A DNA stretch of 64,000 nt, taken from Magnetococcales bacterium (lineage in GTDB: Bacteria > Pseudomonadota > Magnetococcia > Magnetococcales > Magnetaquicoccaceae). Location of the stretch: assembly GCA_015232825.1 (NCBI GenBank), contig JADFYY010000002.1, positions 1-64,000 of the forward strand, in the 5' to 3' direction. Both the position numbers and the translations under genes were made by a program. A model generated the notes under the pieces. That model was not told where the DNA came from, ran no database searches, and worked only from the letters and a program-made list of their open reading frames with translations. Positions 1 through 64,000 of this stretch are shown here, piece by piece (positions within the stretch are counted from its first letter, which is position 1; each line of letters begins with the position of its first letter).

Positions 1-2
1 AG

Positions 3-260
3 ATTGCATTTCAAAATATTGATGATCTTCGTACTTCTATTTATGATGTTACTTATGGACGGTATTTGGTGCTAACCGAGCGAGAATGGGGATGGATTGA
101 TCGCGAAACAGATCGTAAAATTTTGTTGGTTGTACTCATGTTGCTAGCGATTGATGATAATTCAGATCTTTTTGTTAATACAAGAAAGGTGCTTCTAGAA
201 TCCCCATTTGCTCTATCGGCTGTGTGCGAACGGATGACCGATTTTAAATGGAATGGCTAA
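3..260 (+). pseudogene. C-terminal part of a hypothetical protein gene, open at the window start and apparently interrupted after ...DFKWNG
   Basis: The frame is open from base 3 (IAFQNIDDLRTSIYDVTYGRYLVLTEREWGW...). It stops at the junction of a ~80 bp direct repeat. The second repeat copy continues the same frame as ...DFKWNGEIRKIVYTGMVHIFLDKKRGFVRRYGHEP*. Confidence 0.55.
179..257. repeat. Imperfect direct repeat, copy 1 (~79 bp)
   Basis: tacaagaaaggtgcttctagaatccccatttgctctatcggctgtgtgcgaacggatgaccgattttaaatggaatggc; a near-identical copy lies at 890-969. Confidence 0.9.
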
Positions 261-895
261 AGCTGTTTCTGCTAACATGGTACGCATCTCCTCCAGGTTA
301 TCCATCTCCAGCATAGATTCCGGGACGGGAACACTCTTTTTTGCCAGTCTTGGCAACAAGATCCGACTCAGCCATTTTGCAAACGCCCGCCGCAACTCTT
401 GCTGCTCTGGGTTCTTCAACCATACATTTAACTTTACCTTTCTGTACACTCATCTCGTTTCTTGCCCGTTCCGCATTTGTAATATAAGGCATTTTTTGGC
501 TCTCCTCACAATTAGATAGTTCTTTCCAAAACCGATTCTCGTCTTTTGGAGGCAGACTGAGTATCCATTCAATAAACTTATTAAGATCAGTGATTTGCTG
601 ATGAGTAAATCCATGCTTGAGCAGGCTGCGTGTAATATACCATCTGTGTTGGTAACGTTCATCCATCCGGTTTTTAGTCTGTTTGGCACGCAAATGAGCC
701 AGGGTTACGATGGCAAATGGATTGTCTGACGCCTCCAGTTCGGGTAAACGTTTCAGATAATCCAGCAATTTTACTGTGTTGAAGCGATAAATCACTTCGG
801 ATCCAAACATCTCCTGTCGGTATTCCGAGACTCGCCAACCCGGTTCTTCATCAGCCAGAATCGCTAAGCCAATTACCGGTTTGCGATGGTATAAG
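250..895 (-). pseudogene. Truncated, frameshifted Rpn/PD-(D/E)XK nuclease family transposase-like gene remnant
   Basis: The minus-strand reading LYHRKPVIGLAILADEEPGWRVSEYRQEMFGSEVIYRFNTVKLLDYLKRLPELEASDNPFAIVTLAHLRAKQTKN...KMPYITNAER resembles the Rpn family. The C-terminal part moves to another frame (ORF 213-449). The N-terminus is missing. Confidence 0.65.
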
Positions 896-969
896 AAAGA
901 TGCTTCTTAGAATCCCCATCTGCTCTATCGGCTGTGTGCGAACGGATGATCGATTTTAAATGGAATGGC
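890..969. repeat. Imperfect direct repeat, copy 2 (~80 bp)
   Basis: tataagaaagatgcttcttagaatccccatctgctctatcggctgtgtgcgaacggatgatcgattttaaatggaatggc; partner of 179-257. Confidence 0.9.
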
Positions 970-1149
970 GAAATTCGCAAGATTGTGTATACTGGAATGG
1001 TTCATATTTTTTTGGATAAAAAAAGGGGCTTCGTTAGAAGATACGGCCATGAACCATGATAATCCTAAATTGCTGGATACTCTTGATTTCTGTCTAAAGG
1101 TGTTTTAATCTTTATCGTTATCATTTCTTGCTTTGTGGTGTGAAAAATA

Positions 1150-2340
1150 ATGAAAAATCTACTTAAAAAAATTATTATGGTTTGTGTCGGTGGGATCCTG
1201 TTTCCTACCCTCTCTCTGTCCGCTCCCTTAGACGAGTTTCTTACCGCTTCCCCAGGCTTTGAACCTTGGCATGGTGAAGGGGAGGTGGGGGTGGATTTGA
1301 TGAACAACAGCGTGGATGTTCTGGGGATGCGCACAGATTCATATGCTTCCACAAACAGTTCCGTCGGAAATTATCGCGGCGGACATGTGAAAGGCGGTCT
1401 GGCATTGACCCGTCGTATTTGGGTGGATGGGGGAGCTTGGTCAAGGAAAATTACCACCCCTTACGATAGCGGAGAGAGTCTTACGCTTCATGGGGCCGCG
1501 CAATTTCAAGTGACCCAGCCGTTCGGGTGGTTTCCCGCAGTAGCCTTGCGTTTGAGTGGTTGGCGGAATTCCGCTGACGAGGCGATCAAAGGCTCTCCTA
1601 CCAGCCTCTCCTTTGGAGGAGTCTCGGTGGATGCGAGTCGGGTTCGAGTCGAGAACCCGCACGACAATCAGGTGCAATTGGACATGATCAGCACATGGAA
1701 TACCTCTCATAATTCGGCACTGTCCATGTTTTTGAGTTACGGAAAAAGCAAGGTTGATTTCGACAAGCTCTTTGTCAATAATTTACACGCTAAAACGTCA
1801 ACAGCAGAAAGCACCGTTACCGGAGAGATGCAAATAAAACAGGGTTCTGGTCAATCCAATGTTGATGTTGTCTGTGTGAGTTCTGGGGGTTGTAACCAAA
1901 ATGTGACCTTTGCCAATGGATATTTAAACGCCAATGTCGTGCAAAATGACAGCATCCTGCTCCCTTCCTCGGCACAGGCCCCTGATGGGATGAATATCGC
2001 CTATGATGCGAATTTTTATCAGGCTGGTGGAATGTATGCTTGGACCGGCGCGGAATGGCGGGCCAAGCTGGGATATCGCTATATCAAACTGAATCGGGAT
2101 GTGGATGAGGCTGTCTCAGCAATGGGCAAGAAGGTGATCGATTCCAACCATTTTCTGACTGGAGAGATCGGTTATAAGCCGCCTTTTGACTGGTTTGAGC
2201 ATTTTGGCTTCTTTGTGCGCGGTCAGGCGATGAGCAACCAGTTTGTCGGCGAGATCCCTTTTACCTATAATGCGTTGAGTGCCCATAAGTTTGATGCCCG
2301 TTATGGCGTGGTGACGCTTGGGGTGACGGGTGGATTTTAA
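1150..2340 (+). CDS. Hypothetical secreted / predicted outer-membrane beta-barrel protein
   Basis: 396 aa with an N-terminal signal-peptide-like stretch (MKNLLKKIIMVCVGGILFPTLSLSA). Alternating aromatic/hydrophobic strands and the C-terminal ...ARYGVVTLGVTGGF end in Phe. Confidence 0.65.
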   Translation: MKNLLKKIIMVCVGGILFPTLSLSAPLDEFLTASPGFEPWHGEGEVGVDLMNNSVDVLGMRTDSYASTNSSVGNYRGGHVKGGLALTRRIWVDGGAWSRKITTPYDSGESLTLHGAAQFQVTQPFGWFPAVALRLSGWRNSADEAIKGSPTSLSFGGVSVDASRVRVENPHDNQVQLDMISTWNTSHNSALSMFLSYGKSKVDFDKLFVNNLHAKTSTAESTVTGEMQIKQGSGQSNVDVVCVSSGGCNQNVTFANGYLNANVVQNDSILLPSSAQAPDGMNIAYDANFYQAGGMYAWTGAEWRAKLGYRYIKLNRDVDEAVSAMGKKVIDSNHFLTGEIGYKPPFDWFEHFGFFVRGQAMSNQFVGEIPFTYNALSAHKFDARYGVVTLGVTGGF

Positions 2341-2740
2341 TCTCGCATGGTTTGTTCCATCGCGCTGTCGCATGAGTGCGATAGGCCAAACCACCCCACT
2401 CATATTCGTCCCGGTCGGCTTGAATCTGGTTACGAATCGCACGTGCTAGCTCCTCTTGTGTGGCGCAATAGCCAAGTTCTAAATCGGCCAGACGGGCGTC
2501 CGATGTCCAGAAATAGCGTCCAGGTCCACGAAACCAGTTGTGAGTCTGAATAGACATCGTGATCTTCTCCAAGATTGGGTTATAAAGAGAGGCGCGATCC
2601 GTCGAAAAGGGAAGCCGACGGTCGCGCCACATTGGATCAAACCGATGGATTGATGCCATGGGTTTGTCCACATACTTTGGCGTAGGAACAAAGACGACCA
2701 GACTGATGGGGCGGGCTAGGGCAAAGCCGTATTCCACCAC
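2261..2740 (-). CDS. Hypothetical protein
   Basis: 159 aa ORF convergent to 1150-2340 with 80 bp tail overlap; composition looks coding but no family was recognised. Confidence 0.4.
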   Translation of the reverse strand: MVEYGFALARPISLVVFVPTPKYVDKPMASIHRFDPMWRDRRLPFSTDRASLYNPILEKITMSIQTHNWFRGPGRYFWTSDARLADLELGYCATQEELARAIRNQIQADRDEYEWGGLAYRTHATARWNKPCEIKIHPSPQASPRHNGHQTYGHSTHYR

Positions 2741-2897
2741 ATGCCTACGCTCGTTGTGAATTTAAAGAGCAATAAATGTGCCGAATAAGATTGTTTGCTT
2801 AATTTGTAAATGATTTCAAAAAGATGTGTGTTAGATATCGTGCGACATTCCATCCCTTTTTGCAGCCACAGCGTTTTTTGCCGATGCAACGATTGCC

Positions 2898-3950
2898 TTA
2901 TGAAGGGTTAGACATGTGGACCGTCGCATCGTTCCCAGCCAACTGTCCACAGGCCGCTCCCACATCTGAGCCGCGACTGTCACGGATGATGGTAACCAGA
3001 CCAGCGGACGCAACGATTTCTTGAAATCTCAAGATGGTCTCTTTGGAGGAGGGGAGAAAAGGGGTATTTGGCCACGGATTGAAAGCCAACAGGTTCACCT
3101 TGGAAGGGATTCCCTTCAACCAAGCGACCAGTTCACGGGCATCTTGCGGGGAGTCGTTGACCCCTTGCAGCAGGACATATTCCCAGGTGATGCGGCCTCG
3201 ATCCTTGAGAGGCCAAGCAAGAGCTGCCTGACGCAGGGCGGTTAGATTAAATTTTTGATTGATGGGAACCAATCGGTTGCGCACCTCATCTCGAACGCTA
3301 TGCAGAGAAATCGCCAGATTGATGTTTAAATGGCGTCCAGCCTCGGCCATGCGCGAGACCACGCCTGCGGTGGAAAGGGTCACCTTGCGGCAACCAATGG
3401 CCAGCCCATTGCCGTCCATGATGATCTTGACTGCCCGTATGACGGACTCCAGGTTGTAAAGCGGCTCTCCCATGCCCATGAGAACCACATTAGTCACCCG
3501 GATCCCTCTGGCTGCCAGTGTGGCGCGGGCAAAGGTGACTTGCTGCACGATTTCGGATGCACTCAAATTGCGCTGCAACGGCAAGGTGCCAGTGCGGCAG
3601 AATGGACAAGCCAGACTGCATCCAGCTTGCGAGGAGACGCAGATGGTTCCACGGTTGGTTTCTGGGATGAATACCGTCTCCACCGCGACATTATCCTCGA
3701 AGGCCAGCAACCATTTCTCCGTGCCATCTTGCGAGACACAGTGCGAGAGCATCCGAGGGCGCAAGGGGGCACACTCAGCGGCTAGTCGGGCGCGAAAGGG
3801 TTTGGACAGGTCGGTCATCTCTTCTACGTCACCCGCCAGCTTGACGTGGACCCAGGACCAAACCTGTTGCGCCCGAAAAGGCCGCTCGCCCCATTCAAGC
3901 ATGAGGGCGGTCAACTCCTCACGGGTGACGCCGGTTAAACTTAAGGGCAT
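2898..3950 (-). CDS. rlmN: 23S rRNA (adenine(2503)-C(2))-methyltransferase RlmN
   Basis: 350 aa radical-SAM protein with CVSSQAGCSLACPFCRTGTLPLQRNLSASEIVQQ and VVLMGMGEPLYNLESV, typical of RlmN. Confidence 0.95.
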   Translation of the reverse strand: MPLSLTGVTREELTALMLEWGERPFRAQQVWSWVHVKLAGDVEEMTDLSKPFRARLAAECAPLRPRMLSHCVSQDGTEKWLLAFEDNVAVETVFIPETNRGTICVSSQAGCSLACPFCRTGTLPLQRNLSASEIVQQVTFARATLAARGIRVTNVVLMGMGEPLYNLESVIRAVKIIMDGNGLAIGCRKVTLSTAGVVSRMAEAGRHLNINLAISLHSVRDEVRNRLVPINQKFNLTALRQAALAWPLKDRGRITWEYVLLQGVNDSPQDARELVAWLKGIPSKVNLLAFNPWPNTPFLPSSKETILRFQEIVASAGLVTIIRDSRGSDVGAACGQLAGNDATVHMSNPS

Positions 3951-3971
3951 GGAGTTGGTGTCATTTTTTTG

Positions 3972-4397
3972 TTAGCGAGAACAGATTTCCAGTTGGTTGA
4001 AAAAGAAGGCAATCTCTTGCGCGGCGGTTTCTGGTGCATCGGAACCGTGGACAGCGTTGGCTTCAATGCTGTCGGCAAAGTCGGCGCGAATGGTGCCGGG
4101 GGCGGCTTTGGCTGGATTGGTGGCTCCCATCACTTCACGGTTTTTGGCAATGGCATCTTCCCCTTCCAGGATTTGGGCCATGATGGGACCGGAACTCATA
4201 TAAGCCACGAGATCATTATAAAAAGGTTTGCCTTGGTGGACCGCATAAAAAGCTCCGGCTTGGGTTGGGCTTAAATGCAGCATTTTGGCGGCGACAATGC
4301 GCAGTCCGGCTGCCTCAAAGCGGGCATAGATGGGGCCGATGACGTTTTTGGCCACGGCATCGGGTTTGATCATGGATAGGGTGCGTTGAATGGCCAC
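3972..4397 (-). CDS. ndk: Nucleoside diphosphate kinase
   Basis: 141 aa; [38 protein letters not shown]...[20 protein letters not shown], including the active-site NAVHGSD. Confidence 0.97.
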
Positions 4398-4578
4398 GGT
4401 GTTGCTCCTGTTTCGTTAAGCTTTTGTATAAAAGGGTGATGAATTAAGATACCGGTTCTTTGTATAGCTTGATTTTTCCAACAATGCCAAGATATATTTG
4501 TGATTCTTTGATCCCTTCCTCCGGTTTGTGGCCTGACTGGTTTGCAAGCCGTACAAATTATCTCTTGAGAGGCGTTTG

Positions 4579-5445
4579 ATGTCCATGATTCGCATGCCGT
4601 TGCTCTCCGTTGTGGCTGCATTATTAAGTTTGGTGCCAGGTCAAGTTCGGGCTGGTTCTTGGTATACGGCCCCGTTTGCCGCCGATATTGTCATGATCAA
4701 TCCTGTGGACCCTACGGACAAGGCGACGGGTAAACTGTTTGTGGGACCGGATCGTTTCCGAGCTGAAGGGGTGTATCAGGGGGTGAAAAAGGTGTTGATC
4801 GTCAATATGGCGGATCGGAAGGCCTTCACCATGATGCCGGAAAAGAAAGAGTTCTATGAGGGGATGAGCGAAGCCCTGATGCCTCCTAGACCAGATGTGG
4901 AACTCATGCCGAATGATCCCAAGGGACCGTGCAAGAGTGATCCACAACTCTCTTGCACGCAAGAGGGGAGCGAAACGGTCAATGGAATCCAGACCGAAAA
5001 ATGGTCGATCAAGGCCTCTGACAAGGAGGCCTCGTATCTGGTGACATTATGGACCGATCCCAAGCGACGCATCGTGATTCGGCAGCAACCGGACAAGGGA
5101 CCGCTGATGGAACGCAAACTTCAGGGGATCGAAAAGATTGGTGGTCGTGATACCGAAAAATGGGAGTTTACCCACAGCTTTAAGGAGCAGCGCAATACCT
5201 ATTTTCAATGGATTGATGTGGCGTTGCGGATTCCCGTGCGCATGGGTGAGGGGAGACAGTCCAATATGGAGGTCTCCAACATCCGCGAAGGAGAACAAAA
5301 TGGCGCGTTGTTTCAGGTTCCAGCGGACATGAAGGAGATCAAAATGCCGCCACCACCCAACCCGGATCTTGGCCCGGAAGGCAAGAATAATAATAAACCA
5401 GCGTCCCCACCGGTTGATCCGAAAAAAGGCGCGAAATTTCAGTAG
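4579..5445 (+). CDS. Hypothetical secreted protein (DUF4412-like)
   Basis: Signal peptide followed by a periplasmic lipoprotein-carrier-like region (TGKLFVGPDRFRAEGVYQGVKKVLIVNMADRKAFTMMPEKKEFYE). Confidence 0.6.
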   Translation: MSMIRMPLLSVVAALLSLVPGQVRAGSWYTAPFAADIVMINPVDPTDKATGKLFVGPDRFRAEGVYQGVKKVLIVNMADRKAFTMMPEKKEFYEGMSEALMPPRPDVELMPNDPKGPCKSDPQLSCTQEGSETVNGIQTEKWSIKASDKEASYLVTLWTDPKRRIVIRQQPDKGPLMERKLQGIEKIGGRDTEKWEFTHSFKEQRNTYFQWIDVALRIPVRMGEGRQSNMEVSNIREGEQNGALFQVPADMKEIKMPPPPNPDLGPEGKNNNKPASPPVDPKKGAKFQ

Positions 5446-5456
5446 ATTTTGCAGGA

Positions 5457-5494
5457 CGATTTAAACGCGCATCGTTGTTGGCGCGTTTAAATCG
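5457..5494. terminator. Perfect 14-bp inverted repeat, probable terminator or structured RNA
   Basis: cgatttaaacgcgc (5457-5470) / loop atcgttgttg / gcgcgtttaaatcg (5481-5494), just downstream of the stop at 5445. No clear T-tract. Confidence 0.55.
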
Positions 5495-5547
5495 GATTGG
5501 TGATGTGACCGTTACCGGAAAAAATTTTAAATGAAAGAGTCACCGCG

Positions 5548-6081
5548 ATGTCCGAGAATATTTTTCGGTCCTTAACCCATCACCATGCCACCCAGGCCGC
5601 GATTGGGCGTGATTTATTTATCGATATCCGACAAAAATTGGAGGATGCGTTTAGAGTCGATATGTCTTGCATCCAGGAAAAGAGGAGTATGAGTGTTGCA
5701 CAGACTCCTTTACAGAAACTGGTTGGAGAAATTGCTTCTTATCAAGATATGTCGAAAGGGTGGGACGGATATAATGGGGAACCAATCAGACATGATGTCG
5801 TGTCCGATGTCTTGAATTTTTTGGACGTATTTCCTTTTAAGCAAGAAAAAAAAGAGTTAGATCTGCCGATTCCAGCCCCATCTGGAGATGGAGAAATGGG
5901 GCTTTACTGGAGGAAAGGTCAAGCGTTCGCTGAAGTGAGTTTTTTTGGGGATGGAAAAATTTCTTTTTATGCCGTCAATGACGGGATCGATTTGGAATCG
6001 TTTGATGATTGTGAGATTCCAAAGTCGTGTAATCATGTAATTGATATTATCTCAAATATTATATCAAATTATTTCACTTGA
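5548..6081 (+). CDS. Hypothetical protein
   Basis: 177 aa ORF containing SKGWDGYNGEP; no family assigned. Confidence 0.55.
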   Translation: MSENIFRSLTHHHATQAAIGRDLFIDIRQKLEDAFRVDMSCIQEKRSMSVAQTPLQKLVGEIASYQDMSKGWDGYNGEPIRHDVVSDVLNFLDVFPFKQEKKELDLPIPAPSGDGEMGLYWRKGQAFAEVSFFGDGKISFYAVNDGIDLESFDDCEIPKSCNHVIDIISNIISNYFT

Positions 6082-6632
6082 TCGCTATCATGAATTGTCA
6101 ACAGGTGGTTGCGAGGAAAGGTCGGTTATGTGAGGATATGGCGTCAACGGGCGACAGTAAAAAATGTCGTTGCGAAGGTGAGTCTGTTTCTCACCACTCA
6201 CCTGGAGTGGTTCATAGTCATGAATCTCTTTACCGCCTCATATTTTCCCCCCAGCAGATTGAGCCAGATGGAACAAGACCAAATATTAGGGCTTTCGATG
6301 ATATTTTTTCCATAGGACTCTCAGTCGATAGGGCCGGATACCTGCTCCCAGGACAATTGAATCAACTGGCCGAATCGTTGATAGAAATTCGTAGGAGAAG
6401 AGAGGTGCACTCTTGTTGTGAAGGATATTTTATTTTAAAAGTTAATGATATTCGTAACGTTTTTTTAAATAATGAAAGGTTGTTATGCATATATGATACT
6501 TCCCGAAGTGATCGTGTTAGTCATGCAGATGTTTGTTGTACTCAAATCAAACCTCTCGGTTCAGAAAAAAGCAAAATCCGTAATATCTTGTGTCAGATTG
6601 CCGGACAGTTAATGGCGTTCAATGAAAATTAG
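6078..6632 (+). CDS. Hypothetical protein
   Basis: 184 aa ORF overlapping the end of 5548-6081 (TTG start) or starting at ATG 6090. Confidence 0.5.
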   Translation: MIAIMNCQQVVARKGRLCEDMASTGDSKKCRCEGESVSHHSPGVVHSHESLYRLIFSPQQIEPDGTRPNIRAFDDIFSIGLSVDRAGYLLPGQLNQLAESLIEIRRRREVHSCCEGYFILKVNDIRNVFLNNERLLCIYDTSRSDRVSHADVCCTQIKPLGSEKSKIRNILCQIAGQLMAFNEN

Positions 6633-9481
6633 CGATCCCCAGCGTTTGGTGCCAGGACTTCCCGTTTCCCGGCATGGTTGGGTTCGGAGATCAGACCATC
6701 TAGAGCCATGCGTTCGACAATGAGGGCCGCCCGGTTGTAGCCGATCCTGAAATGACGTTGTACCATGCTGGTACTCACCTTGCGTGCCCGGATGACAACG
6801 GCAACGGCTTGGTCATACAAGGGATCATACTCTTCTGACATGCCACCACCACCCGGTCCAGCCTCCTCTCCACCCTCACCCAAGGCTTGGGATAGAATCG
6901 AGTGGTCATACTCTGGGCGGCCTGTGGATTTAAGAAATTTCACCAGTTTGTGAACTTCACTGTCTGCGACAAACGGGGCGTGAATGCGTTGCAAATGAGT
7001 GGTTCCAGGAGGCTGAAACAGCCCGTCACCCATGCCCAACAACCGGTCTGCTCCCATGGAGTCCAAAATTGTTCGGGAGTCGATTTTTGACGAAACCTGA
7101 AAAGCCAATCGGGTGGGAAAGTTGGCTTTGATCAGACCGGTGATGACATCTACCGAAGGGCGTTGCGTGGCAATGATGAGATGCAATCCCGCTGCTCTGG
7201 CCATCTGTGCAAGACGGGCAATGGCCGGTTCTACGTCTTTGCCTACCTGGATCATCAGGTCAGCCAGTTCGTCGATGATGATGACGATCAATGGTTTTTT
7301 GTCCAACGGGATCGGTTCTTCCTGCTCCACGGGTCGGCCTGTTTCAGGGTCAAATCCCACCTTGACCCGCCGGGTGGGCTCTTCGCCAGAGAGGAGACAC
7401 TCCTGGATGCGCTGATTATATCCAGCCAGATTGCGCACTCCCAATTCGGCCATCAGTCGATAACGATCCTCCATCTCTCCCACCGCCCATTTGAGCAAGG
7501 TCGCCGCTTTGTTGACATCCGTGACCACCGGGGCCAGCAGGTGAGGAATCCCTTCATAAATGGAGAGTTCCAGCATTTTGGGGTCCACCATGAGAAAACG
7601 GACCTCTTCTGGTCGGGCCGTGAATAATACCGAGCAGATCATGGCGTTCACCGCCACCGATTTGCCAGAACCGGTTGTTCCGGCTACCAGCAGATGGGGC
7701 ATCTTGGCCAGATTGCCAACCACTGGCTTGCCGTTGATGTCGGATCCCAAGGCCATAGCCAATGGGCTTCTGACCTGACGGAAGGCGTCAGAGTCCAAAA
7801 TTTCTCTTAAGTAGACCGTGCGGCGATTTTTGTTGGGAATTTCAATGCCAATGACATTCTTTCCCGGAATATTGCCCACCACTCGCACAGAAACTGCCGA
7901 AATGGAACGAGCGAGATCATCGGCAAGTCCGACCACCTTGGCCGCACGCAGACCGGGGGCCGGGTCTAGTTCGTAGGTGGTGATGACTGGGCCTGGATGG
8001 GCGTCAATGATCTGACCTTTGATCTTGAAATCCTCCAGTTTTTGCTCCAGGAGTCGGGCTGTGGAGGTTAACTCCTCCCGACTGGGTCCAACATAACCGG
8101 TCTCTTCTGGGAGCCCTAAGATTTCCATGGGCGGTAAAGGAGAAAGGGTGTTGTTGGCCATGGGAGCGACTAGGATGGGAAGGTCATCGTCTGTCTCTTC
8201 ATCCGCGTTGGGTTCATAGTCGTCATCGGGTAATGACTCTTGGACGGGGGGTGACCATGCCATGGGGGAGGGCGCATTCTCCTCTTCGCTTTCTTCTTCT
8301 TCTTCGGCTTCAAACTCCTCAAATTCCTCTTCTTCTTCTTGCTCCTCATCCAAGTCTGGGAAGGGGGGCTTGCTTGAAAATGAGGATAATGGGATGGAAA
8401 AGGGAAGCGGCTGTGTGATGATCGGTTTGGGTTCCGGTGTCCTCTCAACGATGGGCGGTGTTTCAATGATCGGTGCTGGGATGGGCGGCGTGACAATCGG
8501 TTTGGGCTCTGGTGTCCTCTCAACGATGGGCGGTGTTTCAATGATCGGTGCTGGGATTGGCGGCGTGATAATTGGTTTGGGTTCCGGCATCACGGTTTTC
8601 GTAATGGGGGATACTTTGGCGGTAGCAGGAGCAGGAATGTCGATAATGGGTTCTTTGTATGAATCCATTTCTGGAAAGTGGGGTTCATGATGGGGTGTGG
8701 TCGTTTTGTTGGCGGTTGGCCGAAATTTTTGTATGAGCGTGCTGACCACTACCGGTAAGGCAAGTAGAATAGCACCACTGCCAGCCAGGAGCTTTCCTAG
8801 GATGCTGACCCCTTTGGAAACAAGATTTGTCCCCGTTTCCAGGGCGGCTTTTTTGTTTGGTAAGGCCGATGGTTTAGGCAGGGAGAGGTTACTCAGGTCG
8901 TTTTGAAGGTGCTCTGCGATACCGTTGATGGAAAAGCGGACAAGGATCATCAGTGACACCACAATCAATGGTATCAGCAGCAACAGGCTTCCCCACAAGC
9001 CAAACGTGCGTTGCATGGCATGGGCAAGCAAGGATCCCAAAACCCCTCCTGGTCCCGTGGGTGGAAAGGCATCGGGAGAGGGCGAACCCGATGAAAAGAG
9101 AGAGAGCAAAACCAGTGAGACCAATGCCAGAACCGGTAAGGCCAAAATGCGATCTAAGTAAAACGACTCCTCTGGTGGTTTGCGAATCAGTTGAAAGCCA
9201 GATAGGAGCAGAAAAATCACCAGCCAACTGGAACCGTAGCCAATGGCCTGGATCAGGAGATCCGAAAGCATCGCGCCCGTTTTCCCCGCAAGATTATGAA
9301 TGGCTCCGCTGCCGCTCGCATAATTGAAGGAGGGATCGTCGGGATTGTGGGAAAGGAGTGTCAGTAATAAAAAACCGGCCAAGCATAATAGAATGACGCC
9401 AAAGGCTTCACGAACAATGGCGATCTGGCGTAGCCTGGACTCTTGTTCTTTGCTTATGGGGGGGGTGCGTTGCTTAATCAT
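6629..9481 (-). CDS. ftsK: DNA translocase FtsK
   Basis: 950 aa: N-terminal TM segments, Pro/Glu-rich linker, Walker A GTTGSGKSVAVN, Walker B LIVIIIDELADLM, ATQRPSVDVITGLIKANFPTR, C-terminal winged-helix gamma domain. Confidence 0.96.
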   Translation of the reverse strand: MIKQRTPPISKEQESRLRQIAIVREAFGVILLCLAGFLLLTLLSHNPDDPSFNYASGSGAIHNLAGKTGAMLSDLLIQAIGYGSSWLVIFLLLSGFQLIRKPPEESFYLDRILALPVLALVSLVLLSLFSSGSPSPDAFPPTGPGGVLGSLLAHAMQRTFGLWGSLLLLIPLIVVSLMILVRFSINGIAEHLQNDLSNLSLPKPSALPNKKAALETGTNLVSKGVSILGKLLAGSGAILLALPVVVSTLIQKFRPTANKTTTPHHEPHFPEMDSYKEPIIDIPAPATAKVSPITKTVMPEPKPIITPPIPAPIIETPPIVERTPEPKPIVTPPIPAPIIETPPIVERTPEPKPIITQPLPFSIPLSSFSSKPPFPDLDEEQEEEEEFEEFEAEEEEESEEENAPSPMAWSPPVQESLPDDDYEPNADEETDDDLPILVAPMANNTLSPLPPMEILGLPEETGYVGPSREELTSTARLLEQKLEDFKIKGQIIDAHPGPVITTYELDPAPGLRAAKVVGLADDLARSISAVSVRVVGNIPGKNVIGIEIPNKNRRTVYLREILDSDAFRQVRSPLAMALGSDINGKPVVGNLAKMPHLLVAGTTGSGKSVAVNAMICSVLFTARPEEVRFLMVDPKMLELSIYEGIPHLLAPVVTDVNKAATLLKWAVGEMEDRYRLMAELGVRNLAGYNQRIQECLLSGEEPTRRVKVGFDPETGRPVEQEEPIPLDKKPLIVIIIDELADLMIQVGKDVEPAIARLAQMARAAGLHLIIATQRPSVDVITGLIKANFPTRLAFQVSSKIDSRTILDSMGADRLLGMGDGLFQPPGTTHLQRIHAPFVADSEVHKLVKFLKSTGRPEYDHSILSQALGEGGEEAGPGGGGMSEEYDPLYDQAVAVVIRARKVSTSMVQRHFRIGYNRAALIVERMALDGLISEPNHAGKREVLAPNAGDR
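8425..8590. repeat. 75-bp in-frame tandem repeat in the ftsK linker (~2.2 copies)
   Basis: The ggtttggg(t/c)tc(c/t)ggtgtcctctcaacgatgggcggtgtttcaatgatcggtgctggga unit recurs at 8425, 8500 and 8575. It encodes PEPKPI(I/V)TPPIPAPIIETPPIVERT. Confidence 0.85.
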
Positions 9482-9484
9482 TTC

Positions 9485-11167
9485 TTACATTTCCATGACC
9501 AGAGGAAAGACAGCGGGTCGGCGTCCCAACCGTTTTTTGAAAAAACGACGTAACGCCCTTTGCGCGAGTTCTGGAGCCCCGACCACTTCGTCATCGGCAA
9601 AGTTCATCCCTTTGGAGCCTAATACCAGCGCGGATTCTACCGCATCTTTGGCTTCTTCCAAAAGATCCTGGTGGTCCTCTTCAAAGACTACTCCGCGAGT
9701 GAGCAGTTCTGGACGTTGCAATACCTCTCCCGTAGCCTTTTCTACCATCATGACCACAACAACCATGCCATCTTCCGAAAGATGCTTGCGATCACGCAAG
9801 ACAATATCGCCCACATCACCGACCCCTTTGCCATCCACAAAGACTCGTCCGCTTGGAATGGTTCCGTCAATACGAAAAGAGTTCCGATCCAGCACGCCCC
9901 GGTCGCCATTCTCTAAAACCAGTGCGTTTTGCAAGGGGATTCCCATGCTTACGGCCAACTGCCGGTGGCTGTACAAGTGGCGTCTTTCGCCGTGCAGAGG
10001 CATGAAAAATTTGGGACGGGTCATGGCCAGCATGAGTTTTAGATCTTCCAGAGGGGCGTGTCCAGAGACATGAATTTCAGGCATGTTCTTTTCGTGAATG
10101 ACTTCCGCCCCTTTCTTGAACAAGAGATTGATCAGGGTCCAAATGGTTCGCTCGTTGCCGGGAATGAATTTGGAGGAGAAAACAACCATATCGCCGGGCA
10201 AAATGGAGATATCCTGATGTTCCCCAGAGGCGATGCGTACCATTGAGGAGTTGGGTTCACCCTGGCTGCCGGTTGAGATGACCATCACCTCGTTGCGGGG
10301 GTATTGATTGAGCCGTTTGATATCAATGAGGATGTCGGCTGGGATATTGATGTATCCGAGGGCGCGGGCTACGTTGACATTGCTGACCATGGAGCGTCCG
10401 TTGAGGAGTACTTTGCGTTTGACAACGGCGGCTGCATTGATCGCCTGCTGGATTCGTTGGATATTGGAAGAGAACGTCGCGACCAGCAACAGTCCTTTGG
10501 CTTGCGAAAAGAGTGTGTCGAAGACGGTACTGATGGTCATCTCTGCGATGGTGGCACCAGGACGATTGATGTTGGTGGAGTCAGAAAAGAGAGCCAAAAC
10601 CCCTTTTTCACCCAAGTTGGTAAAGGAGTGCAGATCCGTAGGGCGATCATTGATCGGGGTGTGATCGATTTTAAAGTCACCGGTATGGACAATGGTTCCT
10701 AGGGGGGTGCGAATGGCTAGGGCCGAGGAGTCCACAATGGAATGGGTCACATGAATGAAGGTGATGTTGAAGGGGCCAACCTGGAGCGGTTGGCGATGTT
10801 TGACTTCAATCATTTCCACCTGATTTTGGAGACCGTGTTCCTTGAATTTTCCCTCCAGAAGTCCAAGGGTCATGGCTGTGCCATAGATGGGGGCTTCGAT
10901 TTTGGGCCAGATATAGGGCAAGGCACCAATATGGTCTTCGTGGCCATGGGTAAGAATGAAGCCAACAACCCGTTCCCGGTTGTCGAAGAGAAATTGTGCG
11001 TCTGGAATAATGAAATCTACCCCTGGGGTGTCGGGTGAGGGAAAGGTCAAACCGCAATCCACCACCAGCAATTTGTTCTCATAGCCGTAGACCATGAGAT
11101 TCATGCCGATCTCTCCCAACCCTCCCAGAGGCATGATCTCTATGGGAGTGGATGCAAGACGACTCAT
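9485..11167 (-). CDS. rnj: Ribonuclease J
   Basis: MBL-fold beta-CASP protein from MSRLASTPIEIMPLGGLGEIGMNLMVYGYENK, with HGHEDHIGALPY and HVSGHAPLEDLKLML. The likely start overlaps the tatC stop. Confidence 0.93.
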   Translation of the reverse strand: MSRLASTPIEIMPLGGLGEIGMNLMVYGYENKLLVVDCGLTFPSPDTPGVDFIIPDAQFLFDNRERVVGFILTHGHEDHIGALPYIWPKIEAPIYGTAMTLGLLEGKFKEHGLQNQVEMIEVKHRQPLQVGPFNITFIHVTHSIVDSSALAIRTPLGTIVHTGDFKIDHTPINDRPTDLHSFTNLGEKGVLALFSDSTNINRPGATIAEMTISTVFDTLFSQAKGLLLVATFSSNIQRIQQAINAAAVVKRKVLLNGRSMVSNVNVARALGYINIPADILIDIKRLNQYPRNEVMVISTGSQGEPNSSMVRIASGEHQDISILPGDMVVFSSKFIPGNERTIWTLINLLFKKGAEVIHEKNMPEIHVSGHAPLEDLKLMLAMTRPKFFMPLHGERRHLYSHRQLAVSMGIPLQNALVLENGDRGVLDRNSFRIDGTIPSGRVFVDGKGVGDVGDIVLRDRKHLSEDGMVVVVMMVEKATGEVLQRPELLTRGVVFEEDHQDLLEEAKDAVESALVLGSKGMNFADDEVVGAPELAQRALRRFFKKRLGRRPAVFPLVMEM

Positions 11168-11925
11168 TGTTCTTGCTCCGACTGCTCTTCTTTCAGTTTG
11201 CGTTTGCGCTCGATGCCCCGTCCGATAATAATGGAAATTTCGTACATGATGCACATGGGTACAGCCAGCATGATTTGCGAAATGGGGTCCGGTGGGGTGA
11301 TGATGCCAGCCAGTACAAAGGCAAAGACAATATTGTAGCGTCTTTTGTTGACCAGTCCCGCTGTGCTAATGACCCCAGTCTTGATGAGCAGAAGCAGTAC
11401 GAGGGGAAGTTCAAACACCAAACCAAAGGCAAGCAGCATGACCATAATCAGGCTGACATATTGTGCCACCGATGGCATGGCGGCTATGTCAGGTGATGAA
11501 AAACTCAAAAAATACTGGAAGGCCATGGGAAAAACGAACAGATAGGCCAGAGAGGCTCCCAGAAAAAAGAGTACAGGGGTCATGATCAGAAACGGAAGAA
11601 ACGAGTTTTTTTCCGATTCGTAGAGGCCTGGCGCAATGAACAGCCATAACTGGGTGAGGGAGACCGGGAGGGCCAGCACAAATCCTGAATAAGCCGACAC
11701 TTTGAGATAAGTAAAAAAGGCCTCGTGCAAACCGGTGAAGATCATTTTGTCGTTTGGTCCCATGATGGCCCGCAACGGCCTGATCAGGAAGGCGAAGATC
11801 TCTTCAGAAAATCCCCAGGAGATTAGAAATCCCACTAAAATCGCCAGCACAGAGATGGTCAGGCGATTGCGCAGTTCGGTCAGATGGGCCAGCAAAGGGG
11901 CTGTGTCATTGGGTCCAATGGTCAT
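11164..11925 (-). CDS. tatC: Sec-independent protein translocase TatC
   Basis: 253 aa; LLAHLTELRNRLTISVLAILVGFLISW...GASLAYLFVFPMAFQYF...RRYNIVFAFVLAGIITPPDPISQIMLAVPMCIMYEISI. Confidence 0.96.
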   Translation of the reverse strand: MTIGPNDTAPLLAHLTELRNRLTISVLAILVGFLISWGFSEEIFAFLIRPLRAIMGPNDKMIFTGLHEAFFTYLKVSAYSGFVLALPVSLTQLWLFIAPGLYESEKNSFLPFLIMTPVLFFLGASLAYLFVFPMAFQYFLSFSSPDIAAMPSVAQYVSLIMVMLLAFGLVFELPLVLLLLIKTGVISTAGLVNKRRYNIVFAFVLAGIITPPDPISQIMLAVPMCIMYEISIIIGRGIERKRKLKEEQSEQEQ

Positions 11926-12263
11926 GGGTGGGCCGGATCAACTTTGTTGGGGGGCGGGACCGCCGGTGGAACGGATGCAACTGGAACCGAGGGTGTCGCT
12001 TCATGGATGTTTTTGCTGGTTTCGTCCGCTTTGGGATGGTTCGGCGGGGTGTAGTGAGAACTTTCACTCATTCTTGCTTCGAAGTCATCCAGGTTGACGC
12101 TGTTGCGGACATCGTTGGCGATTCTCTGAAACTGACGAATCAGACGCGCCAATCCTCTAGCGACCTCTGGTAGTTTGTCGGGTCCAATCACCAGAAGTGC
12201 GACAATCAGAATGATGAAAAATTCAATCCAGTCAAGTCCAAACATGGAGGCATTACTCCTCAA
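11922..12263 (-). CDS. tatB: Twin-arginine translocase subunit TatB
   Basis: MFGLDWIEFFIILIVALLVIGPDKLPEVARGLARLIRQFQRIANDVRNS. Confidence 0.93.
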   Translation of the reverse strand: MRSNASMFGLDWIEFFIILIVALLVIGPDKLPEVARGLARLIRQFQRIANDVRNSVNLDDFEARMSESSHYTPPNHPKADETSKNIHEATPSVPVASVPPAVPPPNKVDPAHP

Positions 12264-12272
12264 CAGTCAAGA

Positions 12273-12497
12273 TTAGGATGTCTCTCTTTTGGATTGACCT
12301 TCAATAATCGGTGTGGCAGTGGCTGGCGCGTCTGGCTTGGGCAGGTCGTCAGGAGGATCCTTATCCCCGCTCATGGCATTTTTAAAGCTTTTGACTCCTT
12401 GGCCCAAGTCACGCATGACCGATGGGAGTTTTCCGGCCCCAAAGACGACCAGGACAATTGCCAGGATGATGAGTAAATGTGATGTGCTCAATCCCAT
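12273..12497 (-). CDS. tatA: Twin-arginine translocase subunit TatA
   Basis: Probable internal start [42 protein letters not shown]. Confidence 0.92.
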
Positions 12498-12628
12498 TTT
12501 AGTGGTACTCCTTGTCGATGGAGAAGAAGGGATTCCCGCATTCAGGGAACCGCAAAATTTTGAATATACCTGAAGGTGACCCATGGCACCAGGATTCATA
12601 GACACGAAATCTGCGCAATGGAAGTGGG

Positions 12629-12811
12629 TCAAGGGTTTTCAGGTGGTTTTTGTCGGGAGCCACACCCTCCGCATCCTCCCCCCCGACATCCTGGAGGAGG
12701 AGGTTTGCTGGGTGCAAACATTTGGCGGATGTACCTTGCAACGTACAGAAGACAAATGCCCAAAATAAGGGATAGGATGATTGCATCCCATGGATTTTCA
12801 GTAGTATTCAT
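12629..12811 (-). CDS. FeoB-associated Cys-rich membrane protein-like small protein
   Basis: [60 protein letters not shown]: one TM helix plus a CxxxxCxxC tail, near feoB. Confidence 0.65.
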
Positions 12812-12836
12812 TGAGTTGGTTCCCAAAATGGTGATT

Positions 12837-13394
12837 TCAATCGTCACGTGGTGGGGCTCGGTGGGCAACACCGTGGTGACAATCGATACAGGTTTTACCC
12901 TCCTGAATCGCTTCGGGGTGTTTGGTTTGGGCGCGTGGCCGTTGTTCTTCAAATTTCATGCTTTTCAGGTCGTGACAGCTTCGGCATTCACGAGAATCGG
13001 TCGCGACCATGGTAGCCCAGACCCGTTCAGCCATCTCCTTGCGCTTGGCATTGAATTTTTCCGGGGTATCCACACTGCCTTTTATTGTGTGGTAGATGTC
13101 GTTCAACGCCATCACTTTGCGAACCATTTTTGGCCAGAATGGTTTGGGTACATGGCAATCCGGGCAGGTGGCACGCACGCCAGACGGGTTTTTGTAATGG
13201 GGGGATTCCAAATACTCTTTGTAAACCGTGGTCTCCATTTCGTGGCACGAGATACAGAATTCCAGCGTGTTGGTGTGATCGAGGAAGTGGTTGAATCCGA
13301 TCAAAAATACGAGCATACTCAAGGCTCCAACTCCCACCAAAGCGGTACTGCTCCAACGCGAAAAGAGGGACCGCTCGGCTGGCCACATGCGCAT
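12837..13394 (-). CDS. NapC/NirT family multiheme cytochrome c
   Basis: N-terminal TM anchor plus four CxxCH motifs (CISCH, CPDCH, CRSCH, CIDCH). Confidence 0.88.
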   Translation of the reverse strand: MRMWPAERSLFSRWSSTALVGVGALSMLVFLIGFNHFLDHTNTLEFCISCHEMETTVYKEYLESPHYKNPSGVRATCPDCHVPKPFWPKMVRKVMALNDIYHTIKGSVDTPEKFNAKRKEMAERVWATMVATDSRECRSCHDLKSMKFEEQRPRAQTKHPEAIQEGKTCIDCHHGVAHRAPPRDD

Positions 13395-13398
13395 GAAC

Positions 13399-14136
13399 CT
13401 ATTGGGGCAAAGTTTGCAGGTGAGCGACAATATCGATTGTGACCTGGGGGTCCAATGCGAGCAGTGCTGGCATCTGTTCTCTGGGTTGACCGTGTCGGAT
13501 TTTCATCACCATTCGGTCTCCATTGGCCGCAACCGAACCAATGGGATCGGCATCGGCGATTTTTTTGCCATCCTTTCCGTGGCAACCAATGCAAAGGGTC
13601 TCGAAATAGACCTTCCCCTTGGCAACATTTCCTTTGGATTTCAGGGTCGGATATTCAATAAATTTGGCCATATCGATCTGACCTTTGGAAATGAAATTGG
13701 CCAGATCAGAAACGTCCGTATTGGTCAACATGGCCGTGGTGTAGCCATGGGTTTTGTCCCGTAGAATGGTTGCGATGGTGGTTGGATCTTTGTCAATGGC
13801 CCCTTTAAGCCCTTTGAGGCCTGTGTAGTGTTTGTTGCCTTCGCCATAAGCACCATCCTTGCCCAGCAGATCCCATCCATGACATTCGGGACAACGCCAT
13901 GTGGCGTCGTTTTTAAAATTTTTTCCAGGGTAGGCGGGATGGGTTACGGTTGGTTTTTCCGCTTTGTTCTCGCGCCACCATGTATCATAAAGTCGTCCAC
14001 CGCGTGCGATGGATACGAGGTCATCGGCCTCAGCCATGTTTGCCGAACTGGTGAGCAAGCCAAGTGCCATGGCGGTGACAATAAAGGATTTTTTAAAATA
14101 AAAACGATCTTGGAAGAGGTTTCGTAATATACTCAT
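13399..14136 (-). CDS. Diheme c-type cytochrome, secreted
   Basis: 245 aa with a signal-like N-terminus, two CxxCH motifs (CPECH, CIGCH) and a C-terminal cytochrome c fold ending IVAHLQTLPQ. Confidence 0.85.
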   Translation of the reverse strand: MSILRNLFQDRFYFKKSFIVTAMALGLLTSSANMAEADDLVSIARGGRLYDTWWRENKAEKPTVTHPAYPGKNFKNDATWRCPECHGWDLLGKDGAYGEGNKHYTGLKGLKGAIDKDPTTIATILRDKTHGYTTAMLTNTDVSDLANFISKGQIDMAKFIEYPTLKSKGNVAKGKVYFETLCIGCHGKDGKKIADADPIGSVAANGDRMVMKIRHGQPREQMPALLALDPQVTIDIVAHLQTLPQ

Positions 14137-14192
14137 TCTTTTTTTTCCTATTTTCCTTTTTGGAAACCTTTTTGTTCAGCTTTCATTACAAT

Positions 14193-16325
14193 TTATACGA
14201 TAAGATGCCCGATCATGACAATGCCAAAAGCGAGAAACCATGCAAAAGTCATAGAAAAAGCCACAGAAAACCCAGCCCATTTCCATCCGCCCGTCTCTCG
14301 GCGGATGGTGGCGATGGTGGCCAGACATGGGGTGTAGAGCAGTGTGAACACCATGAAGGCAAACGCTACCAGTGGAGACATGGATTTGCCAAGCATTGCC
14401 TGTAGTGAAGCCGATTCGGCGGCGTTCTCGCGATCTTGGGAATAGAGTACCGCATAGCTGGCCACCACGACCTCCTTGGCCATCAAGCCGGTAAGAATGG
14501 CGACGGTATCCCGCCAAGTCATCTCCAGGGGAGAAAAAATTGGGGTGACCGTATGGGCGATGCGACCTAGGTAGCTCTTGGCCAGAGCTTCTTGGTTACG
14601 TTCGCGAGTGAGTTTTGTGATGGCATCTTGCTGTTGGGGGGTAGGGGGCTGGCTCTGTAATTGTTCGATTTGTCCTTTATAATCCACACTCCATTCCACG
14701 TTTTTTGGGAACTCTTTCATGAACCAGAGGATGATGGAGCCAATCAGGATGACCCCAGCAATTTTGTGGAGGAATGATAAGGCATTGTCCCACATATGGA
14801 TCAGCAGTGAGCGCATGGTTGGTAACCGGTAAGGGGGCAACTCCATGATGAAGGTCTCATGGATCCCAGACGGCAGAAATTTGTTCAAGAGAATAGAGGC
14901 GACCATGGCCATGACAATGCTGATGATGTACATCAAAAACACCATGGTTCCGGCCATTTCACTGAAAAACGCCCCCGCAAAAAGGATGAACACAGGCAAG
15001 CGGGCCGCACAGAGCATGAAAGGATTGACTAAAATGGTAATGAGGCGGGAACGATGACTTTCGATGGTGCGTGTGGCCATGACAGCCGGGACATTGCAGC
15101 CAAATCCGATCACCATGGGAATGAGGGCTTTGCCGTGCAGGCCAAAGGAGTGCATCAGGCGATCCATGAGAAATGCAGCACGAGTCAGATAGCCGGTTTC
15201 GCTGAAGATGGCCATGAAGAAAAACAGTATGACGATATTGGGTAGAAAAATGATGGTTCCACCAACACCCGCCACAATACCATCCACGGCCAAGTCATGC
15301 ACCATTCCAGCGGGTATCAGTGTGCTGACCCACTCTTTGACCCAATCCACCAAGGTCTGAATCCATCCAGTTGGGTATTTCCCTAGGGTGAAGGTGGATT
15401 GAAACATGAGCCATAAAAATCCAACAAAGACAGGAATTCCAATGAGTTGATGCAGAAATACCGTATCTAGCTTGCGGGTCAAGTCCAGATGGTTTGCCAT
15501 TTCGGGTGCCTGACGCACGGTTTTGAGAATTAAGTGATGCACAAAGCCGTAGCGAGCATCGGCAAAGAGCATTTCGCATTCGCCGTTGTGTTCCTTGGCT
15601 AGGTCGTATCGCTCCCGGCGAACCATTTCTAGTAGATGGGCATGGTCTCCTTCCCGGCGCAACAGGGCGTCATCTCCTTCTAGGAGTTTGATGGCCAGCC
15701 AACGGGTTTGATGGGCATCCATTTTATCTGGGTGGAGTTGCCGAATCCGGCCTTGTACCCGCTCGATGGCCGCCGTCAAATGATCATCGTAGCGATGGAT
15801 CTCTGGGGCTGGGCGACTATTTTTTTCCGTCATTTGCAACAAGGTTTTCTTGAGGGCATCCAACCCTTGTCCCGTGACACCATTGACCGATAAAACCGGG
15901 CCACCGAGTAGTTTGGAGAGGGCCGCGTTATCGATTTGCAGTTTTTTGCGTTCAGCCTCGTCGATCATGTTGAGAACAAAGAGGATCGGTCTTCCCAATT
16001 CAATTAATTGGCTGGTCAAAAACAAAGAGCGTTCGAGATTACCAGCATCCAGGACGTTGACAAGGATATCGGCCCTGTCTTCGTGGATGTAATCCCTGGC
16101 CTCACTCTCTTCTGGGGTTTGGGTGGTCAGGGCGTACAATCCTGGCAGGTCTGCCAGTTGGAACTGTTTTTGTTGATATTCAAAGGTGCGCTGTTTGATT
16201 GCGACCGTGACCCGTGGATAATTGCCTACTTGGTCTTTGGAATTGCATAACTGATTAAATATTGTGGTTTTTCCACTATTTGGATTGCCAACTAGGCCAA
16301 CGGAAATGGTTGATTTGGAGTCCAT
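14193..16325 (-). CDS. feoB: Ferrous iron transport protein B
   Basis: 710 aa: G1 GNPNSGKTTIFNQLC, G3 DLPGLYAL, G4 NMID, Gate domains GFGCNVPAVMATRTIES and ARLPVFILFAGAFF. Confidence 0.96.
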   Translation of the reverse strand: MDSKSTISVGLVGNPNSGKTTIFNQLCNSKDQVGNYPRVTVAIKQRTFEYQQKQFQLADLPGLYALTTQTPEESEARDYIHEDRADILVNVLDAGNLERSLFLTSQLIELGRPILFVLNMIDEAERKKLQIDNAALSKLLGGPVLSVNGVTGQGLDALKKTLLQMTEKNSRPAPEIHRYDDHLTAAIERVQGRIRQLHPDKMDAHQTRWLAIKLLEGDDALLRREGDHAHLLEMVRRERYDLAKEHNGECEMLFADARYGFVHHLILKTVRQAPEMANHLDLTRKLDTVFLHQLIGIPVFVGFLWLMFQSTFTLGKYPTGWIQTLVDWVKEWVSTLIPAGMVHDLAVDGIVAGVGGTIIFLPNIVILFFFMAIFSETGYLTRAAFLMDRLMHSFGLHGKALIPMVIGFGCNVPAVMATRTIESHRSRLITILVNPFMLCAARLPVFILFAGAFFSEMAGTMVFLMYIISIVMAMVASILLNKFLPSGIHETFIMELPPYRLPTMRSLLIHMWDNALSFLHKIAGVILIGSIILWFMKEFPKNVEWSVDYKGQIEQLQSQPPTPQQQDAITKLTRERNQEALAKSYLGRIAHTVTPIFSPLEMTWRDTVAILTGLMAKEVVVASYAVLYSQDRENAAESASLQAMLGKSMSPLVAFAFMVFTLLYTPCLATIATIRRETGGWKWAGFSVAFSMTFAWFLAFGIVMIGHLIV

Positions 16326-16430
16326 GGGGATTTGCCTTAGAGAGGGTATTGTTTATCGAAACTTTTTATTCTAAATGAAAATCAATTCTATTTCAAGGAG
16401 AGATTCTTAGCAGAATTCAGCAAGATTGGC

Positions 16431-18017
16431 CTAATCTTGAAGCGAATTTTTGATTTCGATAATTTCGTCCAAATTTTCAAAAAAGATATCCACCAGCCTT
16501 GGATCAAAATGTTTGCCTCTTTCTTCTTTAAAAAGGGCTAAAACCCGATCCATTTCCCAGGCTCTTCGGTAACAGCGATCACAAATCAAGGCGTCAAACA
16601 CGTCCGCAACTGCCGTAACACGGGCAAAGATGTGAATGTTTTCCTGGCTCAAACCTTGTGGATACCCGCTACCATCCCATTTCTCATGGTGCTGATGGGC
16701 AATGATGGCCCCGGCTTGCAGAATGGAGCGTTGCGACTGCTTGAGAATGGCGTGGCCAATGTTGGGATGTTGCTCCATGGTGGCCCTTTCCTCAGGGGTC
16801 AGCTTGCCGGGTTTGTTGAGAATGGTATCTGGAATGCCAATTTTTCCCAGATCGTGAAGGGGAGAGGCGACATACAATAGTTCCGCCTCATTGTCATCCA
16901 TGCCGAATTTGGAGGCCAATAGCCTGGAGTACAATGCCACACGTCGCACATGTTGACCGGCCTCTTGCGACCGGACCTCAATGACCTCCCCCAGGGTGAA
17001 GGTAACTTCTCGTTGGGTGTTGAGAATTTCTCGATTCAGAAAGAGATTGTTGAAGGAAAACGAGATGTTTGAAGAAAACAGATCGATCAGATTTTTTTCT
17101 GTATCATCTAAATTGTGTGCCGCTTCAGTCAGGATGTAGTTTTCAATTTGAGGGGTGGAACAGAAGTATCCAAAATAATAATTTTCAAAAAAGAGCGATT
17201 TTTTTTCAGTCATCCCCTCTTGGATGCGCTGATAAAGTGCCTGGGAGAGGATTTGTTTCAAAGGTTTGTTAATAGCCCGCTTAAAGCGTCCAGATCCAGC
17301 ATAAACCAACATTTCTCCTCTTCTGTCGGAAAAAGCGATCGAGGAGGTGGTGTGTTGATGCCCAGACTGTTCTAGGTCGATGATGGAAGCGAGTTGAGTC
17401 AGAATGCCTGAAGCCAGTAATTTCAGGGAGTTTGGTTCAAACAGATTTGCTGTGGCATCGATGATTTTTTCGAGTCCCCGGCGGGTGTTTTCCAGAGTGC
17501 GCAGATCCCGGTATGAACGCAGAGCCGCGATGATCGAGATGATTAGGCTTTGTTTGCTTAAAGTAGATTTATCTTTATAATCATTAATATCATAGTCAAT
17601 AAAGACCGTCTCCTCTGGGGCGTGGCCTGGTTGGCCCGTGCGCAGAATGATGCGGATCAAGGTGTTTTTCAGCACGTCGCGGACATGGCGAACCACATCC
17701 AGGCCAGAGCTTGCCGTTTCCATGACGACATCCAGGAGCAAAATGGCGGCATCTGGGTGTTCTTTTACCAAGCGAATCGCTTCTTCACCGGAATGACCCA
17801 ACAATAACTCAATTGGTCGTTCCTCGAAGGTAAATTCAGCCAAAATAAATTTTGTGAGGACAAGCACATATTCATCATCATCAACGGCAATGACTTTCCA
17901 TGGAGGTCGGTTGTGATGAGAAGTGGGTTGTGGTTTGACAGGTTCTGAAGCGGGCACGTCGTCGGCAAATACCAACTTCTCGTTGTCCAGATCAGAATGG
18001 GTGTCATTGTGGTTCAT
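16431..18017 (-). CDS. Response regulator with DUF3369-like middle region and HD-GYP c-di-GMP phosphodiesterase domain
   Basis: REC (AVDDDEYV...LLLDVVME) and HD-GYP (HDLGKIGIPDTILNKPGKLTPEE...HHEKWDGSGYPQGL). Confidence 0.92.
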   Translation of the reverse strand: MNHNDTHSDLDNEKLVFADDVPASEPVKPQPTSHHNRPPWKVIAVDDDEYVLVLTKFILAEFTFEERPIELLLGHSGEEAIRLVKEHPDAAILLLDVVMETASSGLDVVRHVRDVLKNTLIRIILRTGQPGHAPEETVFIDYDINDYKDKSTLSKQSLIISIIAALRSYRDLRTLENTRRGLEKIIDATANLFEPNSLKLLASGILTQLASIIDLEQSGHQHTTSSIAFSDRRGEMLVYAGSGRFKRAINKPLKQILSQALYQRIQEGMTEKKSLFFENYYFGYFCSTPQIENYILTEAAHNLDDTEKNLIDLFSSNISFSFNNLFLNREILNTQREVTFTLGEVIEVRSQEAGQHVRRVALYSRLLASKFGMDDNEAELLYVASPLHDLGKIGIPDTILNKPGKLTPEERATMEQHPNIGHAILKQSQRSILQAGAIIAHQHHEKWDGSGYPQGLSQENIHIFARVTAVADVFDALICDRCYRRAWEMDRVLALFKEERGKHFDPRLVDIFFENLDEIIEIKNSLQD

Positions 18018-18038
18018 GAAATCTGCCTCGAGTCTGTT

Positions 18039-18905
18039 TCATGGTTTTTTAAGTTGCCCTATGGCCTGCTCAACGGTTTTGAGGGCCGGTGAACCGGGCG
18101 GAAGCAGTGGCATAAGTCGGGTCCAGAGTGTTAAAGCCTTTTGTTTATCCCCAGAGCGGAAGGCCGCGCCTCCCAGAAACCAGAGGGCTTCGGTTTGATC
18201 GGGTTTTTTAGCAAGAATCTCCTCAAACCGTTTGATCGCCTGTTCTTGCAACTGTAGGTTTGGATTTTGTATTTGCAATTCGGACAAGGCCACCGCCGCC
18301 TCCAAGGCGTCTGGGTGACGGGAGAGAATGTGGGTGTAGGCGTTCATGGCCTCGTCTGGACGGTTGATCACAACATAGGAACGAGCCAGTCGCATCCATC
18401 CAGCCAAGTCGTCTGGTGTGGCTTGCATGCGGATGGCGGCCTGTTCCACCATGATGGCAATCTCAGCAGGAATGGCTTGAGTGGCCTCGGCGGTGGCTGG
18501 AGCGATTTTCCCAGGTGTCCCCATGGCAACATAGAGACCTCCTGACAAGACCGTGATCAATAGCATAACAGACAAAGCAATGGAGATGTCCAAAGCGGTG
18601 CGTGGGGTCGTGGTGGTGATCGGTCCTGTGGCCGGGAGTGGTTCCATCGCATCGAGTCGGGTCAAAATGGTCGCCAGCTCCATCTCCAGGCTGTTGCGTA
18701 TCGGACCACTTTCCGTGTCGGATCCATCCATCTCCATCTCTTTGAGTTGCATCAAAATACCATCCCGTTGGGCGGCAAGGTCGCCGTGCGGGTCTCCTTC
18801 CAATCCCACAGGCAAAGGGGATCCGCCGCGTTGGGTGAAGACCGGGTAAAAAACGCCTGCTAATGAGGCAATCAGAAGGATGGGTAGAGTCCAAAGCCAA
18901 GTCAT
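18039..18905 (-). CDS. TPR protein resembling cytochrome c-type biogenesis CcmI/CycH
   Basis: N-terminal TM, short coiled region with an internal TM, and a TPR tail (DLAGWMRLARSYVVINRPDEAMNAYTHILSRHPDALEAAVALSELQI). Confidence 0.7.
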   Translation of the reverse strand: MTWLWTLPILLIASLAGVFYPVFTQRGGSPLPVGLEGDPHGDLAAQRDGILMQLKEMEMDGSDTESGPIRNSLEMELATILTRLDAMEPLPATGPITTTTPRTALDISIALSVMLLITVLSGGLYVAMGTPGKIAPATAEATQAIPAEIAIMVEQAAIRMQATPDDLAGWMRLARSYVVINRPDEAMNAYTHILSRHPDALEAAVALSELQIQNPNLQLQEQAIKRFEEILAKKPDQTEALWFLGGAAFRSGDKQKALTLWTRLMPLLPPGSPALKTVEQAIGQLKKP

Positions 18906-18947
18906 GATGGCACCTTTGGTAAGATGATTGGGTTGATTTTTAATAGA

Positions 18948-19772
18948 TTAATCACGGTTTGCATGGGTGTCGAGAAGGCGCAAACCGGTTAAAAGTTCAT
19001 TCATGGCGGCAAAGAATTCTGCCAGGAGCGGTGTCCGTTGTGCTAAAGGAATATCACGACGAAAGGCATCCTCTAGAGCTTTGGCGGCAAAATGGACGCG
19101 GTTGGCACTGATGTTGCCGGAAGATCCTTTGATTTTATGGAGAATGCGCAAGATAATATCCCTGGAATCAGCATCCAGGGCCGTTTGCAAGGATGCCATG
19201 TCCGCTTCGTGAGTGTGAAGAAAATTGCCCAGAAGTTCCAGGTAGAGTGGTGCGTTGCCCATCACCCGGTCTAGGCCACTGTCACGATCCAAACCGGGAA
19301 TTTGCGGAAAATTTTGTGCGGTTGACAGAAGCATGGATGATGTGGAACTCTCTTCTGGGGGGAAAAAGCCATTTTTTTGTAGAGTGGCGTAAAGTTGGGT
19401 TTGTGTGATTGGTTTGGGCAGCGTCAATAAGCAAGCATCGGATTCAAGGAGGCTTGTATCTTGAATGGGCGTGCTATCTCCACTAATTATAATTACAAAA
19501 GTTCTAAAATTTGGATCAATTCCCCATTGATTTTCAATGGTGCGAATGGCCTTCAAAGCCTCATCGCCGTTCATCTCGTCCATGAATTGGTCCATGCAGA
19601 TCAGGTCATAAGGACTCCCTTCGTCGGTGGCGATTTGAAACGCTTCCACCGCCTCGGAACCATCTTGCACGAGGTCGCATTGGCCCCAGGATTGGAGATA
19701 TTTATGCATCAAGATCCGATTGTTGGACTCATCATCGGCGATCAGGATTCTCAAGGGGTTTGCTCCATTCAA
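18948..19772 (-). CDS. Response regulator receiver + HPt domain protein
   Basis: REC (ILIADDESNNRILMHKYL...LICMDQFMDEMNG) and HPt (ILRILHKIKGSSGNISANRVHFAAKALEDA). Confidence 0.88.
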   Translation of the reverse strand: MNGANPLRILIADDESNNRILMHKYLQSWGQCDLVQDGSEAVEAFQIATDEGSPYDLICMDQFMDEMNGDEALKAIRTIENQWGIDPNFRTFVIIISGDSTPIQDTSLLESDACLLTLPKPITQTQLYATLQKNGFFPPEESSTSSMLLSTAQNFPQIPGLDRDSGLDRVMGNAPLYLELLGNFLHTHEADMASLQTALDADSRDIILRILHKIKGSSGNISANRVHFAAKALEDAFRRDIPLAQRTPLLAEFFAAMNELLTGLRLLDTHANRD

Positions 19773-19855
19773 GGCAAAAAAGCGAACAGGGTCTGGCAGT
19801 CATCTAAGATAGCTCAAGGAGCCCGGTGAGGTCAAAGCTTTGTGAATGGGTATCA

Positions 19856-20053
19856 TCATAAGGTGATTTTAAACGATTTCAAGCTGGCCTGTAGAGGTTT
19901 GAGGAGTTGTTCCGCTGTGGGACGGGAACGGTTCCCGACTTTAATGTTATGGGCCAGCAGTGTGGGAATGTCCGGTGTTTCGGTTTCAAAGAGGAGACGA
20001 GCCAGTTGTTCCCGCTGGGCTTGGAGGTCAGGTTGGTTGGGAGGGTTCATCAA
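19856..20053 (-). CDS. Small hypothetical protein
   Basis: 65 aa; its start overlaps the stop of 20050-22476 by 4 nt. Confidence 0.45.
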   Translation of the reverse strand: MMNPPNQPDLQAQREQLARLLFETETPDIPTLLAHNIKVGNRSRPTAEQLLKPLQASLKSFKITL

Positions 20054-22476
20054 AACAGATCCATTTCTAATTGTTGAGGAAGAAAAACGGGACGTGCAAT
20101 GGATTTTTTGGGTGGATTCTTGAGTTTAAAGGCACGATCCATGAGGTAGTTGAGAATCTGAGGGCCCCGTTGTCCAAAGTCGGTAGGGGTCAGTGATACA
20201 ATGAATTGGTTTTTAAGGGTTTGTCGGTCGGCCTCATTTTGAACTCCCTGGAATGCCTCTTGATGCCTGGATCGTAACTCCTTAAGAATTTTATTCTCCA
20301 AAGGCTTGGGAATCCTGGCTGGGGAGAGGGGGATGGAGTGCCAAGCGTCAATCGGACGCTGAGAAGGGGGAATGGCCAGTAGGGCATTGATCAGGGCAGC
20401 CACTGTTGGATCGTTGGCTTTAAGATCTTCCTCAGCCAGCAAAAGGGTGTAAAAATCTTGATCCGTAAGACGCCATGCTTGGTTTTCGGTTTGACCATTG
20501 GCCCGAAAGAAGGTGAAAATTGGCTGGTTTGGCCAGCAGTTTTCCGCGATTTTTCCGTAGAGGGTCAGGAGCGTGTAACGTCGAGAAAGGTTTAGTGCAA
20601 GGCAGAGTTGGCGCATCTCTGCTTGATTGTAAACCAGTGTGGCCGCTTTATAAAAATAAGTTGAGAGTAGAATGATACACTCTGTGGTTGTTTCTGGTTG
20701 TTTAGTAAAGGCGTTGACGCTGAAGTCGGCAATGGCGAGAACCTCTTCTCGGTTTGGCGAGGTTGCGTCGCATTGAATCAAATCGTGGCGGAGACGGTCT
20801 AGGATTAAGGTGGGTATATGAAGAGCAACGGCTTCATGGAATGCCTGGACCGCATAAAAGACTTTTTGTGAGCCGTTATTGCGGCCCTCATCGAGGCGTT
20901 TTGACCCAGCGTCTGGTGAGCCGGACAAAAATTCCAGCATGGCGGTCAGGAGTGTCAGCGGTTGCGGTGGATCCAGATAAAGTTTCGCGGCCCGTGCCAA
21001 CTCCTTGCGCGCCAACTTGAAATGTTTTGTCAAAATGTGTTTGCGAGCATGGTGGAGGTGGGCGGCCAAGCGCGTTTCGGGCATGTTGGCCCGATTGGGA
21101 TTGAGTTTCTGAAGCCGACTGGCAATCCCAGAGGCTTTTTTATAGCTGCCCTTTTCCATGGCCGTTGCCATAGCGAGAGAGAGAAAGGTTTCATCTTCTG
21201 GAAACCGTTTGCTCGCTTTGTCTGCCCATTGATAATAGCTCTGCTGGTCACGTTTGAGACGACTCTTCCAAGACAGCAGTTCCTGCCAAGTTTTTTTGTT
21301 GTCGGGATCCAATTTCAGGCTGTTTTCCAGGTGTTCTATGACCCGGAATATCGAAGGATTTTGCTCTTTTTGTTCAATGCTGGCCAGATGTTGGTAGATT
21401 AAGGCGATTTTGAGTCGGTTTTCTGGCGTGGCCGTGCTGTTCTCCAAGATCAGGATGCATTTTTTCCAATAGGCGATGGCTCGAACATAGGAGAGTTGTC
21501 GTTCATGATGCAAAGCAAAGAGGCGTTCGCGTTCAAACGCTTCCAGTGGTCCAAATCGTTTTTCAAAGCGGCTGCGTTCCTCAATGCAATCCGGTAGAAG
21601 ATTGAGGCTGGCGTTGCGGATTTGGGCGTGCGGGAGTGCATCGGCATGGTTGAACAACAGGGTTATTTGCTGGCAAGGAAGGTTGGTCTGTGATATTTTA
21701 AGTAGAGATTTTAATTGCTTATCATCAATGCCGCACAACAGTGATGCCGGGATGCGGCTTGTGGGGGGCAAGTCGAGCAGGGCGGTGATGATTGCGGTTT
21801 TGGGAAGAGTCCGCATGTGGGCCAGAGCAAGCAAAGGGGCAAAGGGCGATGTGTCGGGAATCCCTGCCAGGAGTGCTGTGATTTTTTCGGTTTGGTTTGC
21901 AAGTTCCAGCAGGCTTTCTAGGATTTTGCGGCCAGAGTAAAAGGGGGAGTCTGGCCCGATGGCGACCAGTTGAGTTCGTACTGTGAGATCCTCGCCGCGA
22001 CTGTAGGCGACCAGGGCATTGCGTAGAGAAGTGGCTTGATTCCAGGGAGGCGATTGCCAAGTTTGCGGTTCTCCCGTCAGACTCACGACAGCGAATAATT
22101 CTCGTGCTATGGACCATAATTGGGGATGATCGTATTGGAGGATCGATTCATGGGCTGTAAAAAAGCGGACAGCCTTGGGATATTGTTGGGCATTGATCAT
22201 CCAGGTGAGCAGAGTGGCCGGGGGAATGGTGGAAGCGGTCCCTAAGCGTGTGGCGTGTTCCCATAAAAGGATGGCTTCTTTGAAGAGTCCATTGGCCGCG
22301 ATCTCTTTGGCTCGATTCAGTGTGGCCACAGCTTGTTCAGTACGGCGCGATTGGTTGTTTTCTTTGGCGAGGGAATTTTTGGTCAGGGTTGTTTTAGGCT
22401 TAGGGCGTTCTTCCACTGACGCAGGTTGCGGAGTGTCAAGGAATGCGACATCGCACGGTTGTGTGCTGGCTTCCAT
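20050..22476 (-). CDS. Large TPR-like hypothetical protein
   Basis: Helical repeats including a TPR-like segment (ENSLKLDPDNKKTWQELLSWKSRLKRDQQSYYQWADKASKRFPEDETFL). The start at MEASTQPC is preferred over 22533 because the upstream part overlaps a hairpin. Confidence 0.65.
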   Translation of the reverse strand: MEASTQPCDVAFLDTPQPASVEERPKPKTTLTKNSLAKENNQSRRTEQAVATLNRAKEIAANGLFKEAILLWEHATRLGTASTIPPATLLTWMINAQQYPKAVRFFTAHESILQYDHPQLWSIARELFAVVSLTGEPQTWQSPPWNQATSLRNALVAYSRGEDLTVRTQLVAIGPDSPFYSGRKILESLLELANQTEKITALLAGIPDTSPFAPLLALAHMRTLPKTAIITALLDLPPTSRIPASLLCGIDDKQLKSLLKISQTNLPCQQITLLFNHADALPHAQIRNASLNLLPDCIEERSRFEKRFGPLEAFERERLFALHHERQLSYVRAIAYWKKCILILENSTATPENRLKIALIYQHLASIEQKEQNPSIFRVIEHLENSLKLDPDNKKTWQELLSWKSRLKRDQQSYYQWADKASKRFPEDETFLSLAMATAMEKGSYKKASGIASRLQKLNPNRANMPETRLAAHLHHARKHILTKHFKLARKELARAAKLYLDPPQPLTLLTAMLEFLSGSPDAGSKRLDEGRNNGSQKVFYAVQAFHEAVALHIPTLILDRLRHDLIQCDATSPNREEVLAIADFSVNAFTKQPETTTECIILLSTYFYKAATLVYNQAEMRQLCLALNLSRRYTLLTLYGKIAENCWPNQPIFTFFRANGQTENQAWRLTDQDFYTLLLAEEDLKANDPTVAALINALLAIPPSQRPIDAWHSIPLSPARIPKPLENKILKELRSRHQEAFQGVQNEADRQTLKNQFIVSLTPTDFGQRGPQILNYLMDRAFKLKNPPKKSIARPVFLPQQLEMDLF

Positions 22477-22506
22477 GGCATACTTGTTCCTAGAGAACAA
22501 AACATT

Positions 22507-22540
22507 TGTCAGCATGAGGCCTTTTGACCTCATGCTGACA
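22507..22540 (-). terminator. Perfect 13-bp hairpin downstream of the cold-shock gene
   Basis: tgtcagcatgagg (22507-22519) / loop ccttttga / cctcatgctgaca (22528-22540), just past the csp stop at 22557. Confidence 0.75.
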
Positions 22541-22556
22541 ATAAAAGATACAACCC

Positions 22557-22769
22557 TTATAAAGGTATAACGTTTTCTGCTTTGGGGCCTTTGTCGCCAG
22601 CGACCACGTTGAACTCCACACGTTGGCCTTCTGCCAAGGTGCGAAATCCGCTACCGGAAATGGCACTGAAGTGAACAAAGATATCCCCTTTGCCACCGGC
22701 CCGCTCGATAAAGCCAAAACCTTTGCCTTCATTGAACCACTTCACGGTTCCTGTTTCACGATCTGCCAT
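22557..22769 (-). CDS. Cold-shock protein (CspA family)
   Basis: [67 protein letters not shown]. Confidence 0.97.
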
Positions 22770-22876
22770 GGGATTTTTGACTCCTAATTATTTGCTTACA
22801 ATGACGACTGCTGACACTTTAGTCCATATAGCACAAAAAATACCAAACGTAAATAGCTTTTTCTAGTCATTTGAAA

Positions 22877-24016
22877 TCAACAAGTCAACTCGACCAAAGT
22901 GACATCATCGCTTTGTTCCAGACCTTCGCGGAATTGTTGCAAAGCCTCGTCCACACACGTCAAAGGGGTTTCTCCCGTTGCAATACGGGTCAAAAGTGGA
23001 ATCAAGCGCAACAAGTCAAACTCTTCGCGGTTTGGGTTTTTCTCTTCCACAATTCCATCGGTAAAAAACAGCACCCGATCCCCAGGTTGCAAGGCCACCT
23101 CGCTCCCTGGTTTGTCCGGTCGATGCAGAATGCCGCGCGCCATATGTCCAGAAATGATCCGCTGATGCACGATCCCCTGGCGAAAGACAAAGATGTCTGG
23201 CAGGGAACAGTTCCAGGCGAGCAATCGGTCACGGGCCGCAGAAACTTCCAGAAAACAGCCGACCATGAACATGTCAGTCGGTAGTTTTTCATACAAGGCG
23301 CGATTGACTTCCCCCAAAATCCCCGCCATGTCCATTCCAGCCGCTGTGCGAGAGTAAAAAATATCTGAGACAATGGGGCCAGCCACCGCCGCTGTTAAAC
23401 CATGGCCAGTAAAATCCCCCAACACCAGATGTTGGGTGCCATCCGGTCGAAAGGCTGCCAATAGGATATCGCCAGAACTTTTCTCAGCAGGAACCATCAA
23501 ATAGCGCAGATGGGTCCGGTCGAATTGCACGGAGTTGCGCATCCTGGAGACAATGTTTTCAATGGTTTGACGTTCAAAGGAGAGATGTTCGTTCAGCTCT
23601 TGTAGTTTCCGGTATGCGGTGCGCAAAGAGATTTGGGTGCGCACCCGCGCCTTGACAATCGGTGGACTCACCGGTTTGGTCAGATAGTCCACCCCGCCAG
23701 CATCAAATCCTTTGATTTCGTCGCCAATGTCACTCATGGCGGTGATGAAAATAATTGGAATATTTTTGGTTTTTTCGTTTGCCTTGAGGTGTTGGCAGAC
23801 CGCATAGCCATCCATGTCTGGCATCATGATGTCCAAAAGGATCAAGTCAGGGATCTGTTCTGTGGCCAATTCCAGGGCGACTGTGCCACTTTTAGCGAAA
23901 AGAAGGGTATAATCAAATTGCAGGATGGCTCGCAATAGTTTCAGGTTTGCAGTCTCATCGTCAACAAGTAAAATCGTTGATTTGGCTAAATCAATGTTAG
24001 AAATGTGGTCCAGCAT
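22877..24016 (-). CDS. Response regulator with PP2C/SpoIIE-type phosphatase output
   Basis: REC (ILLVDDETANLKLL...DLILLDIMMPDMDGYAV) followed by SpoIIE-like GDILLAAFRPDGTQHLVLGDFTGHGLTAAVAGP...VLFFTDGIVEEKN. Confidence 0.92.
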   Translation of the reverse strand: MLDHISNIDLAKSTILLVDDETANLKLLRAILQFDYTLLFAKSGTVALELATEQIPDLILLDIMMPDMDGYAVCQHLKANEKTKNIPIIFITAMSDIGDEIKGFDAGGVDYLTKPVSPPIVKARVRTQISLRTAYRKLQELNEHLSFERQTIENIVSRMRNSVQFDRTHLRYLMVPAEKSSGDILLAAFRPDGTQHLVLGDFTGHGLTAAVAGPIVSDIFYSRTAAGMDMAGILGEVNRALYEKLPTDMFMVGCFLEVSAARDRLLAWNCSLPDIFVFRQGIVHQRIISGHMARGILHRPDKPGSEVALQPGDRVLFFTDGIVEEKNPNREEFDLLRLIPLLTRIATGETPLTCVDEALQQFREGLEQSDDVTLVELTC

Positions 24017-26434
24017 TTAAAAGTGTCCATCCAAATCAATAGAAAATATTTGTTTTAATGTAATGAGTGCTTGCTCTAACTCCAGTTCATCAACTTGTTC
24101 CAATAATTTATGCATCTCATTTTGTCGCAGGCTCCGGGCGTCATAAAGATCCAGAATCCCTTTTTCTACCCCAGTGATGTTCCCTTGGGAGAGACTGCGG
24201 GCAATGGTCCGCACCAACTGGAGTGTCGTATCGTTTAATGGATTGGGCTGGAGCAGTAATTCCTCTTTATTGTTCTCCCCATCCAATGAGTTGGCCATGT
24301 CAGCGAGTTCCAGGCTCTGGCAGGAGGCGATCACTTGAGACAAGGCTGACTCAAAATCCAGGGTCAACTTATCAAGGTTGATATTTCGTTTCTCTAGTGC
24401 ATCCATTAGTGCCTGCATGTCACCATCCTCTTCTTTGCGTTGACGCAAGGCCGCATCCAAGGCCGAGGCCGCAGCTTCTAGGTCGCGGGCAGAGAGGGTT
24501 CCTGACACCCCTTTGATGGCATGAGCCAAAGATTTGGCCGCGTGAAGGTCGTGACGCGCCAGGGCTGAACGGACCAGAGTGGCATCTTCGGCATGTTTGT
24601 GGGAGAAGCCGATGAGCGACTTGCGATAGATCTCCGCATTGCCCCACTTGATCAATCCAGCGGCCACATCGATTCCGTTGAGTGACGGCCTGTTGGCAAA
24701 GGGGTCTGATCCATTGGCGGTTGTCTCCAGCACCGCTTCTTCTATCAATTTTCCGACGCCTTGCGGAACCGTTTGTTCCATTGTTTTGAACAGGCTACCA
24801 AAATCAATGGGTTTGGAAATATACCCATCCATGCCCACTTCCAGACACTGTTCTTGGTCACTTTTCATGGCCGCCGCAGTCATGGCAATAATCGGGATGT
24901 GATGACCCTCTCCGCGCACTCTTTCTTGTTCACGAATCGCTTTGGTGGCCACATATCCATCCATGCGGGGCATGTGAATATCCATCAAAATCAGCTCCAT
25001 TCCCCCTTCTTCCCAGGCGTTTAACGCCTCGTATCCATCATGGACCACCCGCACCTTGTGTCCGCATCGTTCGAGACGTAGCTTGGCCAATAGGCAATTC
25101 TCTTCAATATCTTCAACCAGTAGAATATTGAAAATGCGGGGTGTGGTGAAGGCGGTTGTGGATGAGGGCAGGTCACGCTTGCAGGTGCTTTGTTTAGAGG
25201 CGGGAAGGGTGACCGTGAAAAAAAAGGTCGTTCCTTCGTTCGGTATGCTAGAGACCTGTAATTCTCCCGCCATGCGGGCGACAATCTCCTTGGCAATGGT
25301 GAGGCCAAGCCCAGTACCACCATGGGTGCGCGTGGTGGAGGTGTCGGCTTGGGTGAAGCTTTCAAAGATGGCCGTCAGTCGTTCCGCTGGAATGCCGATA
25401 CCGGTATCTTGGACCGCGAAATGGATCTTCTCCTCTCCTCGCGATTGGGCTGATACAACGATCTGTCCTTTGTGAGTAAACTTGATGGCGTTTCCAACTA
25501 GATTCATAAATACCTGCTGCAAACGTACCGGATCGCCGATGAAACAGTTGGGTAGCACGGGGTCGATTTCTAAAAGAAGAGCCAACTCCTTGTGTTGGAC
25601 CGTTGGATTCAAGGTGGCGATGGTCTCTTCTAGGGTTTGACGCAAATCGAATACGATTTGCTCCATAATCATTTTGCCGCTCTCGATCTTGGAGAAGTCC
25701 AGAATGTCGTTGATCAAGGTCAAAAGGGCGCGGGCCGAAGAGAGGGCTGTCCCCATATATTTCCGTTTGGTCCCATCGCTTTCCATCTCTAGGAGCAGTT
25801 CGACCATGCCGATCACGGCGTTCATGGGGGTGCGGATGTCATGGCTCATGTTTGCCAAAAAGCGACTTTTGGCTTTATTGGCCAGTTCTGCAGCCTCTTT
25901 GGCGTGCCATACCTCGGCAGATTTTTTTTCTTCGGTCAGATCACGAGAGTTGCCCACCGCGCCGATGATGGTTCCATGGGCGTCACGCAGTAAGGAGGCG
26001 GAAATATAAACCGGGAACAACTCCCCACTTTTTTTCCGGCTGGTCGCCTCGCCAATGAAAAAACCGCGTTGACGCATCATCTCGCCGACGCGCGCGGATT
26101 CTTTTTCGTCGCCATATAAATGGTTGATTGGTTTTCCGATAATTTCGGCAGACTTGAAACCGTATACCTCTTCTGCGGCTTTGTTGAAAACTTTTATATT
26201 TCTGTTCTTGTCTGTAACCACGATCATGGTCATTGAGCAGTCGATGATACCGCGAGCGAACTCTTGTTCTGTGCGCAACTGTTCATAAACTTTTTGTTGG
26301 ATCCTCACTTTGAACAACAGTACGCTGACTCCAGCGAATCCTGCGATCAGGATCCATACAATGAGTGAGGATACGTCCAATGTTTGAATTGAGTCAGGCA
26401 CGAGTGACGTCGGATAGGAAAAGTTCACCATCAC
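24017..26434 (-). CDS. PAS hybrid sensor histidine kinase (TM-PAS-HK-REC-HPt)
   Basis: LANMSHDIRTPMNAVIGMVELL, NLVGNAIKFTHKGQIV, GGTGLGLTIAKEIV, REC ELILMDIHMPRMDGYVA, HPt LAHAIKGVSGTLSARDLE. Confidence 0.93.
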   Translation of the reverse strand: MMVNFSYPTSLVPDSIQTLDVSSLIVWILIAGFAGVSVLLFKVRIQQKVYEQLRTEQEFARGIIDCSMTMIVVTDKNRNIKVFNKAAEEVYGFKSAEIIGKPINHLYGDEKESARVGEMMRQRGFFIGEATSRKKSGELFPVYISASLLRDAHGTIIGAVGNSRDLTEEKKSAEVWHAKEAAELANKAKSRFLANMSHDIRTPMNAVIGMVELLLEMESDGTKRKYMGTALSSARALLTLINDILDFSKIESGKMIMEQIVFDLRQTLEETIATLNPTVQHKELALLLEIDPVLPNCFIGDPVRLQQVFMNLVGNAIKFTHKGQIVVSAQSRGEEKIHFAVQDTGIGIPAERLTAIFESFTQADTSTTRTHGGTGLGLTIAKEIVARMAGELQVSSIPNEGTTFFFTVTLPASKQSTCKRDLPSSTTAFTTPRIFNILLVEDIEENCLLAKLRLERCGHKVRVVHDGYEALNAWEEGGMELILMDIHMPRMDGYVATKAIREQERVRGEGHHIPIIAMTAAAMKSDQEQCLEVGMDGYISKPIDFGSLFKTMEQTVPQGVGKLIEEAVLETTANGSDPFANRPSLNGIDVAAGLIKWGNAEIYRKSLIGFSHKHAEDATLVRSALARHDLHAAKSLAHAIKGVSGTLSARDLEAAASALDAALRQRKEEDGDMQALMDALEKRNINLDKLTLDFESALSQVIASCQSLELADMANSLDGENNKEELLLQPNPLNDTTLQLVRTIARSLSQGNITGVEKGILDLYDARSLRQNEMHKLLEQVDELELEQALITLKQIFSIDLDGHF

Positions 26435-27038
26435 GCACCATCGATGGAATGATTTTCAGTCCAGCTCCATCGGCGGGTTCTAGGCATTGGCCGGTGGTCA
26501 GATCAAAGGTCCAGTTGTGTACGCGGCATTCCACCCGTGTGCCATGATCGGTTCCTTGGCAGAGATTGGCCTTGGAGTGGGGACAGAGGGCACTGTAGAC
26601 CGTCACATGATCTGCCTGCGAGCGGAATACGATCAGGTTGCCTGTTGAATGCTGTAAACAGTGCATGCGCTGTAATGGAAAATCGTTTAAGGATCCGAGT
26701 CGATTGTTTACGGTTGTCACTGGAGCGTTGTCTGGGATTTCTGGCAAAAGATCCATTTCTCGCATGATTTCGATGGCGTCGAGTACTTTGTTGAGGCCAG
26801 CTGCGGGAAAAGCCATGAGAACCGCATCTAAAATTTCCTCCCGGCTGGCTCCAGCCTTGAGTGCTTTGGGGGCGTATTGACGCAAGCCACGTTCTGTGCC
26901 AACGGTTACTTTTGTGACGATCTGAATGAGGTGACGGGTCTTTTCGTCCAAAGCCTGGACACTGTGTTTGTAGAAACCGAGCAGATGTGTGGCTGCTTCG
27001 GGTCGTGTTTTAGCCAGATAAGTGAGAGCTTTGGACAT
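26394..27038 (-). CDS. Carboxymuconolactone decarboxylase/AhpD-like domain fused to a Rieske [2Fe-2S] domain
   Basis: N-terminal CMD-like LDEKTRHLIQIVTKVTVGTERGLRQYAPKALKAGASREEILDAVLMAFPAAG, then Rieske CPHSKANLCQGTDHGTRVECRVHNWTFDLTTGQC. Confidence 0.78.
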   Translation of the reverse strand: MSKALTYLAKTRPEAATHLLGFYKHSVQALDEKTRHLIQIVTKVTVGTERGLRQYAPKALKAGASREEILDAVLMAFPAAGLNKVLDAIEIMREMDLLPEIPDNAPVTTVNNRLGSLNDFPLQRMHCLQHSTGNLIVFRSQADHVTVYSALCPHSKANLCQGTDHGTRVECRVHNWTFDLTTGQCLEPADGAGLKIIPSMVRDGELFLSDVTRA

Positions 27039-27307
27039 GGGTGTGTTTTTTCCCTACAAGATGTGGGCGAAGTGGCCATTTTTTTGTGAATCATCGATTA
27101 ATCTTTTAGTCCACTTTCAGGTCAATGGCAACTTTATTTTGCGATGCTGTGGTGACAGGTCTAAGGGCTTTTTTTTATATAATTTATTCAATAACAATAA
27201 TATAATCAATAATGGATTTTTTTTGTTGCGGTGCGAAAAAAATGAGTTGACCCGCTCTTACAAATGACCTATAAGGGGGGTGTGAGATTGTTAATGCAAC
27301 ACAGGCT

Positions 27308-27634
27308 TTGTCGGATGAAATGATTTGGGAGGGGAACATGAGCATGGTTTGCAGGGATTCTTCGGTCGCATCTTCAACGATTCTGATGGGCAGTCGGATG
27401 AAACAGACAGAACATGAAATGCCTGTGCCAGAGGGGTGGTCATCTGATTTTCTTCTCGACCTGTTCAGCTATCACATGGGTTGGCTGGGCAATGTGTCTG
27501 GGTTGAATGAAGCCGAGGCCAAACGGCGGGTGTTGAATTTGTTTAAGTCCGGTAAGATCGGCTATCAAGACGAAGCTGGCAACAAACGGACCTTGCCGGG
27601 TGATGTCATTGTTTGGGTCAATCGGAATGCTTAA
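27308..27634 (+). CDS. Hypothetical protein
   Basis: 108 aa ORF with coding-like sequence (GLNEAEAKRRVLNLFKSGKIGYQDEAGNKRTLPGDVIVWVN) and a possible RBS before its start region. Confidence 0.5.
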   Translation: MSDEMIWEGNMSMVCRDSSVASSTILMGSRMKQTEHEMPVPEGWSSDFLLDLFSYHMGWLGNVSGLNEAEAKRRVLNLFKSGKIGYQDEAGNKRTLPGDVIVWVNRNA

Positions 27635-27646
27635 GAGTTCCAGGTA

Positions 27647-29506
27647 TCAGTTCATCACATCCAAATAGGCTGCGGCCTCGCTCAGTGAGATTTTTCCTTC
27701 CAGAACCTTTCTGAGTCCGCTAGCGATCAAGGGTTGAAACCCTTTGCTCCTGGCGGTTGAGCGCAAGGCTGTGGCACTCTCCCGACGGGCGATCATGCCC
27801 CGTAATTCATCATCAATCGGCATCATTTCATATAATACGGTGCGACCTTTGTATCCGGTCAGATTGCACTGTGGGCAACCTGTGGCTTGCCAGAGCTTGT
27901 CTGGGACAGGATCTTTCACTCCCATGGAGTGCAACACCCCTTGCTCTTTAAGGGTGATTGGGGTGAGTTGCCGGCAGTGCAGACAGAGGAGTCGGGTAAG
28001 CCGTTGGGCAATGACCAAGCTGGCGGCTGAAGAGACCAGATAGGGTTCCGCGCCCATGTCTAGCAGACGGGCCACCGCCCCTGGGGCATCGTTGGTGTGA
28101 AGGGTTGAGAGAACTAAGTGACCGGTGAGCGCGGACTGGACGGCAATGCGGGCGGTTTCGCCATCGCGGATTTCGCCCACCATGATCACATCTGGGTCGT
28201 GGCGGAGAAAATGGCGTAAGGCGCGGGCAAAGGTGTAGTCGATTTTTTCGTGGACTAGCACCTGGGTGATGCCATCCATTTTGACCTCCACGGGGTCTTC
28301 TACCGTCAGGATGTGACGGTTCTCATTGGATTGAATGAAATTCAAGGCGGCTCGCAAGGTGGTGGATTTTCCGCTACCCGTGGGACCGGTTAGCAAAATC
28401 AGGCCATGGGGCAGGGAGACGGCCCGTCGCAGACGTTCTTGGTCTTCGGCAAAAAAGCCCAACTCTTCCAGCTTGACAATGTCCACCTGCAGATCCAATA
28501 AACGCAACACCACCGCTTCACCCCGCACCGCCGGGATGACTGATACGCGAAGATCCATGTTGCGGTCTGCCAGTCGCGTGCGAATGGCCCCGTCTTGAGG
28601 CAGACGTTTTTCGGAGATATCCAAACCAGACAGCACCTTGATTCTGGAGACAATGTGATTGGCCAGATTTAACGGAATTTGGGCCTGTGGATGAATTTTG
28701 CCGTCCAGACGGAAGTCCACCCGCATGCAACGGGCGTCTGGGATTAAATGGATGTCACTGGCGTTCATGCGGGTGGCTGCCAGCAGAATGCGGTTGATCA
28801 AGGTGGTGGCATCGGTTCCGGCAATGATGGGAGATCCCTTTTCCGGCAAGGTGACGCTACGCAGATCCAGTTCACCAAGAAAGGAGGTCTCCCGGCGATT
28901 TTTTTCATCGCCATACCACAGTTCGATGGCCTTGCGGATGGCAGAGGCGGGCGTGATTGCCAGACGTATCGGATGGTCCATGAAGGTGGCGGCCTCTTTG
29001 ACATCGATCCGTCGCGGATCTTCGGCTGCCAGCAGGAGATGATCCCCTTGAAAACGGGCCGGAAAGGCGTGCCAAGCATTGGCCGTTTGGGCATCTAGGC
29101 GGCGAATCGCACCCGATTCGGCGGTCGCGGGTTGAAAGGCAAAAAAAGGGAGTCGGGAGACGGCAGCCATGGCCATGGCTAAGGCGGTCTCTCCCAGAGA
29201 TTCGGATTGAATCAGGGCATCGGCTAAGGAGAGATCGGGCTGATTGCGTTTGCTCTCTTTGGCGGTTTTTAACTCTTCGGCGGTGACGAGAGTGGTTTGG
29301 GTTAAGAATTGCACCAGTCCAGTCTCTTCATCGGTCAGGGGGTATCCCAACAGAGTGGCCAGAAGACGCGGTTCCACCAAGTCATGTTCGGCAAGGTGAT
29401 CCCGTAGTGCTTGAAAGCGCAGATCCTCTTGTAACCGTTTGTCGCTGGGGGCAAGGGTCTGGCTTGAGGTGGTCTCTTTAGGAGCTTTGGACATGGGTCT
29501 CTTCAT
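27647..29506 (-). CDS. GspE/PilB family type II secretion/type IV pilus assembly ATPase
   Basis: Walker A GPTGSGKSTTLRAALNFI, ILTVEDPVEVKMDGITQVLVHEKIDYTFARALRHFLRHDPDVIMVGEIRDGETA, Cys pairs CLHC...CPQC. Confidence 0.93.
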   Translation of the reverse strand: MKRPMSKAPKETTSSQTLAPSDKRLQEDLRFQALRDHLAEHDLVEPRLLATLLGYPLTDEETGLVQFLTQTTLVTAEELKTAKESKRNQPDLSLADALIQSESLGETALAMAMAAVSRLPFFAFQPATAESGAIRRLDAQTANAWHAFPARFQGDHLLLAAEDPRRIDVKEAATFMDHPIRLAITPASAIRKAIELWYGDEKNRRETSFLGELDLRSVTLPEKGSPIIAGTDATTLINRILLAATRMNASDIHLIPDARCMRVDFRLDGKIHPQAQIPLNLANHIVSRIKVLSGLDISEKRLPQDGAIRTRLADRNMDLRVSVIPAVRGEAVVLRLLDLQVDIVKLEELGFFAEDQERLRRAVSLPHGLILLTGPTGSGKSTTLRAALNFIQSNENRHILTVEDPVEVKMDGITQVLVHEKIDYTFARALRHFLRHDPDVIMVGEIRDGETARIAVQSALTGHLVLSTLHTNDAPGAVARLLDMGAEPYLVSSAASLVIAQRLTRLLCLHCRQLTPITLKEQGVLHSMGVKDPVPDKLWQATGCPQCNLTGYKGRTVLYEMMPIDDELRGMIARRESATALRSTARSKGFQPLIASGLRKVLEGKISLSEAAAYLDVMN

Positions 29507-29605
29507 GTAAAGATCAATGGGTTGGATTTCAAGTATGGCGGATTTTGTGGTTGCATGACAAGGAAAACATCGGCATAGTCTATTAATGAACGATCCGAAA
29601 CGAAT

Positions 29606-30349
29606 GTGAGGTGGGCTATGAATCTTGGCGTCAAGATAATCGGGATGCTATTGGTGGTGCTGGTGATGTCGGCAGAGGCCGCAGCGGTCTCTTTGTCCAT
29701 TGCCACGGCGGATTCTAATCCGGTCTATACCAATTCTGAAGGGAGTGGGTTGGTGGACCGAGTGGCGCAGGCCGTGTTTCAACGTTTGGGTTGGCAGTTG
29801 AAAATCAGCCATCTGCCATCCGAGCGCGCTTTGATCAATGCCAATGAAGGGATTGATGATGGCGAGTTGATGCGGGTTCCAGACAAATTTATTGTGGATA
29901 CCTATCCAAATCTGATCAAGATCCCTGAACCTTGGATGAACAAAGCCTTTATCGCCTTTACCAATCAGGAACATGTCATCATCAAGAGTTGGGGTGATCT
30001 CACTCCTTATACTGTGGGTTTCATCACTGGTTGGCGGATGTTCGAGGAGAACACCCGTGATGTTCCTAACCGGATCAGGGTCAAGGATGAGGAACTGTTG
30101 TTTGGTTTGATCAAGAATGATCGTGCGCAAATCATTCTGTATGACCGGGTGCAGGGGCAAGAGTATCTGCGTAAAGAGGGGATTCAAGGGGTTCGGGTCG
30201 TGGAACCCCCTCTGGCCGAGAAGGATCTTCACTTTTATCTCAACAAGAAACACGCTGGGCTTGTCGATGCGATCACGGATACCTTGAAAAATATGAAAAA
30301 GGATGGCAGCTATCAAAAATTGTTGGAGCGTGAGGAGATGCTCAAGTGA
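29606..30349 (+). CDS. Periplasmic solute-binding protein (SBP_bac_3-like)
   Basis: Signal peptide; VSLSIATADSNPVYTNSEGSGLVDRVAQAVFQRLGWQLKISHLPSERAL. Its stop overlaps the next kinase gene. Confidence 0.8.
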   Translation: MRWAMNLGVKIIGMLLVVLVMSAEAAAVSLSIATADSNPVYTNSEGSGLVDRVAQAVFQRLGWQLKISHLPSERALINANEGIDDGELMRVPDKFIVDTYPNLIKIPEPWMNKAFIAFTNQEHVIIKSWGDLTPYTVGFITGWRMFEENTRDVPNRIRVKDEELLFGLIKNDRAQIILYDRVQGQEYLRKEGIQGVRVVEPPLAEKDLHFYLNKKHAGLVDAITDTLKNMKKDGSYQKLLEREEMLK

Positions 30350-32589
30350 CAGTGCGCGACAACAATGCACTCGAAATTCCGGTCGGGGTGGCCCTGTTTC
30401 GGTCTGGAATTGCAAGGAAATTGACCTTGCTGGTGTTATTGTTCAGTTCGATTATCACCCTGATCGGAACCTTCTTTCAGCTTTATATGGATTATCGCTA
30501 TGATGTGAATCGGGTGTCGGTACGGTTCGAGGAGATTCGTAGTACGCATTTGGAGAGCATTATCCATCAGTTGTGGTTGACAGACACGGCTTCAGTCCTG
30601 TTGTTGATGGAGGGCATTCTACGTCTGCCAGATATTCACTATCTGGAAATCGTGCGTCCCAATGCCCCGACTCTGACCGTGGGAGAGCTTGGCGTCAACG
30701 TGATCGAGCGCAATTTTCCACTGCGCTATTCTTATCGGGACAAAAGCATTGATCTTGGCCTGTTGCGGATTCAAGCCAACCTTTCCGCCATTTATCAACG
30801 CTTGATGGATAAGTTATTGATTATTCTGGTGACTCAGGCAGTTAAAACTTTTTTAGTTTCAACTTTTATTCTCCTGTTGTTTTATTATTTGGTTGGCCGA
30901 CATCTGATTGCCATTGCGGAGCATTCCAGAGTAGTAAGTCTAGAAGAGTCCTTTACCCCCATACGCCTGAATCGTCGTCTACCTTCTGGGGGGCCTGACG
31001 AACTAGACCGCCTTGTGGAGTCGTTGAACCAAACAAGTGCGGGCTATTTCGCGCTGCTTACGGAATTGTCTACCACCAATCACGCCTTGCAGCAGGAAAT
31101 CAAGGAACGCGAAACCGCTGAACGAGCATTGCAGAATTACCGTGATCACCTAGAGGAGATGATTCGTATCCGTTCTGGCGAGTTGATCGTTGCCAAAGAG
31201 CGGGCGGATGCAGCCAGCCAGAGCAAGTCGCTTTTTTTGGCCAATATGTCCCATGAACTGCGCACTCCCATCAACGCAATTTTGGGATTCGCGCAATTTA
31301 TTGCCAGAGATCCTGACGTCACACCAAAGCAAAAAGAATATCTGGATATTATTTTTAATTCTGGGGCTCATCTTCTCGATATCATTAATGAAATTCTTGA
31401 TCTGGCAAAAATTGAATCCGGGAGAATGGTGGTTGAATATACCGATATTGACTTGAGCGGCATGCTCCATGACCTGATCAACATGATGCGTGTTCGGGCC
31501 GAGGCCAAGGGATTGGATCTGCGAATTGATCAATCGTCGTCATTTCCCCGTTATGTGCGTACAGATTGCGCCAAATTACGGCAAATTATTATTAATATTA
31601 TAGGTAATGCAATTAAGTTTACCTCTCATGGGGAGGTCGTGGTGAAACTTTGTCTCCAGGGGGTCCATAAACGGCTTCTGTTGTTTGAAATTACGGATTC
31701 AGGCGTCGGGATTGCGTCGGAGAATCTGGAACGGATTCAATTGCCATTTGTGCAACTGGATCAAAGCGGAGGCACAGGGCTTGGGCTTTCCATCTCCAGG
31801 CAGTTGATTGCGCTATTGGGCGGAGAAATGCGGATTGCTAGTGAGTTGGGCAAAGGTTCGACCTTCTCCTTTTCCATTGCCTTTGAATCGGTCGTTAACC
31901 CGGAAAGTGAGTCGCCACGCCTCCAGTCCAACGGGGAGGTTATACGGATTGATAACGCTTGGGAATATCGGATCCTCATTGTTGAAGATCAGTGGGAAAA
32001 CCGGTTGTTGCTCCAAACCCTGTTGGAAAATCATCATTTTCAACTTCGTGTTGCAGTGGATGGTCGTGAGGGAGTGCGGATTTTCCAAGAGTGGCACCCC
32101 CATTTGGTACTGATGGATCGGCGTATGCCGGTGCTGGATGGATTGTCAGCGGTCAAGGAGATTCGTGCCTTGCCAGAAGGCCGGGAGGTTCCGATCATTG
32201 CGGTTACGGCGCATACATTCAGCAATGAGCGTATGGAGATGCTGGAGGCCGGGTGTGACGATTTTTTGGCAAAGCCGTTTTCAGAAGGCGAATTGTTCGA
32301 TATGATGAAAAAATACCTCCCATTATCCATCATTGGGCAGGAACGGATTTCCTGTGTCGTGGCCACTGAAGAGGCCTTGGATGCCGCTTTGCTGGGTAAA
32401 CTGCCGATTTCTTTGCTTCGGGAGCTTAATGACAGCCTGATTCGTCTGGATTTGATGCAGATTACCGCGTTAATTCAACGGGTGAAGGCCATGGATAAGG
32501 GGTTGGGAAAAACATTGGAAGGATTTGGCGAGCGGTTCGAGTTTATGCCGATCCGTAAAGCTATTCAGGTGATTGTTGGAGAAAAATGA
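30346..32589 (+). CDS. Hybrid sensor histidine kinase (TM sensor-HK-REC)
   Basis: LANMSHELRTPINAILGFAQFIARD, IIINIIGNAIKFTSHGEVV, GGTGLGLSISRQLIALLGGEMRI, REC HLVLMDRRMPVLDGLSAV. Confidence 0.93.
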   Translation: MTVRDNNALEIPVGVALFRSGIARKLTLLVLLFSSIITLIGTFFQLYMDYRYDVNRVSVRFEEIRSTHLESIIHQLWLTDTASVLLLMEGILRLPDIHYLEIVRPNAPTLTVGELGVNVIERNFPLRYSYRDKSIDLGLLRIQANLSAIYQRLMDKLLIILVTQAVKTFLVSTFILLLFYYLVGRHLIAIAEHSRVVSLEESFTPIRLNRRLPSGGPDELDRLVESLNQTSAGYFALLTELSTTNHALQQEIKERETAERALQNYRDHLEEMIRIRSGELIVAKERADAASQSKSLFLANMSHELRTPINAILGFAQFIARDPDVTPKQKEYLDIIFNSGAHLLDIINEILDLAKIESGRMVVEYTDIDLSGMLHDLINMMRVRAEAKGLDLRIDQSSSFPRYVRTDCAKLRQIIINIIGNAIKFTSHGEVVVKLCLQGVHKRLLLFEITDSGVGIASENLERIQLPFVQLDQSGGTGLGLSISRQLIALLGGEMRIASELGKGSTFSFSIAFESVVNPESESPRLQSNGEVIRIDNAWEYRILIVEDQWENRLLLQTLLENHHFQLRVAVDGREGVRIFQEWHPHLVLMDRRMPVLDGLSAVKEIRALPEGREVPIIAVTAHTFSNERMEMLEAGCDDFLAKPFSEGELFDMMKKYLPLSIIGQERISCVVATEEALDAALLGKLPISLLRELNDSLIRLDLMQITALIQRVKAMDKGLGKTLEGFGERFEFMPIRKAIQVIVGEK

Positions 32590-34571
32590 TGAGACCTAAA
32601 GGGATTTTGATCGTGGAGGACAATCTGCCCTCCCTGAAGTTGTTGTCGGATATTCTGACAGAGGCTGGTTATCCCATCCGACCTGCCAACAACGGAATGG
32701 TCGCGATGGAAGCACTTTTGTCTGAACCGCCGGAATTGATTCTGCTGGACATCTCAATGCCTGTCATGGATGGGTTTGAGTTTTGTCGCCGGGTCAAGGC
32801 CCTGGAATTTTTGCATGATATCCCCATTCTGTTCATCAGTGGTTCCACAAACCGGGAGGAGCGGGTCAAGGGGTTTGAAGTGGGGGCGGTCGATTTTATT
32901 TCCAAACCATTTCAGAGTGATGAGCTGCTGGCGCGGGTGAATACCCATTTGGAGTTGAGTCGGTTGCGGCGGCGGCTGGAGGTCCAGGTGTTGCAACGGA
33001 CAAACGACCTTGCCAGCATCAACAAGAGATTGCTACAAGAGCTTGAAGAACGCAAAAAGGCGGAAACAAAGCTTAGGAATCTATTCAATCGCTATGATGC
33101 GATTATTTCCAACAGCAAGGATGGATTTTGGATCGTTGATCTGGATGGCCGGATCTTGGAGGTCAATAAGGCTTATCTGAACATGACGGGGTACTCCAGG
33201 GAAGAGGTTCTCACCAAGAAGATTGCGGATCTGGAAGGGGTGGAAAATCCTGAAGCTGTCAAGAAGCATATTCGCAAGTTGCTTGAGAAAGGGAGTGAAA
33301 CTTTTGAAACCCGCCATCGGAAAAAACAGGGCGGTTTGGTTGATCTGGAAGTAACCGCGAATTATTTGGAATTCGAAAACGAAAAGCTTTTATTTGCTTT
33401 TTTGCGTGATATCAGTGCCAGGATCGAGATGGAGAAAAGGTTGGCCTATTCCCAAAGGATGGAGGCTGTTGGAACGTTGGCCGGGGGGATCGCTCATGAT
33501 TTTAATAATATTCTTGCGATCATCATGGGGAATGCAGAACTGGTTCAATATGGTGTTGGTGACCTTAAGGCGAACATGACGAATGTGTTGAAAGCGGTTG
33601 AGAGGGGACGGGAACTTGTGTTGCAGCTTTTGACCTTCAGTCGGGAAAAGAAAAAAGAGGAGATCCTGTTTGATCCCGCACCGATGGTCAAGGAGGCCCT
33701 TAAACTGATGCGTTCGCTTCTTCCTTCATCCGTTATTGTCAAGGAGAGCATTATTGAAGGCGGTGGGCAGGTCTTGTGGGATCCGACTCAATGGCATCAG
33801 GTCGTGATGAATTTATGTACGAATGCCCGTCATGCCATGGGGGAAAAGGGGGGCGTGCTGACCGTGCAGATGAGTCGGATTTATTTGAATGAGGAACATG
33901 CGGCGCAACGTTTGCTGGAGGAAGGGCTGTATTTTGAATTGATGGTCAAAGATACGGGCGTTGGCATCTCTTTGGAAGTGCAAGAACACATCTTTGAGCC
34001 ATTTTTTACGACCAAAGAGATTGGTGGTGGAACGGGACTCGGACTCTCGGTGGTCTACGGGGCGGTGAAAAATTGTGGAGGAGCCGTTTTTGTGGAAAGT
34101 GCGATCACCCAGGGGAGTGCGTTTTTTGTTTATCTTCCGATTGCCACGCAACAGGTTTCTCGTGTCGAGCAAACCGATCCGAATGCTATTCGCATGAGTT
34201 CTGGGAATGTTCTTTTTGTGGATGATGAATTGGAGTTGGTGAATGTGGTGGCGTCTTTTTTGGGTGTCATTGGCTATACCCCGACCTGTCTGACCAATCC
34301 CAAAGAGGCGTTGGAGTTGTTTCGGAACCATCCAGATCGGTTCGATGTCGTCATTACAGATCAAGTGATGCCAGAGTTGTCCGGTGATGAACTGGCCAGA
34401 GAGATTCATCAGATTCGTCCTGAACGGCCGATTATCTTGTGTACGGGTTACAGCGAACGGATCAATGATGAAACAGTGGCTGAGAGTGTTGGATTCTGTA
34501 CCTATCTGCTCAAGCCTTTTTCTATGAATGCGTTGGCTAATTCTTTGTATGGTGTCACCTTGACGAGTTGA
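32586..34571 (+). CDS. REC-PAS-histidine kinase-REC protein
   Basis: REC ELILLDISMPVMDGFEF; PAS DGFWIVDLDGRILEVNKAYLNMTGYS; kinase [45 protein letters not shown]-terminal REC DVVITDQVMPELSG. Confidence 0.93.
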   Translation: MMRPKGILIVEDNLPSLKLLSDILTEAGYPIRPANNGMVAMEALLSEPPELILLDISMPVMDGFEFCRRVKALEFLHDIPILFISGSTNREERVKGFEVGAVDFISKPFQSDELLARVNTHLELSRLRRRLEVQVLQRTNDLASINKRLLQELEERKKAETKLRNLFNRYDAIISNSKDGFWIVDLDGRILEVNKAYLNMTGYSREEVLTKKIADLEGVENPEAVKKHIRKLLEKGSETFETRHRKKQGGLVDLEVTANYLEFENEKLLFAFLRDISARIEMEKRLAYSQRMEAVGTLAGGIAHDFNNILAIIMGNAELVQYGVGDLKANMTNVLKAVERGRELVLQLLTFSREKKKEEILFDPAPMVKEALKLMRSLLPSSVIVKESIIEGGGQVLWDPTQWHQVVMNLCTNARHAMGEKGGVLTVQMSRIYLNEEHAAQRLLEEGLYFELMVKDTGVGISLEVQEHIFEPFFTTKEIGGGTGLGLSVVYGAVKNCGGAVFVESAITQGSAFFVYLPIATQQVSRVEQTDPNAIRMSSGNVLFVDDELELVNVVASFLGVIGYTPTCLTNPKEALELFRNHPDRFDVVITDQVMPELSGDELAREIHQIRPERPIILCTGYSERINDETVAESVGFCTYLLKPFSMNALANSLYGVTLTS

Positions 34572-34586
34572 TAAGGATTTTTAGTC

Positions 34587-35696
34587 ATGTCTGGATCGGT
34601 GCAAAGCTCTTGGTGCAGGTGGTGGGCAGGCATGATCTGTGTTGTCTTGTTTTTTATTTTGTGTTTTTCCGCTTTTGCAAATAATCAGCTTTATCTGCAA
34701 TATTCTTTTGAAAAAGATCCCCAAGTGATTGATCTTGGCACCCAACCCTTGTGGTTGCCCGGCGGGGTTGTCACTGCAGTCATGCAACGGGATAACTTAT
34801 TGCGGCAGGAGTTGGCCAAAGTCGGGATGGCGGTCCGCTTTCATCCGTTCATGAAAGGAGCGGATGTCAATGCTTTTCTGCATGGTGGTCAATTGGAGGG
34901 TGGGGTGGGGGGGGACATGCCAGCCATCACCGCATGCATCCAGGATCAAATGCAGATTGTCTCTCTGATCGATCTCGGTTTTACCTCCATCGTCACCCGT
35001 GAAGCCATGCTGATGACCTCTTTGCAGGGAGGTCGCATCGGGTATGCGAGAGGCTCCAATGCCCATTATGCCTTGCTGCAGACCTTGGCTAGTTCTGGGA
35101 TGGATGAATCGACCGTCACACTGGTGGAGATGGATGTGGATGCCATGCCAGAACAGTTGCGCAAGAAGCAAATCGACGCCTTTGCCGCCTGGGAACCGAC
35201 CCCGACTTGGGCCGTTTTTCAAGACAATGCCCAGATTGTTTACCGTTTTCTCTCTTCTGGTTATGTTTATTTCGCGCCAAGTGTGGTCCAAGATCATCCC
35301 GAAGCGGTGCGGATACTCTTGGCGGCCCAAATACGCGCTCTGACATGGCTGGATCAATCCGAGGCCAATTTGGAGCAGGGCGTGGATTGGGGGATCGAAG
35401 AGATGCACAAACTGTTGAATACCCAGGAGAAACGGGATCGTGATGAGCTTGTCCGTCTGACCATGCGTGGCTTGCGTAACTTGAGCCTGACCCCTTTGTT
35501 GCCAGAAGATGATCGGATGCCTCAAGGCCGACTGGCTAAGGCCGTTGCCTTTCTGCGCAAGATTGACAAGATTCCTCGTGACGCCTCCTGGGAGTCGGTT
35601 AGCTCCTGTTTTCACCCGGAACTGGTGGAGACCGTGTTACTGGCCCCGACACAATATCAGTTGGATCTTTTTGATTATCGCCAGGAGGTGCCTTGA
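34587..35696 (+). CDS. ABC transporter substrate-binding protein-like (NMT1/SsuA-type)
   Basis: Signal peptide; GGVVTAVMQRDNLLRQELAKVGMAVRFHPFMKGADVNAFLHGGQLEGGVGGDMPAI...AFAAWEPTPTWAV. Confidence 0.82.
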   Translation: MSGSVQSSWCRWWAGMICVVLFFILCFSAFANNQLYLQYSFEKDPQVIDLGTQPLWLPGGVVTAVMQRDNLLRQELAKVGMAVRFHPFMKGADVNAFLHGGQLEGGVGGDMPAITACIQDQMQIVSLIDLGFTSIVTREAMLMTSLQGGRIGYARGSNAHYALLQTLASSGMDESTVTLVEMDVDAMPEQLRKKQIDAFAAWEPTPTWAVFQDNAQIVYRFLSSGYVYFAPSVVQDHPEAVRILLAAQIRALTWLDQSEANLEQGVDWGIEEMHKLLNTQEKRDRDELVRLTMRGLRNLSLTPLLPEDDRMPQGRLAKAVAFLRKIDKIPRDASWESVSSCFHPELVETVLLAPTQYQLDLFDYRQEVP

Positions 35697-38620
35697 TGCT
35701 TGGAACCTCTTGCCCTCTCCATAAGGATCGCGTGTGGTCCAAAGGTTTGCAGGGTCGGATGATCCTGTGGTTTGGTGGACTGTTTTTGGCTGTTTTGATG
35801 CTGGTTCTGCTGGTCATCAATTGGGGTGTGCCTAGGAGTGGTTATTCTGGGCGGATCAGCGAAATTCGCGTTGAGATTTTTCAACATCTCAATCATTTGG
35901 CCGATCTAAAAAAACAGTTGGTGGTGGAATGGCTCTCTGAACGTCACCGTAGTCTCCGTTTTCTGGCCCGAAATCCCGATTTGATTGAAGAGAGTGTGCG
36001 GTTTATGGCGACGGGTCAGGAGGTTGAGCGAGTCGCCATTACCCAGAGGTTGGTTGCTCTGGATGAAGCCTATCCCGAAATCTTGCGTGCCGAACTCCTG
36101 GATCCAGGAACAGGCCGCGTCGTGATTTCTAGTCAGAAGGGAGGGGTGGAGTCTGTGGACTATTCAGATCCCTTTTTGCGTCATGCTTGGCTCTCCCGTA
36201 ACGGCTTTGTTGATCGCGTGGTGCTGGATTATGGGAGTGGCCATCCGGTCTTTCCCATTGGCCACGCCATCCGTAATCGGGATGGTAACACGATTGCCAT
36301 CCTAGTGGCATTGGTGACTCCCAGGATTTTTTTGCAGACCTTACTGCAAACCGGCCAAGTGGTGGGGCAGAGCAGACAGGTCTATCTGGTGGATGATCAA
36401 GGCAATCTGGTCACTTCTCTTGGAACGATTAAATCTTCTTGGTCAATCGAACCGTCGCCCGTGTTGTTGGGCGTTCCGGGACAAGAAGGCATCTTTGAAA
36501 CCACGGATACTCATGGAGTACCCGTGATCGCTGCGATTCGTCACATTCGGGTGAATACCGATTGGGGTTGGAGTTTGGTGATCAAGCAGGATCAGGCGGA
36601 GATGTTTTCTCCAGTGGTGCGCGAGATTGTTTTGGTTGTCGGTGCGGGGGGGCTTGGGTTTGTGCTGGTGGTCTTGTTGACCATTTTGATGGCCCGACGG
36701 CTTGGCGAACCTTTGTTGCGTTTGAGCCATACGGCGTCCGCTTTGGCAAGAGGGGAGATGTCCGCGCGTACTGGTCTGGATCAGGAAGGAGAGATCGGGG
36801 AGTTGGGGCGTGTTTTTGATTTCATGGCAGGACGCATCCAGGAGACATTGGCCAATAGTGAAGAACAGTTTCGTCAGTTGGAGGTGCTGATCAACAGTAG
36901 CCCAGATGGTATTTTTGCTTTTGACCAGAAGATGCGCTTGACCGTTTGGAATCCCACCATGACGCATCTGTTTGGCCTCTCCCGTGAGGAGTGTTTGGGG
37001 CAGAAGTTGGCGGCATTGATACCGTTTGGAGCCAATCTGGCAAGAAAGAGGCAGTGCGATTTTGTGTTGGCGGGCGAGGAGACCGAAGTTCTGGAGCAGG
37101 TGCATATCCATTCGTTAAACGGAGAGCGGATGGTGTTGGAGGAACGCTACTCCCCCTTGAGGAGTCTGGATGGGGAGATCTGTGGCGGATTGGTTGCCAT
37201 TCGCGACATTGCCGTTCGTAAACAGGCGGAGGAGGAGTCGCGACTGGCTAGGGAACTGGCCGATGCGGCCAATCGGGCCAAATCCATTTTTTTGGCCAAC
37301 ATGTCCCACGAATTGCGTACCCCCATCAATGCTATCTTGGGGTTTTCCCAGATCATGTCCAGGGATCCTGAACTTAACGAAAAACAGAAGGAAAATCTGG
37401 ATATTATTCTCAACTCCAGTGCCCATTTGCAGGATATCATCAACGCCATTTTGGATATGGCGAAAATTGAATCCGGGAAAATGGAGGTTGATCTGGTGGA
37501 TATCGACTTGGGTGGCCTGATCCATGACCTGATTGACATGTTGCGTCTTCGGGCCGACTCCAAAGGGTTGGAATTGCGTCTGGATCAATCGTCGTCGTTT
37601 CCAAGCCATGTCCGCACCGACCCTGCCAAGTTGCGGCAAATTATTATTAATATTATTGGAAATGCGATTAAGTTTACAAATAGTGGATATATTGTTTTAA
37701 AATTATCTCTCTGTGATGCCTTGCTGTTTGAGATCACGGATTCAGGCATCGGAATTTCAGCAGAGAGCCTGGAGAAGATCCAACAACCGTTTGTGCAACT
37801 CGCCCAGAGTGGAGGGACAGGGCTTGGGCTTTCTATTTCCAGGCAGTTGATTGGTCTTTTAGGAGGGGAGATGCGTATTGCCAGTGAGTTGGGCAAAGGG
37901 ACGACCTTCTCTTTTACCATCCCTTTTGTGCCAGTCACCGGGACTCCTCCTCATGCCTCAGACAACGGAGAGATTGTGGGTATCGACAATGGCTGTGAGT
38001 ACCGGATTCTGATTGTCGAAGACCAGCGGGAGAACCGGTTGCTGCTGCAAAACCTGTTGTCCCAGCACAATTTTCAGCTTAGGAGTGCTGAAGATGGTCG
38101 GGAAGGGGTTCGGGTTTTTCAGGAGTGGCACCCCCATCTGGTGCTGATGGATCGACGTATGCCTGTATTGGATGGACTTTCGGCGACCAGGGAGATTCGG
38201 GCGTTGCCAGATGGTAAGGAGGTCAAGATCATTGCAGTTACGGCACATACCTTTAATAATGAGCGTATGGAGATGCTGGAGGCCGGTTGTGACGATGTTC
38301 TGGCAAAGCCGTTTTCAGAAAGTGGATTGTACGATATCATGAAAAAATATCTTTCATTCTCCATAACCCGGCAGGAGAGGATGCCAGCTGTGGTTTTGGA
38401 TGCGGTATTGGATCCTGTGGCCTTGGCTAAACTCCCGGTCTCTTTGCTGCGGGAATTGGATGATAGTCTGGTTCGTCTGGATATGGTGGAGATTACGCAA
38501 TGGATCCAGCAGGTGGCAGGTCTGGATGAGGGGTTGGGAAAAATAATGAAAATCTATGGCGAACGGTTTGAGTTCATGCCGATTCGCAAGGCCATCCAAG
38601 CCATTATCGGTGGAAAATAA
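35693..38620 (+). CDS. Cache-like sensor-HAMP-PAS-HK-REC hybrid histidine kinase
   Basis: 975 aa: extracytoplasmic sensor between two TMs, HAMP, PAS (SSPDGIFAFDQKMRLTVWNPTMTHLFG), LANMSHELRTPINAILGFSQIMSRD, REC HLVLMDRRMPVLDGLSAT. Confidence 0.93.
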   Translation: MMLGTSCPLHKDRVWSKGLQGRMILWFGGLFLAVLMLVLLVINWGVPRSGYSGRISEIRVEIFQHLNHLADLKKQLVVEWLSERHRSLRFLARNPDLIEESVRFMATGQEVERVAITQRLVALDEAYPEILRAELLDPGTGRVVISSQKGGVESVDYSDPFLRHAWLSRNGFVDRVVLDYGSGHPVFPIGHAIRNRDGNTIAILVALVTPRIFLQTLLQTGQVVGQSRQVYLVDDQGNLVTSLGTIKSSWSIEPSPVLLGVPGQEGIFETTDTHGVPVIAAIRHIRVNTDWGWSLVIKQDQAEMFSPVVREIVLVVGAGGLGFVLVVLLTILMARRLGEPLLRLSHTASALARGEMSARTGLDQEGEIGELGRVFDFMAGRIQETLANSEEQFRQLEVLINSSPDGIFAFDQKMRLTVWNPTMTHLFGLSREECLGQKLAALIPFGANLARKRQCDFVLAGEETEVLEQVHIHSLNGERMVLEERYSPLRSLDGEICGGLVAIRDIAVRKQAEEESRLARELADAANRAKSIFLANMSHELRTPINAILGFSQIMSRDPELNEKQKENLDIILNSSAHLQDIINAILDMAKIESGKMEVDLVDIDLGGLIHDLIDMLRLRADSKGLELRLDQSSSFPSHVRTDPAKLRQIIINIIGNAIKFTNSGYIVLKLSLCDALLFEITDSGIGISAESLEKIQQPFVQLAQSGGTGLGLSISRQLIGLLGGEMRIASELGKGTTFSFTIPFVPVTGTPPHASDNGEIVGIDNGCEYRILIVEDQRENRLLLQNLLSQHNFQLRSAEDGREGVRVFQEWHPHLVLMDRRMPVLDGLSATREIRALPDGKEVKIIAVTAHTFNNERMEMLEAGCDDVLAKPFSESGLYDIMKKYLSFSITRQERMPAVVLDAVLDPVALAKLPVSLLRELDDSLVRLDMVEITQWIQQVAGLDEGLGKIMKIYGERFEFMPIRKAIQAIIGGK

Positions 38621-38621
38621 A

Positions 38622-41600
38622 ATGATCATTCATACCCCATTGCAAAGTGTCAATGAACGTCTCCGCGAGAGTGAGGAGCGGTTTCGCTCCGTAGCCCAGT
38701 CAGCTACGGATGCGATTATTTCTATTGGTTTGGATGGCAATGTATCCTTTTGGAATCAATGGGCAGAGAAAATCTTTCAATATTCCAGTGCTGAGATCCT
38801 TGGGAAAAATATTTCTGTCATTGTCCCAGAACGGTATGAGTCCGCACATCTTCATGCCATTGAAAATCTGAAACAAACGGGTCAAATGAAGCATGGAGCC
38901 GGGGAAGTCCTGGAACTCTGGGGAAAAAGACGCGATGGCCAGGAACTCCCTCTGGAAATGACCGTATCCTCCTGGACAATTGGGGGGGAATTGAATTTCA
39001 CCGCCATTATTCGTGACGTGACAGAAAAAAGGCGAACCGAGGAGATCCTGCGCCAGTCACAAAAAATGGAGGCGATAGGAACGCTGGCTGGTGGTATTGC
39101 GCATGATTTTAACAATATTCTTGCCATTATTATGGGTAATGCGGAGTTAGCCGAATGTTGCTGTGAAGCGTGTGGGTTTCGGGTCAAGACAATCCTGAAA
39201 GCGGTGCAGAGAGGACGGGATTTGGTGCGTCAACTTTTGACTTTTAGTCGTCAGAGACAGCTTGAGAAGCAACCGTTCAATCCTGTTGTAATTATTAAAG
39301 ACGTGCTCCAATTCATGCGGTCAACACTGCCATCCTCCATTGATATTCGTGAGGAGTGTAAAAATCAGGAAGCCGTGCAGATATTGGGTGATACGACCCA
39401 ATTGTATCATGTGATGATTAATCTATGTACCAATGCCAGCCATGCGATGGGTGATGATGGTGGTGTGCTGACGGTCAAAATGGATTGGGTTTCGGTGGGT
39501 GTTGATGAGGCAAAGGTTTTTGGATTGGAGGTTGGTGATTATTTTGAGATTTGTGTGCAAGATAGCGGTCCAGGAATACCGGATGAAATTATGGGTCGTA
39601 TCTTTGAACCATTTTTCACAACTAAAGATATTGGGAAAGGTGCTGGTTTGGGGTTGTCACTGGTTTATGGGGCGGTTAAAAATTGTGGAGGAAACATTCT
39701 TGTCGAGAGTGAATTGGGTCGGGGGGCTACATTCAAGGTCTATTTGCCAATTTTGAAGAGGACTGGCTCTAGCGTGGAGTCGTGTCATCAGGATGATCCC
39801 TTGGTCGTGCGGAAGGGTTCTGGCCGGGTTTTGTTTGTGGATGATGAGCCCTGTCTGATGGATGTGGCGGTCAAAATGTTGGAGGCTATGGGGTTTTCCC
39901 CGGTTGGATTTACCGATCCAGTGGCAGCCTTGGAGTGCTTTCAAGCCTCACCATACGCTTTTGATGTGGTCGTGACCGATCAGATGATGCCGGGTTTGAC
40001 CGGTGATGAGTTGGCCATCCGCTTGAAAAAAATCCGTTCAAATATTCCTCTCTTGCTGTGTACCGGGTTTAGCGAAAAAACCACCGAAGAGAGAATTGCT
40101 GCGGTTGGGTTTCGGGATTGTTTGTATAAACCGGTCTCCATGAATGATTTTTATGCGGCTTTGTCGGGAATCATGCAGGAGGTTGGCCCCACTCCTCATG
40201 CGGTCCGCCAGATTGAGGAGCCGTTGGAGGGGGCCACAGAGGCGTTGTTTGCCGAGGATGGGCGGATGCGCGTGTTGGTTGTGGACGATGAAATCGATAT
40301 TGTCAATATTTTGATTACCTGGGCCAAGAGCAAACCTTTTGCCTTGGTTGGTGTGGTCTCTGGTGAGTCCGCATTGGAAATCCTTGCAAACCAGACTGTG
40401 GATATTCTGGTTACCGATATTTTGATGCCTAAACTGGATGGCTTGACCCTGCTTACCAAGGCCATTGAGATCCATCCTGAGATCAAGACCATCGTGATCA
40501 GTGGTCATGGAGATATGCAAGACGCCGTGAATGCTGTGAATCGGGGGGCTGTGGGTTATTTGGTAAAACCAATCAATCTGGAGGATTTGGATCGACTGAT
40601 CGAGCAATGCATCGACCGCATCGTGACCCAAAAGGAGTTGCAGGTCATGCGGGATCAGGCCCTTTTGTCGAACAATGCCAAGGGTGAATATCTTGCCCGG
40701 ATGAGCCATGAAATTCGTACCCCAATGAATGCGATCATTGGTTTGGCGCGTCTGGCCCTTGACAAGGATTTGCAACCAAACATTAGAGACTATTTGCAAA
40801 AAATCTCCAACGCCTCGCACTCCTTGATGCGGCTTCTTAATGATATTTTAGACATTTCCAAAATGGATGCTGGCAAGCTGCACATGGAACAGTCGGATTT
40901 CATCCTCCAGCAAGTGTTTGATCATTTATCTGACCTGTTGCGTGTCAAAGCCCTGGAAAAACGCCTTGAATTGATCTTTTCTGTGTCCAAAGAGCTGAAT
41001 TATCAACTGAACGGGGATATTTTGCGCCTTGAACAGATATTAATGAATCTGACCAGTAATGCCATCAAGTTTACCGATTCAGGAGAGATTGAGGTTGGGG
41101 TCAAAACCATTCAGCAGACCGATGATCAGGTCACTTTGGAGTTCCATGTGCGCGATACCGGAATCGGGTTGACTGCTGAGCAGATTGAGCGACTTTTTTC
41201 CCCATTCACCCAGGCTGAGGCTTCAACCACCCGTCGATTTGGTGGGAGTGGTTTGGGGCTCTCCATCAGCAAGAAATTGGTGGAGTTGATGGGAGGGGAA
41301 ATTTGGGTGGAGTCTGAAGCGGATCGCGGGAGCGTATTCTATTTCACCGTCATTTTCCGCTTTGGGAAGGAGTCGCTTGAATTTCATCCAAAGTTATCAT
41401 GGATCGATCCCATGCCCTTGATTGAACAGATTCGTGGTTCACGTGTCTTGTTGGCGGAAGATAACGCCATCAACCAACAGGTGGCCGTTGAAATCCTGCA
41501 AGGGTTGGGGGTGGTGGTAGAAATTGCTGAAAACGGCTTGCAGGCCGTTGAAATGGTGAAATCAATGGCGTTTGACCTCGTGTTGATGGATTTGCAAATG

Positions 41601-42497
41601 CCGGTCATGAATGGCTTTTTGGCCATTCGTCTGATTCGGAGCGATTCTCGTTTTGCGCCATTGCCCATTGTGGCCATGACCGCTCATGCCATGGCAGGAG
41701 ACCGGGAAAAAAGTCTGGAAGCCGGTTTTAATGATCATGTCACCAAGCCCATTGAGATGCATCACTTGTATGAGGCTTTGGCCAGATGGATCCCATTCAA
41801 AGAGCGATTGCATGGGCCGGTGATCCTGCCGCCGGTGAGTCGTCCGGTATCTGTTTTGCGCTTGCCGCCTGTGCTGCAGGCCATTGAAGTCGAGGAGTGT
41901 TTAAGACGTTTCAACAATAATCACGAAAGTGTTTATCGAATCCTGCTGGCGTCACGCGAGGAGTTTTCTTGCGCGGCCCAGGAGATGCGCACGTTGCTCG
42001 GAGGGCGGCGGAAGCGTGATCATGAGACTGCCTTGCGTCTGGCTCATACCATCAAGGGGTTGGCGGGAACCTTTTCAGCGGATCGACTTCAGGTCGCAGC
42101 CCTTGCCCTTGAGATGGCCTTGCGGGTTGGAGACAAAACTCAATGGCCCCCCCTGATAGATGAGTTTGATCTCGCTTTGCAACAGATTTTGCAGGATATC
42201 CAAACTCTGGAACTCTTGTCCTTGTCACAATCCAAAGAGGTTGATTCCACACAACCCCCGTGTCTTGTGCCTATGGAGCAGGTCCATGCGAAGTTGTTGG
42301 AATTGGCGGGATATCTCAAGAATCACGACATCCGGGCGCGTACCACTTTGGACGCGCTGATTCCGTTATTGCGCAACGAGGCCACCATTCAAGAGGATGT
42401 GGCCTTGTTGCAGAAACATCTTGGACGATTCGATTTCAAGGAAGCCTTGTCTCTTCTGAATGAGTTAATTTTTTGTTTGGGGAAGGTTTTCCGTTAG
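38622..42497 (+). CDS. Multidomain hybrid kinase (PAS-HK-REC-REC-HK-REC-HPt)
   Basis: Two kinase cores ([45 protein letters not shown]), RECs [30 protein letters not shown] and [15 protein letters not shown], HPt [18 protein letters not shown]. Confidence 0.93.
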
Positions 42498-43175
42498 CCA
42501 AGATATCAGTGTTTTTTTGTTGCGGGAAGCCAGTAGAATTTGACCCTGACCAGAAAAACGTAAGACTAACGACTCCCCACTGGTCGCAGCACTGACCATT
42601 CCTCCTAGGAATCCTCGACCACTGTTTGGTGTGGTTATTTCGTAAGTTAAGTTTGTATCCCAGGCGACAACATGTTCATTGTCAATGGTTAACGGTTGCC
42701 CTGGTTTGACGTCTAATAAAAAAACAGATCCAAACGCCGAGACGGCTAGCTTTCCTTTCCCGGTAGATTGTTGGATCAGAAATCCTCCTGTACCTCCGAA
42801 CATCGCATGCCCTAAATTTTGCATCACAGATTTGATTGCGACGCCATCGGTACACGCGAGGAAAGCCCCATCTGCCAGATAAAACTGTTTATCGCCTACA
42901 TTAAAAACATGCATTCCTCCCGGAAAAGGGGCTGCCAACAGTAGGTCTCCAGGTCCATTTTGTGCTGTTATCTTTTGTTGAAAAATAGATTCTTCGTTAG
43001 CCATCCGCCGGACCAAGGCACCAAAAATTCCTTGATTGCCCAGCGAACCATCCAATATGAGTGTTTCCTCCATCATGACCATGGCATTGGATTCAGCCAA
43101 AATGGATTCCCCTTGTTGCAACGAAACATGTAAAAACGGGTCAACCTCACCGGTAATCGTGAATTCTGCCATCAA
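42465..43175 (-). CDS. AIM24 family protein
   Basis: EFTITGEVDPFLHVSLQQGESILAESNAMVMMEETLILDGSL...GPGDLLLAAPFPGGMHVF...GGTGGFLIQQSTGKGKLAVSAFGSVF. Confidence 0.85.
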   Translation of the reverse strand: MMAEFTITGEVDPFLHVSLQQGESILAESNAMVMMEETLILDGSLGNQGIFGALVRRMANEESIFQQKITAQNGPGDLLLAAPFPGGMHVFNVGDKQFYLADGAFLACTDGVAIKSVMQNLGHAMFGGTGGFLIQQSTGKGKLAVSAFGSVFLLDVKPGQPLTIDNEHVVAWDTNLTYEITTPNSGRGFLGGMVSAATSGESLVLRFSGQGQILLASRNKKTLISWLTENLPQTKN

Positions 43176-43185
43176 AACCTCCTGC

Positions 43186-44082
43186 CTAAAATGGCATTTT
43201 TTTGAAGTCTATTTGTCGGTTTTTTCCAGTTTTTTTGGTATTTTTGCTCTTGAGGGAGGCCGCTAACCGTAGACCAAGATCAGCACGGCGCGTGGTGCTT
43301 GTCTGGAATCCGCGATTGGCGCACCGTACCCCTGAGGCATCATCCTGCCAACTGCCGCCACGTATGGCAAAGAATTGAGTGCGGTCTTCTTGACTCCCTG
43401 GAGAAGTGGCCTGCTTGGCATAGGAGGAGAGATAGGGATCTTGTACCCACTCCCAGACATTGCCACTCATGTCTAGAAGACCCAGTTTGTTAGGTGCGCG
43501 GGTGCCAACGGCATGGGTGGCCCCACTGCTGTTGCCTCGATACCAAGCGATTCGGCTTGGTTCGCTGCCACCCGGATAGACCGTGCGTTGTCCGCCATTG
43601 CGACAAGCGTATTCCCATTCCGCTTCTGTGGGGAGACGAAATTGGACATTCGTGCGTGTTTGATTGTTGAGCGCGGTAATGAACTCGTTCACATCCTCTC
43701 GCGAGACGTTTTCAACGGGAAAGGTCTCGCCTTTGCGGTCGGAGGCCGGATTGTTGTGCATGACGCGCCGCCATTGTCCTTGTGTGATTTCACTCTCCCC
43801 TAACCAGAAATCCGCCACGCATTTTTGATGAACCGGGCCTTCGTCGGTATCCCGCCCTTCGGCCCTTGGCGGTGAACCCATTTGGAAACAGCCGCCCGCA
43901 ACCCATAACAAGGGGACGTCGCTGACCGGGTCGCGCCAAGGCGTTCCGCTTTTGATGGTGAGTGGGGGGGTGGAAGGGGCTCCTTGCAACGTCAATGGTT
44001 CCCACTCGTTGATCAAAAAGGCCGAAGCCGATTGGGAAAATCCTACGATTCCCAATAGTAATCCCAATGACAAAAAGTTCAC
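43186..44082 (-). CDS. Secreted formylglycine-generating enzyme/SUMF1-like protein
   Basis: Signal peptide; GGCFQMGSPPRAEGRDTDEGPVHQKCVADFWLGESEITQGQWRRVM...RLPTEAEWEYACRNGG...GLLDMSGNVWEWVQDPY...IRGGSWQDDASGVRCANRG. Confidence 0.92.
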   Translation of the reverse strand: MNFLSLGLLLGIVGFSQSASAFLINEWEPLTLQGAPSTPPLTIKSGTPWRDPVSDVPLLWVAGGCFQMGSPPRAEGRDTDEGPVHQKCVADFWLGESEITQGQWRRVMHNNPASDRKGETFPVENVSREDVNEFITALNNQTRTNVQFRLPTEAEWEYACRNGGQRTVYPGGSEPSRIAWYRGNSSGATHAVGTRAPNKLGLLDMSGNVWEWVQDPYLSSYAKQATSPGSQEDRTQFFAIRGGSWQDDASGVRCANRGFQTSTTRRADLGLRLAASLKSKNTKKTGKNRQIDFKKMPF

Positions 44083-45665
44083 TGTTCTCCTCCAGTGCGA
44101 GTCAGGCGCATCGGTGTGGGGAGCGCGAGAATTGGATCGGATGGGGGGGTGTGTTGCGAGAGTTTGACTTTTAAATAATCAAAGGCTTCGGTCAGATTGA
44201 CCCAACCATCTTTTTTGCCAGCAGGAAAGCCGTCTGCATCCCCCAGCAGACCTTTGAGCAAAAACCAAGTGAATGCCCCCTGTTGACCAGGACCATGGAG
44301 TGCCGCACCCTTTTTTTCACTGGCAACGGCCATGGGTTTGCCTTGCAGAAAAAGAGAGCGTTTGGCCACCAGATTGGGCTGGTCAGGTTGGACAGCACAG
44401 GTCGGGGTGTTATTGAAACAGACATCCAGCAAGACCACGATCTCCTTGTTGGGAAGTCGGGAGAGTGCGCCATTGAGTCGAGCAATGGATATGGCGTGGT
44501 CTGCGTCCAAGGCGTTTAATTGGGCATCAACCGGCAACAGCAAAGCGTCTGTGGCCGTGGGATAGCCTAGGCCAGAGAAATAAAACAACAAGCTGGCATT
44601 GGGATTGAGTTCTCCCTGTTTGACCAGCCAATCCAGATCTTGTTGTAAGGTCTGCCGGTCGGCGGCTGCATTGACACGCAGTCGGATATGATCGACATCC
44701 GCCATGAAAACGCCCCGGCGGGTCAGTAGATGATGAATATTGGTGGCATCCCGGTCTGCGAAGTGACGGGCCTTGATCCGTTTGTAATGGCTGATGCCTG
44801 CTACGACGGCAAAGGCGTCGCCACGTTTTTGCCACGAGGCCAAAACAGGCATGGCCGTGATGGTGTTGTCCAGCATCGCGTCTTGTGTGTCGATGTCGCC
44901 GGATTTCGGCCATACCTCATGGGGAAGAGGCAGGGGATAAGGAGTTTCGGCCTCTGGGTCGGTATAGGCGAGTAATAATTGGTCCTTGGTTTGGACAAAA
45001 CGGGTTTCGGTTGGATACTCTTTGACTAATAGGTTGATCGATTGCCGCAAGGAATCCATCCGATCCCCTTTGCGGAACTGACGCCAAAGGGTTTCGGTTA
45101 CGAATTTAGAGGCCATCTCCTGCCATCGGTCTACTTGATCTCCTTTGAGACCCGTACCCGCTTCATCTTGTTCCTGGGAGCGCATACGCATGATCCAATC
45201 ATAGGCCTCCAGGTAGTCCCCTTTGCGAAAGAGGGTGAAAAGCTTGGTGTGGGCCATGGACAAATTGCCAGGATGTTGGTTGAAACCCTCCGAAGCAAGT
45301 CTGTACGCCTTTTTGTCATCGCCAAGTTCGAATTTTAACCAAGCCAGATTGGCCAGAGTTTTTTCATGGTTCGGGAATGACTCGTGCAGATTTTCCCAAG
45401 TTTCCATGGCTTGCTTTTTTTTCCCGGTTTGATACAGTGCCAGTCCCAGATTGAATCCAATGACCACATCGGCAGTGCAGATGGTCTGTGCATTTTGGAA
45501 TGCTTTCAAGGCCTCGTCTGGCTTGGCATCCAATAGCGCGATGGCCTTGGTTTCGATTTCACGGGCCACAACGCAGGGATTGGACTGGGAAGCCTCAGCG
45601 TTGCCGCTGCCAAATAACAGCAAAAGTGACAGTAATGCTGACAAGAACGCGAAAGAGTGGGACAA
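44079..45665 (-). CDS. Secreted TPR + caspase-like (peptidase C14 fold) protein
   Basis: Signal peptide, TPR region, then AVVAGISHYKRIKARHFADRDATNIHHLLTRRGVF...SLLFYFSGLGYPTATDALLLPVDA...IVVLLDVCFNNTP. Confidence 0.82.
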   Translation of the reverse strand: MSHSFAFLSALLSLLLLFGSGNAEASQSNPCVVAREIETKAIALLDAKPDEALKAFQNAQTICTADVVIGFNLGLALYQTGKKKQAMETWENLHESFPNHEKTLANLAWLKFELGDDKKAYRLASEGFNQHPGNLSMAHTKLFTLFRKGDYLEAYDWIMRMRSQEQDEAGTGLKGDQVDRWQEMASKFVTETLWRQFRKGDRMDSLRQSINLLVKEYPTETRFVQTKDQLLLAYTDPEAETPYPLPLPHEVWPKSGDIDTQDAMLDNTITAMPVLASWQKRGDAFAVVAGISHYKRIKARHFADRDATNIHHLLTRRGVFMADVDHIRLRVNAAADRQTLQQDLDWLVKQGELNPNASLLFYFSGLGYPTATDALLLPVDAQLNALDADHAISIARLNGALSRLPNKEIVVLLDVCFNNTPTCAVQPDQPNLVAKRSLFLQGKPMAVASEKKGAALHGPGQQGAFTWFLLKGLLGDADGFPAGKKDGWVNLTEAFDYLKVKLSQHTPPSDPILALPTPMRLTRTGGEQ

Positions 45666-45670
45666 TGTCC

Positions 45671-46738
45671 TTAATCCTTGATCCGTGGGTCCAGACGTCC
45701 AGAGGCGTATTCACTGGCCATTTTGTCCAGATCGATGACCTGGATTCGAGAGGCATTGCCAGCGGTTTCAAATTGTTCAAACCGCTCCTTGCAAATGCGA
45801 TAGGCGGCATCCTCAGCCGGTCGCAGATATTTTCTGGGGTCAAATTCGCCGGGTTTATCGGCAAATACCTTGCGGATGGCCCCGGTCATGGCCAGACGTA
45901 GATCCGTGTCGATGTTGATTTTGCGCACCCCGTGTTTAATGCCGGTTTGAATCTCCTCGACCGGTACTCCATAGGTCTCTGGAATGGCTCCCCCATGGGC
46001 GTTGATGATGGCCAGCAGATCTTGCGGCACAGAAGAGGAGCCATGCATCACCAGATGGGTATCTGGCAGACGGGCGTGGATTTCTTTGATGCGGGCAATT
46101 GCTAGGATGTCGCCGGTTGGTTTGCGGCTGAACTTGTAGGCCCCATGAGAGGTGCCAATGGCAATGGCCAAGGCATCTACCCGTGTGGCCGCCACAAAGC
46201 GAGCGGCCTCTTCAGGGTCGGTTAACAGATGATCACGTTCTATATCTCCTTGTGCGCCGTGACCATCTTCTTCGCCAGCCTTGCCGGTTTCCAGTGAGCC
46301 GAGTACCCCCAATTCGCCTTCCACGGAGACGCCGATGGCATGGGCCATTTCCACCACTTTGGCGGTGGTGGCGACGTTGTAATCATAAGAGGCGGCGGTT
46401 TTGCCATCTTCGTGCAGTGAGCCATCCATCATGACGCTGGTGAATCCGCTACGGATGGCACTAAAACAGACAGCCGGGGATTGCCCGTGGTCTTGATGCA
46501 TCACGACCGGTAGATGGGGATAGACCTCTAGGGCTGCCAGAATTTGATGACGCAAAAACGCCTCGCCCGCATATTTTCTTGCACCAGCCGAGGCTTGCAG
46601 AATGACGGGGCTATCGGTTTCGTCGGCGGCGCGTAGAATGGCCCGTACCTGTTCCATGTTGTTGACATTGAAGGCGGGAATTCCATAATTAAATTCGGCG
46701 GCGTGGTCTAAGAGTTGCCGCATGGATGCCAATGGCAT
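45671..46738 (-). CDS. Class II fructose-bisphosphate aldolase (Calvin-cycle-subtype-like)
   Basis: [62 protein letters not shown]...[11 protein letters not shown]...[13 protein letters not shown]. Confidence 0.93.
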
Positions 46739-46941
46739 AATTCAAATCTCCTCTTTTTGCGTGTTGACGGCGATTCGGTTCACCGGGTACTGTATGCGCA
46801 ATGCAAAAAATCCATAGATTGCAAGTCATTGGCTGTGACTTATGAAGCAGTTGAATGGCCTTGACTTTGTCAAACGGTTCATTATAGAGCAATGTTCATG
46901 AAAATGATAAAAAAATTTTTGCTTTCTGACAGGTTTTTGTC

Positions 46942-47703
46942 ATGACGCAACCGGCTCTTGCGGATTCTGCCGTAACGTTGTTGACGGCTCAAGCGATTTC
47001 CGTGGTTCGGGGCGGGGATGGTGTTTTGCGGGAGGTGGATCTCGCCGTTCGCGAACAGGAGATTGTGACCATCATCGGACCCAACGGGGCCGGGAAATCC
47101 ACGCTGCTTGCTGCCTTGATGGGTTTGACCCCTTTGGCCGGTGGACGGGTGATCCGTCATCCGCGTTTGGTTGTGGGGTATGTGCCGCAGAGGTTGCGCA
47201 TGGATCCGGTTTTGCCGTTGACGGTGGCCCGTTTTATTCATCTCTCTGCCCCTCGTGCCTCTTTGCCATTGGCATGGATGGGGCGTTTGGGGTGTGATCG
47301 TTTGCTGGAGCGACCGATGCATGGCCTTTCAGGGGGAGAGATGCAACGGGTATTGTTGACCCGTGCCTTGATTCGCCGTCCCAATTTATTGGTACTCGAT
47401 GAACCGGCTCAGGGAATGGATATGGCTGGGGAGCAAGAACTCTATGGGTTTATTGAGCAGTTGCGCCGGGAGGAGGGGATGGCGGCTTTGTTGGTGTCGC
47501 ACAATCTTCATTTTGTCATGGCCGGGGCGGATCATGTGATCTGTCTCAATCGTCATGTTTGTTGTTTTGGTTCCCCGGTAGCGGTTAGTACTACTCCAGA
47601 GTTTCAGCAATTGTTTGGCAGCAAGGCTACGGGGTTGGGATATTACCAACACCATCACGATCATCGTCATACCCCGCTTGGGGTGGTTCGGGAGACCCCT
47701 TGA
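46942..47703 (+). CDS. znuC: Zinc/metal ABC transporter ATP-binding protein ZnuC-like
   Basis: Walker A GPNGAGKSTLLAALMG; signature LSGGEMQRVLLTRALIRRPNLLVLDEPAQGMD; His-rich C-terminus (YYQHHHDHRH). Confidence 0.9.
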   Translation: MTQPALADSAVTLLTAQAISVVRGGDGVLREVDLAVREQEIVTIIGPNGAGKSTLLAALMGLTPLAGGRVIRHPRLVVGYVPQRLRMDPVLPLTVARFIHLSAPRASLPLAWMGRLGCDRLLERPMHGLSGGEMQRVLLTRALIRRPNLLVLDEPAQGMDMAGEQELYGFIEQLRREEGMAALLVSHNLHFVMAGADHVICLNRHVCCFGSPVAVSTTPEFQQLFGSKATGLGYYQHHHDHRHTPLGVVRETP

Positions 47704-48489
47704 ATGGAATCGTTTCTGCTGCGTGCCTTGTTGTCTGGGATGGGAGTGGCCTTGGCTGCAGGCCCTTTGGGGGTTTTTGTGGTTTGGCGGCGTATGGCTT
47801 ATTTTGGTGATGCCCTTTCTCATTCGGCCTTGTTGGGTGTGGTATTGGGGGTGGTGACTGGATTGAATATGAATTTGGCCATTGCGGGCGTTTGTGTGTT
47901 GGTGGCGGCCTTTGTCACTTGGTTGCACTCCCGCCCAGAGTTGCCTACGGATGCCGTATTGGGGATTTTCTCTCATGCGGCTCTTTCTTTGGGTTTGATT
48001 GCCGCCTCGTTGGCCAGTGGGGTGCGTATGGATTTGATGGGTTATTTGTTTGGGGATGTTTTGGCCAGCAGTTGGGAGGATGTGGTGTGGATATTTCTAG
48101 GTGCGGCCTTGGTATTGACTCTGCTCGTTTGGTATTGGAACGATTTGGTCAACATTACGGTTCATGAAGGGTTGGCGAGTTTGGATGGGGTTTCGGTGGG
48201 CAAAATGCGGGTTTTGTTCATGCTCTTGACTGCCCTGGTCACTGCTGCGGCCATCAAGGTGGTGGGGGCCCTTTTGATTACGGCCATGTTGATTATTCCG
48301 GCGGCGGCGGCGCGTCCTTTCTCTTCCACCCCAGAAGGGATGGCGATACGTGCCGCGCTTATTGGCACCTTTAGCGCACCCTTGGGTTTGTTTGCCAGTT
48401 ATCATTGGGATTTACCAAGTGGACCGGCCATTGTTTTGGTGGCGTGTGTTTTTTTTCTGTTTTCGTTGGGGGTTGGAAAGCGGGGTTAA
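47704..48489 (+). CDS. znuB: Zinc/metal ABC transporter permease ZnuB-like
   Basis: 261 aa ABC-3 permease; GPLGVFVVWRRMAYFGDALSHSALLGVVLG; starts right after the znuC stop. Confidence 0.92.
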   Translation: MESFLLRALLSGMGVALAAGPLGVFVVWRRMAYFGDALSHSALLGVVLGVVTGLNMNLAIAGVCVLVAAFVTWLHSRPELPTDAVLGIFSHAALSLGLIAASLASGVRMDLMGYLFGDVLASSWEDVVWIFLGAALVLTLLVWYWNDLVNITVHEGLASLDGVSVGKMRVLFMLLTALVTAAAIKVVGALLITAMLIIPAAAARPFSSTPEGMAIRAALIGTFSAPLGLFASYHWDLPSGPAIVLVACVFFLFSLGVGKRG

Positions 48490-49856
48490 GAGTATCCCAA
48501 ATAGTACATCATTCTTACCAGACTTTCGGTTCCAGTATGAAAGGAGGGAAGGTGAAGGTTTTCGTTGGGAGAGTGGGGCTTGGCGTCTGGTAGACAGAAC
48601 CCCACCAATAACGTCTTGAGGGATAATATTCGCTCGAAATCAGCCACAATCGGAATGGAAGCCCCTTCGCCAATGATCACCGGTTGAATGCCAAAGGAGT
48701 CTGCGAGTGCCTGTCTGGCAGCCCCCACCGCAGGAAGGTCCAAAGAGAGATGCCAGGGCAGACCACCACCGGGCAGTTTATTGATCTCTACAGTCACGCC
48801 CGGCGGGGCAACCATGCGCAAATGGTTTGCTACCAATGCGGCTGTGGCCTCTGGGGTTTGATTGCATACCAATCGCATGGAAAGCTTGGCAAACGCCTGC
48901 GCAGGCAAAACCGTTTTTACCCCAGGACCGCTATATCCACCCCACATTCCGTTGATTTCAATGGTGGGACGTAGCCAAATTCGCTCCAAAATGGAAAATC
49001 CAGCCTCCCCCCAACTGCTCTGAATGCCAATTGCACGACAATAAGCAGTCTCATCAAACGGAATGTTTGCCACATCTTGTCGTCTGCTCAAGGAAGGATT
49101 TTGTACATCGGCATAAAATTCAGGAATGGCAATGCTCCCCTGGTCATCCTTGAGAGTGGCCAACATCCGCGCCAGAATTTCTACTGGATTGGCCACTGCC
49201 CCGCCAAAGCTGCCAGAGTGAAGATCCCGGTCTGGTCCAGTCACCTTGACCTCTAGAGCGACTAATCCACGCAAACTGGCCGTGATCGCAGGGATTCCCT
49301 CGGCCCACATGCTGGTATCTGAAACGATGGCTAAATCAGCCTGAAGCCTGGTCTTTTCCGCTATAAGAAAGGGGGGCAAATTGGGACTGCTGATCTCTTC
49401 TTCACCTTCAATGAGAAAAATGACATTCAGAGGTAAACAACCATGGGTTTTTAGAATGGCCTCAACGGCATGGATGTGCATGAGGATTTGGCCTTTGTCA
49501 TCCGCCGCACCGCGTGCGAAAATCCGTTCATGATGAATGCAAGGCGAGAAGGGCGCGGACTCCCACAACTCCAGAGGATCCACGGGTTGGACGTCATAAT
49601 GACCATAAATCAATAGGGTGGGACGCCCAGGGGCGTGAAGCCAGGATCCTGTGACAATGGGATGGCCTGGAGTGGTATGGACCATTGTAGCGGTCATACC
49701 AGCCCGTTGCAACAGCTTGGCGAATGCATCGGCGCAGGCTTTCATGTCGTCGGCATGCTGCGGATGACTGGATATGGAAGGAATTTGCAAAATGGCAAAC
49801 AGGTCTGCCATGCGCAGATCTTGGGTAGAACGCAGAGTTTCAAGAACGGTGTTCAT
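48486..49856 (-). CDS. M20 family dipeptidase/metallopeptidase
   Basis: TLLIYGHYDVQPVDPLELWESAPFSP...RGAADDKGQILMHIHAVEAIL...FLIEGEEEISSPNL. Confidence 0.93.
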   Translation of the reverse strand: MNTVLETLRSTQDLRMADLFAILQIPSISSHPQHADDMKACADAFAKLLQRAGMTATMVHTTPGHPIVTGSWLHAPGRPTLLIYGHYDVQPVDPLELWESAPFSPCIHHERIFARGAADDKGQILMHIHAVEAILKTHGCLPLNVIFLIEGEEEISSPNLPPFLIAEKTRLQADLAIVSDTSMWAEGIPAITASLRGLVALEVKVTGPDRDLHSGSFGGAVANPVEILARMLATLKDDQGSIAIPEFYADVQNPSLSRRQDVANIPFDETAYCRAIGIQSSWGEAGFSILERIWLRPTIEINGMWGGYSGPGVKTVLPAQAFAKLSMRLVCNQTPEATAALVANHLRMVAPPGVTVEINKLPGGGLPWHLSLDLPAVGAARQALADSFGIQPVIIGEGASIPIVADFERILSLKTLLVGFCLPDAKPHSPNENLHLPSFHTGTESLVRMMYYLGYS

Positions 49857-49865
49857 GCGTTTGGA

Positions 49866-50387
49866 TTAGGTGCCTAGTTCACGCGGGGAGATCAATGTGG
49901 AAAGCGTGGCGCAACCCGTGCTGATGCGGGTCCAATCGTCGGGCATTTGCAAATGGGCGATGGTGGCTGTCTTGATAAGCCCCGCTTCTTCTCCAAGGAG
50001 ATCCTCCATTGGTTTTTGGGTCAGATAGGAAAACAGCATTTCTAGCCCAGGATTATGCCCAATGATCATGGCAATACTGGTTTGTTTGGGGATTTCAGTC
50101 AAAACTTCCAGGAGTTCTTCGGTTCCGGCTCCATAGATGCGGGCATCCCAATGGATGACTTTTTTCTTGATATCCAGTATCTTGCAGACTTCCAAAATGG
50201 TCTGTTTGGCCCGTTGTGCCGGGGAGCTGATGATAAAGTCAGGGATAAGGTCATGATCCAACAGCCATTGTCCCATGCGTGGGGCGTCCTGTAGACCTCG
50301 TTTGGCGAGTGGACGTTCAAAATCAGAGGAGGCGTTTGTGTCCCAAGCCGATTTTGCATGACGCATGATGATTAATTGACGGGCCAT
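49866..50387 (-). CDS. SixA-like histidine phosphatase
   Basis: LIIMRHAKSAWDTNASSDFERPLAKRGLQDAPRMGQWL...MIIGHNPGLEML. Confidence 0.9.
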   Translation of the reverse strand: MARQLIIMRHAKSAWDTNASSDFERPLAKRGLQDAPRMGQWLLDHDLIPDFIISSPAQRAKQTILEVCKILDIKKKVIHWDARIYGAGTEELLEVLTEIPKQTSIAMIIGHNPGLEMLFSYLTQKPMEDLLGEEAGLIKTATIAHLQMPDDWTRISTGCATLSTLISPRELGT

Positions 50388-50519
50388 GATGGATATTGCC
50401 TTTTATGTATCAAAGTGAATGGATTTGAAGTGGATCAACAATAGAATTTGCTCCGTGGTCTGTCAAGAGTTTCGTGACAATTGCGAGGGCCGATTGGCCT
50501 TAAACGAGGATGAAACCCC

Positions 50520-51074
50520 ATGGAATCGTTGACGGAGGTGCTGTATGACATTTTGTCTCATCATCCAGACGGTTTGCGGGAGTATACCTTGATACAGATA
50601 CTGAAAAGCAAACGTATCGAACCGTTTGTTGGAAGCTCTCTTTCTGATGAACTTTCTTTATTTAAATGCCATTTTTTCCTTTTTAATCAGCTCTACTTGC
50701 TGCAGCAGCAGTTGCGCTTGGAACAACGGGGTGATCTCGTCATTCACTGTTTGGGCATTCTGTTGATGCCGTGGAAAGGGGGAGATGGGTTGGATTTTCA
50801 TGATCCCATGCGGGATTATTATCAAGATCTCTCGCATCTGGAGGAGACGACCCGTGAAGAGGTGATCAAACTGCTGGCGGGATTTTGGAAAAGCTTCCAA
50901 TCTTACGAAGGGCGCGAGGCCGCATTGGCCACGCTGGGTTTGTCAGAAGGAGCAACCACCCAAGAGATTAAACGACGCTATCGAGAGTTGGCTATGAAGC
51001 ACCATCCAGATCAGGGTGGATCAGCGGCGATATTCCGGGAAATCGCGACCGCCGCTGACCTGTTGCTGCAATGA
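50520..51074 (+). CDS. DnaJ domain protein (DnaJ-related N-terminal domain + J domain)
   Basis: C-terminal J domain LATLGLSEGATTQEIKRRYRELAMKHHPDQGGSAAIFREI. Confidence 0.88.
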   Translation: MESLTEVLYDILSHHPDGLREYTLIQILKSKRIEPFVGSSLSDELSLFKCHFFLFNQLYLLQQQLRLEQRGDLVIHCLGILLMPWKGGDGLDFHDPMRDYYQDLSHLEETTREEVIKLLAGFWKSFQSYEGREAALATLGLSEGATTQEIKRRYRELAMKHHPDQGGSAAIFREIATAADLLLQ

Positions 51075-51077
51075 ATT

Positions 51078-51851
51078 CTATAGTAAACCCTGCACCTGAC
51101 TGGCAGACTGGTTGGCCTGGGCCTGGATGGCCAAACCCGGTTGTATCCGAATGGCCTCAGCGGTTGCGTTGACGATTTGGCCAATATCGGCCGATGAGAT
51201 TGAGCGTCCTTTGGATTCAATCAGGCTCTTTGATGAGGCCAAAAGGGTATCGGCTGAAGTGGCCAAGTTGCTTTGAACACTGGAAAATTGTTGTTGGGCG
51301 TTGGTGATGAGACGCATATCGCCAGAGAGTGTGGAGACGGCGTTTTTTGCCCCAGACTGCGTCGAGATGTCAATGGCGGCCACACGTGCGGAGAGGTTTG
51401 GTAATTGAACCGGAGACGCATTTTCGCCATTGGAAGTGGTCAAGACAGGGGTGCCGTTGTATTGGGTGTTGGCCTCAGTATGGATGATTTGTTGTTGAAT
51501 CGGTTCTGCTTTCTGTTGCAGTGACGCCCGCGACTGATTGTCGAGAAATTCATTGGCACTTTGCCGCGCCAATTCCACCAACTGTTTGACGTCGGTTTGC
51601 AAGGATTGCAGACCCTTCACGGCGATTTGCGAGGAGGCAATGCCGTCGTTGATGTGCAAAATGGATTGATTGAACTCTTGAATTCGGGAGGTTACATAAT
51701 CTGGAACTGCTAGCAAAATAGCGTTATTGCCGACATTTTCATTTTTTGTGTCGCCAATAGATAATCGGCTTGTATCACTTAAGGATTGAGAGAGTGACGT
51801 AACCGCACCGCCACTTTGGGCGTTCCCGATTCCGATCATGGCAATTGTCAT
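51078..51851 (-). CDS. Flagellin-like protein
   Basis: HINDGIASSQIAVKGLQSLQTDVKQLVELARQSANEFLDNQSRASLQQKAEPIQQQI and the C-terminus LAIQAQANQSASQVQGLL match flagellin D0/D1 patterns. Start at MTIAMIG is preferred. Confidence 0.72.
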   Translation of the reverse strand: MTIAMIGIGNAQSGGAVTSLSQSLSDTSRLSIGDTKNENVGNNAILLAVPDYVTSRIQEFNQSILHINDGIASSQIAVKGLQSLQTDVKQLVELARQSANEFLDNQSRASLQQKAEPIQQQIIHTEANTQYNGTPVLTTSNGENASPVQLPNLSARVAAIDISTQSGAKNAVSTLSGDMRLITNAQQQFSSVQSNLATSADTLLASSKSLIESKGRSISSADIGQIVNATAEAIRIQPGLAIQAQANQSASQVQGLL

Positions 51852-51943
51852 GGCAAAGCACTCCTGTTTCAAAAAGACCCAAATTCATGATGCTACTATG
51901 CTAACATAGAATGGATTCTTAGATCCACAAAAAAATAAACAAT

Positions 51944-53551
51944 TTATCGAGCCGGAACCCAACGAAGAATGGTCTGTCTGAGGGTCTTGCCGCGTACCGG
52001 TTTGGTCAAATAATCATCCATGCCAGCCTCCAGGCATCGTTCCCGATCCCCTTTCAAGGCGTGAGCTGTCAAGGCCACAATGGGGGTGCGTTGCGCTGTG
52101 TTAGACTCCCCGGCCCGAAAACGTTGACAGGCGGTTAAACCATCCATGATTGGCATCTGATAATCCATGAAAACCAAGTCATAACGTTGTCGTGCTAGGC
52201 AAACCAAGGCCTCTTCACCATTGTTGGCGATGTCGGGATAGACTCCGATCTGCTTCAATAATCCCTTGATCACCTGCTGGTTAAGCTCATCGTCTTCGAC
52301 TAGCAGAATTTTTAACTCCGCAGGCAATGGGGTGATCCCTTCGTCAGATAACGTAATCTCTTGCGAATGTTTTTTCTCTTCCGTGATGAAGGCAAACGGG
52401 AGATTGACATAAAAAACCGTCCCCTCTCCCAAAATCGTGTCCACATGAATCTCCCCGCCCATGAACAGCACCAATCGTCGTGTGATGGCCAATCCCAGAC
52501 CGCTTCCGCCAAACTTGCGTGTGGTGGAGATGTCGGCTTGGGTGAATGGCTTAAACAGGCGTTCCATCTGTTCCGAAGAGATACCAATCCCGGTATCCTT
52601 GATTATGAACTGCAAATGAACGGTCTTGGCCGTCTGCTCTGTCATCAAAACTTGTAACCGCACCTCACCGTTTTTGGTGAACTTGATGGCGTTGGAGAGC
52701 AGGTTCAAAAGAATCTGCCGCAAACGGTTGGGGTCTCCCAAAAGGCTTGTCGGCAGTTCAGGGGCCAGATTAGAAAAGAAATCAATGTGCCTAGTACGGG
52801 CCATGCCCGCATAAAGGTCGCAAATTTCTGCCAGAAGAATCGTGATATCAAAGAGTGTCTGCTCCAAAGTCAGCTCACCGGCTTCGATTCTGGAGAAATC
52901 TAGAACATCATTCATGATTGACATCAAGGCCGTGCCAGAGTTCTGGATGGTTTTGGCCTGTTGCCGCACCTTGTGGAGATCATCTGCGTTCTCCATGAGT
53001 TCCGCCATGCCCATGATGGTGTTCAAAGGGGTGCGGATCTCGTGGCTCATGTTGACCAGAAAGAGATTTTTGGTTTGGTTGGCTGCCTCGGCAGAGGATT
53101 TGGCCTGCATTAGATCACGGGCCTGCTCACGTAGACGATGATCACGAAAAGAGGTGTTGGTTACATCCAAAATTTGCACAAGACAATACCTTCCCAATTG
53201 ATCTGGTTCAATGGCCTTGATCAGGATCATCTGACTCATCGCCTCTTTGCGGTCACCGACGCATAGTGCCAAAAAAGAGGGGTTGAGCTTGGGGGATAAA
53301 ATGGTTGATAACCCTCGATTCACCGCTCCAGTTATGGCGTGATGCAATCTGGAGTCGGCAAGATCTGGAAAAATCTCGATGAATCGGCGGCCAAAAACTT
53401 GGTCTTTGGAGATCCCGGAACCGTTTTCCAGCCAATGATTCCAAAAGACGACCCGCTGCTCGGTATCCAGAACCAACAATCCAAGTGCCGATTTTTCTAG
53501 GATGGTCAATAACAAGGCGGGAGGTAAAGTCGTTGGGGGGATGGCATTCAT
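51944..53551 (-). CDS. PAS hybrid histidine kinase (PAS-HK-REC)
   Basis: [79 protein letters not shown]. Confidence 0.93.
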
Positions 53552-53561
53552 GATTACGCAG

Positions 53562-54179
53562 TCAGGTGTTAAGAGAACTTAAAATGCTATCCAGTTCTTT
53601 TTTTAAGTATGGGATTGTCCAAGTGTCAAATAGTAGAATTACATACCCCTTGATTCGGTTGCCATTGGTGACAAAATCCACAAATAAAAGCATGATTGGG
53701 TTTTCAGACGCGACCGGTTCTTGTGTCAGCAAGGAGGTGCAAGAGTCTTGCAGATATTCCGGCAGTTCACACAGGATTTCAACTCCCATGATGTTGGCAA
53801 AACTGCCTAGGCAGGCGTTGAGGATAATGTTGCCGACTTCTGTTATGCTTTCTTGTTCCATCTCCCTGCACTCCTCCAAACTGACCTCATTGTGCAGCAG
53901 GCTACGCACCAGTTCCAGGCTTTTTTCTCGTGGATAAATCAACAAGGTGGAACCGTGAAAGGGGCCAGTAAAGGTCTGCCGAACCGCCGTCATGCGGGTT
54001 TTGGGATCCACTTCAATCCGGTTGAACACCTCAGAACGGGGCAGAAAGTAAATGCGTGGAACCGACAGTACGACCTCTTCCTCCATCATTTCGGATAGAG
54101 AGTCGGCGGCCTGTCCCATTCCCAGGTTCATTACCTCCAAAAGGGCGTCTTGTTCCAGTTCCGAAAGCATGGCAATCAT
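53562..54179 (-). CDS. CheC-like chemotaxis phosphatase family protein
   Basis: LSELEQDALLEVMNLGMGQAADSLSEMMEEEVVLSVPRI...ESITEVGNIILNACLGSFANIMG contains the two CheC-type helices. Confidence 0.82.
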   Translation of the reverse strand: MIAMLSELEQDALLEVMNLGMGQAADSLSEMMEEEVVLSVPRIYFLPRSEVFNRIEVDPKTRMTAVRQTFTGPFHGSTLLIYPREKSLELVRSLLHNEVSLEECREMEQESITEVGNIILNACLGSFANIMGVEILCELPEYLQDSCTSLLTQEPVASENPIMLLFVDFVTNGNRIKGYVILLFDTWTIPYLKKELDSILSSLNT

Positions 54180-54200
54180 GCTGATTTCCTTTGAGATTTA

Positions 54201-54491
54201 TTATCGCAAATGAAAAAGTTCCTTGAATTGTGAAATTTGAAACAAATGTCGAATATCCGGCTTGCAGTTGATGAAAGAGATGTTGGCCTTCTCCCCACCG
54301 ACCTGCTCTCGCATCACCAGTAACATGCCTAACCCAGAACTATCCAGGGAATCAACTTTGGAAAAGTCTAATTCAAAAACGGTTCCCGGTGGATAGGCTG
54401 CATAGGTCTTGCGAAATTCGAGGCGTTTATTATAGTCGAAAACCCCTTCGAGATGAATCGTGACGACCTTGGAATCTGTTTTTGTGGTCAT
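54201..54491 (-). CDS. STAS domain anti-sigma factor antagonist-like protein
   Basis: VFDYNKRLEFRKTYAAYPPGTVFELDFSKVDSLDSSGLGMLLVMREQVGGEKANISFINCKPDIRHLFQISQFKELF. Confidence 0.88.
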   Translation of the reverse strand: MTTKTDSKVVTIHLEGVFDYNKRLEFRKTYAAYPPGTVFELDFSKVDSLDSSGLGMLLVMREQVGGEKANISFINCKPDIRHLFQISQFKELFHLR

Positions 54492-54659
54492 GGTGGGTAT
54501 CGATGCTCTCCTAATCTAGGCATTGTTAAACCGAGCGCATTGTAGCACAAAAAAAATAGTCTGCACCCTTTGTTTTTGACAGGCCGTTAATGGAGTATGG
54601 GGGAAGATTGGATACCGAACGGCTATGGGATTGGGCAAACGATCTCGCTTGTGCAGCGG

Positions 54660-56096
54660 TTACAAAAGGGAAAGCCAGTCATTCTGTTGATTGTCGGAAT
54701 AACGGTTTGTCAAACGTTCAAGGTAGATTTTACACGGATGGTCCAATTGTCCGCGCTCTTTCAACAGGTTTTCGATTTGCCTTGCCGTGAGAATTTGACC
54801 TACGGAAAAATCCGTTGAAAGTTTTTCCAGGATTGGCTTAAGCGTGTTTGGTGTGGGAGATTGCGGCACAACTCGGTTAACATGGCTACGTGGCAAGAGG
54901 AATTCCGCTGCAAAGGCATTGGCTCGCCGTTCAACGTGTAGGGGCATGCGTCCCCCCAGGATCTCCACGGATGGCAGAGTGTGTTGTGTATCAAGCAGTA
55001 AATGGGCGATTTCATGCGCCAGTGATGCGCGTCGTCCCCAATCGGTTCTGGCTCTTTTGCCGTTTTTATTGATCAAAATTCCGATTTTGTTCTCTTCCCA
55101 TCGGGCGATGGCATCCATTACCTCGGAGCATTTTGTGTTGCCGATGTATACCCCCCACTCCTTCAATAACTTTTCGGGATTGACCGGTTGATCGTCCTTT
55201 ATGTCGAGTTTCTTACGTAGCCATTGCGCCAGTTGGTAGCCCTGATCATAGGCTCTCGCAATTACTGGGACGACATCCCTTTGCAGATTAATGAGTTGCG
55301 TGCCAATCGGTGTCATTTTTAGTTCGGATACCTTGTTGATAACGTGGAGTAGTTCGTCATCAAAAAGAGCGTGGTGCGTCATGCGTGCCGCGATTTGCAT
55401 GGGGGTAGGGGATTGGATGATGGAAGGTTGACCGAAAAGAGTCGAAAGATCATCATTGGCTGCAAGGCTTCTTAGCCTTTCTGGGCGTATTCCCATGACG
55501 ATGGAGAGCATTTTTTCCTGCTCCAGAGGTTGGTCCCGTTGATTCCAGGCATCCAGAATTATTTTGCCTCTGGGAGAACGGTCGTCCACGGAATGGGCAA
55601 TTGTTTCGCCTAAGTTTTTTAACTGCGCTAATGCGAGGTCAATCGGCATGCGAACATCGTGCATTTCAGATACGATGCGCATTTCATTGCCCTCACGTAG
55701 CAGACAGATGGACGAGAGATGAAGGTCTTGTAGACCAGACGCCAAATTATGCCGTTCTGCAAAGGCAAAAATGTCTTGTTCGTCGTGCGCTAGTTTTTCA
55801 TCTGGTTCTTGATCCCAACACAAATGGGCTAAGGCGTCATCCAGAAACGTATTCGGTGAGTCGGGATTGAAACCTAATGGGTAGATTTGTTCGGATTGTA
55901 AGAAGGGCCATGCATTCGCCAAATGTTCCAGAAGGGAATCCCAATACCCATCAATTCCATCGGTTTTATCTCCCCAAACGGGATCATTCTCGATGAAAAT
56001 TTGCAAAAAACCGTGTCCCGAAAACATGGGGACGTCGTCCGTTCTTGAGGTTGGGGTGAATTGGAATGAAAAAAAGGCGTTTTGTGGAGTGTCCAT
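54660..56096 (-). CDS. ImmA/IrrE family metallopeptidase-domain protein with a long uncharacterised N-terminus
   Basis: RRASLAHEIAHLLLDTQHTLPSVEILGGRMPLHVERRANAFAAEFLLP (HExxH plus downstream E). The start MDTPQNAFF lies one base after the upstream stop. Confidence 0.82.
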   Translation of the reverse strand: MDTPQNAFFSFQFTPTSRTDDVPMFSGHGFLQIFIENDPVWGDKTDGIDGYWDSLLEHLANAWPFLQSEQIYPLGFNPDSPNTFLDDALAHLCWDQEPDEKLAHDEQDIFAFAERHNLASGLQDLHLSSICLLREGNEMRIVSEMHDVRMPIDLALAQLKNLGETIAHSVDDRSPRGKIILDAWNQRDQPLEQEKMLSIVMGIRPERLRSLAANDDLSTLFGQPSIIQSPTPMQIAARMTHHALFDDELLHVINKVSELKMTPIGTQLINLQRDVVPVIARAYDQGYQLAQWLRKKLDIKDDQPVNPEKLLKEWGVYIGNTKCSEVMDAIARWEENKIGILINKNGKRARTDWGRRASLAHEIAHLLLDTQHTLPSVEILGGRMPLHVERRANAFAAEFLLPRSHVNRVVPQSPTPNTLKPILEKLSTDFSVGQILTARQIENLLKERGQLDHPCKIYLERLTNRYSDNQQNDWLSLL

Positions 56097-56097
56097 G

Positions 56098-56541
56098 TTA
56101 GCCACATCTAATGTTGATTGGAATGGAACTCCATCCCTTGGGAAGGTATTTTTGCACCCATCCCTTAAAAAGATGAAACGTGCCATCTGCTTGCGATCTA
56201 CGCGCTAATGCTCTTAAAATAATAATGGGTACTCTTTTGTTTTCTGTCTCTTTTTCTGGAAAACCGTGAAAGGATACCCCTAGAAGCGTTACTTTGGCGC
56301 GATAGACGACGCCTTGATGGACATTAAAAATATTTTTTGGTGATTCCATATTGGGATCACCAATACCCGTATTAAGCAATTCTTCTGCCAACTTTATGTC
56401 GATGGATGTTGGACATTTTCCAACTTCCTCATGATTTTCTATTTCAAAGCCAGCATAATCATTTCCCCATTTGTGCTTAAACCGCCACTCACCTGGATCA
56501 TATTTCCATCGGTGGTCAGGAGTCGGATTGCTTTGGCTCAT
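56098..56541 (-). CDS. Hypothetical protein paired with the ImmA/IrrE-like gene
   Basis: 147 aa; MSQSNPTPDHRWKYDPGEWRFKHKWGNDYAGFEIENHEEVGKCP; its stop is one base from the next start. Confidence 0.65.
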   Translation of the reverse strand: MSQSNPTPDHRWKYDPGEWRFKHKWGNDYAGFEIENHEEVGKCPTSIDIKLAEELLNTGIGDPNMESPKNIFNVHQGVVYRAKVTLLGVSFHGFPEKETENKRVPIIILRALARRSQADGTFHLFKGWVQKYLPKGWSSIPINIRCG

Positions 56542-56590
56542 AGTGTCTCCACTTTGTGAGAGCTAATTTTTTTTGTTGATACTATTCTAT

Positions 56591-57040
56591 TCAAGATGTA
56601 GTACATTCTGTTTGAGACGTCAAGAGACTATTCTCTCGTTGGAGGATGGTCTGGGCGTAATCTAGCAGTTCATCTAAGTGGGTGGTGATGATGGTTACGA
56701 TGATGGGGAGTTGCAAGGTCTGGTAATCATGCACGGCAATGTTGCGGAATCCAACCATGGGTTTGAGCCGTTCAGCCATCTCCATGGGGATCCATCCTCC
56801 TCGATACAATAGGTTGAAAACGTCTCTAGCACCTTGGGGGACACCCAATCGCTCCCGAAGGATGAGATGCTGTCCCATGTCCAGAGCGGCTTCGCAGGCA
56901 CGTTGGATGTTGAGGATGGCGGCATCCTGGCGGGTAAAATCGTTGGCGAAACTCTCCGGTTCCTTGCCGTACTCCTGCCGGGCGCGGCCCACGCAACGTT
57001 CGATGGTAGCGGCCTTGTTGATCAACACGTCATCGGCCAT
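56591..57040 (-). CDS. hepT: HepT-like (DUF86) HEPN toxin
   Basis: 149 aa; the RX4HXY motif is present as RNIAVHDY. Start overlaps the end of the upstream nucleotidyltransferase. Confidence 0.85.
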   Translation of the reverse strand: MADDVLINKAATIERCVGRARQEYGKEPESFANDFTRQDAAILNIQRACEAALDMGQHLILRERLGVPQGARDVFNLLYRGGWIPMEMAERLKPMVGFRNIAVHDYQTLQLPIIVTIITTHLDELLDYAQTILQRENSLLTSQTECTTS

Positions 57041-57473
57041 AGATGGTTCCCTCCCGTTGAATGATGGCCATGAGCGGGGCGCGGACTTCGTCTAAGGCGG
57101 TCTTTTCGCTGAGAATGAAGCTCTCGTACAAGGAGGCCTGATGGTCCCTTCGCCATAGTCGTCTACCGGTGGTGATGATTTGATATTGCATCACCGTGGA
57201 GGCTGTGCGTAGGTCCAGCAGGTCCACCGGGCAACCAACGACATCGGCCAGTTGGCCCGCTAGGGTCCATAGAGTGACGGGATTGACTTTGCCCTCTACC
57301 ATAACCGCAAGGTCCAAATCGCTTTCTGGTCTGGCAGCACCACTGACACGGCTGCCGAAGGCATAAATGACCAGCAGACTGGGCAGCCACTCCCGTAGAC
57401 ATAAGATGAGCGGCTCCCAGGTTAGACCACTTTGCATTGCGTCCTGATTCTGAACCGTCCCCCCAGGAGTCAT
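57030..57473 (-). CDS. mntA: MntA-like minimal nucleotidyltransferase antitoxin
   Basis: 147 aa; nucleotidyltransferase motif VIYAFGSRVSGAARPESDLDLAVMV. Confidence 0.88.
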   Translation of the reverse strand: MTPGGTVQNQDAMQSGLTWEPLILCLREWLPSLLVIYAFGSRVSGAARPESDLDLAVMVEGKVNPVTLWTLAGQLADVVGCPVDLLDLRTASTVMQYQIITTGRRLWRRDHQASLYESFILSEKTALDEVRAPLMAIIQREGTIYGR

Positions 57474-57590
57474 TTACTTTCTCCCCGCCACCCGGTCGAT
57501 GGCGTCTTGATCCTGGTACAAAAGGTCAAGCAGGTCGAACAACTCTCGTCGCATGGTGTTGAACTCGTCCATCATCGCCACAGTCTTCAT
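57474..57590 (-). CDS. 38-aa small ORF between the GGDEF-EAL gene and mntA
   Basis: MKTVAMMDEFNTMRRELFDLLDLLYQDQDAIDRVAGRK*. Its ATG overlaps the upstream stop (ATGA) and its TAA abuts the mntA ATG. Confidence 0.55.
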   Translation of the reverse strand: MKTVAMMDEFNTMRRELFDLLDLLYQDQDAIDRVAGRK

Positions 57591-60500
57591 GATTTATCGC
57601 CTAATATTGGATGGTTTTCAAATAGTTCTGTAATCTTGTGAGCTGGCAAGGGTTTGCTGAATAAGTAGCCTTGCATCTCATGGCACCCCTGTTCTTTGAG
57701 AATGGCCAGTTGTTCAGGGGTCTCCACCCCTTCGGCAACGATATTGAGGTTCAAAGCGCGTCCTAGGGAGATGATCGCCAGAACAATGGCCAGATCGTTT
57801 GGGGCCGGGCTTAAATCCCGGACAAAGGTTTGATCGATTTTAAGCGTGTCGATGGGAAATCGTTTGAGATAGTTAAGTGACGAATACCCCGTACCAAAAT
57901 CGTCCACCGCCAAGGTCAATCCCAGATCCTTCAGGCTTTTGATGCGTTCAATGGATTTTTCTACGTTCCCCATGACCATGCTTTCGGTAATTTCAAGTTC
58001 CAGGGCTTCAGCCGGGAGTTCAGACTCCTCCAGGATGGATTTTACGACATCGACCAAGTTATTTTTTTGGAATTGCAGCACAGAAAGGTTGACGGCCATT
58101 TTGATGGGATACCCTTGTCGCCTCCAGGTCATGGCTTGCAAACAAGCCTCCCGCAACACCCAGGCTCCCAAAGACAAGATGATGCCCGTTTCTTCGGCCA
58201 GAGGAATAAACTGGGCAGGAGAGATCATCGGTCCTTGCGCAGGGAACCAACGCACCAGAGCCTCCATCCCGCACATGCGCCCGGTGGTCAAACTGACCTT
58301 TGGTTGATAATGAACGACGAATTCATTGTTTTTAAGACCATTGCGCAAGCCGCTTTCCAGAAGAAGATGATTCTGCATGCCGGTATTGATCTCTTCTTCA
58401 AAAAACTTGAAAGTCCCTCGGCCACTCTCCTTAGCTTTGTACATGGCAATGTCGGCGTGCTTGGTCAGGGTTTCGATCTCTTCGCCATCGGTCGGGAAGA
58501 CGCTGATTCCAATGCTGGCCCCGATAAAGGCCTCATGACCATTCAAGATAAAGACATTTTTTAAACTTTCGATAATTTTTTTGGCAACGTGGGCTGCCTC
58601 TCGTCCCTCTTTTAACCCAGTGATGATGGCCGCGAATTCATCTCCACCCAGACGGGCCACGGTATCGTATTTGCGCAAACAGAGTTTGATCCGTTCGGAT
58701 ACTTCCACTAGCAATTGATCTCCGGCTGAATGTCCTAACGAATCATTGACATGCTTGAACCGATCTAAGTCGATGAAGAAAACGGCCACTTTGAATTCGT
58801 GTCGGGTCTTTTTGTCCATTTCGTGCTGTAGACGGTCTTTGAAGAGAATTCGATTGGGCAATTGCGTGAGTGCGTCGAAGTAGGCCATCTTCTCTAAGCG
58901 TAATTCGGTCTCTTTGATGTGGGTGATGTCGGAGAAAATCCCCACATAATTGCTCAACTGGTTATGCACATTCCAAACGGAGGTAATCGAGAGGCGTTGT
59001 GGAAAAATCTCGCCATTCTTGCGACGATTCCAGACTTCTCCGGTCCAAGAGCCGTTTTTAAGAATTCCGTCCCACATTTGCGTATAAAAATCGGCATCGT
59101 GACGCTTTGAACTCAACAGGCTTGGGTTCTGCCCTATTAGTTCGTCATGGGAATAGCCTGTGATATCGGTAAATGCCTGATTGACCTTGATGATTTTGAC
59201 GTCGGCATCGGTGATCAAAATCCCTTCTGTGGCGGTTTCAAAGACCTTGGATGCCAGCAATAACCCTTGTTCGGCCCGAATCCGTTCATCGATTTCTGCG
59301 AACAGTTTTTGATTGGTCTGCTCCAACTCCTTGGTACGCTCCAACACCCGTTGTTCCAGTTCGGAATAGGCACGGGTCAAGGCGGCTTTGACCTGTTTGC
59401 GTTCGGTGATATCTTTCATGATGAGGGTGAATTGGAGATCTTCACCCTCGGCTGCATAACTGCTTAAGGCAATTTCCACCGGAAAGTGTCCAGCATCCCG
59501 GCATAAGCCATCCGTTTCAATGGTGATGTAGGTAATGCGTTCATTTTTGATCCAATGTGAAGACCATTTTTTGCCATCCTGATCAATCGCGCTCTGGAAG
59601 TTGGGGATCAATAGGCCAATGGATTGGCCAATCAGGGTGCCGGGATAGTACCCGAACAGATTTTCTCCGGCTGGATTGATGGCTTGGACCTCTCCTTCGG
59701 CATTTAAGGAAAGGATTGCGTCTGGGGCTGTATTGAGTACAGAACGCACCCGTGCTTCACTGACCTGCAAGTCGTGTATGGCTTGAAGATTCGACTGTGT
59801 GGTCTTCTCTAGTCCCTCCACCACGATATTCATCGATGCGGCAATCCGGTCCAACTCGTCTAGAGTTTCGTTGGTTGCAATCGGAATGCGAACCGAAAAA
59901 TCTCCTGCAACAATTTTTTCATTCAACGTGAGTATGGTGTTCGTCTTGTTCTGTAGCTGCCGCACTAGGAAATTTCCAAAAATCAGCGAGATGGCCAGGA
60001 TAATCAGAATGAACAATAAATACCCCATAAAACGGATCCAGGCCGCATCCCGAAGTTCGGTGCTGCGGTTTAGCAACTCCCCGGCAAGATGATTTTCTAA
60101 CCCTTGAAAGAGATTGATTTTTGTTGTCGTGGCTTTGAACCAGTCGTTCGGATCAATGTTGAATTGACCAACCGTCGTGGATTCCATCAGGCGACGAATC
60201 GCCATGTCGGCGGGAAGGTCGTCAATTTTGATTCCATCGGATACGTTTTGATCGATTTCATGCAGATGTTTGCCTTGATTTTGCAAATCAATGATGACAT
60301 CCACACTTTTATGATAGGCCAGGATATTGTTCCAGATGGTTTCCACATCCTGGCGTTGATCGGGTGAAAGTTCCGATGGTGGCAGGGCGCGTATCTGTTT
60401 GATGATTTTTTCAATGGCAAGATAATTGGCTTGAAATTGTCTCTTGTAATGGCGTTGTTGTTGCTTGGTGTCGAAGGCCTCATTCTGGAAACCATACAAT

Positions 60501-61384
60501 GAGCCACGAATCAACAAGTTTTTGATGGAGTGATACGCCCCGCGCAACGCCATGTTCTGATAGAGTTGTCCCAACAAGAGATACAGAGAGCTGGCATATC
60601 CGCTTTTGAAGATGACATCACGCATCTCACTCACCACATTCATGGCCGGATCTGCCAGAATTTCATCGAGGTAGGCTTGATCGTCTGGTGACGCCATGGT
60701 GCGAAAAACATCAAACAGGGTCTCCTGCTCCGAAATCAAGGTGCTAAATTTGCGGTACATGCCAGATCCAAACTGTTGACTGGCCAAGGTATTGGTGACG
60801 ACAGCCCGTTCGAGACCGGCTCGCTCTTTGCCTTGCAGAAAAGTATTGTAATTTTTGATCAGGTTGGCGATTTCAACAGTGGCGGAGAGACTGGATAGTA
60901 TATTGATTTTATCTAATAAATCATGATTGATTGTCGAGTAAATTTGAATGGCTTCTTCGCTGGTCACCTCCTGCCGATTCACTCGGTGGCGCAGGGTGAT
61001 TATCTCCTCATGGGCTTTCGTCGTCGATTGGATAAAATGGTTTGAATTCCAATTGTCCCATGTTTCAGTAGTCGTCGAGGTCAAGTCAGTCAATTGCTGA
61101 AAGGCTTTGTCGGTTTGTATTTGCTGGAGTGATCGTTCATCGGAAAATTTTTTTCCATGGCTGCCTAAGTATCCAGCGGTCAATCCGCGCTCTCTTTGGG
61201 TCTCATGCACCAAGTCACTGATCTGCACAGCCAGTTTGGACTGATGGTTCATGTGGTCCATCTTGTTGATCACATCCAGTTTTTCACTGATACCAACCAT
61301 TCCCAATCCAAGAATACCTGTCAGTGGAACAAGAAGGATAAGTATCAGCTTTGTCTTGAAAGAAAAAGTATCTAAATAGCTCAT
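57587..61384 (-). CDS. NIT-HAMP-PAS-PAS-GGDEF-EAL protein
   Basis: NIT-like HETQRERGLTAGYLGSHGKKFSDERSLQQIQTD; PAS domains; GGDEF in ARLGGDEFAAI; EAL in GMEALVRWFPAQGP; DDFGTGYSSLNYLKRFPID. Confidence 0.92.
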   Translation of the reverse strand: MSYLDTFSFKTKLILILLVPLTGILGLGMVGISEKLDVINKMDHMNHQSKLAVQISDLVHETQRERGLTAGYLGSHGKKFSDERSLQQIQTDKAFQQLTDLTSTTTETWDNWNSNHFIQSTTKAHEEIITLRHRVNRQEVTSEEAIQIYSTINHDLLDKINILSSLSATVEIANLIKNYNTFLQGKERAGLERAVVTNTLASQQFGSGMYRKFSTLISEQETLFDVFRTMASPDDQAYLDEILADPAMNVVSEMRDVIFKSGYASSLYLLLGQLYQNMALRGAYHSIKNLLIRGSLYGFQNEAFDTKQQQRHYKRQFQANYLAIEKIIKQIRALPPSELSPDQRQDVETIWNNILAYHKSVDVIIDLQNQGKHLHEIDQNVSDGIKIDDLPADMAIRRLMESTTVGQFNIDPNDWFKATTTKINLFQGLENHLAGELLNRSTELRDAAWIRFMGYLLFILIILAISLIFGNFLVRQLQNKTNTILTLNEKIVAGDFSVRIPIATNETLDELDRIAASMNIVVEGLEKTTQSNLQAIHDLQVSEARVRSVLNTAPDAILSLNAEGEVQAINPAGENLFGYYPGTLIGQSIGLLIPNFQSAIDQDGKKWSSHWIKNERITYITIETDGLCRDAGHFPVEIALSSYAAEGEDLQFTLIMKDITERKQVKAALTRAYSELEQRVLERTKELEQTNQKLFAEIDERIRAEQGLLLASKVFETATEGILITDADVKIIKVNQAFTDITGYSHDELIGQNPSLLSSKRHDADFYTQMWDGILKNGSWTGEVWNRRKNGEIFPQRLSITSVWNVHNQLSNYVGIFSDITHIKETELRLEKMAYFDALTQLPNRILFKDRLQHEMDKKTRHEFKVAVFFIDLDRFKHVNDSLGHSAGDQLLVEVSERIKLCLRKYDTVARLGGDEFAAIITGLKEGREAAHVAKKIIESLKNVFILNGHEAFIGASIGISVFPTDGEEIETLTKHADIAMYKAKESGRGTFKFFEEEINTGMQNHLLLESGLRNGLKNNEFVVHYQPKVSLTTGRMCGMEALVRWFPAQGPMISPAQFIPLAEETGIILSLGAWVLREACLQAMTWRRQGYPIKMAVNLSVLQFQKNNLVDVVKSILEESELPAEALELEITESMVMGNVEKSIERIKSLKDLGLTLAVDDFGTGYSSLNYLKRFPIDTLKIDQTFVRDLSPAPNDLAIVLAIISLGRALNLNIVAEGVETPEQLAILKEQGCHEMQGYLFSKPLPAHKITELFENHPILGDKS

Positions 61385-61510
61385 TTGTTTTTATCCTGAA
61401 TGGATTATTCGAGTTGGCAAGCCTACCTGCTAATTGTTACAAGCGTCTTGATTGAGGTCAACCATTTTCAAATATAATTTAATATACAAACATTTATCAA
61501 TGATGGTGAG

Positions 61511-62089
61511 TCAGCGGATGACTGAGCCTGCGAAGATCAAGAACATGCCACCGCTCAAGGCTCCCAATGCCAAGGCGCGGGGTCGGGGAAGGCCAAAAAT
61601 CGACCGCAAACCTGCGGCGGTAAACAGGCTTTCTGCGGCCACAATGGTCACATGCCAGGGAATGATGAATTCCGGTCCACCAAAACCGAGCATAATCAAA
61701 AAACTGTCCACGCATAAACTGGGCAGCCAGGGACCGAAGAAACAAAAGCCGAGCAGTGTCCATGCCTTGCGCATGGTCAAAGGAACGGTGGTGGCAAAAG
61801 GAGCCCCATGAACGTGAATGATATAAGCCATGGCCGTGATCATGAGCAGTCCATAGGGGCCATAGAGAAAAATTTCAAAGAATCGGTAGGTGTTTGGGTC
61901 AATGGCAAAGGGAACTGGCAACAGCATGCTGCTTTGTTCCCGATAGAGGGTTACCATGGTGGTCAAGGCCGTGGATTCCCAGCGTATGAACTGCAACACC
62001 AACGCCCAACGAAACAGATCAAACGCCCGCATCCGGGTAAACAGCCCTTCGGGTTGAAACAATATGAAGAATAATAGGTTTTTGATCAT
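61511..62089 (-). CDS. Hypothetical multi-pass membrane protein
   Basis: 192 aa with several hydrophobic segments; its start overlaps the stop of 62086-62502. Confidence 0.7.
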   Translation of the reverse strand: MIKNLLFFILFQPEGLFTRMRAFDLFRWALVLQFIRWESTALTTMVTLYREQSSMLLPVPFAIDPNTYRFFEIFLYGPYGLLMITAMAYIIHVHGAPFATTVPLTMRKAWTLLGFCFFGPWLPSLCVDSFLIMLGFGGPEFIIPWHVTIVAAESLFTAAGLRSIFGLPRPRALALGALSGGMFLIFAGSVIR

Positions 62090-62502
62090 GTTTCCGATTC
62101 TTTCAAGGTGCGCAAGGTTGTGCGCAAACGGACCACTTCGGCGATCAAGGAGCGAATGCGTTCAGCCATCTTTATCATGATTCGCATGCTGAAAGAAGGG
62201 TCTTCCCCCATCCAACGAAGAAAACCACGTTTGTCCACCGACATGACCCGTACCGGTCCAAGGGCGCGAACTGTGGCCACTCTGGGATGATCGGTAAACA
62301 TGGACATCTCACCGAAATAACTGTCTCGCTCCAGTATGGCCATCACGTAGGGGGTTTCACTGCCATCATCGACCACAACCTCCGCGCGACCTTCTAGAAT
62401 GACGTAGAGGCAATCTCCTGGTTCGCCTTCGCGAATGATGGCTTCGCCATGAGCAAATTCTAGGCCGAGAGAAGGCTTTTCATCGTGCATTTTAAACAAC
62501 AT
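62086..62502 (-). CDS. Cyclic nucleotide-binding domain protein
   Basis: GEAIIREGEPGDCLYVILEGRAEVVVDDGSETPYVMAILERDSYFGEMSMFTDHPRVATVRALGPVRVMSVDKRGF. Confidence 0.92.
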   Translation of the reverse strand: MLFKMHDEKPSLGLEFAHGEAIIREGEPGDCLYVILEGRAEVVVDDGSETPYVMAILERDSYFGEMSMFTDHPRVATVRALGPVRVMSVDKRGFLRWMGEDPSFSMRIMIKMAERIRSLIAEVVRLRTTLRTLKESET

Positions 62503-63868
62503 GGGTGGATCCTTTTAAGGAGTTGATCAACGCCCGGATGATGGCTGCGAGCATGCGTAGCACAATGACGGGATGGGCTGCCCGTGCAAAGATGTTGGTG
62601 TAGGACGCGCTGCCAGTAAAGGTGTCCCACAGGGCAGAACTGAGGCGATGTGGGCCCTTTGGCTGCTTTTGTTCCGCGCGAATGACCGTCAGGATGGCTT
62701 GACGAAAGGGGGGAAATTTTCGCATCACGCCATCCATGGAAAAGAGAAAATGGCCCAATCGGTTGTCATGATCCAGACTCCGGCAGGCTGGCCAATATCC
62801 CCGTTGGAAATCATTGGCCCCAATGCCATGGGTCAAGACGGTCACGGCACACGCCTTGGCCATGCGGTAGGCCGCACCAATGCCATCCTTGTAAAGCCGG
62901 GAAGAGGCGCAATCTCCCACTAAAACCACGCGGTCGGTAAAGGGGTGTCGCGGGGGACCAATGTTGATACGGGGTTGACAGTGGCACGGACGAACCGGAG
63001 CCTCCCACCCTTCTGGAAAGAGGTGCTTGACTTGGGGAGCCTGAAAAACCTGTTTAGCCAATGATTCATCGACCTCATGTCCAAGAATGATGAAAGTCGC
63101 GTAATGGCCTTTGGGGGTCAAAGCGGCAAATTGCAAGCGGGGAATGTTTAACAGGAAAATATGCATGGCATTTCCCAGACGGCGATGCACCTCTTCGGCC
63201 CCCATGTAAAGCTCGGCGATCCAGGCCCGGTCGCTAGCAGGGGGGTGATAGCCAAAATCCAGTTTTTCAAACAGTTTGATCCCTGAACCATTGAGTCCCA
63301 CGCAGCCGATCAACAGATCATACGTGCCAAATGGGGTTTCCTCTTGAATGGGGTCTCCTTTGGTCGGTTGCAGGTAAACTTGTGGTTTTGCGTCCTTGTC
63401 CCAAGAGAGATGACGCACGCGGCGGGAGATGTGGCGTGTTCCTAGGCTTTTGGCTAGATCGAGTAGGTGTAGATCAAAACTGGTCCAGGGGAGGGGACGT
63501 TGACTATCCGCGCCTAGAGGACCGCCCCCACGGAAAATAGAGGCAATCCGCATCTCTTCGTGGAGGGGACGGATGGCGGCGAAATCGGTATCCGTATGCA
63601 ACACATAGGAGTCAATGGCATCCAAAAGAACAGAGTCGGGCAGACGGATCCCTTCTGTGGCCATTTTTTGCATTAATGATTCCGATATAACCCCGCCACA
63701 CATGTTGCACCCTGGTGGCCCGGTCGCGGTGAAATCACGCGGCTCGAAGAGATCGACCTGAAGAGTCAAGCCCATTTGTTTGGCCAGTTCCAGCAGGAAG
63801 TAGGCACTCAACGAGCCAGATGGACCGCCGCCAATGATGGCTATGCGGCTATTTGGGTTTAGTTGCAT
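62492..63868 (-). CDS. FAD-dependent oxidoreductase (geranylgeranyl-reductase-like)
   Basis: N-terminal Rossmann RIAIIGGGPSGSLSAYFLLELAKQMG; GCNMCGGVISESL; DRVVLVGDCASSRLYKDGIGAAYRMAKACA. Confidence 0.85.
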   Translation of the reverse strand: MQLNPNSRIAIIGGGPSGSLSAYFLLELAKQMGLTLQVDLFEPRDFTATGPPGCNMCGGVISESLMQKMATEGIRLPDSVLLDAIDSYVLHTDTDFAAIRPLHEEMRIASIFRGGGPLGADSQRPLPWTSFDLHLLDLAKSLGTRHISRRVRHLSWDKDAKPQVYLQPTKGDPIQEETPFGTYDLLIGCVGLNGSGIKLFEKLDFGYHPPASDRAWIAELYMGAEEVHRRLGNAMHIFLLNIPRLQFAALTPKGHYATFIILGHEVDESLAKQVFQAPQVKHLFPEGWEAPVRPCHCQPRINIGPPRHPFTDRVVLVGDCASSRLYKDGIGAAYRMAKACAVTVLTHGIGANDFQRGYWPACRSLDHDNRLGHFLFSMDGVMRKFPPFRQAILTVIRAEQKQPKGPHRLSSALWDTFTGSASYTNIFARAAHPVIVLRMLAAIIRALINSLKGSTHVV

Positions 63869-64000
63869 GATGACGTTGCTTTGCGTTGTTGTCGATTCTG
63901 CCAGATGGCCAACCCTTGGGCGTTGAGGTTTAAGTCCATCTCTAGCAGATTCAATGAATCATTGGGTATTTGCAAGGTGTTTAAGTGTGCGGATGTCAGT
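63859..64000 (-). CDS. Partial C-terminus of an unidentified protein running off the window
   Basis: Minus-strand open frame from the edge: ...LTSAHLNTLQIPNDSLNLLEMDLNLNAQGLAIWQNRQQRKATSSCN*, overlapping the start of the oxidoreductase gene. Confidence 0.4.
   Translation of the reverse strand, partial: LTSAHLNTLQIPNDSLNLLEMDLNLNAQGLAIWQNRQQRKATSSCN

Follow-up and report, generated by a model that had tools for sequence, protein, structure and literature searches.

Caspase relatives that lack the catalytic histidine are a known kind of protein. An early survey of bacterial metacaspases, which included Magnetococcus MC-1, found an intact dyad in 84% of the proteins and a dyad that is not intact in 16% (Asplund-Samuelsson 2012, PMC3501461, as far as its accessible text goes). 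In 2019, 858 of 9,994 orthocaspases were counted as lacking an intact dyad, mostly with Tyr-Ser, Tyr-Ala or Phe-Ser in its place, and the commonest dyads of these pseudo-orthocaspases were YS, YA, FS, QC, HA and YN (accessible part of PMC6426788). In the same part of this survey, alphaproteobacterial pseudo-orthocaspases are confined to Rhizobiales, Rhodobacterales and Rhodospirillales, with a link to phototrophy (PMC6426788).

The protein described here is encoded in a stretch of 64,000 nucleotides (the window) whose contig belongs to a Magnetococcales genome bin (G000:C193; 3.0 Mb, 77% complete). Its gene and the features discussed below are collected in Table 1. The chain appears to begin with a signal peptide and continues with TPR helices, which include a Pfam TPR_6 match at residues 71-100 (E=4e-6). 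The order Magnetococcales is best known for its magnetotactic members.

Table 1. The caspase-like gene, its neighbors and its residues of interest; nucleotide positions are those of the window.
Feature	Position	Strand	Remarks
TPR-caspase protein gene	44079..45665	minus	528 aa, TTG start
Signal peptide	about residues 1-25 of TPR-caspase protein		judged by eye from sequence
TPR helices	residues 30-235 of TPR-caspase protein		AlphaFold2 model
Caspase-fold domain	about residues 283-523 of TPR-caspase protein		C-terminal part; profile and AlphaFold2 model
Leu366, codon CTA	44568..44570	minus	position of catalytic His in caspases
Cys416, codon TGT	44418..44420	minus	position of catalytic Cys; invariant in 43/43 orthologs
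Cys423, codon TGT	44397..44399	minus	second invariant Cys; proposed disulfide partner of Cys416
Cys31, codon TGC/TGT	45573..45575	minus	start of first TPR helix; proposed partner of Cys63
Cys63	45477..45479	minus	end of second TPR helix; proposed partner of Cys31
FGE-sulfatase-fold protein gene	43186..44082	minus	298 aa, signal peptide; 4-base overlap with caspase-like gene
Class II fructose-bisphosphate aldolase gene	45671..46738	minus	5 bases upstream of caspase-like gene

The best family model for the caspase domain (residues 286-504) is NCBIfam caspase_w_EACC1 (NF047832, E=4.4e-15), although the score of 55.7 bits lies below the curated cut-off of 140. At E<=0.01, Pfam Peptidase_C14 (PF00656) is found in 34 of 41 orthologs; it does not match the window protein even at E<=1. 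The AlphaFold2 model of the window protein has a pLDDT of 90.8, and its best fold matches in the PDB are chains of the MALT1 paracaspase (3v4o; E=5.8e-10, TM 0.69 normalised by target). A sequence search of the PDB returned matches to TPR proteins only. Because the NF047832 match, the Pfam matches among orthologs and the predicted fold agree, we conclude that the domain really is a true caspase relative, with a caspase-type alpha/beta fold as modeled. The chain ends about 80 residues past the loop after Cys416, which bears on the presence of a separate p10 domain.

The original prediction held that SGHG is replaced by SGLG in this protein while the catalytic cysteine is kept. Both points are borne out by the translation, in which the motif reads LLFYFSGLGYP and the cysteine region LLDVCFNN retains Cys416 after strand 4 (DxC), a residue that is invariant in orthologs. 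The window protein thus has leucine where active proteases of this type carry the histidine of (F/Y)SGHG, and its p20-type domain with a substituted His-Cys dyad corresponds to a pseudo-orthocaspase in the usage of PMC6426788. The leucine is no sequencing error, since it recurs in six named Magnetococcales metagenome-assembled genomes and in 9/9 orthologs from the same genus. Among the 26 members with leucine, all six codons (CTG, TTG, CTA, CTC, CTT and TTA) are in use, and therefore the residue has persisted through changes of codon. It had further been argued that CTA is too far from a histidine codon for a single-base step. CTA is indeed two changes from CAT or CAC, but the argument is weak because the synonymous codons CTC and CTT are one step from histidine.

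One ortholog of the caspase-like protein is present in 43 of 48 Magnetococcales genomes (two partial, 41 full-length). Position 366 is Leu in 26 of these proteins, His in 11, Trp in three, and Arg, Phe and Asn in one each. The claim that the usual histidine is lacking is therefore correct for the window protein, but too narrow as a description of the order. No ortholog was found in G018, an order-level genome that is 96% complete; completeness is 57-78% in the remaining four genomes that lack one. Among about 350 other genomes of the phylum there is no full-length member, and the three best-matching outside proteins are caspases with the canonical His-Cys dyad that align over the caspase part only.

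Outside relatives establish that histidine is ancestral at position 366, because GHG is kept in three other C14 proteins of the source genome and in the three nearest matches outside the class. Histidine is likewise kept in nearly all of the 31 other Magnetococcales C14 domains and the 27 further ones that we compared. Homologs that retain the histidine had been named in advance as evidence against the original prediction; such homologs exist in the 11 orthologs, and they reveal the direction of the loss rather than refute it. A second caspase family also recurs in many Magnetococcales, combining WD40 repeats with a canonical His-Cys caspase domain in about 800-900 aa (L008:1-2247, G000:C243), and a beta-barrel-like ORF follows next after the G000:C243 copy.

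In a tree of the 41 full-length orthologs, the 29 members with Leu or Trp group together (support 92/67, not starred), apart from the other 12, which have His, Arg, Phe or Asn. This grouping is supported by residue 299, which is Gly in 12/12 of the latter and mostly Ala among the Leu/Trp members, a distribution that needs a single change on the tree. At least three changes between histidine and another residue are needed. The Phe member L025 is sister to the His member L029 (100/100 support) and is a recent independent loss. The caspase domain is under purifying selection, with an omega (dN/dS) of 0.04-0.18 in the close pairs tested. Moreover, its divergence relative to the TPR part is alike in Leu groups (1.15-1.5) and His-bearing groups (1.33-1.5), and we therefore reject a general relaxation of the domain after the histidine was lost. 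In the Trp366 members (L036, L037 and L042), the caspase domain diverges 2.4 times faster than the TPR part, and relaxed constraint is possible there.

All 41 full-length orthologs, with or without the histidine, have the same four cysteines (C31, C63, C416 and C423), and the C416/C423 pair is found in both partial orthologs as well. The second residue of this pair lies at +7, or at +8 in L033 and L055. Most members, including the window protein, are without further cysteines in the mature chain. A cysteine at +7 or +8 after the catalytic cysteine occurs in none of the 31 other Magnetococcales C14 domains (the cysteine motif was detected in 30), and 27 other proteobacterial C14 domains, like the three nearest outside relatives, have no equivalent of C423.

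In the AlphaFold2 model, helices 30-44 and 49-62 belong to one helical hairpin, with C31 at the start of the first and C63 at the end of the second, a predicted geometry that fits a disulfide. The model places C416 at the end of strand 408-416 and C423 in the loop after the strand. We infer that C31-C63 and C416-C423 form disulfides. Members of genus g2 (L026, L028, L031, L036, L037, L042 and L050) have an extra cysteine pair in the TPR part, such as C198/C207 in L026, and this joint gain of two cysteines is as expected for a disulfide. DsbA- and DsbB-like genes adjoin each other in the source genome (G000:C237); DsbB is recognised in only 18 of 48 genomes, and other oxidants may serve. The four invariant cysteines could also serve another purpose, such as metal binding. 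A literature search on disulfides in caspase folds returned no report.

The original prediction also proposed an FGE-like partner, and this is confirmed at the level of gene order. An exported FGE-like gene lies directly downstream of the caspase-like gene in 43/43 loci, with a gap of -4 to +119 bases, and most often the two overlap or are separated by 70 bases or less. The partner carries the FGE-sulfatase domain (PF03781, E=1.3e-44), and its weak matches to GldK and PvdO are far below the curated cut-offs. Four cysteines (C65, C88, C160 and C254) are invariant in the partner. However, RGGSWQDDASGVRCANR and its orthologs have one cysteine only after RGGS, where true formylglycine-generating enzymes have a pair of catalytic cysteines. 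The partner is thus probably an enzyme-dead FGE-fold family of its own. An export signal is present in the partner at all loci that were read. Together, the substituted caspase dyad, the missing FGE cysteine pair and the linkage suggest that the two genes probably encode exported, enzyme-dead proteins that are joined in every genome having them.

The aldolase gene is located just upstream in 31 of 43 loci. It probably stands outside the function of the pair, because it is absent from this position in family f14 wherever the flank was read. Just downstream of the pair in the window is a gene for an AIM24 / TIGR00266 family protein (42465-43175). Farther along are two histidine kinase/response regulator hybrids (30346-32589 and 35693-38620) whose C-terminal halves are closely similar, a tandem duplication as judged by eye, and each is followed by a PAS/kinase hybrid (32586-34571 and 38556-42497).

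We favor a model, with a probability of roughly 0.55, in which the protein is an exported, non-proteolytic caspase-fold scaffold whose former catalytic cysteine is held in a C416-C423 disulfide, rendering the histidine dispensable. The N-terminal TPR superhelix and the caspase-fold domain would serve for binding, either in the periplasm or on the cell surface. They would do so jointly with the exported FGE-like product of the next gene downstream, perhaps in direct contact with it. The ancestral protein of the Magnetococcales family would have acquired a second cysteine 7-8 residues after the catalytic one, and the oxidising periplasm would have promoted a disulfide between them. The catalytic cysteine would then have become structural and the histidine would no longer have been needed, so that histidine might have been replaced on three or more occasions, by Leu (followed by Trp in one subclade) and by Arg, Phe and Asn. 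Cys416 was probably kept while the histidine was lost because Cys416 is now part of a structural disulfide.

The 11 orthologs that keep the histidine have the same cysteine pair and could be active, in which case the disulfide would be reversible or absent there. This could be extended to the whole family if C416-C423 reversibly locked a real protease in the His-bearing orthologs, with the clade of the window protein retaining only the redox-sensing or binding half. Although both cysteines are common to His-bearing and His-less members, we consider this unlikely, since activity and bond reversibility would both have to be assumed. About equally improbable is a pseudo-protease that differs from our preferred scaffold in that Cys416 is free and kept for substrate trapping, metal or haem binding, or stability of the fold. 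The cysteine is indeed kept in other pseudo-orthocaspases, such as those with a QC dyad (accessible part of PMC6426788), but a free Cys416 leaves unexplained the co-invariance of C423, which is found only in this caspase-like family.

The original prediction offered an alternative catalytic arrangement as another way to account for the missing histidine. The protein would still cut, with a residue such as His457 (in the loop that precedes GAFTW) or His301 (beside Arg300) activating Cys416. Judged by alignment with caspases, His457 would presumably sit near the S1/S2 pocket, and it is commoner in members without His366 (21/32) than in members with it (1/11). However, these counts amount to only 2-3 phylogenetically independent comparisons, with no significant link between His457 and loss of His366. 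This best candidate is also missing in most Leu366 members of family f14, where position 457 is Leu, Leu, Asn, His, Asn, Asn, Asn and Gln, and position 301 is Tyr in family f6. The only near-invariant histidines among non-His members are His139, in the TPR part, and His326, which precedes strand 327-331 and by caspase topology would lie at the end of the sheet away from the active site; proximity to Cys416 is expected for neither. Thus, none of His301, His326 and His457 combines conservation in non-His members with a plausible location, and the alignment of orthologs reveals no conserved substitute histidine.

Alternative catalysis is accordingly less probable than either reading above, even though near-invariant substrate-side residues (Arg300 in nearly all) could point to retained ligand binding or activity. 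Similarly doubtful is a cysteine enzyme that is His-free or redox-gated, in which Cys416 would be chemically active and switched by Cys423 within an exported caspase fold lacking the canonical histidine. The description as an established pseudo-enzyme is well supported, because the loss is fixed in the 29-ortholog clade, omega is low and a conserved replacement histidine is lacking. A relaxed, decaying gene or a sequencing error, for which the missing residue itself is the sole support, has virtually no chance of being correct and is refuted by leucine in nine same-genus genomes with different codons, by the low omega and by intact frames across the order.

Pseudo-orthocaspases are usually known as scattered paralogs. 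The present family is single-copy and order-wide; it includes members with and without the histidine, and in none of them does the catalytic cysteine vary. If the C416-C423 disulfide is true, the family would illustrate a concrete route from protease to scaffold, in which the cysteine becomes structural first and the histidine drifts afterwards. The Magnetococcales cell envelope would then also contain a caspase-fold scaffold alongside an enzyme-dead FGE-fold partner.

MALT1, the best fold match, is an active, cytosolic His-Cys protease, and its sequence identity to the window protein is 15%. The best family model describes EACC1-associated caspases (NF047832), but the window locus is without an EACC1 domain or conflict-system neighbors. 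The partner shares the FGE-sulfatase domain with exported FGE-fold proteins (GldK/PorK, PvdO, SUMF1-like) and is without the catalytic cysteine pair of true FGE. In the literature on Magnetococcales caspases, only the 2012 survey is relevant, and its accessible text makes no mention of the family, the FGE-like neighbor or the cysteine pair (PMC3501461). Likewise, the accessible literature yielded no description of an order-wide exported family with Leu/Trp/Arg/Phe/Asn replacements, a CX6-7C pair and a fixed FGE-fold neighbor.

The family resembles pseudo-orthocaspases, including SyOC of Synechocystis, in having a prokaryotic p20-type domain with a substituted His-Cys dyad (accessible parts of PMC6426788 and PMC7889975). 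The accessible parts of the same two papers make no mention of an exported CX6-7C pair. In the Magnetococcales family the substituted dyad is LC, WC, RC, FC or NC, unlike the commonest dyads of pseudo-orthocaspases, and Magnetococcales lie outside the orders named for alphaproteobacterial examples in the accessible text of PMC6426788. According to that text, TPR repeats also occur in some pseudo-orthocaspases (those with FS dyads), where they are located after the p20 domain, whereas in the Magnetococcales family they precede the caspase domain.
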